The position numbers and the translations under genes were made by a program. 38,089 nucleotides of DNA, taken from Bacteroidota bacterium. GTDB lineage: Bacteria; Bacteroidota; Bacteroidia; Cytophagales; Cyclobacteriaceae. Below the pieces are notes generated by a model. It was not told the origin of the DNA. It worked only from the letters and a program-made list of their open reading frames with translations, and ran no database searches. Every line of letters begins with the position of its first letter. The stretch's first letter is position 1. The stretch covers positions 1 through 38,089 of the forward strand of contig JAQCJI010000018.1 of assembly GCA_027593175.1 (NCBI GenBank), given 5' to 3'. Positions 1 through 38,089 of the stretch are shown here, piece by piece.

Positions 1-34
1 TTTAAAAAAAGTATTTTTTTTTTCCGTAACCTTA

Positions 35-42
35 TATTATTG
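35..42 (+). promoter_or_regulatory. Possible -7 element of the rhodopsin promoter
   Basis: TATTATTG matches the Bacteroidota -7 consensus TAnnTTTG at all but one defined position. It lies 38 bases before the rhodopsin ATG. No TTG is seen at the expected -33 distance, where there is only a T-run at 14-23. The window begins just upstream, so more distal elements cannot be judged. Confidence 0.3.
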
Positions 43-45
43 TAA

Positions 46-59
46 ATGTTAGTTAACAT
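46..59. promoter_or_regulatory. Perfect palindrome in the rhodopsin leader (candidate operator)
   Basis: ATGTTA-GT-TAACAT is a perfect inverted repeat with 6-bp arms and a 2-bp spacer. It starts 3 bases after the putative -7 element and ends 21 bases before the rhodopsin start codon. That is a position where a bound repressor would block transcription. The palindrome is seen directly; the operator role is inferred and no regulator gene is visible nearby. Confidence 0.4.
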
Positions 60-80
60 CAACCTAAACAAAAAAAAACT

Positions 81-818
81 ATGAATTACACGCTATTGGC
101 TGATCAAGTCAGAAATAATGACCTGATCATCAACTCAGATCCAGTAGCCATTACCTTCTTTATTGGGTACATGGCTATGCTTGCCTCTTCGGTTTTTTTC
201 TTTGCAGAAAGAAGCTCAGTGGATGGAAAGTGGAAGCTTTCCTTATTGGTATCCGCACTTATTACGGGTATTGCTGCAGTACATTACTATTACATGAGAG
301 ATTTCTATTTAGAAACTGGAACTAGCCCTACAGCTTTCCGCTATATAGATTGGACCTTGACTGTACCTTTGATGTGCGTTGAGTTTTACCTATTGACTAA
401 GCCTTTCGGTGCCAAAGGTTCCACCCTAACCAAGTTGATCGCAGCTTCTGTATTGATGCTTGTAGCAGGTTACCTTGGGGAAGGTGTGTACAAAGGCGAT
501 AATGTTATGTGGGGATGGATATCCACAATAGGCTATGCGTACATCGTTTATGAAGTATTTGCTGGCGACGTCGCTAAATTGACCAAGAGCTCAAATAGCC
601 CATCTTTAGGAAGTGCAATGTTTTTAATGAAAATCTTTATCACTTTGGGATGGTCTATCTACCCTATCGGTTACATGATTCAAGAGGGAAACCTTCTTGC
701 TGGTACATTTGATCCAAAGGCTATTGACTTGTTCTACAACTTGGCCGATGCCATCAACAAAATCGGTTTTGGTTTGGTAGTATACTCAGTAGCAGTTGCT
801 GAAAGCGGTAAGAAATAA
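81..818 (+). CDS. Light-driven proton-pumping rhodopsin (proteorhodopsin type)
   Basis: A seven-helix microbial rhodopsin of 245 aa in the inner membrane. In helix C, RYIDWTLTVPLMCVEF carries Asp90, Thr94 and Glu101. These align with the D97/T101/E108 (DTE) set of proteorhodopsin: proton acceptor, Thr and proton donor. This argues for an outward proton pump and against an NDQ sodium pump or NTQ chloride pump. His68 matches PR His75, the partner of the counterion. Met98 sits at the spectral-tuning position (PR 105), where Met or Leu gives green absorption. Lys227 in NLADAINKIGFGLV of helix G is the retinal Schiff-base lysine. The ATG at 81 follows an A-rich leader without a Shine-Dalgarno sequence. 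The retinal-making genes crtY and blh lie immediately downstream on the same strand, beyond a hairpin terminator. Function is well supported by residues, though pumping itself is inferred. Confidence 0.96.
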   Translation: MNYTLLADQVRNNDLIINSDPVAITFFIGYMAMLASSVFFFAERSSVDGKWKLSLLVSALITGIAAVHYYYMRDFYLETGTSPTAFRYIDWTLTVPLMCVEFYLLTKPFGAKGSTLTKLIAASVLMLVAGYLGEGVYKGDNVMWGWISTIGYAYIVYEVFAGDVAKLTKSSNSPSLGSAMFLMKIFITLGWSIYPIGYMIQEGNLLAGTFDPKAIDLFYNLADAINKIGFGLVVYSVAVAESGKK

Positions 819-830
819 ATAAACTAAAAG

Positions 831-861
831 CTGCCTGTACGAAAGTGCAGGCAGTTTTTTT
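831..861 (+). terminator. Intrinsic terminator between rhodopsin and crtY
   Basis: CTGCCTGTAC (831-840) pairs with GTGCAGGCAG (845-854) around a GAAA tetraloop, with one G-U pair, and is followed by seven T (855-861). This is a textbook rho-independent terminator. The crtY ATG is at 868, only six bases after the T-run. There is little room for a separate promoter, so crtY-blh is probably expressed by read-through. Confidence 0.85.
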
Positions 862-867
862 GTACCT

Positions 868-2004
868 ATGAAAAAATACGACTACATACTAGCTGGAGGA
901 GGATGTGCAGGCTTAAGCCTGGTCTATCATCTACTAGAAAGTAGTTTGAAAGATTCTCAAATCCTTATCATTGATCCTAGTCAGGGGGAAATTCCCAACA
1001 AAACTTGGTGCTACTGGAGCAAAGAATCACTTCCAATTCATCCAAAAGCAGCCCGCTTCTCTTGGAACTCGTTTTACCTTAAAGATGCAAAGCAGCAGCT
1101 TACGCAACCATTAAATGAATTGTCTTACCATCATCTCAACTCACATGACTTTTATGCTCATGTGCTTGAGAAAATTGGGCAGTTTCCCAATGTTCATTTT
1201 TTAAAAGAAGAGGTTCTGGAACTTATCCCAACAGGTACCAAAATACAGGTAGCCACAAAAGCAGCTACTTTTAGTGCTTCCTTTGTATTTGATTCCCGAA
1301 TAAAATTATCTGAAACAAACGAATCGATATTAAATCAAGTATTTATTGGAATACGAATTAAGGTTTCGGAACCCATTTTTGATCCTAAAAAGTGGGGATT
1401 AATGGATTTTGAAACCCGCCCCTCCAAAGGATTTGATTTCATCTACACGCTACCCTTCTCTACCGATGAAGCTCTAATTGAGTACACTACTTACACAAAA
1501 GAAGAACGCAGTGAGGGAGAACTTCTGGAAGAACTTCAACAGTTTCTACTTCAAAAATATGGCTCAATAGCCTACGACATAAAGTTTCAGGAATCTGGCA
1601 AAATCCCAATGAGCACCCGGCAGTTTTCCACCTCAGTGAGCCCTAGACATATCCCTATTGGAACGGCTGCTGGCTGGACCAAGCCTTCAACTGGCTATAC
1701 CTTTGCCCCTATTCAGGAAAATTGTTCTGCTCTAGTAGATTGTCTCGAAAGAGGAATTCTTAATGGATTGAATTTCCCTAGAAAAAAACGATTTATTTTT
1801 TACGATAATATTCTTCTTAGCATCGCACATCATTGGCCAAAGCGCCTTCCAGATGTTTTTATCAATCTTTTTTCGACTTCACCCCCAGACTTGGTCTTTC
1901 GATTTTTGGCGGAGAAAACGAGCTTTTGGGAGGAACTTAAGCTCTTATCCCGCTTGAAGTTTGGGATTTTTCTGAAAGGCCTTTCGCGGTATGGCACGTA
2001 TTGA
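868..2004 (+). CDS. crtY: Lycopene beta-cyclase (CrtY type)
   Basis: A 378-aa FAD/NAD(P)-dependent lycopene cyclase that closes the two beta-ionone rings of lycopene to give beta-carotene. The N-terminal dinucleotide-binding motif is visible (ILAGGGCAGLSLVYHL, residues 7-22). The WGLMDFE segment in mid-protein and the GTAAGWTKPSTGYTF segment near residue 265 are typical of CrtY/CrtL cyclases. The length matches the bacterial CrtY family (about 380-390 aa). It is followed by blh with a 14-base overlap, suggesting translational coupling. Its start lies right after the rhodopsin terminator, so cyclase levels may be set by read-through. The lycopene-making genes crtE, crtB and crtI are not in the window. 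Confidence 0.93.
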   Translation: MKKYDYILAGGGCAGLSLVYHLLESSLKDSQILIIDPSQGEIPNKTWCYWSKESLPIHPKAARFSWNSFYLKDAKQQLTQPLNELSYHHLNSHDFYAHVLEKIGQFPNVHFLKEEVLELIPTGTKIQVATKAATFSASFVFDSRIKLSETNESILNQVFIGIRIKVSEPIFDPKKWGLMDFETRPSKGFDFIYTLPFSTDEALIEYTTYTKEERSEGELLEELQQFLLQKYGSIAYDIKFQESGKIPMSTRQFSTSVSPRHIPIGTAAGWTKPSTGYTFAPIQENCSALVDCLERGILNGLNFPRKKRFIFYDNILLSIAHHWPKRLPDVFINLFSTSPPDLVFRFLAEKTSFWEELKLLSRLKFGIFLKGLSRYGTY

Positions 2005-2869
2005 ATACCTCTTCAAGGCACTTGGATTAGGAATTACCCTGCTATTCCTCCTGTTTCCTAATCTACCCCAAGAGATTCAGTTTTTAATTTTTAGCGTGAT
2101 TTTGCTTCTTGTGGGTATTCCGCATGGCGGGATTGATCACCTCATCCACAATCCCGAAATTCGACCAAAAGGGCTCTTTCACTTCATCCTACGCTACCTC
2201 TTACTTATGCTGGGCTATGGTCTCCTCTGGTGGCTGCTCCCATTGGCAGCATTAATTGCCTTTTTGGGGTTATCAGCGTATCATTTTGGACAGTCCCATT
2301 TCTTGGAACAGGGTAAGCTTCAAAATAAAGAGGGCTGGCTTTACCTACTCAAAGGGGCTTTCTTTCTAGCTGTAATCCTATTTGGAGATTGGAAGATGAC
2401 CCAAGAGATATTGAGTTCAATTGTTAATCTTCAAATTGATGAAGATTTAAGGCTAGCCATTGTGGGCATCTTGATGGTAAGCTCTTTGGTTGTTCAAGGT
2501 TTCACGGAAAAGACTTTTGGCTTAGGGGATGGATTAGATTACTTGGTGCTCGTCCCGATGCTATACTTTAGCCCACTACTAATCAGTTTTAGTGTCTATT
2601 TTGGATTTTGGCACTCCCTACCTAGCATGCTAGCAGAGTATAGCTACCTTCAGAAACTCCCTGCCTTCAATTCCCCGCTAAAATTTGGCAGACAGCTACT
2701 CCCCTTTTCAGCAATTAGCCTGTTAGGTATAGGAGCTATCTTTTATTTTGGCATGGAATTCCTAGATTCTAACCAACTATACCTCCTCTTTTTTGTGATG
2801 ATTTCGCTTATTTCCTTGCCCCATATCCTATATATGGATACTTTTTTGAAGGAAAAATTTCAAAATTGA
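1991..2869 (+). CDS. blh: Brp/Blh-family beta-carotene 15,15'-dioxygenase
   Basis: A 292-aa, very hydrophobic polytopic membrane protein of the Brp/Blh family. These enzymes cleave beta-carotene at the central double bond to give two retinal molecules. The family's conserved histidines, thought to bind iron, are visible in GIPHGGIDHLIH (about residue 43-54), AYHFGQSHF, FGFWHSLPSML and LPHILYMD near the C-terminus. The ATG at 1991 overlaps the end of crtY by 14 bases, so the cyclase and the cleaving enzyme are made together. The product, retinal, would bind Lys227 of the rhodopsin at 81-818. The 3' end overlaps the convergent CoA-binding-protein gene by 10 bases, with no terminator between them. 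Confidence 0.94.
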   Translation: MARIEYLFKALGLGITLLFLLFPNLPQEIQFLIFSVILLLVGIPHGGIDHLIHNPEIRPKGLFHFILRYLLLMLGYGLLWWLLPLAALIAFLGLSAYHFGQSHFLEQGKLQNKEGWLYLLKGAFFLAVILFGDWKMTQEILSSIVNLQIDEDLRLAIVGILMVSSLVVQGFTEKTFGLGDGLDYLVLVPMLYFSPLLISFSVYFGFWHSLPSMLAEYSYLQKLPAFNSPLKFGRQLLPFSAISLLGIGAIFYFGMEFLDSNQLYLLFFVMISLISLPHILYMDTFLKEKFQN

Positions 2870-3246
2870 CCTGTAGTCAATATTACAAGAGTGCATACAT
2901 TTTGTACATCAATACCAGCTTCACGGGCTTTTTGAAAAAATAAAGGATTTTCGGTTCCAGGATTAAAGAGAACACGGACAGGTTTTATGCCGATCAGGTA
3001 ATCAATCCATTCAGACTGATTCTCAGGACCTAAATACAGCGTAAGCGTATGAATTCCCGTCAAAGAAGGAAGTTGATGCAGGTCGAGAATTTCTTTGCCC
3101 AAAACCATTCCCTTTTTTATCCCAATAGGCAAAAAATCGAATCCTTTGCTTTGTAGCAGTTCCGCTGCTTTGTAAGCATAGCGTTCTGGATTGTTGGTGG
3201 CACCTACCACCAAAGTCAATTTGGAATTATTTAGCTCGTTGTCCAT
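2860..3246 (-). CDS. CoA-binding-domain (Rossmann) protein
   Basis: A 128-aa protein with the CoA_binding fold (YccU-like, similar to the N-terminal part of succinyl-CoA synthetase alpha). TLVVGATNNPERYAYKAAELL resembles the nucleotide/CoA loop, followed by GFDFLPIGIKKG, LYLGPENQSEW and VRVLFNPGTENP. ATG 3246 was chosen because it starts just before the conserved beta strand. A longer frame from 3354 would overlap the preceding gene by 128 bases. With the chosen start the overlap is 20 bases, similar to the other junction in this operon. It is the last gene of a three-gene minus-strand operon with two acyltransferases. A role in handling acyl-CoA or CoA for lipid synthesis is only a guess from context, because these small proteins have no settled function. 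Confidence 0.82.
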   Translation of the reverse strand: MDNELNNSKLTLVVGATNNPERYAYKAAELLQSKGFDFLPIGIKKGMVLGKEILDLHQLPSLTGIHTLTLYLGPENQSEWIDYLIGIKPVRVLFNPGTENPLFFQKAREAGIDVQNVCTLVILTTGQF

Positions 3247-4192
3247 AATGCCGGTCCCGCTCAAAGGTATCCATGTGGCGATGTTTTTTACTTTCATAAA
3301 TGTCGGAAAGGGTAATGAGAATGCCTGCTTCCTCCACCTTGCCAAACTCATCATTAAGCGCCATACCGAAAGTTTTCATAGTAGGCGAAAGGTTCATATA
3401 GGTATTGATTAGGGGAGGAATATTCTCTCCCAAAGCTCGAATCTGTCCATTCAAAATCTTGTATCCTTCCTTAAATTCCAATCCCTCAAAGGAATTTGGC
3501 TGAGAGAGAATATCGGTTTCATAGCTCAAGCGTAGTTTTTTCTTAGGACGTACTAACATTTGATGATCAGGAAAATACTGATTCATAAAGTAAAGCAATA
3601 AATCCCGACCCTCCCGATTGAAATGAGGGTACATGGTCACCTTTCCAAAGAGATACTTGATGTTGGGCTGAAGAAGCACCACGGCACCTAGTCCATCCCA
3701 GAGATTATCCAAACTGAATATCCCCTTACGGTTGTCTAGGCTTGGCTGGTAGTTGGGCTGTACAAAAGACCTCCCTAGCTCGAGGGTGTAGGGTAGATAG
3801 TCTTGAACAAAGGATTCTGAAAAGTCAAAAAGATGGGAGGTAGATAGGCGTATGGAGCCATCTGGACTAAGGGCATCCTTGCAGGAAATAAGGCGGTAAC
3901 CCGCTACAATTTCTTCATCGGCTTCGTTCCAGGTAATAAGCTGCTGGTAGCAGCTGTCGCTGGTATCGTTCTCATCTAGGTCCATTTCCATGCCTGTACC
4001 GCCACCCGCAACCCTATAAGTGATCTCTCTGAGTCTACCAATTTCTCGTACTACATTAGGGGCATTGTGGTAATTGACCAGATAAACGAAGTTATCCCCG
4101 TTATTGGTATAGCGAAGAAATCGTTCCGGTGTAAGTTCAGCCTTGAGTAACTCCCTATCTACTGGTGGAATAAGTTGGGCAACCTTAGTCAT
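3227..4192 (-). CDS. GNAT-type N-acyltransferase (OlsB/GlsB-like, hemolysin-like family)
   Basis: A 321-aa acyltransferase of the Acetyltransf_5 / OlsB family. Members N-acylate an amino acid (ornithine in OlsB, glycine in Bacteroides GlsB) with a 3-hydroxyacyl chain from ACP. The core shows REITYRVA (about 55-62), EEIVAGYRLI (93-102) and LELGRSFVQPNYQ (137-149), then a C-terminal extension typical of Bacteroidota members. A TTG at 4204 is in frame, but the ATG at 4192 is preferred; it overlaps the upstream acyltransferase by 8 bases. A PlsC-type O-acyltransferase precedes it, the pairing known for ornithine lipids (olsBA) and glycine lipids (glsBA). The substrate amino acid cannot be read from the sequence, so glycine is favoured only by lineage. 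Confidence 0.85.
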   Translation of the reverse strand: MTKVAQLIPPVDRELLKAELTPERFLRYTNNGDNFVYLVNYHNAPNVVREIGRLREITYRVAGGGTGMEMDLDENDTSDSCYQQLITWNEADEEIVAGYRLISCKDALSPDGSIRLSTSHLFDFSESFVQDYLPYTLELGRSFVQPNYQPSLDNRKGIFSLDNLWDGLGAVVLLQPNIKYLFGKVTMYPHFNREGRDLLLYFMNQYFPDHQMLVRPKKKLRLSYETDILSQPNSFEGLEFKEGYKILNGQIRALGENIPPLINTYMNLSPTMKTFGMALNDEFGKVEEAGILITLSDIYESKKHRHMDTFERDRHYGQRAK

Positions 4193-5006
4193 TCGATTTA
4201 CCAAGTTTATAAACTTTTGATTTCATGTCATCTGCCCAATAGGCATCGGATTTGCTGCTATCAAAATAATTATAGGAAATTGGTTTTCCAAGTGTAATCA
4301 CGATTTTACTCCCGCGCTGTCTGTACATTTCATCCACCAACCAAAACATTTCCAAATTAGCCTTCACTCCAATTTTTTTTCTAAAGTTGGCCAAATTGTA
4401 AAAAAACGAAGAATTTCTACCCGAAATATGAGTAGGAATAACCGGTAATTGGTATTGTTTTGCCTTGACAACAAAGCTCTTTTTCCAGAGTAAATCTTTG
4501 ATCCCTTCCTCCTGCTTACGCGAAACTAACCCTGCAGGAAAAATAAGTACCACATGTCCCTTGGAATATACTTCTTCAATGCGCTGGTTGGCTTCGGATG
4601 AGTTTTTCCCAAACTTATTGACTGGCACAAAAAGAGGTTCAAAATTATTGAAGGTCATGAGGAGATCATTCACTAGAATGCGCACATCTGGACGTATTTT
4701 GCCAATGGCCTGCACAAAGGCGATCCCATCCATACCTCCAAGGGGATGGTTGGAGGCTAAAATTACGCCTCCTGTGGTCGGAATAGCTTCTGCCCCACTT
4801 ACCGTGACATCCATCTCAAATTCTTCAATCAACGCGTTGGCAAAGTCCAAGCCTTTTTTGGTAAGATGCTTATTCAAGACCGAATTGAGCCATTCTTCGT
4901 GCATCACCCGCTTCACATAACGAAGCAAAAAACCCGGCATCCACCTCAAAAGGCTTGGGTTTTTCAAGGCTATTGCTTTTTCAATATCAATAAATTTCTG
5001 AAACAT
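4185..5006 (-). CDS. PlsC-like lysophospholipid/amino-lipid O-acyltransferase (GlsA/OlsA-like)
   Basis: A 273-aa member of the PlsC acyltransferase superfamily. The block-I motif reads NHPLGGMDG with His87 and Asp93. That is H-x5-D, one residue longer than the usual H-x4-D. FPAG (156-159) corresponds to the block-III region and VIPTHISGR to block IV. No long N-terminal membrane helix is evident. In the glycine- and ornithine-lipid pathways this class of enzyme adds the second acyl chain to the 3-hydroxyl of the N-acyl amino acid. It is the first gene of the minus-strand operon, 60 bases after a near-consensus Bacteroidota promoter, and overlaps the N-acyltransferase gene. A plain 1-acyl-glycerol-3-phosphate acyltransferase is the alternative. 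Confidence 0.85.
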   Translation of the reverse strand: MFQKFIDIEKAIALKNPSLLRWMPGFLLRYVKRVMHEEWLNSVLNKHLTKKGLDFANALIEEFEMDVTVSGAEAIPTTGGVILASNHPLGGMDGIAFVQAIGKIRPDVRILVNDLLMTFNNFEPLFVPVNKFGKNSSEANQRIEEVYSKGHVVLIFPAGLVSRKQEEGIKDLLWKKSFVVKAKQYQLPVIPTHISGRNSSFFYNLANFRKKIGVKANLEMFWLVDEMYRQRGSKIVITLGKPISYNYFDSSKSDAYWADDMKSKVYKLGKSND

Positions 5007-5066
5007 GGCCCAATTTTATCCAAGGGGTTTTGAATTCCTCAGCAACCCATAATCTGGGTCGCTAGC

Positions 5067-5095
5067 CAAAAATAGAAAAAATTCTAGGATGCAAA
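5067..5095 (-). promoter_or_regulatory. Bacteroidota-type promoter for the acyltransferase operon
   Basis: Reading the minus strand, TTTG (5095-5092) is followed after exactly 17 bases by TATTTTTG (5074-5067). This is a full match to the -33 TTTG / -7 TAnnTTTG consensus of Bacteroidota. The acyltransferase ATG is 60 bases downstream at 5006. Confidence 0.65.
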
Positions 5096-5110
5096 AGCCG
5101 AACAAGCCCC

Positions 5111-5135
5111 TGGTTTTCTAGTTTACTGAAAACCA
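5111..5135. promoter_or_regulatory. 25-bp imperfect palindrome upstream of the SDR gene
   Basis: TGGTTTTC (5111-5118) and GAAAACCA (5128-5135) are perfect inverted arms. The inner AGT/ACT (5120-5122 and 5125-5127) extends the pairing to 11 bp with one bulged T. It lies in the 160-base gap between two divergent genes, 31 bases before the SDR start. An operator or 5'-UTR hairpin is possible; neither can be shown from sequence alone. Confidence 0.4.
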
Positions 5136-5166
5136 AGTACCTTGATTTAAAATTGACCTCCAAAAA

Positions 5167-6012
5167 ATGAACTTAGTTCTTACTGGCAGCACCTCCGGAA
5201 TCGGATGGGAAACCCTCCTCGCACTTCTACCCCAGTTTGAGAAGGTATACCTACCCGTTAGAAACCTTACCAAAGCAGAGACGCTGATTCAACGCCTTCC
5301 ACAAAAAGAAAAAATAGGTTTGATTTACCTAGACCTGAGCATGCTCGCTTCGGTCAAGCAAGGGGCAGCGGAACTATTACAGCAAGTAGATGAAATTCAT
5401 GTGTTGATCAACAATGCAGGCGGAATGTACCCTGCAGGAAAAAGAAGCACCGAAGGGCTCGATCTCAGTTTCAGCAGCAACCATCTTGGACATTTTCTCT
5501 TGTTTCAAGAATTGCTACCTGCCTTGATCAAAGGCCAAGCCAAAATCATCCAAGTAAGTTCAGAGGCCCACCGCATCGCAGGGCCTCCAGAGCGAGATTT
5601 TTCCTTACGCAAATCCTCCAATACAGTTTCTTCCTATGCAAAAGTTAAATTGTATAACATACTGTTTACAAATGAAATAAAAAACAAGTATGCAAGTGAA
5701 GGATTAATTGCATATGCCCTCCACCCAGGTGCTGTGAGAACGGCCTTTGGCTTAGAAGCACCTCCTTGGGCCAAGGGAATAATTGCCTTTACCAAACACT
5801 TTTTTATCTCTCCAATGGCAGGTGCCTCCACCACGATTTTTTTAGCTACCACACTTAAGGCAAACCTTAAAAATGGGGGCTACTACAAGAATAAAAAATT
5901 AAGCAGTACCTCCACCCTTGCGAGGGATTCCAAACTTGGAAAAGCACTTTGGGAGTTTAGTTTAGAGGAAATTGAACGCGTATTGAAAAACACGGTTGGG
6001 ATTAAAAACTAA
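5167..6012 (+). CDS. Short-chain dehydrogenase/reductase (retinol-dehydrogenase-like)
   Basis: A 281-aa classical/extended SDR. It has the NAD(P) motif TGSTSGIG (residues 6-13), NNAG (82-85), the catalytic serine region VSSE (130-133) and the YxxxK dyad Tyr157/Lys161. The overall pattern, with the FSSNHLGHFLL helix and an ALHPGAVRT segment, resembles the retinol-dehydrogenase / WW-domain-oxidoreductase group of SDRs. The true substrate is unknown. Because retinal is made about 2.3 kb upstream by Blh, reduction of retinal or another apocarotenoid is a testable idea, but the acyltransferase operon lies between on the other strand. ATG 5167 is the first in-frame start before the Rossmann strand. 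It runs into the methyltransferase gene 31 bases downstream. Confidence 0.88.
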   Translation: MNLVLTGSTSGIGWETLLALLPQFEKVYLPVRNLTKAETLIQRLPQKEKIGLIYLDLSMLASVKQGAAELLQQVDEIHVLINNAGGMYPAGKRSTEGLDLSFSSNHLGHFLLFQELLPALIKGQAKIIQVSSEAHRIAGPPERDFSLRKSSNTVSSYAKVKLYNILFTNEIKNKYASEGLIAYALHPGAVRTAFGLEAPPWAKGIIAFTKHFFISPMAGASTTIFLATTLKANLKNGGYYKNKKLSSTSTLARDSKLGKALWEFSLEEIERVLKNTVGIKN

Positions 6013-6030
6013 GAAGCCCACGAAATTCTG

Positions 6031-6038
6031 TAGTTTTG
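6031..6038 (+). promoter_or_regulatory. -7 element directly before the methyltransferase start
   Basis: TAGTTTTG is an exact TAnnTTTG match and ends only five bases before the ATG at 6044. Transcription from it would begin at or within a few bases of the start codon, giving a leaderless or nearly leaderless mRNA. No TTG is found at the right -33 spacing, so the site is only probable. Confidence 0.4.
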
Positions 6039-6043
6039 CAGCA

Positions 6044-6940
6044 ATGAAAGACTTGATCCTATCCCTTTCCCCAGGACCTTGGAAAGACTATGAATTGATT
6101 GATACAGGAGGCTTCGAGAAATTGGAGCGCTTTGGAAAATTTATCCTGAGCCGTCCTGAGCCTCAGGCAATCTGGGACAAATCTCTGCCCGATTCAGACT
6201 GGAAAAAGTTGGCCCACGCCCACTTTACCAAAGAAAAAAACAATCCTGAAAAGGGGCAATGGCAGCAATTGAAGGCCATGCCTCCGCATTGGCAACTTCC
6301 ATACAGCAATGCCGAAGGCTTGAAAATGGCCCTCAACCTCTCTCAAACCTCCTTCAAGCACATTGGGGTATTTCCGGAGCAGGCAGTCAATTGGGATTAT
6401 TTGTACCGAAAATTGAAAGCATTTCCAACACCAAAGCCAAAGTTGCTTAATCTTTTTGGTTATACCGGAGCAGCTAGCGTGGCCGCCAGAGCCGCTGGCG
6501 CAGAAGTTTCCCACCTGGATTCGGTCAAGCAAGTAGTGACCTGGACCAAGCACAACATGGAGTCTTCTGGCCTAGATGGCATCCGGTGGATCGTAGATGA
6601 TGCCATGAAATTTATCAAAAGAGAAGCAAGAAGGGGAAATACCTACCAAGCTATTGTCCTGGACCCGCCCGCCTATGGAAGAGGTCCTGAAGGGGAAAAA
6701 TGGATCCTGGAAGAGCAAATCAACGAACTACTCAAGACCTGTAAGGAGATTCTAAACCCTAAAGATCACCTCCTACTGCTTAATATGTATTCTTTGAGCT
6801 TTTCTTCCATCATCGCTGCCAACTTGATCCAATCCAATTTTGGAGTGGTACAGCATGCAGAGCAGGGGGAACTTTACCTGCAAGAAACGCAAGGGAAGAA
6901 ACTTCCTCTGGGGGTTTTCTATCGGTTTTCAAGTTTTTGA
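6044..6940 (+). CDS. Class I SAM-dependent methyltransferase (RlmI/RlmK-like core)
   Basis: A 298-aa methyltransferase of the COG1092 group, which includes 23S rRNA m5C/m2G methyltransferases. The SAM-binding motif I reads LLNLFGYTG (134-142) and the acidic loop is SHLDSVK. Motif IV is LDPPAYGRG (206-214), an N/DPP(F/Y) signature typical of nucleic-acid base methylation. No N-terminal PUA domain is present, unlike RlmI, so RNA specificity is uncertain. A TTG-initiated extension to 5996 exists but would overlap the SDR gene. The ATG at 6044 fits the family and lies just after a -7 box. The aminotransferase gene follows after 13 bases. Confidence 0.85.
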   Translation: MKDLILSLSPGPWKDYELIDTGGFEKLERFGKFILSRPEPQAIWDKSLPDSDWKKLAHAHFTKEKNNPEKGQWQQLKAMPPHWQLPYSNAEGLKMALNLSQTSFKHIGVFPEQAVNWDYLYRKLKAFPTPKPKLLNLFGYTGAASVAARAAGAEVSHLDSVKQVVTWTKHNMESSGLDGIRWIVDDAMKFIKREARRGNTYQAIVLDPPAYGRGPEGEKWILEEQINELLKTCKEILNPKDHLLLLNMYSLSFSSIIAANLIQSNFGVVQHAEQGELYLQETQGKKLPLGVFYRFSSF

Positions 6941-6953
6941 CCTTAATTCAAAT

Positions 6954-8135
6954 ATGAATAACCGCAACCTATTTTTGGCCCATTTAGCCCAAACAACAGA
7001 CTTTCCTCTTGCTATCGAGATTGTAAAAGCCGAAGGAGTATACCTCTATGGCCCCAACGGAGAGCGCTACATGGACCTTATCTCGGGTATTGGCGTAAGC
7101 AATGTAGGACATCGTCATCCCAAAGTGACCGAGGCCATCCACCAGCAAGTGGATACCTACCTTCACTTAATGGTGTACGGAGAGTACATCCAATCGCCCC
7201 AGACGCTTCTTGCAAAAGCCTTGATAGATACTCTTCCTCCTTCATTGGATAATGTATATTTGGTCAATAGCGGTTCAGAGGCCATTGAAGGTGCTCTAAA
7301 ACTAGCCAAGAGATACACCAATCGTCGAGAGCTCATCTCCTGCGTAGATGCCTACCACGGCAGTAGCCACGGAGCCTTAAGCGTGGGAGGAAATGAACTA
7401 TTTAAACGTGCCTACCGCCCTCTTCTGCCGGGTACTTCTCAGATTTTTTATGGGAGTTTTTCTGATTTGGAAAAAATTAGCACTGATACCGCTGCAGTTG
7501 TCATTGAAACCATCCAAGGAGAAGCTGGCATCCGTGTAGCCTGCAAAGAGTACTTCAATGCACTTCGAACCCGCTGCGACCAAACCGGCACCCTATTAAT
7601 CTTGGACGAGATCCAATCAGGATTTGGAAGAACAGGCACTTTCTGGGCTTTTGAACAAATGAATGTCGTCCCAGACATACTCGTCTGCGCAAAAGGTATG
7701 GGGGGCGGCATGCCTATCGGTGCCTTTATAGCCAATAAAGACCTGATGGGGGTATTCAAAAACAATCCACTGCTCGGCCACATTACTACCTTTGGAGGTC
7801 ACCCCGTGTCCTCAGCTGCCTCTCTAGCCACCTTAAAAGTCCTTCAAGAAGAAAAGCTGATCGAACAGGTAGAAGCCAAGGTAAACCTATTTAGGTCCCT
7901 TCTCGTACACACCCGCATCCGAGCCATTCGCAACCAGGGATTGATGATGGCGCTTGAGTTTGACTCTTTTGACGTACTCAAACCAATCATTGACCGCGCC
8001 ATTGAATTGGGGGTAATTACCGATTGGTTTCTCTTCTGCGATGATAGCATGCGCATTGCACCTCCACTAACCATAACTATCGACCAAATCCATGAAGGCT
8101 GTGCACTTATCCTCCAAGCTATTGATGGGAATTGA
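6954..8135 (+). CDS. Class III PLP-dependent aminotransferase
   Basis: A 393-aa fold-type I, class III aminotransferase of the acetylornithine / ornithine / 4-aminobutyrate group. Visible motifs are VNSGSEAIEGALKLAKRYT (104-122), VIETIQGEAGI, LILDEIQSGFGRTG (215-228; Asp218 contacts the PLP pyridine nitrogen) and CAKGMGGGMPIGAF, whose Lys247 forms the Schiff base. THGHP-like TTFGGHPVSSAA follows. ATG 6954 gives the usual family length; an in-frame extension to 6840 would run inside the methyltransferase. The amino donor cannot be assigned, and no arginine or GABA pathway genes are nearby. It is probably cotranscribed with the methyltransferase (gap 13 bases). Confidence 0.88.
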   Translation: MNNRNLFLAHLAQTTDFPLAIEIVKAEGVYLYGPNGERYMDLISGIGVSNVGHRHPKVTEAIHQQVDTYLHLMVYGEYIQSPQTLLAKALIDTLPPSLDNVYLVNSGSEAIEGALKLAKRYTNRRELISCVDAYHGSSHGALSVGGNELFKRAYRPLLPGTSQIFYGSFSDLEKISTDTAAVVIETIQGEAGIRVACKEYFNALRTRCDQTGTLLILDEIQSGFGRTGTFWAFEQMNVVPDILVCAKGMGGGMPIGAFIANKDLMGVFKNNPLLGHITTFGGHPVSSAASLATLKVLQEEKLIEQVEAKVNLFRSLLVHTRIRAIRNQGLMMALEFDSFDVLKPIIDRAIELGVITDWFLFCDDSMRIAPPLTITIDQIHEGCALILQAIDGN

Positions 8136-8217
8136 TCGGGTCTACTCAAAAAATATTCCCTAAACCATTCCATTTTTTACTCTAATTTTCACCATTCCCA
8201 ATAACATCAGCCCACTT

Positions 8218-10614
8218 ATGAAATTAGTTATCCGCATTATTGGCATCCTATTGATTGTTCTTTTAACAGCTCTCCTAGGCTTTATTTACTGGAATAGTCC
8301 ACAATACGATGGAGAGGTGGCGCTTACTGGACTCAGCAAAGAAGTAGTCACACACTTTGACGAGTATGGGGTTCCACATATCTATGCCCAAAACGAAGCG
8401 GATGCCTACCGTGCCTTGGGCTATGTACATGCCCAAGAACGCTTGTTTCAGTTAGAAATGCTGCGAAGAGTGGGTTCGGGTACCCTAGCGGAACTTTTAG
8501 GGCCAGATGTGGTAGAAATAGATCAGTTTTTCCACACCCTAGGTATTCCTAAACATGCCAAAGAGAGTACAAAAGCTCTCCTTGCCAAAGGGAACAGCCC
8601 TTGGAAAAGTGCATTGGAAGCGTATATCGAAGGAGTCAATCAATTTATTGAACAAGGCCAACTTCCAGTAGAGTACCTACTACTGGGTGAAAAGCCCCGA
8701 GTCTATACCTTAGATGACATGCACTCAGTCTTGGGCTACATGTCTTTCTCCTTTGCTATGGGATTAAAGACCGACCCACTGGTAACCCAGATCGCCCGGA
8801 AATGGGGATCTGATTACCTCGCATCACTATCGGTACAGTCGCTACCTTCCCACCATGTGATCCCTGTTAACTATCCTGACTCTTTGGTAGCAGTAGGGAG
8901 CATCGTAAATTCCAAGCTAACCGCTTTATTGGAAAAACTACCTACGCCACTTCTGGAAGGATCCAATGCCTGGGTGATCTCAGGTAGCCGAACCAAATCA
9001 GGAAAGGTGCTTTTTGCCAATGATACCCATATTGACTTTGCCTCCCCTTCCATCTGGTTTGAAGCACATATCGAATACCCAGGCTATAGCTTTTATGGCA
9101 ATCACCTGGCAGGTATTCCTTTTGGCTTAGTAGGTCATAGCCGTCACCATAGCGTGGGACTAACCATGTTTGAAAACGATGACCAAGATTTTTTTGAGGA
9201 GAAATTAAATCCTACCAATTCCAATGAAATTCTCGTCGGTGATTCCATCTATCCCATCACCTCTCGAACTGAAGTGATTCAAGTAAAAGGCCAGCCTTCA
9301 ATCGCCTTCGAAATCAAAGAAACCATTCATGGTCCTGTCATCAACCCCGTGGTCAAGGAAATCAGAGCGCTGACCTCCAATCCGGTAACCTCCTGGTGGG
9401 TCTATCTATTAGAACCTACACGCGCCCTAGAAGCCGTTTACCAACTCAATCATGCCTCCACAATGCAAGATGTAGCCGATGCCTCTTCACTAATTCATGC
9501 TCCTGGACTGAATATCATGTATGGCGATGACAAGGGAAATATTGCCTGGTGGGCGGCAGCTAAACTACCCATTCGTGGCGCTGCTGTACACTCCAAAATC
9601 TTTGCCGATGGCTCAGACCTGGCTGCACAGCCCCAAGGGTGGTACCCATTTACCGAAAATCCACAAAGCATCAACCCTGAATCTGGATTTATTGCCTCGG
9701 CCAACAACCAGCCTGACAGTACGAGAAGTGGCCTATTTTTCCCTGGATACTACTACCCAGGTGAGCGTTGGAACCGTATTGCCAAGACTGTAACCGCAAA
9801 AAAAGACTGGGACCAAGAATCCATGCAGGCGCTTCAGCTTGAAACCGTCAATGAACAGTCCATCAAAACCGCAGCCTTCCTACTCACTCAAGTGGAACAG
9901 GGAAATTTTGAAAAGTATACGGAAATCTTGGAAGAGCTAGGTCAATGGGAAGGAGACCATGACCTAAAGCATACTGCTCCTACGCTTTTTTACAAGTGGC
10001 TCTACCATACCCTGCGACTCGCCATGGAAGATGAATTGGGTAAAGAAGGGTTTGAAAGCTATCTACAAACCTTTATGATGATCCGAAGCACGGCTCATTT
10101 CTTGAATCACGAGCAAAACCTATGGTGGGATAAGAAAAATACCAAAACCAAAGAAAAGCGGGCAGAAATAATTAGCGAAGCACTTCGTACCAGCTTGGAC
10201 GAACTCACCCAGCAGTTTGGAGAAGATCAAAGCGATTGGGAGTGGAAAAAAGCAATCTCAGTAGAGCATCCACATCCTCTAGGTGCTAAAAATCCATTGG
10301 ATAAACTATTCAATGTTCGAACAGAAGCTGTCGAGGCTAACGAGGAATCGGTCAATAAACTGGCTTTCAAATTGAATGGCAGCGGAATCTACAAGGTCAC
10401 CTCTGGCCCTGCCATGCGTATCCTCTTGGACTTTGAAAATGTGGAGAAGTCGGTGTCAGTTTTACCTACTGGAAACTCTGGCAACCGTTTTAGCAAGCAC
10501 TATTCCGACCAGAAAGACCTCTTTGTAGAAGGAAAATACCGCCCTCAGCTAATGAACAAGGAAGAAATTTTGGAAGATGCAAAGGGAACGCTTAAACTAG
10601 TACCAAAAAAATAG
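8218..10614 (+). CDS. Penicillin acylase family (S45) N-terminal nucleophile hydrolase
   Basis: A 798-aa Ntn hydrolase precursor. Residues 1-24 form an N-terminal membrane helix (RIIGILLIVLLTALLGFIYW) that would export or anchor the protein at the periplasm. The alpha-chain region shows FDEYGVPHIYAQNEADAYRALGYVHAQERLFQLEMLRR (positions 47-84), typical of the family. LEGSNAWVISGSRT contains the expected autocleavage site Gly248|Ser249, where Ser249 becomes the catalytic N-terminal nucleophile. FANDTH and the later FIASANNQP (substrate/oxyanion region) are also conserved. Family members hydrolyse amides such as beta-lactams, acyl-homoserine lactones and acylated amino compounds, and the natural substrate here is unknown. 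An amidase acting on N-acyl amino lipids or AHLs is conceivable. No transcription terminator was seen after it; a long non-coding stretch follows. Confidence 0.92.
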   Translation: MKLVIRIIGILLIVLLTALLGFIYWNSPQYDGEVALTGLSKEVVTHFDEYGVPHIYAQNEADAYRALGYVHAQERLFQLEMLRRVGSGTLAELLGPDVVEIDQFFHTLGIPKHAKESTKALLAKGNSPWKSALEAYIEGVNQFIEQGQLPVEYLLLGEKPRVYTLDDMHSVLGYMSFSFAMGLKTDPLVTQIARKWGSDYLASLSVQSLPSHHVIPVNYPDSLVAVGSIVNSKLTALLEKLPTPLLEGSNAWVISGSRTKSGKVLFANDTHIDFASPSIWFEAHIEYPGYSFYGNHLAGIPFGLVGHSRHHSVGLTMFENDDQDFFEEKLNPTNSNEILVGDSIYPITSRTEVIQVKGQPSIAFEIKETIHGPVINPVVKEIRALTSNPVTSWWVYLLEPTRALEAVYQLNHASTMQDVADASSLIHAPGLNIMYGDDKGNIAWWAAAKLPIRGAAVHSKIFADGSDLAAQPQGWYPFTENPQSINPESGFIASANNQPDSTRSGLFFPGYYYPGERWNRIAKTVTAKKDWDQESMQALQLETVNEQSIKTAAFLLTQVEQGNFEKYTEILEELGQWEGDHDLKHTAPTLFYKWLYHTLRLAMEDELGKEGFESYLQTFMMIRSTAHFLNHEQNLWWDKKNTKTKEKRAEIISEALRTSLDELTQQFGEDQSDWEWKKAISVEHPHPLGAKNPLDKLFNVRTEAVEANEESVNKLAFKLNGSGIYKVTSGPAMRILLDFENVEKSVSVLPTGNSGNRFSKHYSDQKDLFVEGKYRPQLMNKEEILEDAKGTLKLVPKK

Positions 10615-11031
10615 TAGCAAGGATTGCACGATTTCCAACTTCAAACTTCGAAATCCAGCAATCAGCGTTAGGTATTCGACATGAAGTTAAATACTGTAAT
10701 TCGTACCTCGAACAAAGTAAAAGGTGCTTTAAAAAGCAATAGCTAAGAAATTATTAGGATCGCACTTCTTGCTTCCCCTTATTTAGTTTCTGCACCAGGG
10801 TGGATAAAAAAATAAAGCACCTAAAACCATTTGCTAATAAGGTAAGTTAATCTTATTTAACACGAAAAAGTACAATAAACCAAGTAGCAGGTACAAAGTA
10901 GGAGACACAAAATAATAAATACGAAATACGGACTTGAGACAAATGTTGAACTCTAGACGCTTTATATTGAATTAAGCAATAGAAAAACATACAATTACCT
11001 GAATCCCATACTTAATATTTCAAACTATTTT
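10615..11031. other. 417-base non-coding region with degenerate short repeats
   Basis: No convincing reading frame is present. The sequence is AT-rich and contains related short words such as ACTTCGAAATCC, TACGAAATACGG and GTACAAAGTAGG. The last recurs after msrB as TACAAAGTAGGG at 11443. A perfect 10-bp inverted repeat, AGGTGCTTTA (10722-10731) and TAAAGCACCT (10813-10822), brackets 81 bases. This looks like decayed repeat sequence or a relic of a small mobile element. The msrB promoter must lie near its 3' end but no consensus match was found. Confidence 0.5.
10722..10822. repeat. 101-bp segment bounded by perfect 10-bp inverted repeats
   Basis: AGGTGCTTTA at 10722-10731 and its exact reverse complement at 10813-10822 enclose 81 bases without coding potential. 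The size resembles a MITE or a structured RNA, but no target-site duplication is evident. The repeat is seen directly; its nature is uncertain. Confidence 0.35.
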
Positions 11032-11442
11032 ATGAGTAAAAAACCCTATCCTATCCAAAAGTCTGAAGAAGAATGGCAGGATCAATTGGACCAGCAATCC
11101 TATCAGGTCTTGCGCAAAAAAGGGACGGAAAGCCCATTTACAGGCCCCTATACGCTTAATAAGGAAACGGGGGTTTATTCTTGCAAGGGCTGTGGCATCC
11201 CAATTTTCCACTCTAACTTCAAATACGATAGTGGCTGCGGTTGGCCTAGCTTTACCCATCCAATCCATCCTGAGGCCATAGAAGTTCAAATGGACTATAG
11301 CCACCTGATGATCCGCGAGGAGATTCTTTGTGCTTCCTGTGGAGGGCATCTGGGACATCGTTTCCCCGATGGACCTTCGGATAAGGGCGGCATTCGGTAT
11401 TGCATTAATTCGTTGAGCATGAAGTTTGGGAAAGAATCATAA
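11032..11442 (+). CDS. msrB: Peptide-methionine (R)-S-oxide reductase MsrB
   Basis: A 136-aa cytosolic MsrB that reduces methionine-R-sulfoxide in oxidised proteins. Zinc ligands are present as two CxxC pairs, Cys51/Cys54 and Cys100/Cys103. The catalytic cysteine is Cys124 in GIRYCINSLSM. Cys69 in SGCGWPSF is at the place of the usual resolving cysteine. The HLGHRFPDGP signature is also present. The length is standard for stand-alone MsrB, with no fused MsrA domain. It is flanked by non-coding sequence on both sides, so it is probably a single-gene transcript. A nested palindrome starts three bases after its stop codon. Confidence 0.96.
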   Translation: MSKKPYPIQKSEEEWQDQLDQQSYQVLRKKGTESPFTGPYTLNKETGVYSCKGCGIPIFHSNFKYDSGCGWPSFTHPIHPEAIEVQMDYSHLMIREEILCASCGGHLGHRFPDGPSDKGGIRYCINSLSMKFGKES

Positions 11443-11444
11443 TA

Positions 11445-11475
11445 CAAAGTAGGGAGTAGAATTCTAATTACTTTG
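11445..11475. promoter_or_regulatory. Nested palindrome after msrB
   Basis: CAAAGTA (11445-11451) and TACTTTG (11469-11475) are inverted 7-bp arms. They enclose the perfect 10-bp palindrome TAGAATTCTA (11457-11466). It begins three bases after the msrB stop codon and could fold as a two-part hairpin. There is no T-run behind it, so it is not a standard intrinsic terminator. Confidence 0.4.
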
Positions 11476-11486
11476 CTCTTGATACA

Positions 11487-11501
11487 TTGTACTTGGTACA
11501 A
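11487..11501. promoter_or_regulatory. Palindrome upstream of the his promoter (candidate operator)
   Basis: TTGTAC-TTG-GTACAA is a perfect inverted repeat with 6-bp arms and a 3-bp centre. It ends three bases before the -33 element of the putative his promoter. That location suits an activator or repressor site, but the binding protein is unknown. Confidence 0.35.
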
Positions 11502-11504
11502 GCC

Positions 11505-11534
11505 TTGCTTTTTAGCAGCCATACCCTATCTTTG
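11505..11534 (+). promoter_or_regulatory. Promoter of the his leader and operon
   Basis: TTG (11505-11507), a 19-base spacer and TATCTTTG (11527-11534) match the Bacteroidota -33/-7 consensus. Transcription would start near 11540, only a few bases before the leader-peptide ATG at 11543. Confidence 0.6.
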
Positions 11535-11542
11535 TTATCGAA

Positions 11543-11626
11543 ATGAAAAATAACGCAGCAATTCTTACTTTTTCTCTGCCTGCACAGGAGATCCATCTGC
11601 TGCATCATTTCCATCATTCCTCTTGA
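11543..11626 (+). CDS. Histidine operon leader peptide (HisL-like)
   Basis: A 27-codon reading frame, ATG 11543 to TGA 11624-11626, ends in the residues EIHLLHHFHHSS. Five of the last ten codons are His, all CAT, at 11594, 11603, 11606, 11612 and 11615. It begins a few bases after a good promoter and lies 102 bases before hisG, the first gene of a his operon. This is the hallmark of a ribosome-mediated attenuator leader: when charged tRNA-His is scarce, the ribosome stalls on these codons. It has no significant length or fold of its own, and the peptide product itself is probably irrelevant. His clustering by chance exactly in front of hisG is very unlikely. Confidence 0.82.
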   Translation: MKNNAAILTFSLPAQEIHLLHHFHHSS

Positions 11627-11660
11627 GAGGAAAAACTATACAGCCCTCCCGGTGAGGCTG
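11619..11660 (+). promoter_or_regulatory. Candidate his attenuator: four mutually exclusive pairing segments
   Basis: Four short segments can pair in alternative ways: (1) CCTCT 11619-11623, (2) AGAGG 11626-11630, (3) CCTC 11645-11648 and (4) GAGG 11654-11657. Pairing 1:2 makes a tight hairpin over the leader stop codon. Pairing 3:4 is part of a longer hairpin, CAGCC(C)TC / GAGGCTG at 11641-11660. Pairing 2:3 would exclude both. A ribosome stalled on the last His codons would cover segment 1 and free 2 to pair with 3. A ribosome at the stop codon would cover 1 and 2 and let 3:4 form. Hairpin 3:4 has no U-run after it, so how it would stop expression is unclear. Confidence 0.5.
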
Positions 11661-11728
11661 ATGATAGGTATTTGGCCATTCACCCCCCCTTCAATCAAAT
11701 CGTTTACCATCCCATTCAAAGTGTCCTT

Positions 11729-12589
11729 ATGGAACAGATTGTACGTATTGCCGTTCAGAAAAGCGGAAGACTCTCCGATGACTCACTCAGCCTAATCAAG
11801 GAATGTGGTATCAAATTTTACAACGGAACAGGTAAGCTCAAGTCTACCTCCACTAACTTCCCAGTAGAATTCCTATTTCTTCGAGACGATGATATCCCTG
11901 GATATGTAGCTGATGGGGTGGCAGATCTAGGTATCGTGGGGCAAAATGAGGTGGCCGAAAAAGATAAAGAAGTGCTTGTGCTCAAGAAACTTGGCTTTTC
12001 CAAATGTCGTCTTGCACTTGCTATACCCAAAGGAACTCCCTACGAAGGACTTCGCTATTTTGAAGGAAAAAGCATCGCCACTTCCTATCCAAAAATTCTG
12101 AAAGTCTACCTTCACACCCATCAGATCAACGCCGATATTCACGAGATCAGCGGCTCCGTTGAGATCGCTCCCAGCATTGGCCTTGCCGAGGGAATTTGTG
12201 ATATCGTCAGCTCGGGATCTACCCTGATGATGAATGGACTTAAGGAGGTAGAGGAGGTATTTGCCTCCGAAGCAGTCCTGATTGGCCATCCCCAGTTGAG
12301 CGAGTGGAAAAAAAGCATCGTAGATAAGCTACTCTTCCGAATCAATGCCGTGCAAATGGGCAAGAGTAATAAATATGTACTCATGAATGTGCCCAATGCT
12401 GCGCTGCCCAAGATCATATCCCTAATTCCTGGTATGCGTAGCCCTACCATCCTCCCCTTAGCCGAAGAAGGCTGGTCCTCGGTACACTCTGTATTGAGCG
12501 AAGATCAATTTTGGGAGAATATGGACGAACTCCGCGCTGCTGGCGCCGAGGGAATCCTAGTCGTTCCTATAGAGAAAATGGTTATTTAA
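11729..12589 (+). CDS. hisG: ATP phosphoribosyltransferase, long form
   Basis: A 286-aa HisG catalysing the first step of histidine synthesis, ATP + PRPP to N1-phosphoribosyl-ATP. The N-terminal RIAVQKSGRLSDDSLSLIKECGIKF and GVADLGIVGQNEVAE are the typical catalytic-domain segments. EGICDIVSSGSTLMMNGL (about 175-192) contains the PRPP-binding loop. The extra C-terminal part (about residues 215-286, ending in the AAGAEGILVVPIEKMV segment) is the ACT-like regulatory domain of the long form, which permits histidine feedback inhibition without HisZ. ATG 11729 was chosen because it matches the family N-terminus; the frame is open to 11672. It is the first structural gene after the leader peptide, 16 bases ahead of hisD. 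Confidence 0.96.
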   Translation: MEQIVRIAVQKSGRLSDDSLSLIKECGIKFYNGTGKLKSTSTNFPVEFLFLRDDDIPGYVADGVADLGIVGQNEVAEKDKEVLVLKKLGFSKCRLALAIPKGTPYEGLRYFEGKSIATSYPKILKVYLHTHQINADIHEISGSVEIAPSIGLAEGICDIVSSGSTLMMNGLKEVEEVFASEAVLIGHPQLSEWKKSIVDKLLFRINAVQMGKSNKYVLMNVPNAALPKIISLIPGMRSPTILPLAEEGWSSVHSVLSEDQFWENMDELRAAGAEGILVVPIEKMVI

Positions 12590-12605
12590 TAATGATCCCT
12601 AAGAC

Positions 12606-13901
12606 ATGAGACTACTCGTTAACCCCAGTCCTGAAAAATGGAAAAAACACTTGGCTCGCCCAGTGTTGGAGTTCAAAAAAATCAATCAAATCGTCAAACC
12701 CATCTTCGAAAAAGTGGAGACAAGTGGAGACAAAGCGCTGAAAAAATTTGCCAAAAAATTCGATCAGGTCCACTTGGATAGCCTCTTGATCAGCTCCGAA
12801 GAAATTCAGGCTGCTATTCTTCTGGTACCTGAGGACTTGAAAAAAGCCATCGCTATAGCCAAGTCAAATATTGAAAAATTTCACGCTGCTCAGGCTAATC
12901 CAGAACTGATCGTCGAAGTGATGCCTGGTGTCACCTGCAGTAGAAAAAGTGTACCCATCCGACGCATAGGGTTGTACATCCCCGGAGGAACGGCGCCCCT
13001 CTTTAGTACAGTTTTGATGCTGGGTGTACCAGCTGTCCTAGCCGGCTGCAAGGAAATCGTACTCTGTAGCCCTACCAACCGAGAGGGGAACATTCACCCA
13101 GCCATCCTCTACACTGCCCAATTGATCGGCATTACTAAAATAGTCAAAGTAGGAGGTGCACAAGCCATTGCTGCCCTTACCTTTGGAACAGAGTCTGTCC
13201 CACAAGTAGATAAAATCTTTGGTCCTGGCAACCAGTATGTGACCGCAGCAAAGCAGTTAGCTACCAAGTACGGTGTTGCCATCGATATGCCCGCAGGTCC
13301 CTCAGAAGTGCTCGTCTATGCCGACGAAACAGCTATCCCTGCCTTCGTTGCCGCCGACCTTCTCTCCCAAGCAGAGCATGGGGTGGATTCTCAGGTGATA
13401 TTGGTTTCTCCTTCAGAAGATTTCGCTAAAAAAGTTTTAGTCGAAATCGACCTACAGTTGGAAAGCCTTCCTCGGAAGAATATTGCTACCAAAGCGCTCC
13501 AAAACTCCTGTGCAGTAATCCTAGAGGATACCGACATTGTACTGGACTTGATCAACGATTATGCTCCCGAGCACCTTATCCTTGCTGCAGCCAAAGAGGA
13601 AGAGATTCTGGACAAGATTTACAATGTAGGTTCGGTTTTTATCGGCAACTTTACTCCTGAAGCCGCAGGAGATTATGCCTCTGGTACCAACCATACCCTT
13701 CCCACCTATGGCTATGCTCGCAACTACAGTGGGGTATCCTTGGACAGTTTTGTGAAAAAAATCACCTACCAAAAGATTACACCTAAAGGTCTTAAAGCCC
13801 TAGGTCCTGCAGTAGAGATCATGGCCGCCAACGAGCAGTTGGACGCACACAAGCAGGCGGTCACCCTCCGACTCAACTATCTAAAAACCAAGAAAAAATG
13901 A
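12606..13901 (+). CDS. hisD: Histidinol dehydrogenase
   Basis: A 431-aa zinc enzyme that oxidises L-histidinol to L-histidine in two NAD-dependent steps. Recognisable segments are IGLYIPGGTAPLFSTVLML (121-139) and VGGAQAIAALTFGT. FGPGNQYVTAAKQ and the signature around DMPAGPSEVLVYAD (227-240) follow. The zinc and catalytic residues fall in LLSQAEHGVDSQ (Gln255, His258), YAPEHLIL and GDYASGTNHTLPTYGYAR. Full family length (about 430 aa). Its stop codon overlaps the hisC start as ATGA (13898-13901), so the two are translationally coupled. Confidence 0.97.
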   Translation: MRLLVNPSPEKWKKHLARPVLEFKKINQIVKPIFEKVETSGDKALKKFAKKFDQVHLDSLLISSEEIQAAILLVPEDLKKAIAIAKSNIEKFHAAQANPELIVEVMPGVTCSRKSVPIRRIGLYIPGGTAPLFSTVLMLGVPAVLAGCKEIVLCSPTNREGNIHPAILYTAQLIGITKIVKVGGAQAIAALTFGTESVPQVDKIFGPGNQYVTAAKQLATKYGVAIDMPAGPSEVLVYADETAIPAFVAADLLSQAEHGVDSQVILVSPSEDFAKKVLVEIDLQLESLPRKNIATKALQNSCAVILEDTDIVLDLINDYAPEHLILAAAKEEEILDKIYNVGSVFIGNFTPEAAGDYASGTNHTLPTYGYARNYSGVSLDSFVKKITYQKITPKGLKALGPAVEIMAANEQLDAHKQAVTLRLNYLKTKKK

Positions 13902-14953
13902 AGGTTGACCTAGCTTCTCTCCTCCGTCCTCACCTACTGAAGCTGAAGCCGTATACCTCTGCCCGCGATGAATATAGCGGTTCGGAAGGGGTGTTTTTAG
14001 ATGCCAACGAAAACCCTTTTGGCTCCATCACCCAAGAGGACCACAACCGCTACCCTGACCCTTACCAAAGTGTCTTGAAAGAGGGAATTGCAAAGATTAA
14101 AGGTTGTAATCCCTCCCAGATTTTCTTAGGTAATGGATCGGATGAGGCCATTGACCTGCTCTTTCGTGCCTTCTGCAATCCGGGGAAGGACAATGTAATT
14201 CTTCTACCTCCCACTTACGGTATGTACGAGGTGAGCGCCTCCAGCAACGATGTGGAGGTTCGAAATATCCCCCTCACCCCTTCCTTCCAGTTGGAACCAG
14301 AAAAAATCCTTGCAGCAGCAGATGGCCAGTCTAAAATTTTATTTGTCTGCTCCCCTAATAATCCATCTGGAAACCAGATGAAGCGAGACGATATCTATTT
14401 TCTTTTGGACCGCTTTCCGGGTATTGTGGTGGTAGACGAAGCCTACATCGATTTTAGCTCAGAACCAAGCCTTATCCAAGCGCTAGACAAGTACCCCAAC
14501 TTGCTGGTAATGCAAACTTTCTCCAAAGCCTGGGGATTGGCCTCCCTTCGCTTAGGGATGGCTTTCAGTAGTCCCGAACTGATTGGTATACTCAATCAAA
14601 TCAAACCACCCTACAACATTTCAGGATTGACCCAAGACACGGTTCTTGCAGCCCTGCCAAACAAGGGGAAGGTGGAGAAGTTTATCCAAAAAATTCTGGA
14701 GGAACGTACCTTCCTGCATCAGGAACTCGAAAAGATGCCTTACATTTTGCACATTCATCCCTCGGATGCCAACTTCCTCTTAGTCCAGGTACCAGATGCA
14801 AATCGCTTCTACAAAGGCTTGATTGAGGAAAAAGTAATCGTGCGCAACCGCTCTACGGTCCTGCACTGCGAAGGCTGTCTGAGGATTACGGTAGGAACGC
14901 GGGAAGAAACCCATGCCTTACTCCAAGCTTTCGAAAAAGTGGCGCACTCTTAA
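13898..14953 (+). CDS. hisC: Histidinol-phosphate aminotransferase
   Basis: A 351-aa fold-type I PLP aminotransferase that converts imidazole-acetol phosphate to histidinol phosphate. LDANENPFG (34-42) is the typical HisC substrate-loop motif and RYPDPYQ follows. [18 protein letters not shown] (Asp180) and [14 protein letters not shown] give the PLP lysine Lys210 and the phosphate-binding Arg218. The start overlaps hisD by four bases. The next gene, hisB, starts 46 bases after its stop. Confidence 0.96.
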
Positions 14954-14999
14954 CCTTAATTCAAAAATTCCAATTTTAGAACCATTTCCTCCTACTTCC

Positions 15000-16097
15000 A
15001 TGAAAAAGAAAGTGTTATTTATAGACCGAGATGGCACCATCATCAAGGAACCCCCCACAGATTTTCAAGTCGATAGCTTGGAGAAGTTGGAATTTATACC
15101 CAAAGCGATCTCCAACCTCCGGAAGCTAACCGAAAATTGCGACTACGAATTGGTGATGGTGACAAATCAGGATGGCTTGGGAACCGATTCCTTTCCAGAA
15201 AAAGACTTCTGGCCAGCACAATACAAGATGTTGAAAACGCTCGAACAGGAAAATATCCAATTTGCAGCAATCCACATCGACCGCAGTTTTGAGGAGGAGC
15301 AGGCGCCGACACGAAAGCCTAGAATAGGGATGCTAACCTCTTATTTTTCCGAAGACTATGACCTAAGCCAGTCCTTTGTGATCGGAGACCGCGCTACCGA
15401 TATACAGCTCGCGCAGAATTTGGGAACGAAATCGATTTTCTTCGGTGAATCACACTCTGAGGCAACATTCTGCTGCAAAGACTGGGACGAAATCTACACC
15501 TTCCTAGCTCTCCCTCCCCGTCAATCAGAGGTAAATCGAAAAACGGCAGAAACTGACATTTACATCAAACTCAATCTGGATGGAACAGGTGCTTGCGACA
15601 TCTCCACAGGTCTACACTTTTTTGACCACATGCTGGAGCAACTAGGCAAGCATGGCAGTACAGACTTGCGTATTCAGGTTAAAGGGGACCTCCATATCGA
15701 CGAGCACCACACCATCGAGGATACCGCCCTTGCATTGGGAGAAGCTTATGCAAAGGCCCTGGGGGATAAAAAGGGAATTTACCGCTATGGATTTCTCCTC
15801 CCCATGGACGATTCACTGGCCCAGGTGGCCCTAGACTTCGGAGGCAGGCCCTGGTTGGAATGGGATGCCCAATTCTCTCGAGAAAAAGTAGGCGACATGC
15901 CCACAGAGCTATTTTTTCATTTCTTCAAGTCCTTTTCGGATGCCGCGAAGTGCAATCTAAACATTTGTCTTACGGGTGACAACGAGCACCACAAGATCGA
16001 AGCCGCTTTCAAAGGATTGGCTCGAGCGATCAAGATGGCTGTGCTCCGTGAGGAGCGCAATTTAAAGCAGCTCCCTTCTACCAAAGGGATGCTTTGA
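15000..16097 (+). CDS. hisB: Bifunctional histidinol-phosphatase / imidazoleglycerol-phosphate dehydratase
   Basis: A 365-aa fusion. Residues 1 to about 165 form a HAD-type histidinol phosphatase with FIDRDGT (nucleophile Asp9, Asp11), [10 protein letters not shown] and [16 protein letters not shown]. Residues from about 175 onward form IGP dehydratase, with [26 protein letters not shown], the metal-binding [16 protein letters not shown], and [20 protein letters not shown] 15000 fits the family N-terminus; an upstream in-frame extension to 14913 would overlap hisC. This fused form is usual in enterobacteria and Bacteroidota. It is the last his gene here, because the next gene is on the other strand. 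The hisH, hisA, hisF and hisIE functions must be encoded elsewhere. Confidence 0.96.
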
Positions 16098-16116
16098 TAA
16101 ATGGGTAATTTAAAAA

Positions 16117-16142
16117 GGATAGCTCCATAGGAGCATACATCC
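16117..16142. terminator. Possible hairpin between convergent hisB and the ATP-grasp gene
   Basis: GCTCC (16122-16126) and GGAGC (16130-16134) pair around ATA, with GGAT/ATCC (16117-16120, 16139-16142) as a weaker outer stem. It lies in the 65-base gap between two convergent genes. No T-run follows, so termination is only suggested by position. Confidence 0.35.
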
Positions 16143-16162
16143 TCTACCTAAACCCAATCATT

Positions 16163-17047
16163 TTAGCTCCCCAAAAGCCGCTTTCTCAGAGCAGCTTTGT
16201 AATTGGGAATCGCTTTATCCGAAAGTCCCAAAAAGAGGTAGGGCTCAATGAGTTCAAGTTCCATTAGGTGAAACACCCCATCAATGACCACTCCATCCAC
16301 CCGAGTATAGAGGCTGTCCTTCGCAAAAGCATCTACTAGGGCCTGAGCAGCAGCAAGCATTTTTGAATCCGGTTGGATCTCTTGAATCGTTCCCCCATAG
16401 TAATGCTGCACCCTAAAATCGTCCGCTGCCGGAGACTTGAGCACAGCATGGGAAAATACTACATTAAAATAAATAAGCGAATACTCGCCCACCTCCACAA
16501 TTTCTGGAATGTATGGCTGCACTAGAAAAGCTTCTTCCTCCAGCAAACTAGCAATTTTTTGTTCCAGCTCTTTGCCTGCTCCTCTGGAAATTTTTACCGT
16601 ATTCTTCGCGCCTCCGCTAATCAAAGGCTTCACTACCAAAGTGTCGGACTGAAGTGCATCATGCAGCTCCTCCAGCGAAGTTACCGTTCCTTTGGGTAGG
16701 ATTTTCCCTGCCAAACAAGGATATCCTTTGGACTTTACTTCCAATAAATATTTTTTAGAGGAATTCCACCGAAGCGTATCCACGTTGTTGAGGATGGGAA
16801 TTCCAAAGAACTCCAACTGGTTTAGCCAAGCTAAAAATTCGGGATAATAATCAAAATAATCCCAGGTAGATTTGATCAGCACATGGGTAAAGCGACTCCA
16901 GTCCACATCAGGGTCTGACCAAGCTAATAGCTGATGCGATATACCTAATTCTTCCAGCAACTTGGAGAGCAAGGCATCCTCATCTATGGTATTGGCATCG
17001 TAGGCTCCGGTAGATACATAGGTGGCAATGGCGACGTGTAGCGACAT
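16163..17047 (-). CDS. ATP-grasp family ligase
   Basis: A 294-aa protein with an ATP-grasp fold of the RimK / prokaryotic glutathione-synthetase-like group, similar in layout to DcsG-type proteins. The N-terminal pre-ATP-grasp part contains THVLIKSTWDYFDYYPEFLAWL. KGYPCLAGKIL begins the ATP-binding domain, TLVVKPLISGGAKNTVKIS gives the ATP-contacting lysine, and AFLVQPYIPEI is the hinge. VDGVVIDGVFHLMELELIEPYLFL carries the Mg2+-binding Glu/Asn-type residues near the C-terminus. Such enzymes join a carboxylate, via an acyl-phosphate, to an amine or thiol. No substrate can be named. A TAGTTTTG box lies 13 bases before its ATG; the divergent neighbour is a GT2 glycosyltransferase. Confidence 0.82.
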   Translation of the reverse strand: MSLHVAIATYVSTGAYDANTIDEDALLSKLLEELGISHQLLAWSDPDVDWSRFTHVLIKSTWDYFDYYPEFLAWLNQLEFFGIPILNNVDTLRWNSSKKYLLEVKSKGYPCLAGKILPKGTVTSLEELHDALQSDTLVVKPLISGGAKNTVKISRGAGKELEQKIASLLEEEAFLVQPYIPEIVEVGEYSLIYFNVVFSHAVLKSPAADDFRVQHYYGGTIQEIQPDSKMLAAAQALVDAFAKDSLYTRVDGVVIDGVFHLMELELIEPYLFLGLSDKAIPNYKAALRKRLLGS

Positions 17048-17060
17048 ACTTTTTTTTGTG

Positions 17061-17068
17061 CAAAACTA
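17061..17068 (-). promoter_or_regulatory. -7 element for the ATP-grasp gene
   Basis: On the minus strand TAGTTTTG (17068-17061) is an exact TAnnTTTG match 13 bases before the ATG at 17047. No TTG is present at the ideal -33 spacing. Confidence 0.4.
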
Positions 17069-17119
17069 GCATTTCCTTTTTTTAGCAGTGCCTTTTCCAC
17101 AAAAATCCAAGTGAAACCT

Positions 17120-17127
17120 TAATTTTG
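17120..17127 (+). promoter_or_regulatory. -7 element for the GT2 glycosyltransferase
   Basis: TAATTTTG is an exact TAnnTTTG match ending 15 bases before the ATG at 17143. It overlaps an in-frame TTG (17125), which argues against that TTG being the start codon. The -33 element is not clear. Confidence 0.45.
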
Positions 17128-17142
17128 GATATTGAATCTATC

Positions 17143-17910
17143 ATGAGCCACCGTAAACTCGTCATTATCCCCACCTACAATGAGCTGGAAAATATCAGCG
17201 ACATGGTACCTACCTTGATGGAGCTGGAGGGAAATTTTGAGCTCTTGGTGATTGACGATGGATCTCCAGATGGAACTGCATTGGTGGTAAAATCCTTACA
17301 GAGTAGCTATGAAGGCCGTTTGCATTTGATGGAGCGTGCCAGCAAGCAGGGATTGGGAACGGCTTATATCTCTGGCTTTCAGTGGGCTTTAGCCGCCAAC
17401 TACGACTTTATTTTTGAAATGGACTGTGATTTTTCCCACAATCCCAAGGATCTTATCCGCCTCTACGATGCAATCAAAAGCCGAGACTACGATTTGGCTA
17501 TTGGCTCTAGGTACATCACGGGTGTCAACGTGGTCAACTGGCCCATGGGCCGGGTGCTTATCTCCTATTTTGCGAGCAAGTATGTGCGTTTCATCACTGG
17601 TCTACCCATTAAAGATGCTACGGCAGGATTCAAATGCTACCACCGCAGCGTGCTGGAAGGCATTGAACTTGATACCATCCAGTTTATTGGCTATGCCTTC
17701 CAAATCGAAATGAAATTTACCGCCTGGAAACTAGGCTACAAACTATTAGAGGTACCCATCATCTTCACGGACCGCAGCAGAGGGGAATCCAAGATGAGCC
17801 AAAAAATCTTCAAGGAGGCAGTATTGGGTGTGATTTGGATGAAACTGAAAAGTTTGTTTTCGCCCTACCGCTTAGTTAAAGCGAAGGGATTTGATCGGGT
17901 CAACCCGTGA
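17143..17910 (+). CDS. GT2 glycosyltransferase, polyprenyl-phosphate mannose synthase (DPM1)-like
   Basis: A 255-aa GT-A fold glycosyltransferase. IIPTYNELENI (8-18), VIDDGSPDGTA (36-46), KQGLGTAYISGF and EMDCDFSHNP (92-101, DxD motif Asp94/Asp96) match the DPM1/Ppm1 group. That group transfers mannose, or another sugar, from a nucleotide sugar to a polyprenyl phosphate on the cytoplasmic face. AIGSRYITG and DATAGFKCYHRSVLE are further family blocks. There is no C-terminal membrane domain, as in DPM1-type rather than GtrB-type enzymes. A TTG at 17125 is in frame but lies inside the -7 box, so ATG 17143 is used. Its last 39 bases overlap the convergent permease gene. The acceptor and pathway are not shown by neighbours. 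Confidence 0.9.
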   Translation: MSHRKLVIIPTYNELENISDMVPTLMELEGNFELLVIDDGSPDGTALVVKSLQSSYEGRLHLMERASKQGLGTAYISGFQWALAANYDFIFEMDCDFSHNPKDLIRLYDAIKSRDYDLAIGSRYITGVNVVNWPMGRVLISYFASKYVRFITGLPIKDATAGFKCYHRSVLEGIELDTIQFIGYAFQIEMKFTAWKLGYKLLEVPIIFTDRSRGESKMSQKIFKEAVLGVIWMKLKSLFSPYRLVKAKGFDRVNP

Positions 17911-19089
17911 AATAATCCGAACAGGAATCCACAAAACCAAAGCCGTCAAAACTGTAACGCCTAAGTTGAGCAGGAGAAAAGCCATCCAATTCCAATCGAT
18001 GGGAACATAGCTCATGTAGTAGCTTACCGGATCCAGCGGGATCAACTGAAAATAATCCTGTAATCCTCCCAATACCAAAGCAAAGATGTTGCCATATAGA
18101 AGTCCCTTGCCCAAAATATGGATACCATTCCAGAAAAATAGAGATTGGATTTGAGCATTTTTAGCACCCATGGCCTTGAGCAGTCCAATCATCTGCGTCC
18201 GTTCCATAATGAGAAGAAATAAGATCGCTCCCATATTGAAAATGGCTACAAACCCAATCAAAGAAATAAAAACCACCACATTGGTGTCTAGCAACTTCAG
18301 CCAATCAAAAATATCCAAGAAGCGAGCTCGACTATCCATTAACCGAAGATCAAAGTCCAGCTCTTCCTCCAATAAAGGCACATAAACATCCAATTGCGCA
18401 GGATCAGCTACATGCAATTCCAATCCACCTACCTGATCGTTAGTCCATCCATTCAAATTTCGAATGGTCTGCAGCTCCCCAATAACTACTTGCTCATCAA
18501 AGTTTTCGAGATAGGTCTCAAAAATTCCTACCACCTGCACCCGGCGATAACGAGGGGGCTGCTGCACAAAGTAAAGTGTGACCTTGTCCCCCAAACTGAT
18601 GTTTAGTTTGTTGGCTACCAATTTTGAGAGCAGCACCTCATTGCTTACGCCTGAGTCAGGAAGATGTAACATCTTACCCTCCACCAGGTACTGCGCAAAA
18701 CCCAAGCTGTCAAAATCTTTTCCAACTCCCTTTAGTAGTATCCCCTCCACTTCAGCTGCTCCTTTCAGCAAGGCCGCCTTATGCGCATAGGATTGTACTT
18801 TGCTAAGAAAGGGAAACTTCCCTCGGTTCTTTAAAAACTCACCATTCATTGAAAATGGCTGCTCCTCAAAGGAACTGCTCATCTGGAATTTCTGCACCTG
18901 GAAGTGACCCGTAAACCCATACACCCGACTAGAAACCGTTTTTTGAAATCCCCCAAGAACCATGATGGATAGGATAGCTACACCCAAACCCACCGCCAGG
19001 CTGGCCACCGCGATGCGATGGATGATTCCAGAAAAGCCACCGGCATGCTGAAAACTGATTCTTTTAGCTAGGAAATAGGAAAGGTTCAA
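17872..19089 (-). CDS. FtsX-like ABC transporter permease (LolC/LolE family)
   Basis: A 405-aa inner-membrane permease with the MacB/LolE layout. TM1 is at about 23-47 (HRIAVASLAVGLGVAILSIMVL), then comes a periplasmic domain of about 220 residues. Three C-terminal helices follow (about 270-295, 318-340 and 368-390). The MERTQMIGLLKAMGAKNAQI segment is the cytoplasmic coupling loop that contacts the ATPase. LolC/E with LolD extracts lipoproteins from the inner membrane; no ATPase gene is adjacent. The start is TTG at 19089. An in-frame stop lies four codons upstream, the next ATG is past TM1, and the resulting MNLSYFLAKRI matches the usual LolC/E N-terminus. The 3' end overlaps the convergent GT2 gene by 39 bases. 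Confidence 0.88.
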   Translation of the reverse strand: MNLSYFLAKRISFQHAGGFSGIIHRIAVASLAVGLGVAILSIMVLGGFQKTVSSRVYGFTGHFQVQKFQMSSSFEEQPFSMNGEFLKNRGKFPFLSKVQSYAHKAALLKGAAEVEGILLKGVGKDFDSLGFAQYLVEGKMLHLPDSGVSNEVLLSKLVANKLNISLGDKVTLYFVQQPPRYRRVQVVGIFETYLENFDEQVVIGELQTIRNLNGWTNDQVGGLELHVADPAQLDVYVPLLEEELDFDLRLMDSRARFLDIFDWLKLLDTNVVVFISLIGFVAIFNMGAILFLLIMERTQMIGLLKAMGAKNAQIQSLFFWNGIHILGKGLLYGNIFALVLGGLQDYFQLIPLDPVSYYMSYVPIDWNWMAFLLLNLGVTVLTALVLWIPVRIISRVDPIKSLRFN

Positions 19090-19099
19090 CGGACTGGGT

Positions 19100-19107
19100 T
19101 AAATTTG
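19100..19107 (+). promoter_or_regulatory. -7 element for namZ
   Basis: TAAATTTG is an exact TAnnTTTG match ending 23 bases before the namZ ATG at 19131. It sits in the 41-base gap between divergent genes. No good -33 TTG was seen. Confidence 0.4.
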
Positions 19108-19130
19108 CTTGCAACTCTCCGCAAAATAGC

Positions 19131-20309
19131 ATGAAGCAAGCGAAAAATTTACCTTTGATCTACATTTTGACCATCTGCTTGTATTTAACCAGCATTGTCG
19201 ATGCGTATACGCAACAAATTTTAGTTGGTGCAGAACAAACGCAGTTGTACCTGCCACAGCTTCAAGGAAAAAAAGTAGGGGTGGTTGGTAACCAAACAAG
19301 CATGCTTCCCCAATCCAATCAGAAACACCTGGTAGACTTTCTTTTAGAAAATAAAATTCAGGTGGTGAAAGTTTTCGTGCCCGAACATGGTTTCCGAGGC
19401 ACCGCTGACGCAGGAGAAAAAATCAACAACTCCATAGATACCAAAACAGGCCTGCCTATCGTCTCCTTGTATGGAGCCAATAAGAAGCCTAGTGCAGAGC
19501 AGCTCAAAGACCTTGATGTACTTGTCTTTGACCTGCAAGATGTGGGCGTCCGGTTTTTTACCTACATCAGCACGCTACACTACGTGATGGAGGCCTGTGC
19601 TGAGCAAGAGAAGCCACTTATCCTACTCGATCGGCCCAACCCCAACGGAGGGGATGTAGATGGCCCTATGCTGAAAAAAGGCTTTGATTCTTTTGTAGGC
19701 ATGCATCCAATCCCAATCGTTCATGGCCTGAGTATTGGTGAACTTGCAGGGATGATCAATGGGGAAAAATGGCTGAAAGGAGGCGTAAAGGTCAATCTCA
19801 CTGTTATCCTAGTAGCGAATTGGACACACGAAATGTCCTACGAACTTCCGGTAAAGCCCTCTCCCAACTTGCCCAATGCACTTTCGATCCGCTTATATCC
19901 CAGCACCTGCCTGTTTGAAGGAACGGTAGTTTCCCTAGGTCGCGGCACCTACTTTCCTTTTCAAGTATATGGCTACCCAGATGCCCGATTCGGAGAATTT
20001 ACCTTCACCCCTGTGGCGATTGACGGCATGTCCAAAACCCCTCCGCATCAAAATACCTTGTGTTATGGGAGAGACCTTCGCTCTGAATCCCTAAAACAGC
20101 CCTTCACGCTGAACTATCTGCTGGAAGCTTACCAGCGCTCCGGGATGAAAGAGAAATTCTTCAATGGCTATTTCAATACCCTTGTAGGTACAGACGAGCT
20201 TAAAAAGCAAATTCTGGCTGGAAAAACAGAAGCGGAGATTCGTGCTACCTGGAAACAAGGTCTTCAAGACTATGCCCAACTGCGAAAAACTTACCTAGTA
20301 TATCCTTAA
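19131..20309 (+). CDS. namZ: DUF1343 / NamZ-type exo-beta-N-acetylmuramidase
   Basis: A 392-aa exported enzyme of the DUF1343 (YzbB/NamZ, GH171) family. It releases terminal MurNAc from peptidoglycan fragments in cell-wall recycling. Residues 1 to about 25 form a signal peptide (LIYILTICLYLTSIVDA). The mature part shows GKKVGVVGNQTS (46-57), VPEHGFRGTADAGE (83-96), LDVLVFDLQDVGVRFFTYISTLHYVMEA and LDRPNPNGG. These blocks identify the family strongly. EGTVVSLGRGTYFPFQVYG is a further conserved stretch. It is divergent from the LolE-like permease, and fmt follows after 29 bases. Confidence 0.9.
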   Translation: MKQAKNLPLIYILTICLYLTSIVDAYTQQILVGAEQTQLYLPQLQGKKVGVVGNQTSMLPQSNQKHLVDFLLENKIQVVKVFVPEHGFRGTADAGEKINNSIDTKTGLPIVSLYGANKKPSAEQLKDLDVLVFDLQDVGVRFFTYISTLHYVMEACAEQEKPLILLDRPNPNGGDVDGPMLKKGFDSFVGMHPIPIVHGLSIGELAGMINGEKWLKGGVKVNLTVILVANWTHEMSYELPVKPSPNLPNALSIRLYPSTCLFEGTVVSLGRGTYFPFQVYGYPDARFGEFTFTPVAIDGMSKTPPHQNTLCYGRDLRSESLKQPFTLNYLLEAYQRSGMKEKFFNGYFNTLVGTDELKKQILAGKTEAEIRATWKQGLQDYAQLRKTYLVYP

Positions 20310-20338
20310 ATCTTTCCGATTAACACACCTCTCTGCAC

Positions 20339-21277
20339 ATGCATCCCCCTCCTATAAAACCCTCCTTACGAATCATTTACATGGGTACCCCGGAATTTGC
20401 TGTGCCTGCTTTGGAAAAATTGGTTGCTGCAGGCTGGAACGTGGTGGCCGTCATCACTGCCCCAGATAAACCCCAGGGCCGAGGACAGAAATTGGTTAGT
20501 TCTCCCGTCAAAGAGGCAGCCGAGACCCTGGGAATAGCTGTATTGCAACCCACCAACCTCAAGGATGCCACTTTCCAGCAGGAACTTGAGGTACTTGCTG
20601 CAGACCTACAGATTGTCGTAGCCTTTCGAATGCTTCCCGAAGCCGTTTGGAACATGCCCCCCATGGGCACCTTCAACCTCCACGCCTCCCTGCTACCAAA
20701 TTACCGAGGTGCCGCCCCGATCAACTGGGCGTTAATCCATGGAGAAAAGGAAACCGGGGTCACCACCTTTTTTCTCCAGCATGAAATCGACACTGGAAAT
20801 ATCCTTTTTCAAGAGAAAGTAACTATCCTTCCAGAGGATAACTTAGGTAGCCTCTACGACAAACTCATGAGTCTAGGAGCTGATCTGGTCGTGAAAACTG
20901 TGGAAGCTATTGCCTCCAAGAACATTAATCCCCAGCCTCAGGAAGAAAGTCATACCATCCGTACCGCACCTAAAATTTTCAAGGAAATGGGTAAAATCGA
21001 CTGGAACTCCTCGTCAACTGCTATCCACAACTTAGTCCGTGGCCTATCACCCATCCCAGGAGCCTGGACAGAAATTCAAAGCAAAACCTGCAAAATATTT
21101 ATCTCCTCTCCAAGCGACCAAAACTTGCCTAGAAAAGCTCCTGGCGAATGGATTTCTGACTTCAAAACCTTTCTTCGCTTTCAGTGCGGAGAGGGACACC
21201 TAACAATCCTTGACCTACAGTTGGAAGGTAAAAAGCGGATGAAAGTGGATGAATTTCTGAGGGGATGGAAAGGATAA
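20339..21277 (+). CDS. fmt: Methionyl-tRNA formyltransferase
   Basis: A 312-aa enzyme that formylates initiator Met-tRNA using 10-formyl-THF. IIYMGTPEFAVPALEKL (13-29) is the N-terminal strand and NLHASLLPNYRGAAPINWAL (117-136) holds the catalytic Asn and His with the SLLP signature. EIDTGNIL gives the catalytic Asp, and IDWNSSSTAIHNLVRGLSPIPGAW opens the C-terminal tRNA-binding OB-like domain. The ATG at 20339 adds about nine residues before the conserved start; ATG 20381 lies too far in. folA, which also acts in folate metabolism, follows after a 142-base gap. Confidence 0.96.
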   Translation: MHPPPIKPSLRIIYMGTPEFAVPALEKLVAAGWNVVAVITAPDKPQGRGQKLVSSPVKEAAETLGIAVLQPTNLKDATFQQELEVLAADLQIVVAFRMLPEAVWNMPPMGTFNLHASLLPNYRGAAPINWALIHGEKETGVTTFFLQHEIDTGNILFQEKVTILPEDNLGSLYDKLMSLGADLVVKTVEAIASKNINPQPQEESHTIRTAPKIFKEMGKIDWNSSSTAIHNLVRGLSPIPGAWTEIQSKTCKIFISSPSDQNLPRKAPGEWISDFKTFLRFQCGEGHLTILDLQLEGKKRMKVDEFLRGWKG

Positions 21278-21337
21278 AGGCAGGCCAAATTCGCCTTGAG
21301 TCATTTCCAATGCTAAAAAAATAAAAATGAATTCAAT

Positions 21338-21370
21338 CTAAAAACTACCGAGGTATTTTTCGGGTTTTAG
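21338..21370 (+). terminator. Weak hairpin after fmt
   Basis: CTAAAA (21338-21343) and TTTTAG (21365-21370) form an outer stem and CCGA/TCGG (21348-21351, 21360-21363) an inner one. It lies between fmt and folA. No clean T-run follows, so it may be a terminator or a leader structure of folA. Confidence 0.25.
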
Positions 21371-21419
21371 TTACAAGAACTACGATAAAGGAGGTAAATT
21401 CGAACTCAAATCCACACGT

Positions 21420-21914
21420 GTGAAAATCATACTCCTCGTAGCAAAAGCAAAGAACCAGGTCATCGGAAAAGATAAACAGCTTATCTGGAAGTTATCTGCC
21501 GACCTCAAACGATTCAAAAACCTAACCACCGGACATTATCTCTTGATGGGAAGAAAGACCTATGAATCCTTAGGAAGGCCCCTACCTAACCGTACGCACC
21601 TGATCATCACAAGAAATCCAGATTTTGTGGCTCCCGAAGGTCACCATTCCTTCCACTCGGTAGAAGAAGCCATTATCTTTTGTACCAACCTCCAGCTGGA
21701 CAGGGTATTTGTCATTGGTGGAGGGGAAATCTATAAGGCCAGCCTTCCACTCTGCGATATCCTTGAAATTACGGAAGTGGAGGCGAGTCCTGAAGGAGAT
21801 ACATTTTTTCCAGAACTTGATACCCAGCATTGGAAAGAAAAAGAGCGAGAGTCCTTTCCCGCTGACGAAAACAACGAGTATTCTTACTCCTTTGTGACCT
21901 ACGAAAAAAGATAA
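21420..21914 (+). CDS. folA: Dihydrofolate reductase
   Basis: A 164-aa DHFR that reduces dihydrofolate to tetrahydrofolate with NADPH. LVAKAKNQVIGKDKQLIWKLSADLKRFK (positions 6-33) contains the catalytic acid Asp28, equivalent to E. coli Asp27. LLMGRKTYESLGRPLPNRTHLIITR is the NADPH-binding region and VFVIGGGEIYKASLP the second glycine-rich loop. The start codon is GTG at 21420, since no in-frame ATG precedes the conserved strand. The GTG lies inside the perfect palindrome CACACGTGTG (21413-21422). A full AAAGGAGGT sequence is found 24 bases upstream, too far to act normally. The SDR gene follows after three bases. Confidence 0.95.
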   Translation: MKIILLVAKAKNQVIGKDKQLIWKLSADLKRFKNLTTGHYLLMGRKTYESLGRPLPNRTHLIITRNPDFVAPEGHHSFHSVEEAIIFCTNLQLDRVFVIGGGEIYKASLPLCDILEITEVEASPEGDTFFPELDTQHWKEKERESFPADENNEYSYSFVTYEKR

Positions 21915-21917
21915 ACC

Positions 21918-22703
21918 ATGGCCAAACCCGTCATCTGGATCACGGGTGCTTCCTCCGGCATTGGTGAGGCATCCGCCAAAAAATTTTCTAAAGAAGGATA
22001 TGCCCTCATCCTCTCCTCTCGCAACATGCAGGAACTCGAGCGAGTCAAAGGTACCTGTGCATTTCCTGATGCTTGTCAGATTCTTCCTTTAGATCTAACC
22101 AACTCGGTAAATTTTCCAGAGAAAGTAGCTACCGCCGTTTCCTTTTTTGGACAGGTAGATATCATCCTTCACAACGGAGGTATCAGCCAGCGATCCCTAA
22201 TCAAGGACACGCAACTGGAAGTAGACCGCAAACTGATGGAGGTCAATTACTTCGGAACCGTCGCCTTGACCAAAGCAATTCTCCCCCATTTTATAGAAAG
22301 AAAGCAAGGATCTTTCGGGGTAGTCACTTCCTTAGTTGGTAAATTTGGATCCCCCTACCGCTCCTCATACTCAGGAGCCAAACATGCCTTGCATGGTTTT
22401 TTTGACACCTTACGGGCGGAACACTATCAGGACGGCATCTCGGTCACCTTGATCTGTCCTGGATTTATCCACACGCAAGTTTCCATCAACGCCGTCACAG
22501 GAGATGGCAGCCCACTTGGCGAGATGGACCAAGCGCAGGGCCAAGGGATGTCCCCAGAAGCCTGTGCAAACCAGTTGTACCGGGCCGTCCAAGGCAAAAA
22601 GGAAGAGGTTTATATTGGCGGCAAGGAAACCTTGGCCGTATACCTCAAGCGCTTCCTTCCTGGCTTATTTTCCAAAATCCTTCGAAAAGCAAAAGTTAGA
22701 TAA
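21918..22703 (+). CDS. Short-chain dehydrogenase/reductase
   Basis: A 261-aa classical SDR with ITGASSGIGEASA (8-20), HNGGIS (85-90), catalytic Ser138 and the YSGAKHAL motif (Tyr151, Lys155). LICPGFIHTQVSINAVTGDG is the segment after the active site. It resembles the DHRS7-like branch of bacterial SDRs. The HNGG in place of the usual NNAG is a tolerated variant. It starts three bases after folA and ends six bases before cinA, so the three genes form an operon. The substrate cannot be told; a link to folate chemistry is not required by the position. Confidence 0.88.
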   Translation: MAKPVIWITGASSGIGEASAKKFSKEGYALILSSRNMQELERVKGTCAFPDACQILPLDLTNSVNFPEKVATAVSFFGQVDIILHNGGISQRSLIKDTQLEVDRKLMEVNYFGTVALTKAILPHFIERKQGSFGVVTSLVGKFGSPYRSSYSGAKHALHGFFDTLRAEHYQDGISVTLICPGFIHTQVSINAVTGDGSPLGEMDQAQGQGMSPEACANQLYRAVQGKKEEVYIGGKETLAVYLKRFLPGLFSKILRKAKVR

Positions 22704-22709
22704 TCTCAA

Positions 22710-23966
22710 ATGCAAGCAGTAAACGCAGAAATCATTGCCATTGGAGACGAGCTGCTCTATGGGCAAATCATGGATACGAATTCCCATTGGATCAGCCAAC
22801 AGCTAGATGCCGTTGGCGTTCGGGTAGTCCGCAAAACAACCGTCGGAGACAACCGGATCGATATTTTGACTGCATTTGCAGAAGCTTCCACCCGTACCGA
22901 CCTGGTGCTGATTACTGGAGGCCTAGGACCAACCCAAGACGACCTCACCAAACCCTTATTGGCCGAGTACTTTGGTTGCGAGATCGTCGAAGTGCCCGAA
23001 GCCGTAGAGGCTGTATCTGCCTACTTCAAGCGTAGAGGTCGAGAAATGACTCCCCTAAATATCCTGCAGGGACACCTCCCCACTTGCTGTACCTATGTTC
23101 CCAACGAGGTAGGTACTGCACCAGGAATGTGGTTTGAAGGAAAAGGAGCCTACTGGATGTCCATGCCAGGAGTACCATACGAGATGAAAAAGCTTGTAAA
23201 TGACTTTGTACTGCCCAAGCTTGCCGAAATATTTGAGCTCCCAGTAATCTACCACAAGCTCATCAAAACTGCAGGAATTGGAGAATCCTGGTTGGCTGAC
23301 CTTATCAAAGACTGGGAAAATGCACTTCCGGTACACATTCGATTGGCTTATTTACCCTCCCTAGGACATGTCAAACTGCGTCTTACCGCTTTTGGCAATG
23401 ACAAGGAGCAGCTCTGCGAAGAAGTTGCGGCTCAAATCAAAGCCCTGCTACCTCAGATAGATAAATATGTCTATGGCTACGACGAAGAAACCTTGGAAAC
23501 TGCGCTAGGCAAACTTTTGAAGAACGCGGGGAAAACTATAGCTTTAGCTGAAAGTTGCTCGGGAGGATACGTCTCCCACCTGATCACCACCGTACCTGGC
23601 AGCTCTGACTACTTCCAAGGGGCGGTGGTGCCCTACCACAATGCCTTCAAGGAGCGTATCTTGGGAGTTAAAGTGGAGACCCTAACTACCCACGGGGCGG
23701 TGAGTGAAGAAACCGTGGCGGAGATGGCGACAGGAGTTCGGGAGTTATTTGGGGCAAACTACGGCTTGGCGAGTAGCGGTATCGCAGGACCCGATGGAGG
23801 AACAGCAGATAAGCCTGTGGGAACCGTCTGGATTGCCTGTGCTGGTCCAGAGGGAGTGGAGACGAGAAAGTTGCAGTTGACCCAAGACCGAATGCTCAAC
23901 ATTCAATTGACAGGCGTCGCAGTGTTGAATTTATTTAGAATCTGCTTTCACCCTAGCAATAAATAA
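22710..23966 (+). CDS. cinA: CinA-family protein (nicotinamide-nucleotide amidase with molybdopterin-binding-like domain)
   Basis: A 418-aa full-length CinA. Residues 1 to about 170 form the MoCF/COG1058 domain with IAIGDELLYGQIMDTNSHWI and LVLITGGLGPTQDDLTKPLLA; in some members this domain is an ADP-ribose pyrophosphatase. Residues from about 260 form the PncC-type NMN deamidase with IALAESCSGGYVSHLITTVPGSSDYFQGAVVPY, HGAVSEETVAEMA and SSGIAGPDGGTADKPVGTVW. The protein recycles the NAD by-product NMN and is linked to competence in some bacteria. It is third in the folA-SDR-cinA operon. Confidence 0.95.
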   Translation: MQAVNAEIIAIGDELLYGQIMDTNSHWISQQLDAVGVRVVRKTTVGDNRIDILTAFAEASTRTDLVLITGGLGPTQDDLTKPLLAEYFGCEIVEVPEAVEAVSAYFKRRGREMTPLNILQGHLPTCCTYVPNEVGTAPGMWFEGKGAYWMSMPGVPYEMKKLVNDFVLPKLAEIFELPVIYHKLIKTAGIGESWLADLIKDWENALPVHIRLAYLPSLGHVKLRLTAFGNDKEQLCEEVAAQIKALLPQIDKYVYGYDEETLETALGKLLKNAGKTIALAESCSGGYVSHLITTVPGSSDYFQGAVVPYHNAFKERILGVKVETLTTHGAVSEETVAEMATGVRELFGANYGLASSGIAGPDGGTADKPVGTVWIACAGPEGVETRKLQLTQDRMLNIQLTGVAVLNLFRICFHPSNK

Positions 23967-24053
23967 AATTTTATAAATAGGATTTGGGAAGCATTTTAAT
24001 AAAATTTAATTTTAAAACTTGAAAATAAACCCAATTAAATTATAAAGATCAAC

Positions 24054-25349
24054 ATGGCAAGTGTAGAAATGCTCATGCCCAAGATGGGCGAAAGTATCAT
24101 TGAAGGCACCATCCTTTCTTGGCTCAAGAAGGAAGGAGATTCCATAGAAGCAGATGAGTCTGTGTTGGAGGTAGCTACAGATAAGGTAGATACCGAGGTT
24201 CCTGCCATGCATGGAGGTATTTTAAAGAAAATTTTAGCTAAGGAGGGCGATGTCGTTGCGGTTGGAACAGCCATTGCAATTATCGAAACCAGCGAAGTAG
24301 CATCCACCGATGCTCCAGCGGCCCCCGCCACTCCAAAAGAAGAAGTGGTGCAAGCCGCCCCGGCACTAACTGCCAGCTTGATTACAACTACTAAATCTAT
24401 ACACGAAGAGGTCAAGTCGGATGGACGGTTTTATTCTCCCCTCGTCAGAAGTATCGCTAAAGAGGAGGGCATTTCCTTTGAGGCACTTTCTAGCATCGTA
24501 GGATCAGGAGCAGAAGGCCGATTAACCAAGCAGGACATATTGGATTACCTGGCATCCCGGTCCAGCACTGCTGGCAAAAAGAATACCTTTAACCAAGCCC
24601 CTTCTATTTCTCATCCCAAGTCTCCTGTGAGCATCAGTGGGGGAGATGAACTTATTGAAATGGACCGCTTGCGCAAAATGATTGCCACCCGAATGGTGGA
24701 ATCGAAGCGTATTTCTGCCCATGTCACTTCCTTTGTCGAGACAGATATGACCAATATTGTCCTTTGGAGAGAGAAAAACAAGGAGGCCTATAAGGTCAAA
24801 TACGGGGAAGGAATCACCTTTACTCCTTTCTTTATCGATGCCGTCGCCAAAGCAATCGGCGACTTTCCAATGATTAACATCTCCGTAGAAGGAGACCATA
24901 TTTTAAAGAAAAAGAACATTAACATCGGTATGGCCGTAGCCTTAGAATCTGGCAACCTAATTGTGCCGGTTATTAAAAACGTAGACCAGCTCAATATCGT
25001 AGGGATTTCTAAAAAGGTCAACGACTTGGCCAACCGTGCCCGAAACAATAAGTTAACTGCTGACGATGTCACAGGAGGCACCTACACGGTTTCTAACGTG
25101 GGGTCTTTTGGTAACATTATGGGCACTCCAATCATTCCCCAGCCTCAGGTGGCCATTCTTGCCATTGGCGCGATTGTGAAAAAACCTGCTGTGGTGGAGA
25201 CACCTACTGGAGATGTTATCGCCATCCGCCACAAAATGTTCCTTTCCCACACCTACGATCACCGCGTAGTGGACGGCTCTCTTGGAGGCATGTTTGTACG
25301 CCGTGTAGCGGATTATTTGGAGGAATTCGACTTAGAAACTTCCTTATAA
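24054..25349 (+). CDS. 2-oxoacid dehydrogenase complex E2 (dihydrolipoyl acyltransferase)
   Basis: A 431-aa E2 with three domains in the usual order. An N-terminal lipoyl domain (1-80) carries the lipoylated Lys44 in VATDKVDTEV. A linker rich in Ala/Pro follows, then the E3-binding domain (about 125-170, FYSPLVRSIAKEEGI and EGRLTKQDILDYL). The catalytic domain (about 200-431) ends with the active-site motif SHTYDHRVVDG (His403, Asp407). TYTVSNVGSFGNIMGTPIIPQPQVAILAIG is also conserved. Single-lipoyl architecture suits the branched-chain 2-oxoacid or 2-oxoglutarate complex. No E1 or E3 gene is adjacent, so the complex cannot be named. An AT-rich 87-base gap precedes it, with no exact promoter match. 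Confidence 0.93.
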   Translation: MASVEMLMPKMGESIIEGTILSWLKKEGDSIEADESVLEVATDKVDTEVPAMHGGILKKILAKEGDVVAVGTAIAIIETSEVASTDAPAAPATPKEEVVQAAPALTASLITTTKSIHEEVKSDGRFYSPLVRSIAKEEGISFEALSSIVGSGAEGRLTKQDILDYLASRSSTAGKKNTFNQAPSISHPKSPVSISGGDELIEMDRLRKMIATRMVESKRISAHVTSFVETDMTNIVLWREKNKEAYKVKYGEGITFTPFFIDAVAKAIGDFPMINISVEGDHILKKKNINIGMAVALESGNLIVPVIKNVDQLNIVGISKKVNDLANRARNNKLTADDVTGGTYTVSNVGSFGNIMGTPIIPQPQVAILAIGAIVKKPAVVETPTGDVIAIRHKMFLSHTYDHRVVDGSLGGMFVRRVADYLEEFDLETSL

Positions 25350-25394
25350 ATACTTCCTTTTAGGAAATAAATACCCTGAAATAATATTGATTTG

Positions 25395-25419
25395 CCCCCA
25401 AAAAGTTGGGGGAATTTTT
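25395..25419 (+). terminator. Intrinsic terminator after the E2 gene
   Basis: CCCCCAA (25395-25401) pairs with TTGGGGG (25406-25412) around AAAG, followed by AA and five T (25415-25419). It sits between the convergent E2 and histidine-kinase genes. The T-run favours plus-strand termination. Confidence 0.8.
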
Positions 25420-25440
25420 ATGTAGTACCTACAAGCAAAT

Positions 25441-28302
25441 TTAAAAATTATTGGGCGAACTCCGTAGTTTGAGTTTCCGATAATAGAACTCCAATTTTCC
25501 AGCTAAGACCGAAAGACGAATTGGCTTGGTGAGGTAATCGTTCATCCCCATCTCCAGCGCCTTCTTCTGATCATCCTCAAATGCATTGGCGGAGAGACCA
25601 ATGATGATAAGCGACTCTCTATTGGCCATTTTCCGAATTTCCTCCGTGGCATCCATCCCATTCATCACCGGCATCTGCAGATCCATAAAGACTAGATCAA
25701 AATCCTGTTCACGCACTTTTTCTACTGCTTCCTGCCCATTTTTAGCTACCTCAAAGGCAAAACCCAACTGCTTAAACATGAGTCCCATGAGTTGTAGGTT
25801 AAGCTCATTATCCTCGGCGATCAAAATTCGTAGTGGAAAAGTCTCTCCCAAATCCCTCTTGATCTCCAAAGCAGAGTCATCCTTCGATACAGGGATCAGC
25901 GGATCTAAAATACGCTTTGCCAAGACAGAAAATCGAAAGATGGCCCCTTGACCGGGCTCACTGACTACTTCCAATTCCCCTCCTAAAAGTTTAACCATCT
26001 TCTTGGTAATGGCCAAACCTAGACCAGTTCCTTGATAGGATCGGGTAGCGGACCTCTCCACTTGAAAAAAGGGCTGAGACAGGCGAAGTAAATTTTCTTG
26101 AGAAATACCTATACCCGTGTCGGTTACGCTGTAGTGGAGCATTAGCAACTCTTCCGTGAGTACCTCTTGGCTGAGGGATACTTTCACCACACCTCCATCG
26201 GGTGTAAACTTGAGTGCATTGCCTACTAAATTCAATAAAATTTGGTTGATTTTATCTCGGTCTGCCTCTACGACAAGTTGAGAACCTATTTCCTCTTGTA
26301 GCTGCAGAGAAATGCCCTTTTTTTGAGCCAAAGCACCCAAGATCTCCAGTTCGGCTTGTGCCTCCTGTACTGGAGCAAAGGTGCTTACATGAATATCCAA
26401 TTCCCCTGCTTCAATCTTGGAGTAATCCAAAATATCTCGGATGATGGTCAATAGGGAGCTGCCTGAATTTTTGATGATTTCTAAGTACTGCAATTGTACC
26501 TGATCCAATTGGGTACTTTCAAGTAGGTCAATGATTCCCAAAAGTCCATTCAGTGGCGTTCGGATTTCATGACTCATGTTAGCCAGAAATTCTGATTTAA
26601 ATCGATTAGCCTGATCAGCTGCCTGCATAGACTCAATCAAGCCTTTCTCCCAAATCTTCTGGATCGTGATATCCTTGGAAATAGAAATCATCTGCTGGGC
26701 ATCCAAGGGGAAAAAGCGCATTTCATAGTAACGCTTCCTATCTGTGCCTGCTTCGGCCCAACTTACATTCACCGTCTGAATGGTCCCAGAATTTCTTGCC
26801 TCGGAAAATGCCGCCTCTGAGGCAGCTGTTTGGTCCGAAGGAATAATTTTTTTAAGCGTTTTACCTACCTGCGCCTGGGTAAGCTCGAGGTAATTCCCTC
26901 GCGGCTGTACATGGAAATCTAATATTTTACCGGAATTGTCGTAGACAAAGATTTCATCGGGTAGGTTGTTAAGTAGGGAGCGAAGCCGGGTTTCACTTTG
27001 AACAATCTCCATTTTTACTTGATAGGATTCAGAGATGTCGGTACAAATCCCAAGTCCTATGTCAAAAAGACCATTCTTATCTAAAATGATTTTTTCAAAA
27101 ATCCGGATCCGTATTTTTTTACCGTCTTTTCTAAAAATATCGTATTCCAAATCTAAATATTCTCTTTTATCTAGGTACGCTTGTCTTATCTCTCTTCTTA
27201 CTTTTAATACTAAGGGGACTGTCGACCCACCGTTGAAAACTTTCATAAATTCATGCTCGGAATAGCCCAATACTTCTTCTACCTGATCACTCGTCCGAAT
27301 TATCTCTCCCTTGTAGTTGTGAAAGAAAACAAAGCCACGAAGTTCTTTGAGTAGCATATTTTGCTGATCAAAAAGTTCACTCACCTCCTTGTAACTTTCC
27401 TCCCTATTTTTGGTGTAGTCCAGGTGATTTTTGACCGAAATCACGAAAATGGATAGTAGGATAATCATGATAATGATCATCCCTACAAATAATAAAAAAT
27501 AAGTGCGGTAAACCCCCGAGCGCAGGTCATCAAGCGGCAGAACGATTACTAAGCCCATTTGGTTGACGAGATTACCAAAAGAAAGAGGGTAATGGACCAA
27601 CACCCCATCGACTAGAGTTCCATCTTTCTCCCAAGAAATGGGATATAAACCCTTAAGTCCCTGGGAAATGTCCTTTTGAACCCTTTCAAACTCCTCAATT
27701 TCCACTTCCTTTAGATGTGGAAGACTGGTAGAACCAATATCTACTAGACTGTCTCCAATAAATAGGAAACTTCCCCCACCCTGTACCTGGTAGAAGTTTT
27801 CCATATATTCCTGAGCAAAGCGACGAACTGTAATCGAAAAGAGTACGCGGTACCCCGATTTTCCTTCCAAAAGCAGTTGAGTTTGGAGACTATCCTGTGG
27901 AAATTGAATGGCAGGCAGTGCAATGAAATCATTCCGCTGGGTATACACATAGCGCATAACCAGCTGTTGGGAATCGGCTATCCATAAGGTATCAACCAAG
28001 CTAGGGAATGCAGTAAGCACCTTTCTGGCGAATTTTCCTGCCTCAGCCTGCCTACCCTTGTCTGCAAGCTCTTCAAGATCTGATAAAAATACCTTGGATT
28101 CCTCTTCAAATCGGTCCAGCTCATTTTCTAAGCCCCTACCCGCAAGATCCGTCTGCTGTCCCAAAAAATCTTTCCTTCCCTCCAGCTGTAAAGAATATAT
28201 CACCAAAAAAAAGCTAATACCCACAACTCCTACTAATACAATTAGGAATAGTCCAAGGGCAAGTGAAAACTTAAAGCTTCTGTTGGAAAAACCCTTCTTC
28301 AT
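25441..28302 (-). CDS. Hybrid sensor histidine kinase / response regulator
   Basis: A 953-aa membrane sensor kinase. TM1 (about 11-37) and TM2 (about 268-290) flank a periplasmic sensor domain of about 230 residues that resembles a Cache-type fold. Two PAS-like domains follow (about 315-425 and 435-548). HisKA is next, with phospho-acceptor His578 in FLANMSHEIRTPLNGLLG, then the HATPase with the N-box LLNLVGNALKFT (Asn695), DTGIGI and YQGTGLGLAITKK. The C-terminal receiver domain has its Asp874 in LVFMDLQMPVMNG. There is no output domain or Hpt, so phosphate must move to other proteins. A TTG two codons upstream is possible but ATG 28302 is preferred. It follows a 64-aa gene by two bases, implying translational coupling. 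Confidence 0.95.
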   Translation of the reverse strand: MKKGFSNRSFKFSLALGLFLIVLVGVVGISFFLVIYSLQLEGRKDFLGQQTDLAGRGLENELDRFEEESKVFLSDLEELADKGRQAEAGKFARKVLTAFPSLVDTLWIADSQQLVMRYVYTQRNDFIALPAIQFPQDSLQTQLLLEGKSGYRVLFSITVRRFAQEYMENFYQVQGGGSFLFIGDSLVDIGSTSLPHLKEVEIEEFERVQKDISQGLKGLYPISWEKDGTLVDGVLVHYPLSFGNLVNQMGLVIVLPLDDLRSGVYRTYFLLFVGMIIIMIILLSIFVISVKNHLDYTKNREESYKEVSELFDQQNMLLKELRGFVFFHNYKGEIIRTSDQVEEVLGYSEHEFMKVFNGGSTVPLVLKVRREIRQAYLDKREYLDLEYDIFRKDGKKIRIRIFEKIILDKNGLFDIGLGICTDISESYQVKMEIVQSETRLRSLLNNLPDEIFVYDNSGKILDFHVQPRGNYLELTQAQVGKTLKKIIPSDQTAASEAAFSEARNSGTIQTVNVSWAEAGTDRKRYYEMRFFPLDAQQMISISKDITIQKIWEKGLIESMQAADQANRFKSEFLANMSHEIRTPLNGLLGIIDLLESTQLDQVQLQYLEIIKNSGSSLLTIIRDILDYSKIEAGELDIHVSTFAPVQEAQAELEILGALAQKKGISLQLQEEIGSQLVVEADRDKINQILLNLVGNALKFTPDGGVVKVSLSQEVLTEELLMLHYSVTDTGIGISQENLLRLSQPFFQVERSATRSYQGTGLGLAITKKMVKLLGGELEVVSEPGQGAIFRFSVLAKRILDPLIPVSKDDSALEIKRDLGETFPLRILIAEDNELNLQLMGLMFKQLGFAFEVAKNGQEAVEKVREQDFDLVFMDLQMPVMNGMDATEEIRKMANRESLIIIGLSANAFEDDQKKALEMGMNDYLTKPIRLSVLAGKLEFYYRKLKLRSSPNNF

Positions 28303-28304
28303 TT

Positions 28305-28499
28305 TCAATTGGGGAATATAATTTCCAAGAGATACCAGTCCACCTGAGAAAAAGAACGGCCTAAAACTCGGGATATGCGAGCATCTTCTACAAAATCAAA
28401 ATGGGTGTTTTTATCTTCTAGAATAGATTGAGCCATCTTGCGCACTTCCCCATTCTTGCCTCTCGAAAGGTTAAAATCTGCTCCTCTGAAGTTATCCAT
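28305..28499 (-). CDS. Small protein of unknown function (64 aa)
   Basis: A 64-aa frame with ATG at 28499 and TGA at 28307-28305, two bases before the kinase ATG. It starts 15 bases after the stop of the exported 113-aa protein, so it fills the gap exactly in an otherwise tightly packed operon. The product is mixed charged and has no membrane segment or signal peptide. It has a central KMAQSILEDKNTHFDFVEDARI stretch and ends RSFSQVDWYLLEIIFPN. I do not recognise a family. The spacing and the balanced, protein-like composition support a real gene. A role with the kinase is only inferred from coupling. Confidence 0.6.
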   Translation of the reverse strand: MDNFRGADFNLSRGKNGEVRKMAQSILEDKNTHFDFVEDARISRVLGRSFSQVDWYLLEIIFPN

Positions 28500-28514
28500 C
28501 TGTATCGTTTCTTG

Positions 28515-28856
28515 TTATACGTGGTTTTTCAGCAAAGGCATCCCCGACAATTCTATGTCTTCAGATTTGCCTCCAATGATATTGCCATTCACCAACACAA
28601 AATACCCATCCATCGTGTATTTGAATGGCATAGGAGTAGCAAGAATTGAATCTCGGTGTTGCAAGAGGAGTCCGTCATAGTTCGTGATATCCTCTAGCTC
28701 AGCAGCTAAAATTTGCATTTGTGCCTCAATCTGACTTAACAGCCCTTGTAACTTATCAAAATCCGTTGCTTCCGGAGGACTAATTCCAGGTTGGCTGGCT
28801 GTAAAAAATAAACCAAAAAATAGAAACAGAACAGAGGATAAAAATTTCATAGGCAT
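28515..28856 (-). CDS. Exported small protein of unknown function (113 aa)
   Basis: A 113-aa protein with an N-terminal signal peptide (MKFLSSVLFLFFGLFFTASQ; likely cleavage after about residue 21). A helical, possibly coiled-coil segment follows (FDKLQGLLSQIEAQMQILAAELEDI). The C-terminal part is HRDSILATPMPFKYTMDGYFVLVNGNIIGG. There is no lipobox cysteine. The start could be ATG 28856 or ATG 28850, and the second gives a more usual signal peptide. It lies in the operon between the 79-aa and 64-aa genes, upstream of the hybrid kinase whose sensor faces the same periplasm. A periplasmic accessory or ligand-related role is possible but not shown. Confidence 0.75.
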   Translation of the reverse strand: MPMKFLSSVLFLFFGLFFTASQPGISPPEATDFDKLQGLLSQIEAQMQILAAELEDITNYDGLLLQHRDSILATPMPFKYTMDGYFVLVNGNIIGGKSEDIELSGMPLLKNHV

Positions 28857-28865
28857 CTCAGATTT

Positions 28866-28896
28866 TTAGGAAATTAACTATTTTCTAATTTCCTAA
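28866..28896. other. Perfect 11-bp stem-loop at the end of the 79-aa gene
   Basis: TTAGGAAATTA (28866-28876) and TAATTTCCTAA (28886-28896) are exact inverted repeats with a 9-base loop. It overlaps the stop codon of the 79-aa gene and lies 10 bases before the start of the 113-aa gene. On the minus strand no U-run follows, so it is not a classic terminator. An mRNA-processing or stability element within the operon is plausible. Confidence 0.55.
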
Positions 28897-29113
28897 GTAG
28901 CGATTGGCCCATTTCTTTAAATCTTTGTTTGACTTCTTCCAAAAACTCCCCTTCTAAGAACCCCTCCAATTCCGACTCTTCTAAGATCTCCGTTTCACTA
29001 ACCTTGAAGGTTTGCTCCATCGGTCCCAACTCGTATTTGAAGATATACTTGGAGTTCCATGAAAAAATACTCACCCGTATTTCATCCCGCACTATTTCTT
29101 TAACTACTCTCAT
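28874..29113 (-). CDS. Conserved-looking protein of unknown function (79 aa)
   Basis: A 79-aa soluble protein. The first half is beta-rich (RVSIFSWNSKYIFKYELGPMEQTFKVSE) and the second half is acidic and helical (EILEESELEGFLEGEFLEEVKQRFKEMGQSLLRKLE). The ATG overlaps the end of the OsmC-family gene by four bases (29110-29113), so the two are translationally coupled. The domain family is not one I can name. The pattern looks like a small conserved Bacteroidota protein that may work with the OsmC-family partner. Confidence 0.75.
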   Translation of the reverse strand: MRVVKEIVRDEIRVSIFSWNSKYIFKYELGPMEQTFKVSETEILEESELEGFLEGEFLEEVKQRFKEMGQSLLRKLENS

Positions 29114-29529
29114 GCGGTTCGCCTTACCTCTGAAGTGAAGCTTATTTTGGAGGACAAGGAAGAAGCCACTGAACAGTATTTTTCTACAGATAGGGCCACT
29201 ACTTTTTCAAGCTCTTCCTTCGTAGCATCCGGAGAAACCAAGACAAAATGAAGTTTTATGTCAGTGTAGTAGCCCGGCACCCCCTCGTTTCGACGGCCTT
29301 CAACCTCCACAAAAAAATCGAGGAGCTCCCGTCTTTTCTTTTTCATCATTAACACTGCATCCACAGAAGCACAGCCCCCTAAAGCGGAGAGGAGTAACTC
29401 CATCGGTGACTGCCCTTGCTTCAGCTCAGGATCATTCATATCAATATATACCGTGTGACCTTGTGGATTTTGCGCGGAAAAGGTTAGATCCGAAGTCATG
29501 CGAACGGTTACGCTACGGGTGTTTGCCAT
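29110..29529 (-). CDS. OsmC-family protein
   Basis: A 139-aa OsmC/Ohr-superfamily protein. The two redox cysteines are Cys53 in SALGGCASVDAVLMM and Cys119 in VEKYCSVASSLSSK. SPMELLLSALGGC is the signature helix. Family members reduce organic hydroperoxides or have undefined thiol roles. It lacks the exact Ohr pattern, so the YhfA-like OsmC branch is more likely. It starts 30 bases after icmF on the same strand and overlaps the 79-aa gene by four bases. Confidence 0.9.
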   Translation of the reverse strand: MANTRSVTVRMTSDLTFSAQNPQGHTVYIDMNDPELKQGQSPMELLLSALGGCASVDAVLMMKKKRRELLDFFVEVEGRRNEGVPGYYTDIKLHFVLVSPDATKEELEKVVALSVEKYCSVASSLSSKISFTSEVRRTA

Positions 29530-29559
29530 GGGATAAAGGTTTTTTTGAAAAACTAAGGG

Positions 29560-32500
29560 TTACATATTTCGTCTATATTGCCCGCCTACTTCGTAGAGGG
29601 CTTGGGTAAGTTGACCCAAAGAACAATATTTTGATGCTTCCATCAAGCAGTCAAATACATTTTCATTCGAAATCGCTGCTTTTTTCACCCTTTTGAGTTG
29701 CTCACTGACCTGATCAGGAAATGCCTGATGGAGAAGAACCAAGGTTTGGATCTGCCCTTCCTTCTCCTCGGCCGTTGCGCGGATCACCTCTCCTGGGATC
29801 AGGGTTGGAGACCCTTCACTGGATAAAAAGGTGTTGACCCCGATGATAGGATACTCCCCAGTGTGCTTAAGCATTTCGTAGTGTAAACTTTCCTCTTGAA
29901 TTTTGCCCCGCTGGTACATTGTTTCCATCGCACCGAGGACACCACCACGTTCGGTAATAGAGTCAAATTCTTGGTAAACCGCCTCTTCCACCAAATCGGT
30001 CAACTCATCGATGATGAACGACCCTTGAAGGGGATTTTCATTTTTAGAAAGCCCCAGCTCCTTATTGATAATTAACTGAATGGCTATGGCGCGCCGTACA
30101 GACCCTTCAGTAGGGGTAGTAATGGCTTCGTCATAGGCATTTGTGTGTAGGGAGTTGCAGTTGTCATAGATCGCATATAATGCCTGTAATGTGGTACGGA
30201 TATCGTTAAAGTCGATTTCCTGCGCGTGCAGAGATCGCCCGGAGGTTTGGATGTGGTATTTGAGTTGCTGCGCCCGATCATTAGCACCATACTTGAGCTT
30301 GAGTGCCTTGGCCCAGATTCGGCGGGCGACTCTACCGATCACTGCATATTCTGGATCAATCCCATTGGAAAAGAAGAAGGAGAGATTGGGTGCAAATTCA
30401 TTGATGGCCATCCCTCCGGAGAGGTAATATTCCAAATAGGTGAAGCCATTGGAGAGCGTCAGTGCAAGCTGGGTAATCGGGTTGGCGCCCGCCTCAGCGA
30501 TGTGGTAGCCTGAGATGGATACGGAGTAAAAATTCCGTATCTGATGGTTATTAAAGTACTGCTGTACATCACCCATAAGGCGCAGGGAAAATTCGGTGGA
30601 AAAAATACAGGTATTCTGTGCCTGGTCTTCCTTCAAAATATCCGCCTGCACGGTACCACGAGCCTTGGAGAGAGTATCTTTCTTGATCTGTGCATAGACT
30701 TCTTGAGGGAGCACCTGATCACCAGTCACCCCCAGGAGCATCAGCCCTAGCCCATTATTTCCTTCCGGAAGGGCTCCTCGGTAGGTAGGTCTTGGAAGTC
30801 CTTTTTTGGCATAAATCGCATCAATCTGCGCATTAACCTGTTTTTCTAGGCCTTTCTCTTTAATGTATACCTCACATTGCTGATCGATCGCTGCATTCAT
30901 AAAGAAGGCAGTCATTGTAGCAGCAGGTCCATTAATGGTCATCGACACGGAAGTCATGGGATGAATGAGATTGAAACCAGAATAGAGTTTCTTCGCATCG
31001 TCGAGGCAACAAATATTGACTCCTGCGTTTCCGATTTTACCATAAATATCGGGGCGGTAGTCCGGGTCTTCTCCGTAAAGTGTCACCGAGTCAAAGGCAG
31101 TGGACAGGCGCTTGGCCGGCATACCCTTGGAAAGGTAGTGGAAGCGCTTGTTGGTGCGCTCGGGTCCACCCTCTCCCGCAAACATGCGGGTAGGATCTTC
31201 ACCTTCCCGCTTGAAAGGGAATACACCCGCGGTGTAGGGGAACTTGCCCGGCAGATTCTCGCGTAGTCCCCATTTTAGGAGCTCTCCCCAAGCCTGATAG
31301 GTAGGTAGGGCCACTTTGGAAATGCGGGAATCCGAAAGGGAGCTGTGGTAGGTTTTCACTTGAATCTCTTTGCCCCGAACGAGGTAGGTGTAGTGCTCGC
31401 CTCTATATCTCGCTGCCTCAGCAGGCCACTCTTCAAGCCATTTCTTGTTTTTAGGATCCAGATGCAAGGCTACTTGCGTGTACACCTCCTGAAGTTCCTT
31501 GAGGAGTCGATCTCGATCTGAAACCTGCGCAGTGGCAATGACCTCCATGGACTTTTGGATGGAATACAGCTGCTGAGCCACCTCTCCCTGCTCCTCCACC
31601 CAGCGGTCGTACTTCCGGTTCACTTCGGTGATCTCGCTCAGGTAGCGCATGCGTGCAGGAGGAATGATGTACACCTTTTCAGAGGTACCCATAGCCCCCT
31701 GAAAGTTACTTTTCCAATTTTCAAATTTTTGACCAAGACCGGCGACCACCAAGGCATAGAGTCGGTTCATACCCGGATCGTTGAATTGGGAAGCCATGGT
31801 CCCTACTACGGGCAAGTCTTCGTCTTCCGTTTCCCAGAGGTTGTGATTGCGTTTGTATTGCTTGCGCACGTCACGAAGCGCATCAAGTGCACCGCGCTTG
31901 TCAAATTTATTGAGAGCAATCAGGTCCGCAAAATCGAGCATGTCGATTTTCTCCAGTTGAGAGGCTGCCCCATACTCTGGCGTCATCACGTAGAGCGAAA
32001 GGTCAGAATGCTCGATGATCTCGGTGTCGGATTGCCCGATGCCAGAGGTTTCCAGGATGACCAAATCGTAGCCTGCCGCCTTGACCGTATCTACTGCATC
32101 CTGCACGTATTTGGAAAGGGCGAGATTGGACTGCCGGGTAGCCAAGGAGCGCATGTAGACGCGCGGATGGTGTATGGCATTCATGCGAATACGGTCACCA
32201 AGCAAGGCTCCGCCCGTCTTTCTTTTGGAAGGATCTACGGAGATGATGGCAACCCGCTTATCTTCAAAATCCATCAAGAATCGACGTACCAATTCGTCTA
32301 CCAAGGAGGATTTTCCCGCTCCACCAGTACCTGTGATCCCCAGTACAGGTACAATGACCTTTTGACTGGCTTTTCTAATTTTTTCCAAGAGCGGAGCGGA
32401 TCGTTCCGGAAAGTTTTCAAATGCCGAGATCACACGAGCCACTTGTCCTGTTTCCTTGATAGAAAGCTCCTTTTCGACATCCAAATCTCCTCCTAGTGGG

Positions 32501-32937
32501 AAATCGCAGGCCTCCACCAGGTGGTTGATCATGCCCTGCAGTCCCAACGCACGCCCATCGTCTGGGGAATAGATGCGTGTGATACCATAGTCATGGAGAA
32601 GGGTAATTTCTTCTGGTAAGATGGTCCCCCCTCCTCCTCCAAAAATTTTAATAGAAGAACCCCCTTTTTCTTGAAGTAGGTCGTACATGTATTTGAAAAA
32701 TTCCACATGCCCCCCTTGGTAGGAGGTGATGGCAATGGCCTGCACATCTTCTTGGATGGCACAGTCTACAATTTCTTGAACGGAGCGATTGTGCCCCAGG
32801 TGGATCACCTCACAGCCCGTGGATTGGATGATGCGACGCATGATATTGATGGCGACATCGTGGCCGTCAAAGAGGGAGGCCGCCGTGACAATTCGGATAT
32901 GGTGCTTGGGAAGATAATTCTCAGTAGGTAAAGTCAT
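29560..32937 (-). CDS. icmF: Fused isobutyryl-CoA mutase (B12 domain, G-protein chaperone and mutase)
   Basis: A 1125-aa adenosylcobalamin enzyme. Residues 12-140 form the B12-binding domain with [14 protein letters not shown] (His26 as the lower ligand in DGHD) and FGGGGGTI. Residues about 190-420 form the MeaI-type GTPase with P-loop GTGGAGKS (203-210). The rest is the mutase TIM-barrel region, including [42 protein letters not shown] and [12 protein letters not shown]. The B12-GTPase-mutase order and the GVFPF loop, in place of the RQYAGF of methylmalonyl-CoA mutase, point to IcmF. It interconverts isobutyryl-CoA and n-butyryl-CoA, which links valine and fatty-acid metabolism. A GTG at 32967 is in frame; ATG 32937 fits the family better. 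It heads the minus-strand block of six genes. Confidence 0.95.
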
Positions 32938-33034
32938 GTTTTTGGGTTCACTTCTAGCAAAAAGCACAATTCAGGTTCAAATTCTGCACTTTTTCTGTGT
33001 TTAAATATAGGAAAAACTAGCTGGAGCTCTCCTT

Positions 33035-33065
33035 ATTTTATTTGGATTTACAAAATTTTATTTGG
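33035..33065. repeat. Two copies of an 11-bp direct repeat, 20 bp apart
   Basis: ATTTTATTTGG occurs at 33035-33045 and again at 33055-33065. The 20-bp period is about two helical turns, so both copies face the same side of the DNA. It lies in the 255-base gap between divergent icmF and the sugar transporter. The repeat is certain; a role as a paired activator site is inferred. Confidence 0.45.
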
Positions 33066-33192
33066 TTAAAAACATAACCCAGAATTCCAGGACTGAGGTT
33101 TACCACGTTTTAAAAGAGGTAAAATTTCTGCTTCTATTTTGAAATCTAGCCCTTCTCCTTAGTTTAGTGGATTAATATCTCCTGCCCAAGCC

Positions 33193-34542
33193 ATGTCCTC
33201 TAAAACCTACGCCTTCTTTATCTCTCTCACTGCCGCCCTAGGTGGCTTTTTGTTTGGCTTTGACACTGCCGTCATTTCGGGTGCCGAGCGAGCCATCCAA
33301 GAAGTCTGGAAATTAAACGACTGGGTACACGGCTTGGCCATTGCTTCAGCCCTATACGGCACGGTAATCGGCGCCCTGCTAGGTGGCATCCCCGCCGAAA
33401 AGATGGGTAGGAAAAAGAGCCTTCTCTGGATTGGACTCTTCTATTTTATCTCTGCCGTAGGCTCTGGGATAGCCTGGGATGTAAATTCATTCACCTTCTT
33501 CCGATTTTTAGGGGGCTTGGGAGTAGGTGCCTCCTCTGTAGTGGCTCCCATGTACATTTCCGAGATCGCTCCGGCCAAAAGCCGCGGTCTACTCGTAGCT
33601 CTGTATCAATTTAACATTGTGTTTGGCATCGTGATGGCCTACGTATCCAACTATTGGATTGGTACCGCTGGCATACCAGAAGACTGGAGATGGATGCTTG
33701 GTGTGGAAGCGATACCGGCTATTCTATACACGGTATTAATTATCCGAATTCCAGAAAGCCCACGCTGGTTGATCACCAAATTCAATGATCTGACCAAGGC
33801 TCGAGCCATCCTAACCCGAACCGATCCAGAAGGCGTGGAAGAAACACTACGATTGGCATTGGCCGAGAGTCAATCCGCCCAAGCCAAGAATTCCTCTGGA
33901 TTTGGCATCCTTTTTCGCCCACAGTACTTATCCTGTACGCTGCTAGCCATCGCCATTGCTTTTTTCAACCAAGTCTCTGGTATCAATGCAATTATCTATT
34001 TTGCCCCTCGAGTTTTTGAAATGGCGGGAATTTCTACTGAAAACGCCTTGATCTCCACCATCGGCATCGGCTTAGTCAACCTGTTTGCCACCTTCTTTGG
34101 ACTATACCTCATCGACCGAATCGGTCGTAAAAAATTGATGTACATCGGTTCCTTCGGATACATCATCTCCCTTACCCTAATGGCTTATAATTTTCTTGGC
34201 CCAGGTATCCCAAGCTTTTGGTTGCCCATCTTCGTTTTTGGATTTATCGCCTCCCATGCCGTGGGTCAGGGTTCGGTAATCTGGGTATTTATCTCCGAAA
34301 TGTTCCCCAACGAACTCCGAGCTTATGGCCAATCCCTGGGTTCCTTTACCCACTGGATCTTGGCAGCTGTGATTGCAAATGTATTCCCCTTCTTTGCTAA
34401 TCAATTTGGTCCAGGCTACATCTTCGCATTTTTCTGCCTAATGATGGTAGTGCAACTGGCATGGGTCCGGTTTGCCATGCCTGAAACGAAGGGGAGATCC
34501 CTGGAAGAAATTCAACAAGCATTACAAAAAAACAATGTCTGA
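33193..34542 (+). CDS. MFS sugar transporter (sugar porter family)
   Basis: A 449-aa, twelve-helix major-facilitator sugar symporter of the XylE/GLUT-like group. Family signatures are GFLFGFDTAVISGA (18-31), AEKMGRKKSL after TM2, PESPRWLI (the post-TM6 motif) and NQVSGINAIIYFAPRVF in TM7. DRIGRKKLMYIG in the second half and the C-terminal PETKGRSLEEIQ complete the set. The sugar cannot be fixed from sequence; the adjacent PfkB-type kinase suggests fructose or another hexose. The next gene begins inside its 3' end, giving an 8-base overlap and translational coupling. Regulation may involve the 20-bp-spaced direct repeats upstream. Confidence 0.94.
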   Translation: MSSKTYAFFISLTAALGGFLFGFDTAVISGAERAIQEVWKLNDWVHGLAIASALYGTVIGALLGGIPAEKMGRKKSLLWIGLFYFISAVGSGIAWDVNSFTFFRFLGGLGVGASSVVAPMYISEIAPAKSRGLLVALYQFNIVFGIVMAYVSNYWIGTAGIPEDWRWMLGVEAIPAILYTVLIIRIPESPRWLITKFNDLTKARAILTRTDPEGVEETLRLALAESQSAQAKNSSGFGILFRPQYLSCTLLAIAIAFFNQVSGINAIIYFAPRVFEMAGISTENALISTIGIGLVNLFATFFGLYLIDRIGRKKLMYIGSFGYIISLTLMAYNFLGPGIPSFWLPIFVFGFIASHAVGQGSVIWVFISEMFPNELRAYGQSLGSFTHWILAAVIANVFPFFANQFGPGYIFAFFCLMMVVQLAWVRFAMPETKGRSLEEIQQALQKNNV

Positions 34543-35413
34543 ACCCGTCGTACTCTTCGGAGAAATGCTTTGGGACTGCCTTCCTACAGGAGCAGTCCCG
34601 GGTGGCGCGCCCATGAATGTAGCATTACACTTGCACCAATTGGGTCTTCCTACCCGATTGATCTCTGCCGTGGGAAAAGATGGCGATGGGGAAAAACTGC
34701 TAGACTTCCTGCGTTCCTTTAACCTCCCCTTGGATTTGGTTCAAGTTCTGGAGAAACAGGCTACTTCTAAGGTAGTGGTAGACAGCAGTAATATAGAAAA
34801 TATTCGCTACGATATCCTTGCTCCTGTGGCTTGGGACTTTTTGACATGGTCCCCCGAGCAAGACCAAATCGTAGCCGAGGCAGATGCCTTTTTATTCGGT
34901 ACGCTGGGCGCACGTCACCCCGAAAGTTTGGCCACGCTGCTCAAGTTGCTCCGCCACCCTACCCTTCGAATTTTTGATGCCAACCTGAGGCCTCCACACT
35001 ATTCTTTTGACGTAATTGAGACGCTGCTGGGCTACACAGACATCCTCAAAATCAACGAAGACGAGTTGGAAGTGTTTGCAGCGCACTTTGGCACCGAAGC
35101 CACCATTCCTGGCCTCTGTGGCTATTTGGATCAGCAGTACCCCATTTCCATCATCTGCATCACCCGTGGATCAAAAGGTGCCGCCATCTACCAAAAAGGA
35201 TCGATTGTGGTACACCCAGGGTATAAAGTAGCCCTCCAAGATTCGATCGGTGCGGGAGATGCATTTTTGAGTGGATTTATCAAAACCTACCTGGAAGAAA
35301 AATCCCCAGAGGAAATCATCGATTTTGCCTGCAAGCTAGGTGGCTATGTCGCTACTCAAAAAGGTGGAGCACCAAGGTATTCGGAGGAGGATGTGCTAAG
35401 GGAGATACGGTAA
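34535..35413 (+). CDS. PfkB-family carbohydrate kinase (fructokinase-like)
   Basis: A 292-aa ribokinase/PfkB-fold kinase. The N-terminal GEMLWDCLPTGAVPGGAPMNVALHLHQLG (9-37) contains the GG substrate-contact motif. The C-terminal DSIGAGDAFLSGF (236-248) contains the catalytic base Asp242 and the anion hole GAGD. FDANLRPPHY and ITRGSKGAAIYQKG are also typical. The pattern is that of bacterial fructokinases, consistent with the coupled sugar transporter: uptake followed by phosphorylation at the cytoplasmic face. ATG 34535 is the start that matches the family; a longer frame from 34472 lies inside the transporter. The 141-base gap to topA holds the topA promoter candidate. Confidence 0.92.
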   Translation: MSEPVVLFGEMLWDCLPTGAVPGGAPMNVALHLHQLGLPTRLISAVGKDGDGEKLLDFLRSFNLPLDLVQVLEKQATSKVVVDSSNIENIRYDILAPVAWDFLTWSPEQDQIVAEADAFLFGTLGARHPESLATLLKLLRHPTLRIFDANLRPPHYSFDVIETLLGYTDILKINEDELEVFAAHFGTEATIPGLCGYLDQQYPISIICITRGSKGAAIYQKGSIVVHPGYKVALQDSIGAGDAFLSGFIKTYLEEKSPEEIIDFACKLGGYVATQKGGAPRYSEEDVLREIR

Positions 35414-35482
35414 TTATTTTAAAATTGCTTGAACAATTACCTACCTTCCCCAGTAAATAATATCTCCCTTCAGATTTATTAA

Positions 35483-35514
35483 TTTGGAGGAGAAGCCAAT
35501 GCCCTCTATTTTTA
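35483..35514 (+). promoter_or_regulatory. Candidate topA promoter
   Basis: TTTG (35483-35486), a 20-base spacer and TATTTTTA (35507-35514, seven of eight consensus -7 positions counting the two free ones) precede the topA ATG by 40 bases. Spacing is within the Bacteroidota range. Confidence 0.45.
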
Positions 35515-35522
35515 GCCCTTCA

Positions 35523-35544
35523 TTTAGGGTACCGTTTCCCTAAA
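35523..35544 (+). promoter_or_regulatory. Hairpin in the topA leader
   Basis: TTTAGGG (35523-35529) pairs with CCCTAAA (35538-35544) around an 8-base loop. It ends 10 bases before the topA start codon. It lies within the predicted 5'-UTR and could affect translation start; as DNA it is also a supercoil-sensitive inverted repeat. Confidence 0.45.
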
Positions 35545-35554
35545 CCTCACTTTT

Positions 35555-37882
35555 ATGTCAAAAAATCTTGTCATTGTAGAATCCCCCGCCAAAGCAAAAA
35601 CCATTGAAGGTTACCTGGGAAAGGACTTTAAGGTTGCCTCCAGCTACGGCCACGTGAGGGATCTTCCCAAAGGTGACAAGGCGATCGATGTCAAAAATCG
35701 ATTCAAACCTACCTACGAGGTTACGGCAGATAAAAAAGAGGTGATCAAAAACCTAAAGTCTTTGGTGAAGGATGCCGAAATGGTCTATCTAGCCAGTGAC
35801 GATGACCGCGAAGGAGAAGCCATTTCCTGGCACTTAAAAGAAGTTTTGAAGTTGGAGGAGCAGAATTGCAAGCGCATCGTCTTTCGGGAGATCACCAAAA
35901 ATGCAATAATCAAAGCCATCGAAAATCCACGCGGCATCGACTACGACCTCGTGAATGCCCAACAGGCAAGACGCATCTTAGACCGATTGGTGGGCTTTGA
36001 ACTTTCACCCATTCTTTGGAAAAAAATAAAGACTGGACTTTCTGCAGGACGCGTACAGTCTGTGGCGGTTCGCTTGATTGTGGAGCGCGAGCGGGAGATT
36101 GAAGCGCACAATTCCAAATCTGCTTTCCGGATCACCGCGCGCTTTGAGGTGGAAGGCAAGTCCTTCCAGGCCGAGTTGCCTAAGAAATTTGAAACCAAGG
36201 CCGAAGCCGAGGCTTTTCTCAAAAATTGCTTGGAGGCGAGTTTCTCCGTAGCCAACCTAGAGAAAAAGCCAGCCAAAAAGAGCCCTGCAGCTCCATTTAC
36301 TACTTCTACGCTACAGCAGGAGGCTTCCCGCAAACTCTATTTCTCTGTGGCACAGACCATGTCTGTAGCACAGAAATTGTACGAAGCGGGAAAGATTAGC
36401 TACATGCGTACCGACAGCACCAACTTGTCTCAGGATGCCTTGGCCGCAGCCAAGTCTGCCATCGAACAGGCTTTTGGAGCCAGCTACCATACCCAGCGAA
36501 AGTTCGCTACCAAAAACGAAAGTGCCCAAGAAGCACACGAAGCGATTCGCCCCACCGATTTTTCTGTTCCCCAGGTTTCCGGAGACCGCAACGAGCAGCG
36601 CTTATACGAGTTAATCTGGAAGCGAGCCATTGCCTCCCAGATGAGCGATGCGGCCTTGGAACGCACCACCATCACCGTAGGCATTTCCAATTCCCCCTTG
36701 CAACTGCAAGTGACTGGGGAAGTGATCACCTTCGATGGATTTTTGAAGGTGTACTTGGAAGATACGGATGAGGAACCGGAAGATGAGGAAAGTGGTAATA
36801 CTTCCCTGCTCCCTCCAATGAAAGTGGGACAGGAATTGCGCTTGAAAGAAATGAAAGGTCGCGAAACCTTCACCCGACCTGCCCCACGCTACACGGAAGC
36901 TTCTTTGGTGAAAAAGTTGGAAGAGTTAGGCATCGGCCGACCTTCTACCTACGCCCCCACCATTTCCACCATCCAAAAGCGCGACTACGTAAATAAAGAA
37001 GCTCGAGAAGGTATTTCTCGTGGCTACGTGGAAATGGTTATTTCGGGTGGGGAATTTAAAGAGGCACGCAAATCAGAAATTACGGGAGCGGAGAAAAATA
37101 AGCTCTTCCCTACCAATATAGCCATGGTCGTCAATGACTTTTTAGTTGAGCATTTTCCAAATGTGATCGACTTCCACTTTACCGCCAAGGTAGAGAAGGA
37201 GTTTGATGAGATTGCATCTGGAGGCCAAGATTGGCAAGACATGATTGACGCGTTTTACGGTAAGTTTCATCACAGTGTGGAAAAAACCCAGCAAGTATCT
37301 CGTCAAGATATCAATACGAGCCGAAGCTTAGGGATACATCCCGTATCGGGTAAACCAATTTTTGCACGATTGGGTAAATTTGGACCTTTGGTACAGATTG
37401 GTGATAATGACGACGAAGAAAAGCAGTTTGCTAGCTTGAAGAAAGGACAGTTTATTGAAAACCTCAGCCTAGCCGATGCCTTGGAATTATTTAAGCTTCC
37501 ACGAGAGGTCGGCGTATTTGAGGATAAAAAGATGATCGCTGCTTTAGGAAGATTTGGCCCCTACATCAAGCACGAATCGGCTTTCTATTCCTTGCAAAAG
37601 GAACAAGACCCCATGGTCATTACCGAGGAGGAAGGCATCCAATTAATTTTGGCTAAGCGGGAGTCTGATGCAAATAAGCAGATCAAAATTTTTGTGGAAA
37701 ATCCAGAGATCCAGTTGTTGAACGGACGCTGGGGCCCATATATCAAGATGGGGAAAAATAATTACAAAATCCCGAAAGGCAAGGAAGCCTCAGACCTGAC
37801 CTATGCTGAGACGCTCGACATCATCGAATCCCAATCCGATACCAATAAGAAAAAAGGGCGGTTTGCAGCGAAGAAGAAGTAA
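35555..37882 (+). CDS. topA: DNA topoisomerase I
   Basis: A 775-aa type IA topoisomerase that relaxes negative supercoils. The Toprim domain (about 1-125) contains VIVESPAKAKTIEGYLG and the metal motif SDDDREGE (Asp82, Asp84, Glu86). The catalytic tyrosine is Tyr283 in ISYMRTDSTNLS. GIGRPSTYAPTISTIQKRDYV is a further core block. The C-terminal part from about residue 590 lacks zinc-finger cysteines. It carries repeated Toprim_Crpt-like units (FARLGKFGPLVQIG, IAALGRFGPYIKHE, LNGRWGPYIKMG), as in many Bacteroidota. The tail is Lys-rich (KKKGRFAAKKK). ATG 35555 matches the family start. Confidence 0.97.
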   Translation: MSKNLVIVESPAKAKTIEGYLGKDFKVASSYGHVRDLPKGDKAIDVKNRFKPTYEVTADKKEVIKNLKSLVKDAEMVYLASDDDREGEAISWHLKEVLKLEEQNCKRIVFREITKNAIIKAIENPRGIDYDLVNAQQARRILDRLVGFELSPILWKKIKTGLSAGRVQSVAVRLIVEREREIEAHNSKSAFRITARFEVEGKSFQAELPKKFETKAEAEAFLKNCLEASFSVANLEKKPAKKSPAAPFTTSTLQQEASRKLYFSVAQTMSVAQKLYEAGKISYMRTDSTNLSQDALAAAKSAIEQAFGASYHTQRKFATKNESAQEAHEAIRPTDFSVPQVSGDRNEQRLYELIWKRAIASQMSDAALERTTITVGISNSPLQLQVTGEVITFDGFLKVYLEDTDEEPEDEESGNTSLLPPMKVGQELRLKEMKGRETFTRPAPRYTEASLVKKLEELGIGRPSTYAPTISTIQKRDYVNKEAREGISRGYVEMVISGGEFKEARKSEITGAEKNKLFPTNIAMVVNDFLVEHFPNVIDFHFTAKVEKEFDEIASGGQDWQDMIDAFYGKFHHSVEKTQQVSRQDINTSRSLGIHPVSGKPIFARLGKFGPLVQIGDNDDEEKQFASLKKGQFIENLSLADALELFKLPREVGVFEDKKMIAALGRFGPYIKHESAFYSLQKEQDPMVITEEEGIQLILAKRESDANKQIKIFVENPEIQLLNGRWGPYIKMGKNNYKIPKGKEASDLTYAETLDIIESQSDTNKKKGRFAAKKK

Positions 37883-37935
37883 ATTCTAGTAAACTCCAGG
37901 CTCATACCATTCCTAGACCTAAAAATCGCCCTTAA

Positions 37936-37951
37936 CCCCTTTTTAAAGGGG
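37936..37951. repeat. REP-like hairpin, left copy
   Basis: CCCCTTT-TT-AAAGGGG forms a perfect 7-bp stem. Together with flanking bases it matches, in the opposite orientation, the copy at 38045-38060. It lies 54 bases after the topA stop codon and may also act as a terminator. Confidence 0.5.
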
Positions 37952-38044
37952 GAGTCCTCCAAATTGCTCCTCAAAAATTAGGTTGGAAAGGATGCTTTAA
38001 TTTTTCAATTTCTACTCCAATTTTTTGGATAGCAGGATGCAATT

Positions 38045-38068
38045 CCCCCTTGAAAGGGGGAGAGGGGG
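38045..38068. repeat. REP-like hairpin, right copy (inverted)
   Basis: CCCCCTT-GA-AAGGGGG (38045-38060) is followed by AGAGGGGG (38061-38068), giving alternative pairings of C- and G-runs. Its reverse complement lines up with the left copy at about 37921-37960. The pair thus forms an inverted-repeat unit like the BIME elements of other bacteria. Confidence 0.5.
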
Positions 38069-38089
38069 ATTCTTTTATAAACGGCAGAT

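Follow-up and report, generated by a model that had tools for sequence, protein, structure and literature searches.

The his operon of enterobacteria is controlled by an attenuator (Rfam family RF00514) in which a short leader with a run of His codons lies before hisG, a hairpin overlaps the end of the leader, and the outcome responds to charged His-tRNA. The locus reported here has the same short His-run leader before hisG and a hairpin overlapping the leader end, and we infer the same response to charged His-tRNA. It differs in that it has no U-run terminator and no supported 2:3 helix, and in that the leader starts near the end of the transcript. Older comparative papers on attenuation (Vitreschak 2004 and Lopatovskaya 2010) reportedly may mention Bacteroidetes. 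We claim no priority for a his leader in Bacteroidota; type B, as described below, is a leader variant without a terminator.

In Firmicutes, leaders with three to five His codons and no RF00514 match precede his operons (PMC9413887); these come from another phylum and carry terminator and antiterminator hairpins, unlike type B. Within the same phylum as our locus, F. psychrophilum gives strong indications that leader peptides attenuate its amino-acid operons, and it has a conserved element before hisG with no Rfam hit (PMC9723704). In B. thetaiotaomicron, short frames in long 5' UTRs are reminiscent of leader peptides (PMC7366714), and neither "histidine" nor "hisG" occurs in the main text of the report. 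Mycobacteria have cysteine-rich upstream small ORFs ahead of matching genes, proposed as an attenuator (PMC4633059). That case resembles ours as an amino-acid-rich short frame in a group rich in leaderless mRNAs, and differs from it in concerning cysteine genes and Actinobacteria. Leader genes close to gene starts have been surveyed, Bacteroidetes included (PMC4833913), and the text of an account of the his genes of the superphylum mentions attenuation once, for enterobacteria (PMC8305728). The control of amino-acid operons in Bacteroidota is little studied, and the his leader described here is widespread without an Rfam match.

The window analysed here is a stretch of 38,089 nucleotides (contig JAQCJI010000018.1 of assembly GCA_027593175.1) from a member of the Cyclobacteriaceae. 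Rfam gave no match in the window at the gathering score, none to RF00514 up to E = 10, and none in the his loci of seven relatives. After the leader, the genes follow in the order hisG, hisD, hisC and hisB, forming a hisGDCB operon (Table 1). The hisG ATG lies 102 nt past the leader stop; because the HisG proteins of relatives align from this ATG, the TTG at 11672 given as the start in the list of open reading frames was rejected as not being the conserved start. The listed hisB frame opens at 14913, and the protein sequence makes ATG 15000 the likely start. The operon runs up to a minus-strand ATP-grasp gene (16163 onward). In the same genome, hisA and hisF (and hisH by sequence) lie in a cluster of their own, some 8 kb away from trpE (G000:C30:34964-36505). 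No His-rich frame was found ahead of hisA in the 1.5 kb upstream in this genome, nor in any of eight genomes.

The original prediction placed an unannotated 27-codon frame with five His codons in its last ten directly behind a promoter and ahead of hisG. Such a frame is present at 11543-11626, where nothing is annotated. Its product, MKNNAAILTFSLPAQEIHLLHHFHHSS, is followed by TGA and has the C-terminus HLLHHFHHSS; when the 260-nt upstream region of the window itself was dinucleotide-shuffled 20,000 times, five His within eight residues appeared once. The promoter is of the Bacteroidota sigma-A type. Since the TAnnTTTG box of F. psychrophilum is reported to cover -12 to -5 (PMC9723704), transcription is predicted to start near 11539, about 4 nt ahead of the leader ATG. 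A sigma-70 scan of the window did not report the leader promoter, as expected because the promoter type of this phylum differs.

Table 1 Features of the hisG leader region and the hisGDCB operon in the window.
Feature	Position	Strand	Description
Promoter, Bacteroidota sigma-A type	11505..11534	+	TTG 11505-11507, 19-nt spacer, TATCTTTG 11527-11534
hisG leader peptide gene	11543..11626	+	27 codons and stop; conserved His run with free N-terminus
P1 hairpin	11617..11632	+	TTCCTC-TTGA-GAGGAA; stop codon TGA 11624-11626 in loop
P2, weak hairpin	11651..11684	+	GGTGAGGCTGA / TTGGCC-AT-TCACC; arms 11651-11661/11672-11684; no U-run behind
C-rich, G-poor stretch, candidate Rho-loading region	11669..11728	+	last 60 nt before hisG; C 35.0%, G 8.3%; composition only
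hisG, ATP phosphoribosyltransferase (long form)	11729..12589	+	PF01634, PF08029
hisD, histidinol dehydrogenase	12606..13901	+	PF00815
hisC, class I/II aminotransferase	13898..14953	+	PF00155; name from operon place
hisB, phosphatase and IGP dehydratase	15000..16097	+	PF00475, PF08645

The leader was then compared across relatives. HisG-based searches gave a leader in 48/58 relatives, 183/196 members of the family and 70/158 of the class, and a further scan yielded 80 named loci, largely of Algoriphagus, Belliella, Echinicola and other Cyclobacteriaceae. Duplicate upstream regions were collapsed into one. A His-dense short frame, defined as 6-50 codons opening with ATG and holding three or more His within eight residues, is present in 198 of the 224 distinct hisG upstream regions (at least four His in 175), as against five on the reverse strand of the same regions, with at least four His in none; dinucleotide shuffles gave 143/4480 with at least three His and 14/4480 with at least four. 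With GTG starts allowed, a leader is found in 108/109 loci with HisG at least 77% identical, 43/47 of other genera of the family, 51/57 of the rest of the class sample and 5/12 of other families of the order. While the His run is kept, the leader drifts freely in its N-terminal half. The motif joining the His run to P1 (CAYCAYNNNCAYCAYTCC..GAGGAA) occurs once in each of 18 of 34 genomes, always about 100 nt before hisG, and is absent from the other 16; the reversed control gave none. Judged by this comparison, the leader peptide gene is genuine and the predicted frame and His run are conserved throughout the family and in a large part of the class, and such short frames are missing from annotation in about 200 loci examined.

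Several loci stand outside these counts. L041, L043 and L045 were left out for having no hisG start by pattern (L041 has a His leader and a hairpin with a U-run), as were L261, L265, L267, L268, L270 and L281; the 60-nt regions L280 and L282 were unused, and L006 and L081 are cut by contig ends. Three groups were chosen from leaders ending in an HHS-type motif and split by downstream motifs, namely B1 (53 loci), B2 (36, with L175 counted here) and "other" (21), so that counts within them lean towards conservation owing to the selection; the main counts were also made over the full set of 108 loci that have a leader and a HisG at least 77% identical (the close loci). TTG-N19-TAnnTTTG is present in 84 of the 87 B1 and B2 loci measured. 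The promoter box lies 6-10 nt ahead of the leader ATG in 106/108 close loci and 2-10 nt from it in 21/32 loci of other genera. Among several ATGs of a frame tied in His count, the one nearest the box was preferred, a choice that favours short distances.

Across the class Bacteroidia, the leaders fall into two designs. In type A, a run such as HHHHH stands well ahead of the stop and is followed by a strong hairpin with a U-run before hisG; class loci examined here follow this design as a rule, and so do some genera of the family. In type B, to which the window belongs, the His codons stand at the leader end and are followed by P1 and by a C-rich, G-poor spacer without a terminator. Type labels come from a mechanical terminator scan corrected by eye: the scan found terminators in 37 of 51 class leaders, and eight of the 14 class loci scanned as terminator-less show a plain hairpin and U-run by eye; L210 and L224 were also set to type A. 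The last His lies two residues from the stop in 98/108 close loci and 20/32 loci of other genera, as against 1/37 terminator-bearing class loci, 28 of which have it 5-8 residues from the stop. By the position of its His run and by its missing terminator the window is not of type A, and it falls within the type B branch of a HisG tree. In this tree of 76 chosen rows, a quick one with an unsure root and with terminator-less class loci other than L217 (for example L273-L277) left out, 48 of 49 type B rows lie on one branch (SH-aLRT 95), and two state changes suffice, against a shuffled mean of 22.3. Four rows are odd or long-branched (L200, L204, L215 and L217). L200 lies outside the type B branch, and L217, from another family, falls inside it; either transfer or poor resolution could explain the places of these rows.

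The hairpin P1 joins the closing His-Ser-Ser codons of the leader to the bases past the stop. Its stem reaches 5 bp or more in 100/108 close loci, the window included, and at least two stop-codon bases lie inside the loop in 89/89 B1 and B2 loci. The stem is rebuilt with other bases in other genera (ATTCCTC/GAGGAAT, ATCTCTC/GAGAGAT, CATCTC/GAGATG, ATTGCT/AGCAAT, TGTGC/GCACA and others) and is absent in 7/31 of their loci. Covariation was assessed by swapping 3' flanks between loci and comparing native with permuted stem scores. In 32 terminator-less loci of other genera, the native score was 6.72 versus 4.62 for permuted flanks (sd 0.31), and in the 108 close loci 7.67 versus 7.05 (sd 0.09), with 0/5000 permutations as high in either set; as the sequences are related, these and the other shuffle and permutation values given here are not strict probabilities. 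No such signal was found in 33 terminator-bearing class loci (4.04 native, 4.08 permuted; 2742/5000), with L203, which has no clear terminator, grouped with type A in the covariation, folding and P1-tail counts, nor in 22 class and order loci filtered as terminator-less, several of them wrongly (329/5000). Folding z values of the P1 stretch are modest, at -1.21, -2.15 and -1.37 in type B, -0.05 in family type A and -1.10 in the class. Eight of the 108 close loci (L053, L055, L060, L070, L075, L150, L153 and L165) have a His-dense leader without P1, and in seven of them the leader no longer ends in HHxHHS; they may represent a third design or a decaying one.

The original prediction went further and proposed a four-segment switch with pairings 1:2, 2:3 and 3:4. 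All four strings are present, as CCTCT (11619-11623), AGAGG (11626-11630), CCTC (11645-11648) and GAGG (11654-11657), and segment 1 lies at the end of the leader, the stop codon falling between it and segment 2, so that the pair 1:2 is P1. The covariation test proposed with it favours 1:2, but segments 3 and 4 belong to the window alone: CCTC..GAGG occurs in 1/53 B1 rows (the window itself), 0/36 B2 rows and 0/21 other rows. The second hairpin that relatives conserve is not 3:4 but P2, for which arm permutation gave 18/5000 among 40 distinct B1 rows and 12/5000 among 30 distinct B2 rows. For segment 2, pairing with the native downstream RNA does not exceed pairing with the RNA of other species: in B1, B2 and other genera, respectively, 1699, 4995 and 3522 of 5000 permutations scored as well. 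In a helix scan without significance test, UCUUG of the leader end with CAGGG of the P2 loop came second in B1 (score 0.75), and GGAA of segment 2 with UUUU came fourth in B2; both were rejected, the former with 4286/5000 in partner permutation and the latter without support when the partners of segment 2 were permuted. In B2, a possible pairing of ATATCG behind P1 with CGTATAT ahead of hisG was also set aside, since it shows little covariation and is confounded with a promoter-like box. No antiterminator pairing (2:3) is supported by permutation among the sets tested, where a weak or long-range helix is possible. The four-segment reading is not supported on conservation, with 1:2 as the only conserved pair.

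Between leader and hisG, the window has no intrinsic terminator with a U-run, and no U-run follows the predicted segments, as had been noted. The RNA after P1 has a mean folding z of -0.18 in 40/53 B1 loci, -0.48 in the 36 B2 loci and -0.18 in 28 loci of other genera, compared with -4.58 in 10 family type A loci and -4.00 in 40/51 class loci of either type. In the 108 close loci the terminator scan gave 20 matches, all of them P1. A TTTT follows P1 closely in 26/53 B1 and 9/36 B2 loci, in which weak intrinsic termination at P1 may occur, and is absent in the window and behind 24/24 P1s of other genera. P1 as an intrinsic terminator was rejected, as at least five T in 8 nt are found in 18/53 B1 and 18/36 B2 loci but in 0/24 of other genera and not in the window. 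In all 108 close loci, C exceeds G before hisG. Over the last 60 nt, the C/G percentages are 27.5/11.1 in B1, 21.1/9.5 in B2 and 21.9/9.1 in other genera, against 18.3/18.8 and 19.1/15.7 in type A, where the stretch includes the terminator hairpin; behind the type A terminator the RNA also leans to C, but less so (19.1/13.1), and the difference shrinks over the last 25 nt (B2 18.8/9.8 versus class type A 15.4/9.8). Rho is encoded in 6/6 genomes searched, the window's own included (TIGR00767 over cut-off).

Other amino-acid leaders of the same or closely related genomes serve as internal controls. Frames with WWW precede trpE in 8/8 genomes (L283-L290), and the leader of the window's own genome (L290) reads MKTIANNYWWWHSKSFLGKAQKAVA; a hairpin with a U-run was found in the five of the eight regions examined over full length, the own genome included. 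Upstream of ilvD, four relatives (L293, L295, L296 and L297), and not the own genome, provided Val/Leu/Ile-rich leader frames (MYKVVILLSVIILIGF), in which the arrangement GTGAGGCAC / GTGCCTCAC / GAGGCAC-U-run forms an antiterminator-terminator pair; 4/12 ilvD-family loci (L294, L302-L304) have no such frame. No Phe leader, taken as three Phe in nine residues, was found ahead of pheA in 8/8 genomes. Since the trpE and ilvD leaders keep U-run terminators, the loss is specific to his. Going by the sequences compared, the absence of the terminator is real and common to the clade, and it is not genome-wide. The earlier suggestion that this lineage may use another stopping mechanism is hence too broad for the lineage as a whole, whereas Rho or a block on hisG translation stays live for his. 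The two designs offer a natural experiment, with a His-leader sensor common to both and the U-run terminator output absent in one clade.

Together, these results make leader-peptide control of some kind very likely. On balance, we favour the reading that the element is a histidine-responsive, ribosome-mediated attenuator of hisGDCB with a non-intrinsic readout, most likely Rho; for the Rho-type readout itself, we judge the chances to be close to even or just short of it. The comparison establishes the leader with its His run, the promoter spacing, P1 and P2, the lack of a U-run terminator and the excess of C over G; that histidine is what the element responds to, in which direction, what P1 does and that Rho acts here we infer. 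With a start about 4 nt before the leader ATG, a ribosome could load at once on the emerging RNA. When charged His-tRNA is scarce, the ribosome would stall on the terminal His codons and hisG would be expressed. When His is ample, the ribosome would get to the stop codon and depart, P1 would close over the leader end, and transcription would then end in the C-rich, G-poor spacer, short of hisG, in a factor-dependent manner. Rho is favoured as the factor because there is no U-run and little structure, the spacer has C over G, and Rho is encoded.

The precedent for this sign comes from E. coli tna (TnaC) and Salmonella mgtA (mgtL), where a ribosome stalled on the leader keeps Rho from acting downstream (PMC5021804), while Rho action at our locus is a proposal. 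mgtL responds to low proline (PMC5021804), and TnaC is described as stalling on free tryptophan, not on a missing tRNA. A stalled ribosome usually promotes Rho termination (PMC5021804). The right sign would require the stall to mask or refold the loading site, and that no alternative helix survived permutation counts against the Rho reading; moreover, P1 would stay free if the ribosome halted on the first His of HHxHH, which counts against a clear role for P1. Also against this reading stand the loci that keep a leader without P1, the modest folding of the P1 stretch, the lean to C behind type A terminators, and the placing of the promoter box near the leader ATG in only 21/32 loci of other genera. 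It is tempting to speculate, with somewhat less confidence, that a Bacteroidota clade has a his attenuator without an intrinsic terminator, in which Rho or hisG translation reads the departure of the ribosome. In this broader scheme, a leader near the transcript end would set the His codons against a hairpin with the stop in its loop, and a TAnnTTGY box in many relatives would give a leaderless hisG mRNA past the attenuator. Leader action without a terminator could be tested in cultured species of Algoriphagus, Belliella and Echinicola.

The main rival of the Rho-type attenuator is a translational readout, in which leader folding governs access to the hisG start, transcription is not stopped, and a stalled ribosome frees the start. 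Attenuators acting at the start site are known (PMC9413887), the window's type has no terminator, and B1 folds pair the HFH codons (TTTCCAT) with the hisG start (ATGGAA) around P1 and P2. This leader-start pairing beats its own shuffles (mean -6.65 versus -5.41), but the own hisG start pairs no better than the starts of other species (878/2000 permutations; 102 distinct rows), and the TTTCCAT:ATGGAA pairing was not adopted for this reason. In addition, His codons CAU pair trivially with AUG, and the mean start accessibility in a simple model (0.53-0.58) is nearly independent of ribosome position. We consider this explanation unlikely.

A classical four-segment attenuator, or the same with P2 as a U-run-free terminator hairpin, would fit the position of P1 and its stop-codon loop as a 1:2 hairpin. 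Compensating changes keep P2, relatives use intrinsic terminators, and the B1 helix scan placed UCUUG:CAGGG second; however, the CCTC/GAGG pair is private to the window, both segment 2 and UCUUG:CAGGG fail permutation, and there is neither excess structure after P1 nor a U-run, which leaves this scheme quite improbable. Finally, the leader might be translated without regulating anything here, as a relic of a type A attenuator or as an aid to ribosome loading. Gene-proximal leader frames occur often, and a role in helping translation has been put forward for them (PMC4833913), but the gap of about 100 nt to hisG is far from the 11-14 bp peak reported for Bacteroidetes (PMC4833913), and while the rest drifts, the His run with its position at the stop, P1 and the promoter spacing are kept. 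We give this possibility very little weight.

Two further observations concern relatives of the window. A box TAnnTTGY (TAACTTGC or TATATTGC within CTNARCGTANNTTGC) stands within the 12 nt ahead of the hisG ATG, exactly 4 nt before it, in many B1 and B2 relatives such as L012, L017, L021, L050 and L157. It is present in 36/53 B1, 21/36 B2 and 3/21 other type B rows, with 16/17,800 in shuffles, and in 0/46 other family loci, 0/57 class loci and 0/12 order loci; it is absent at 11717-11728 of the window and in the window's nearest small-genome relatives. The box matches the SM5 promoter motif reported for F. psychrophilum (PMC9723704) and, if it is a promoter, would yield a leaderless hisG mRNA that bypasses the leader. 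In family f58 of the class, three loci (L273-L275) have His leaders with no visible terminator and a hairpin in the stop region (ATCGCC..GGCGAT); with HisG about 50-54% identical, they may represent the type B design arisen independently.
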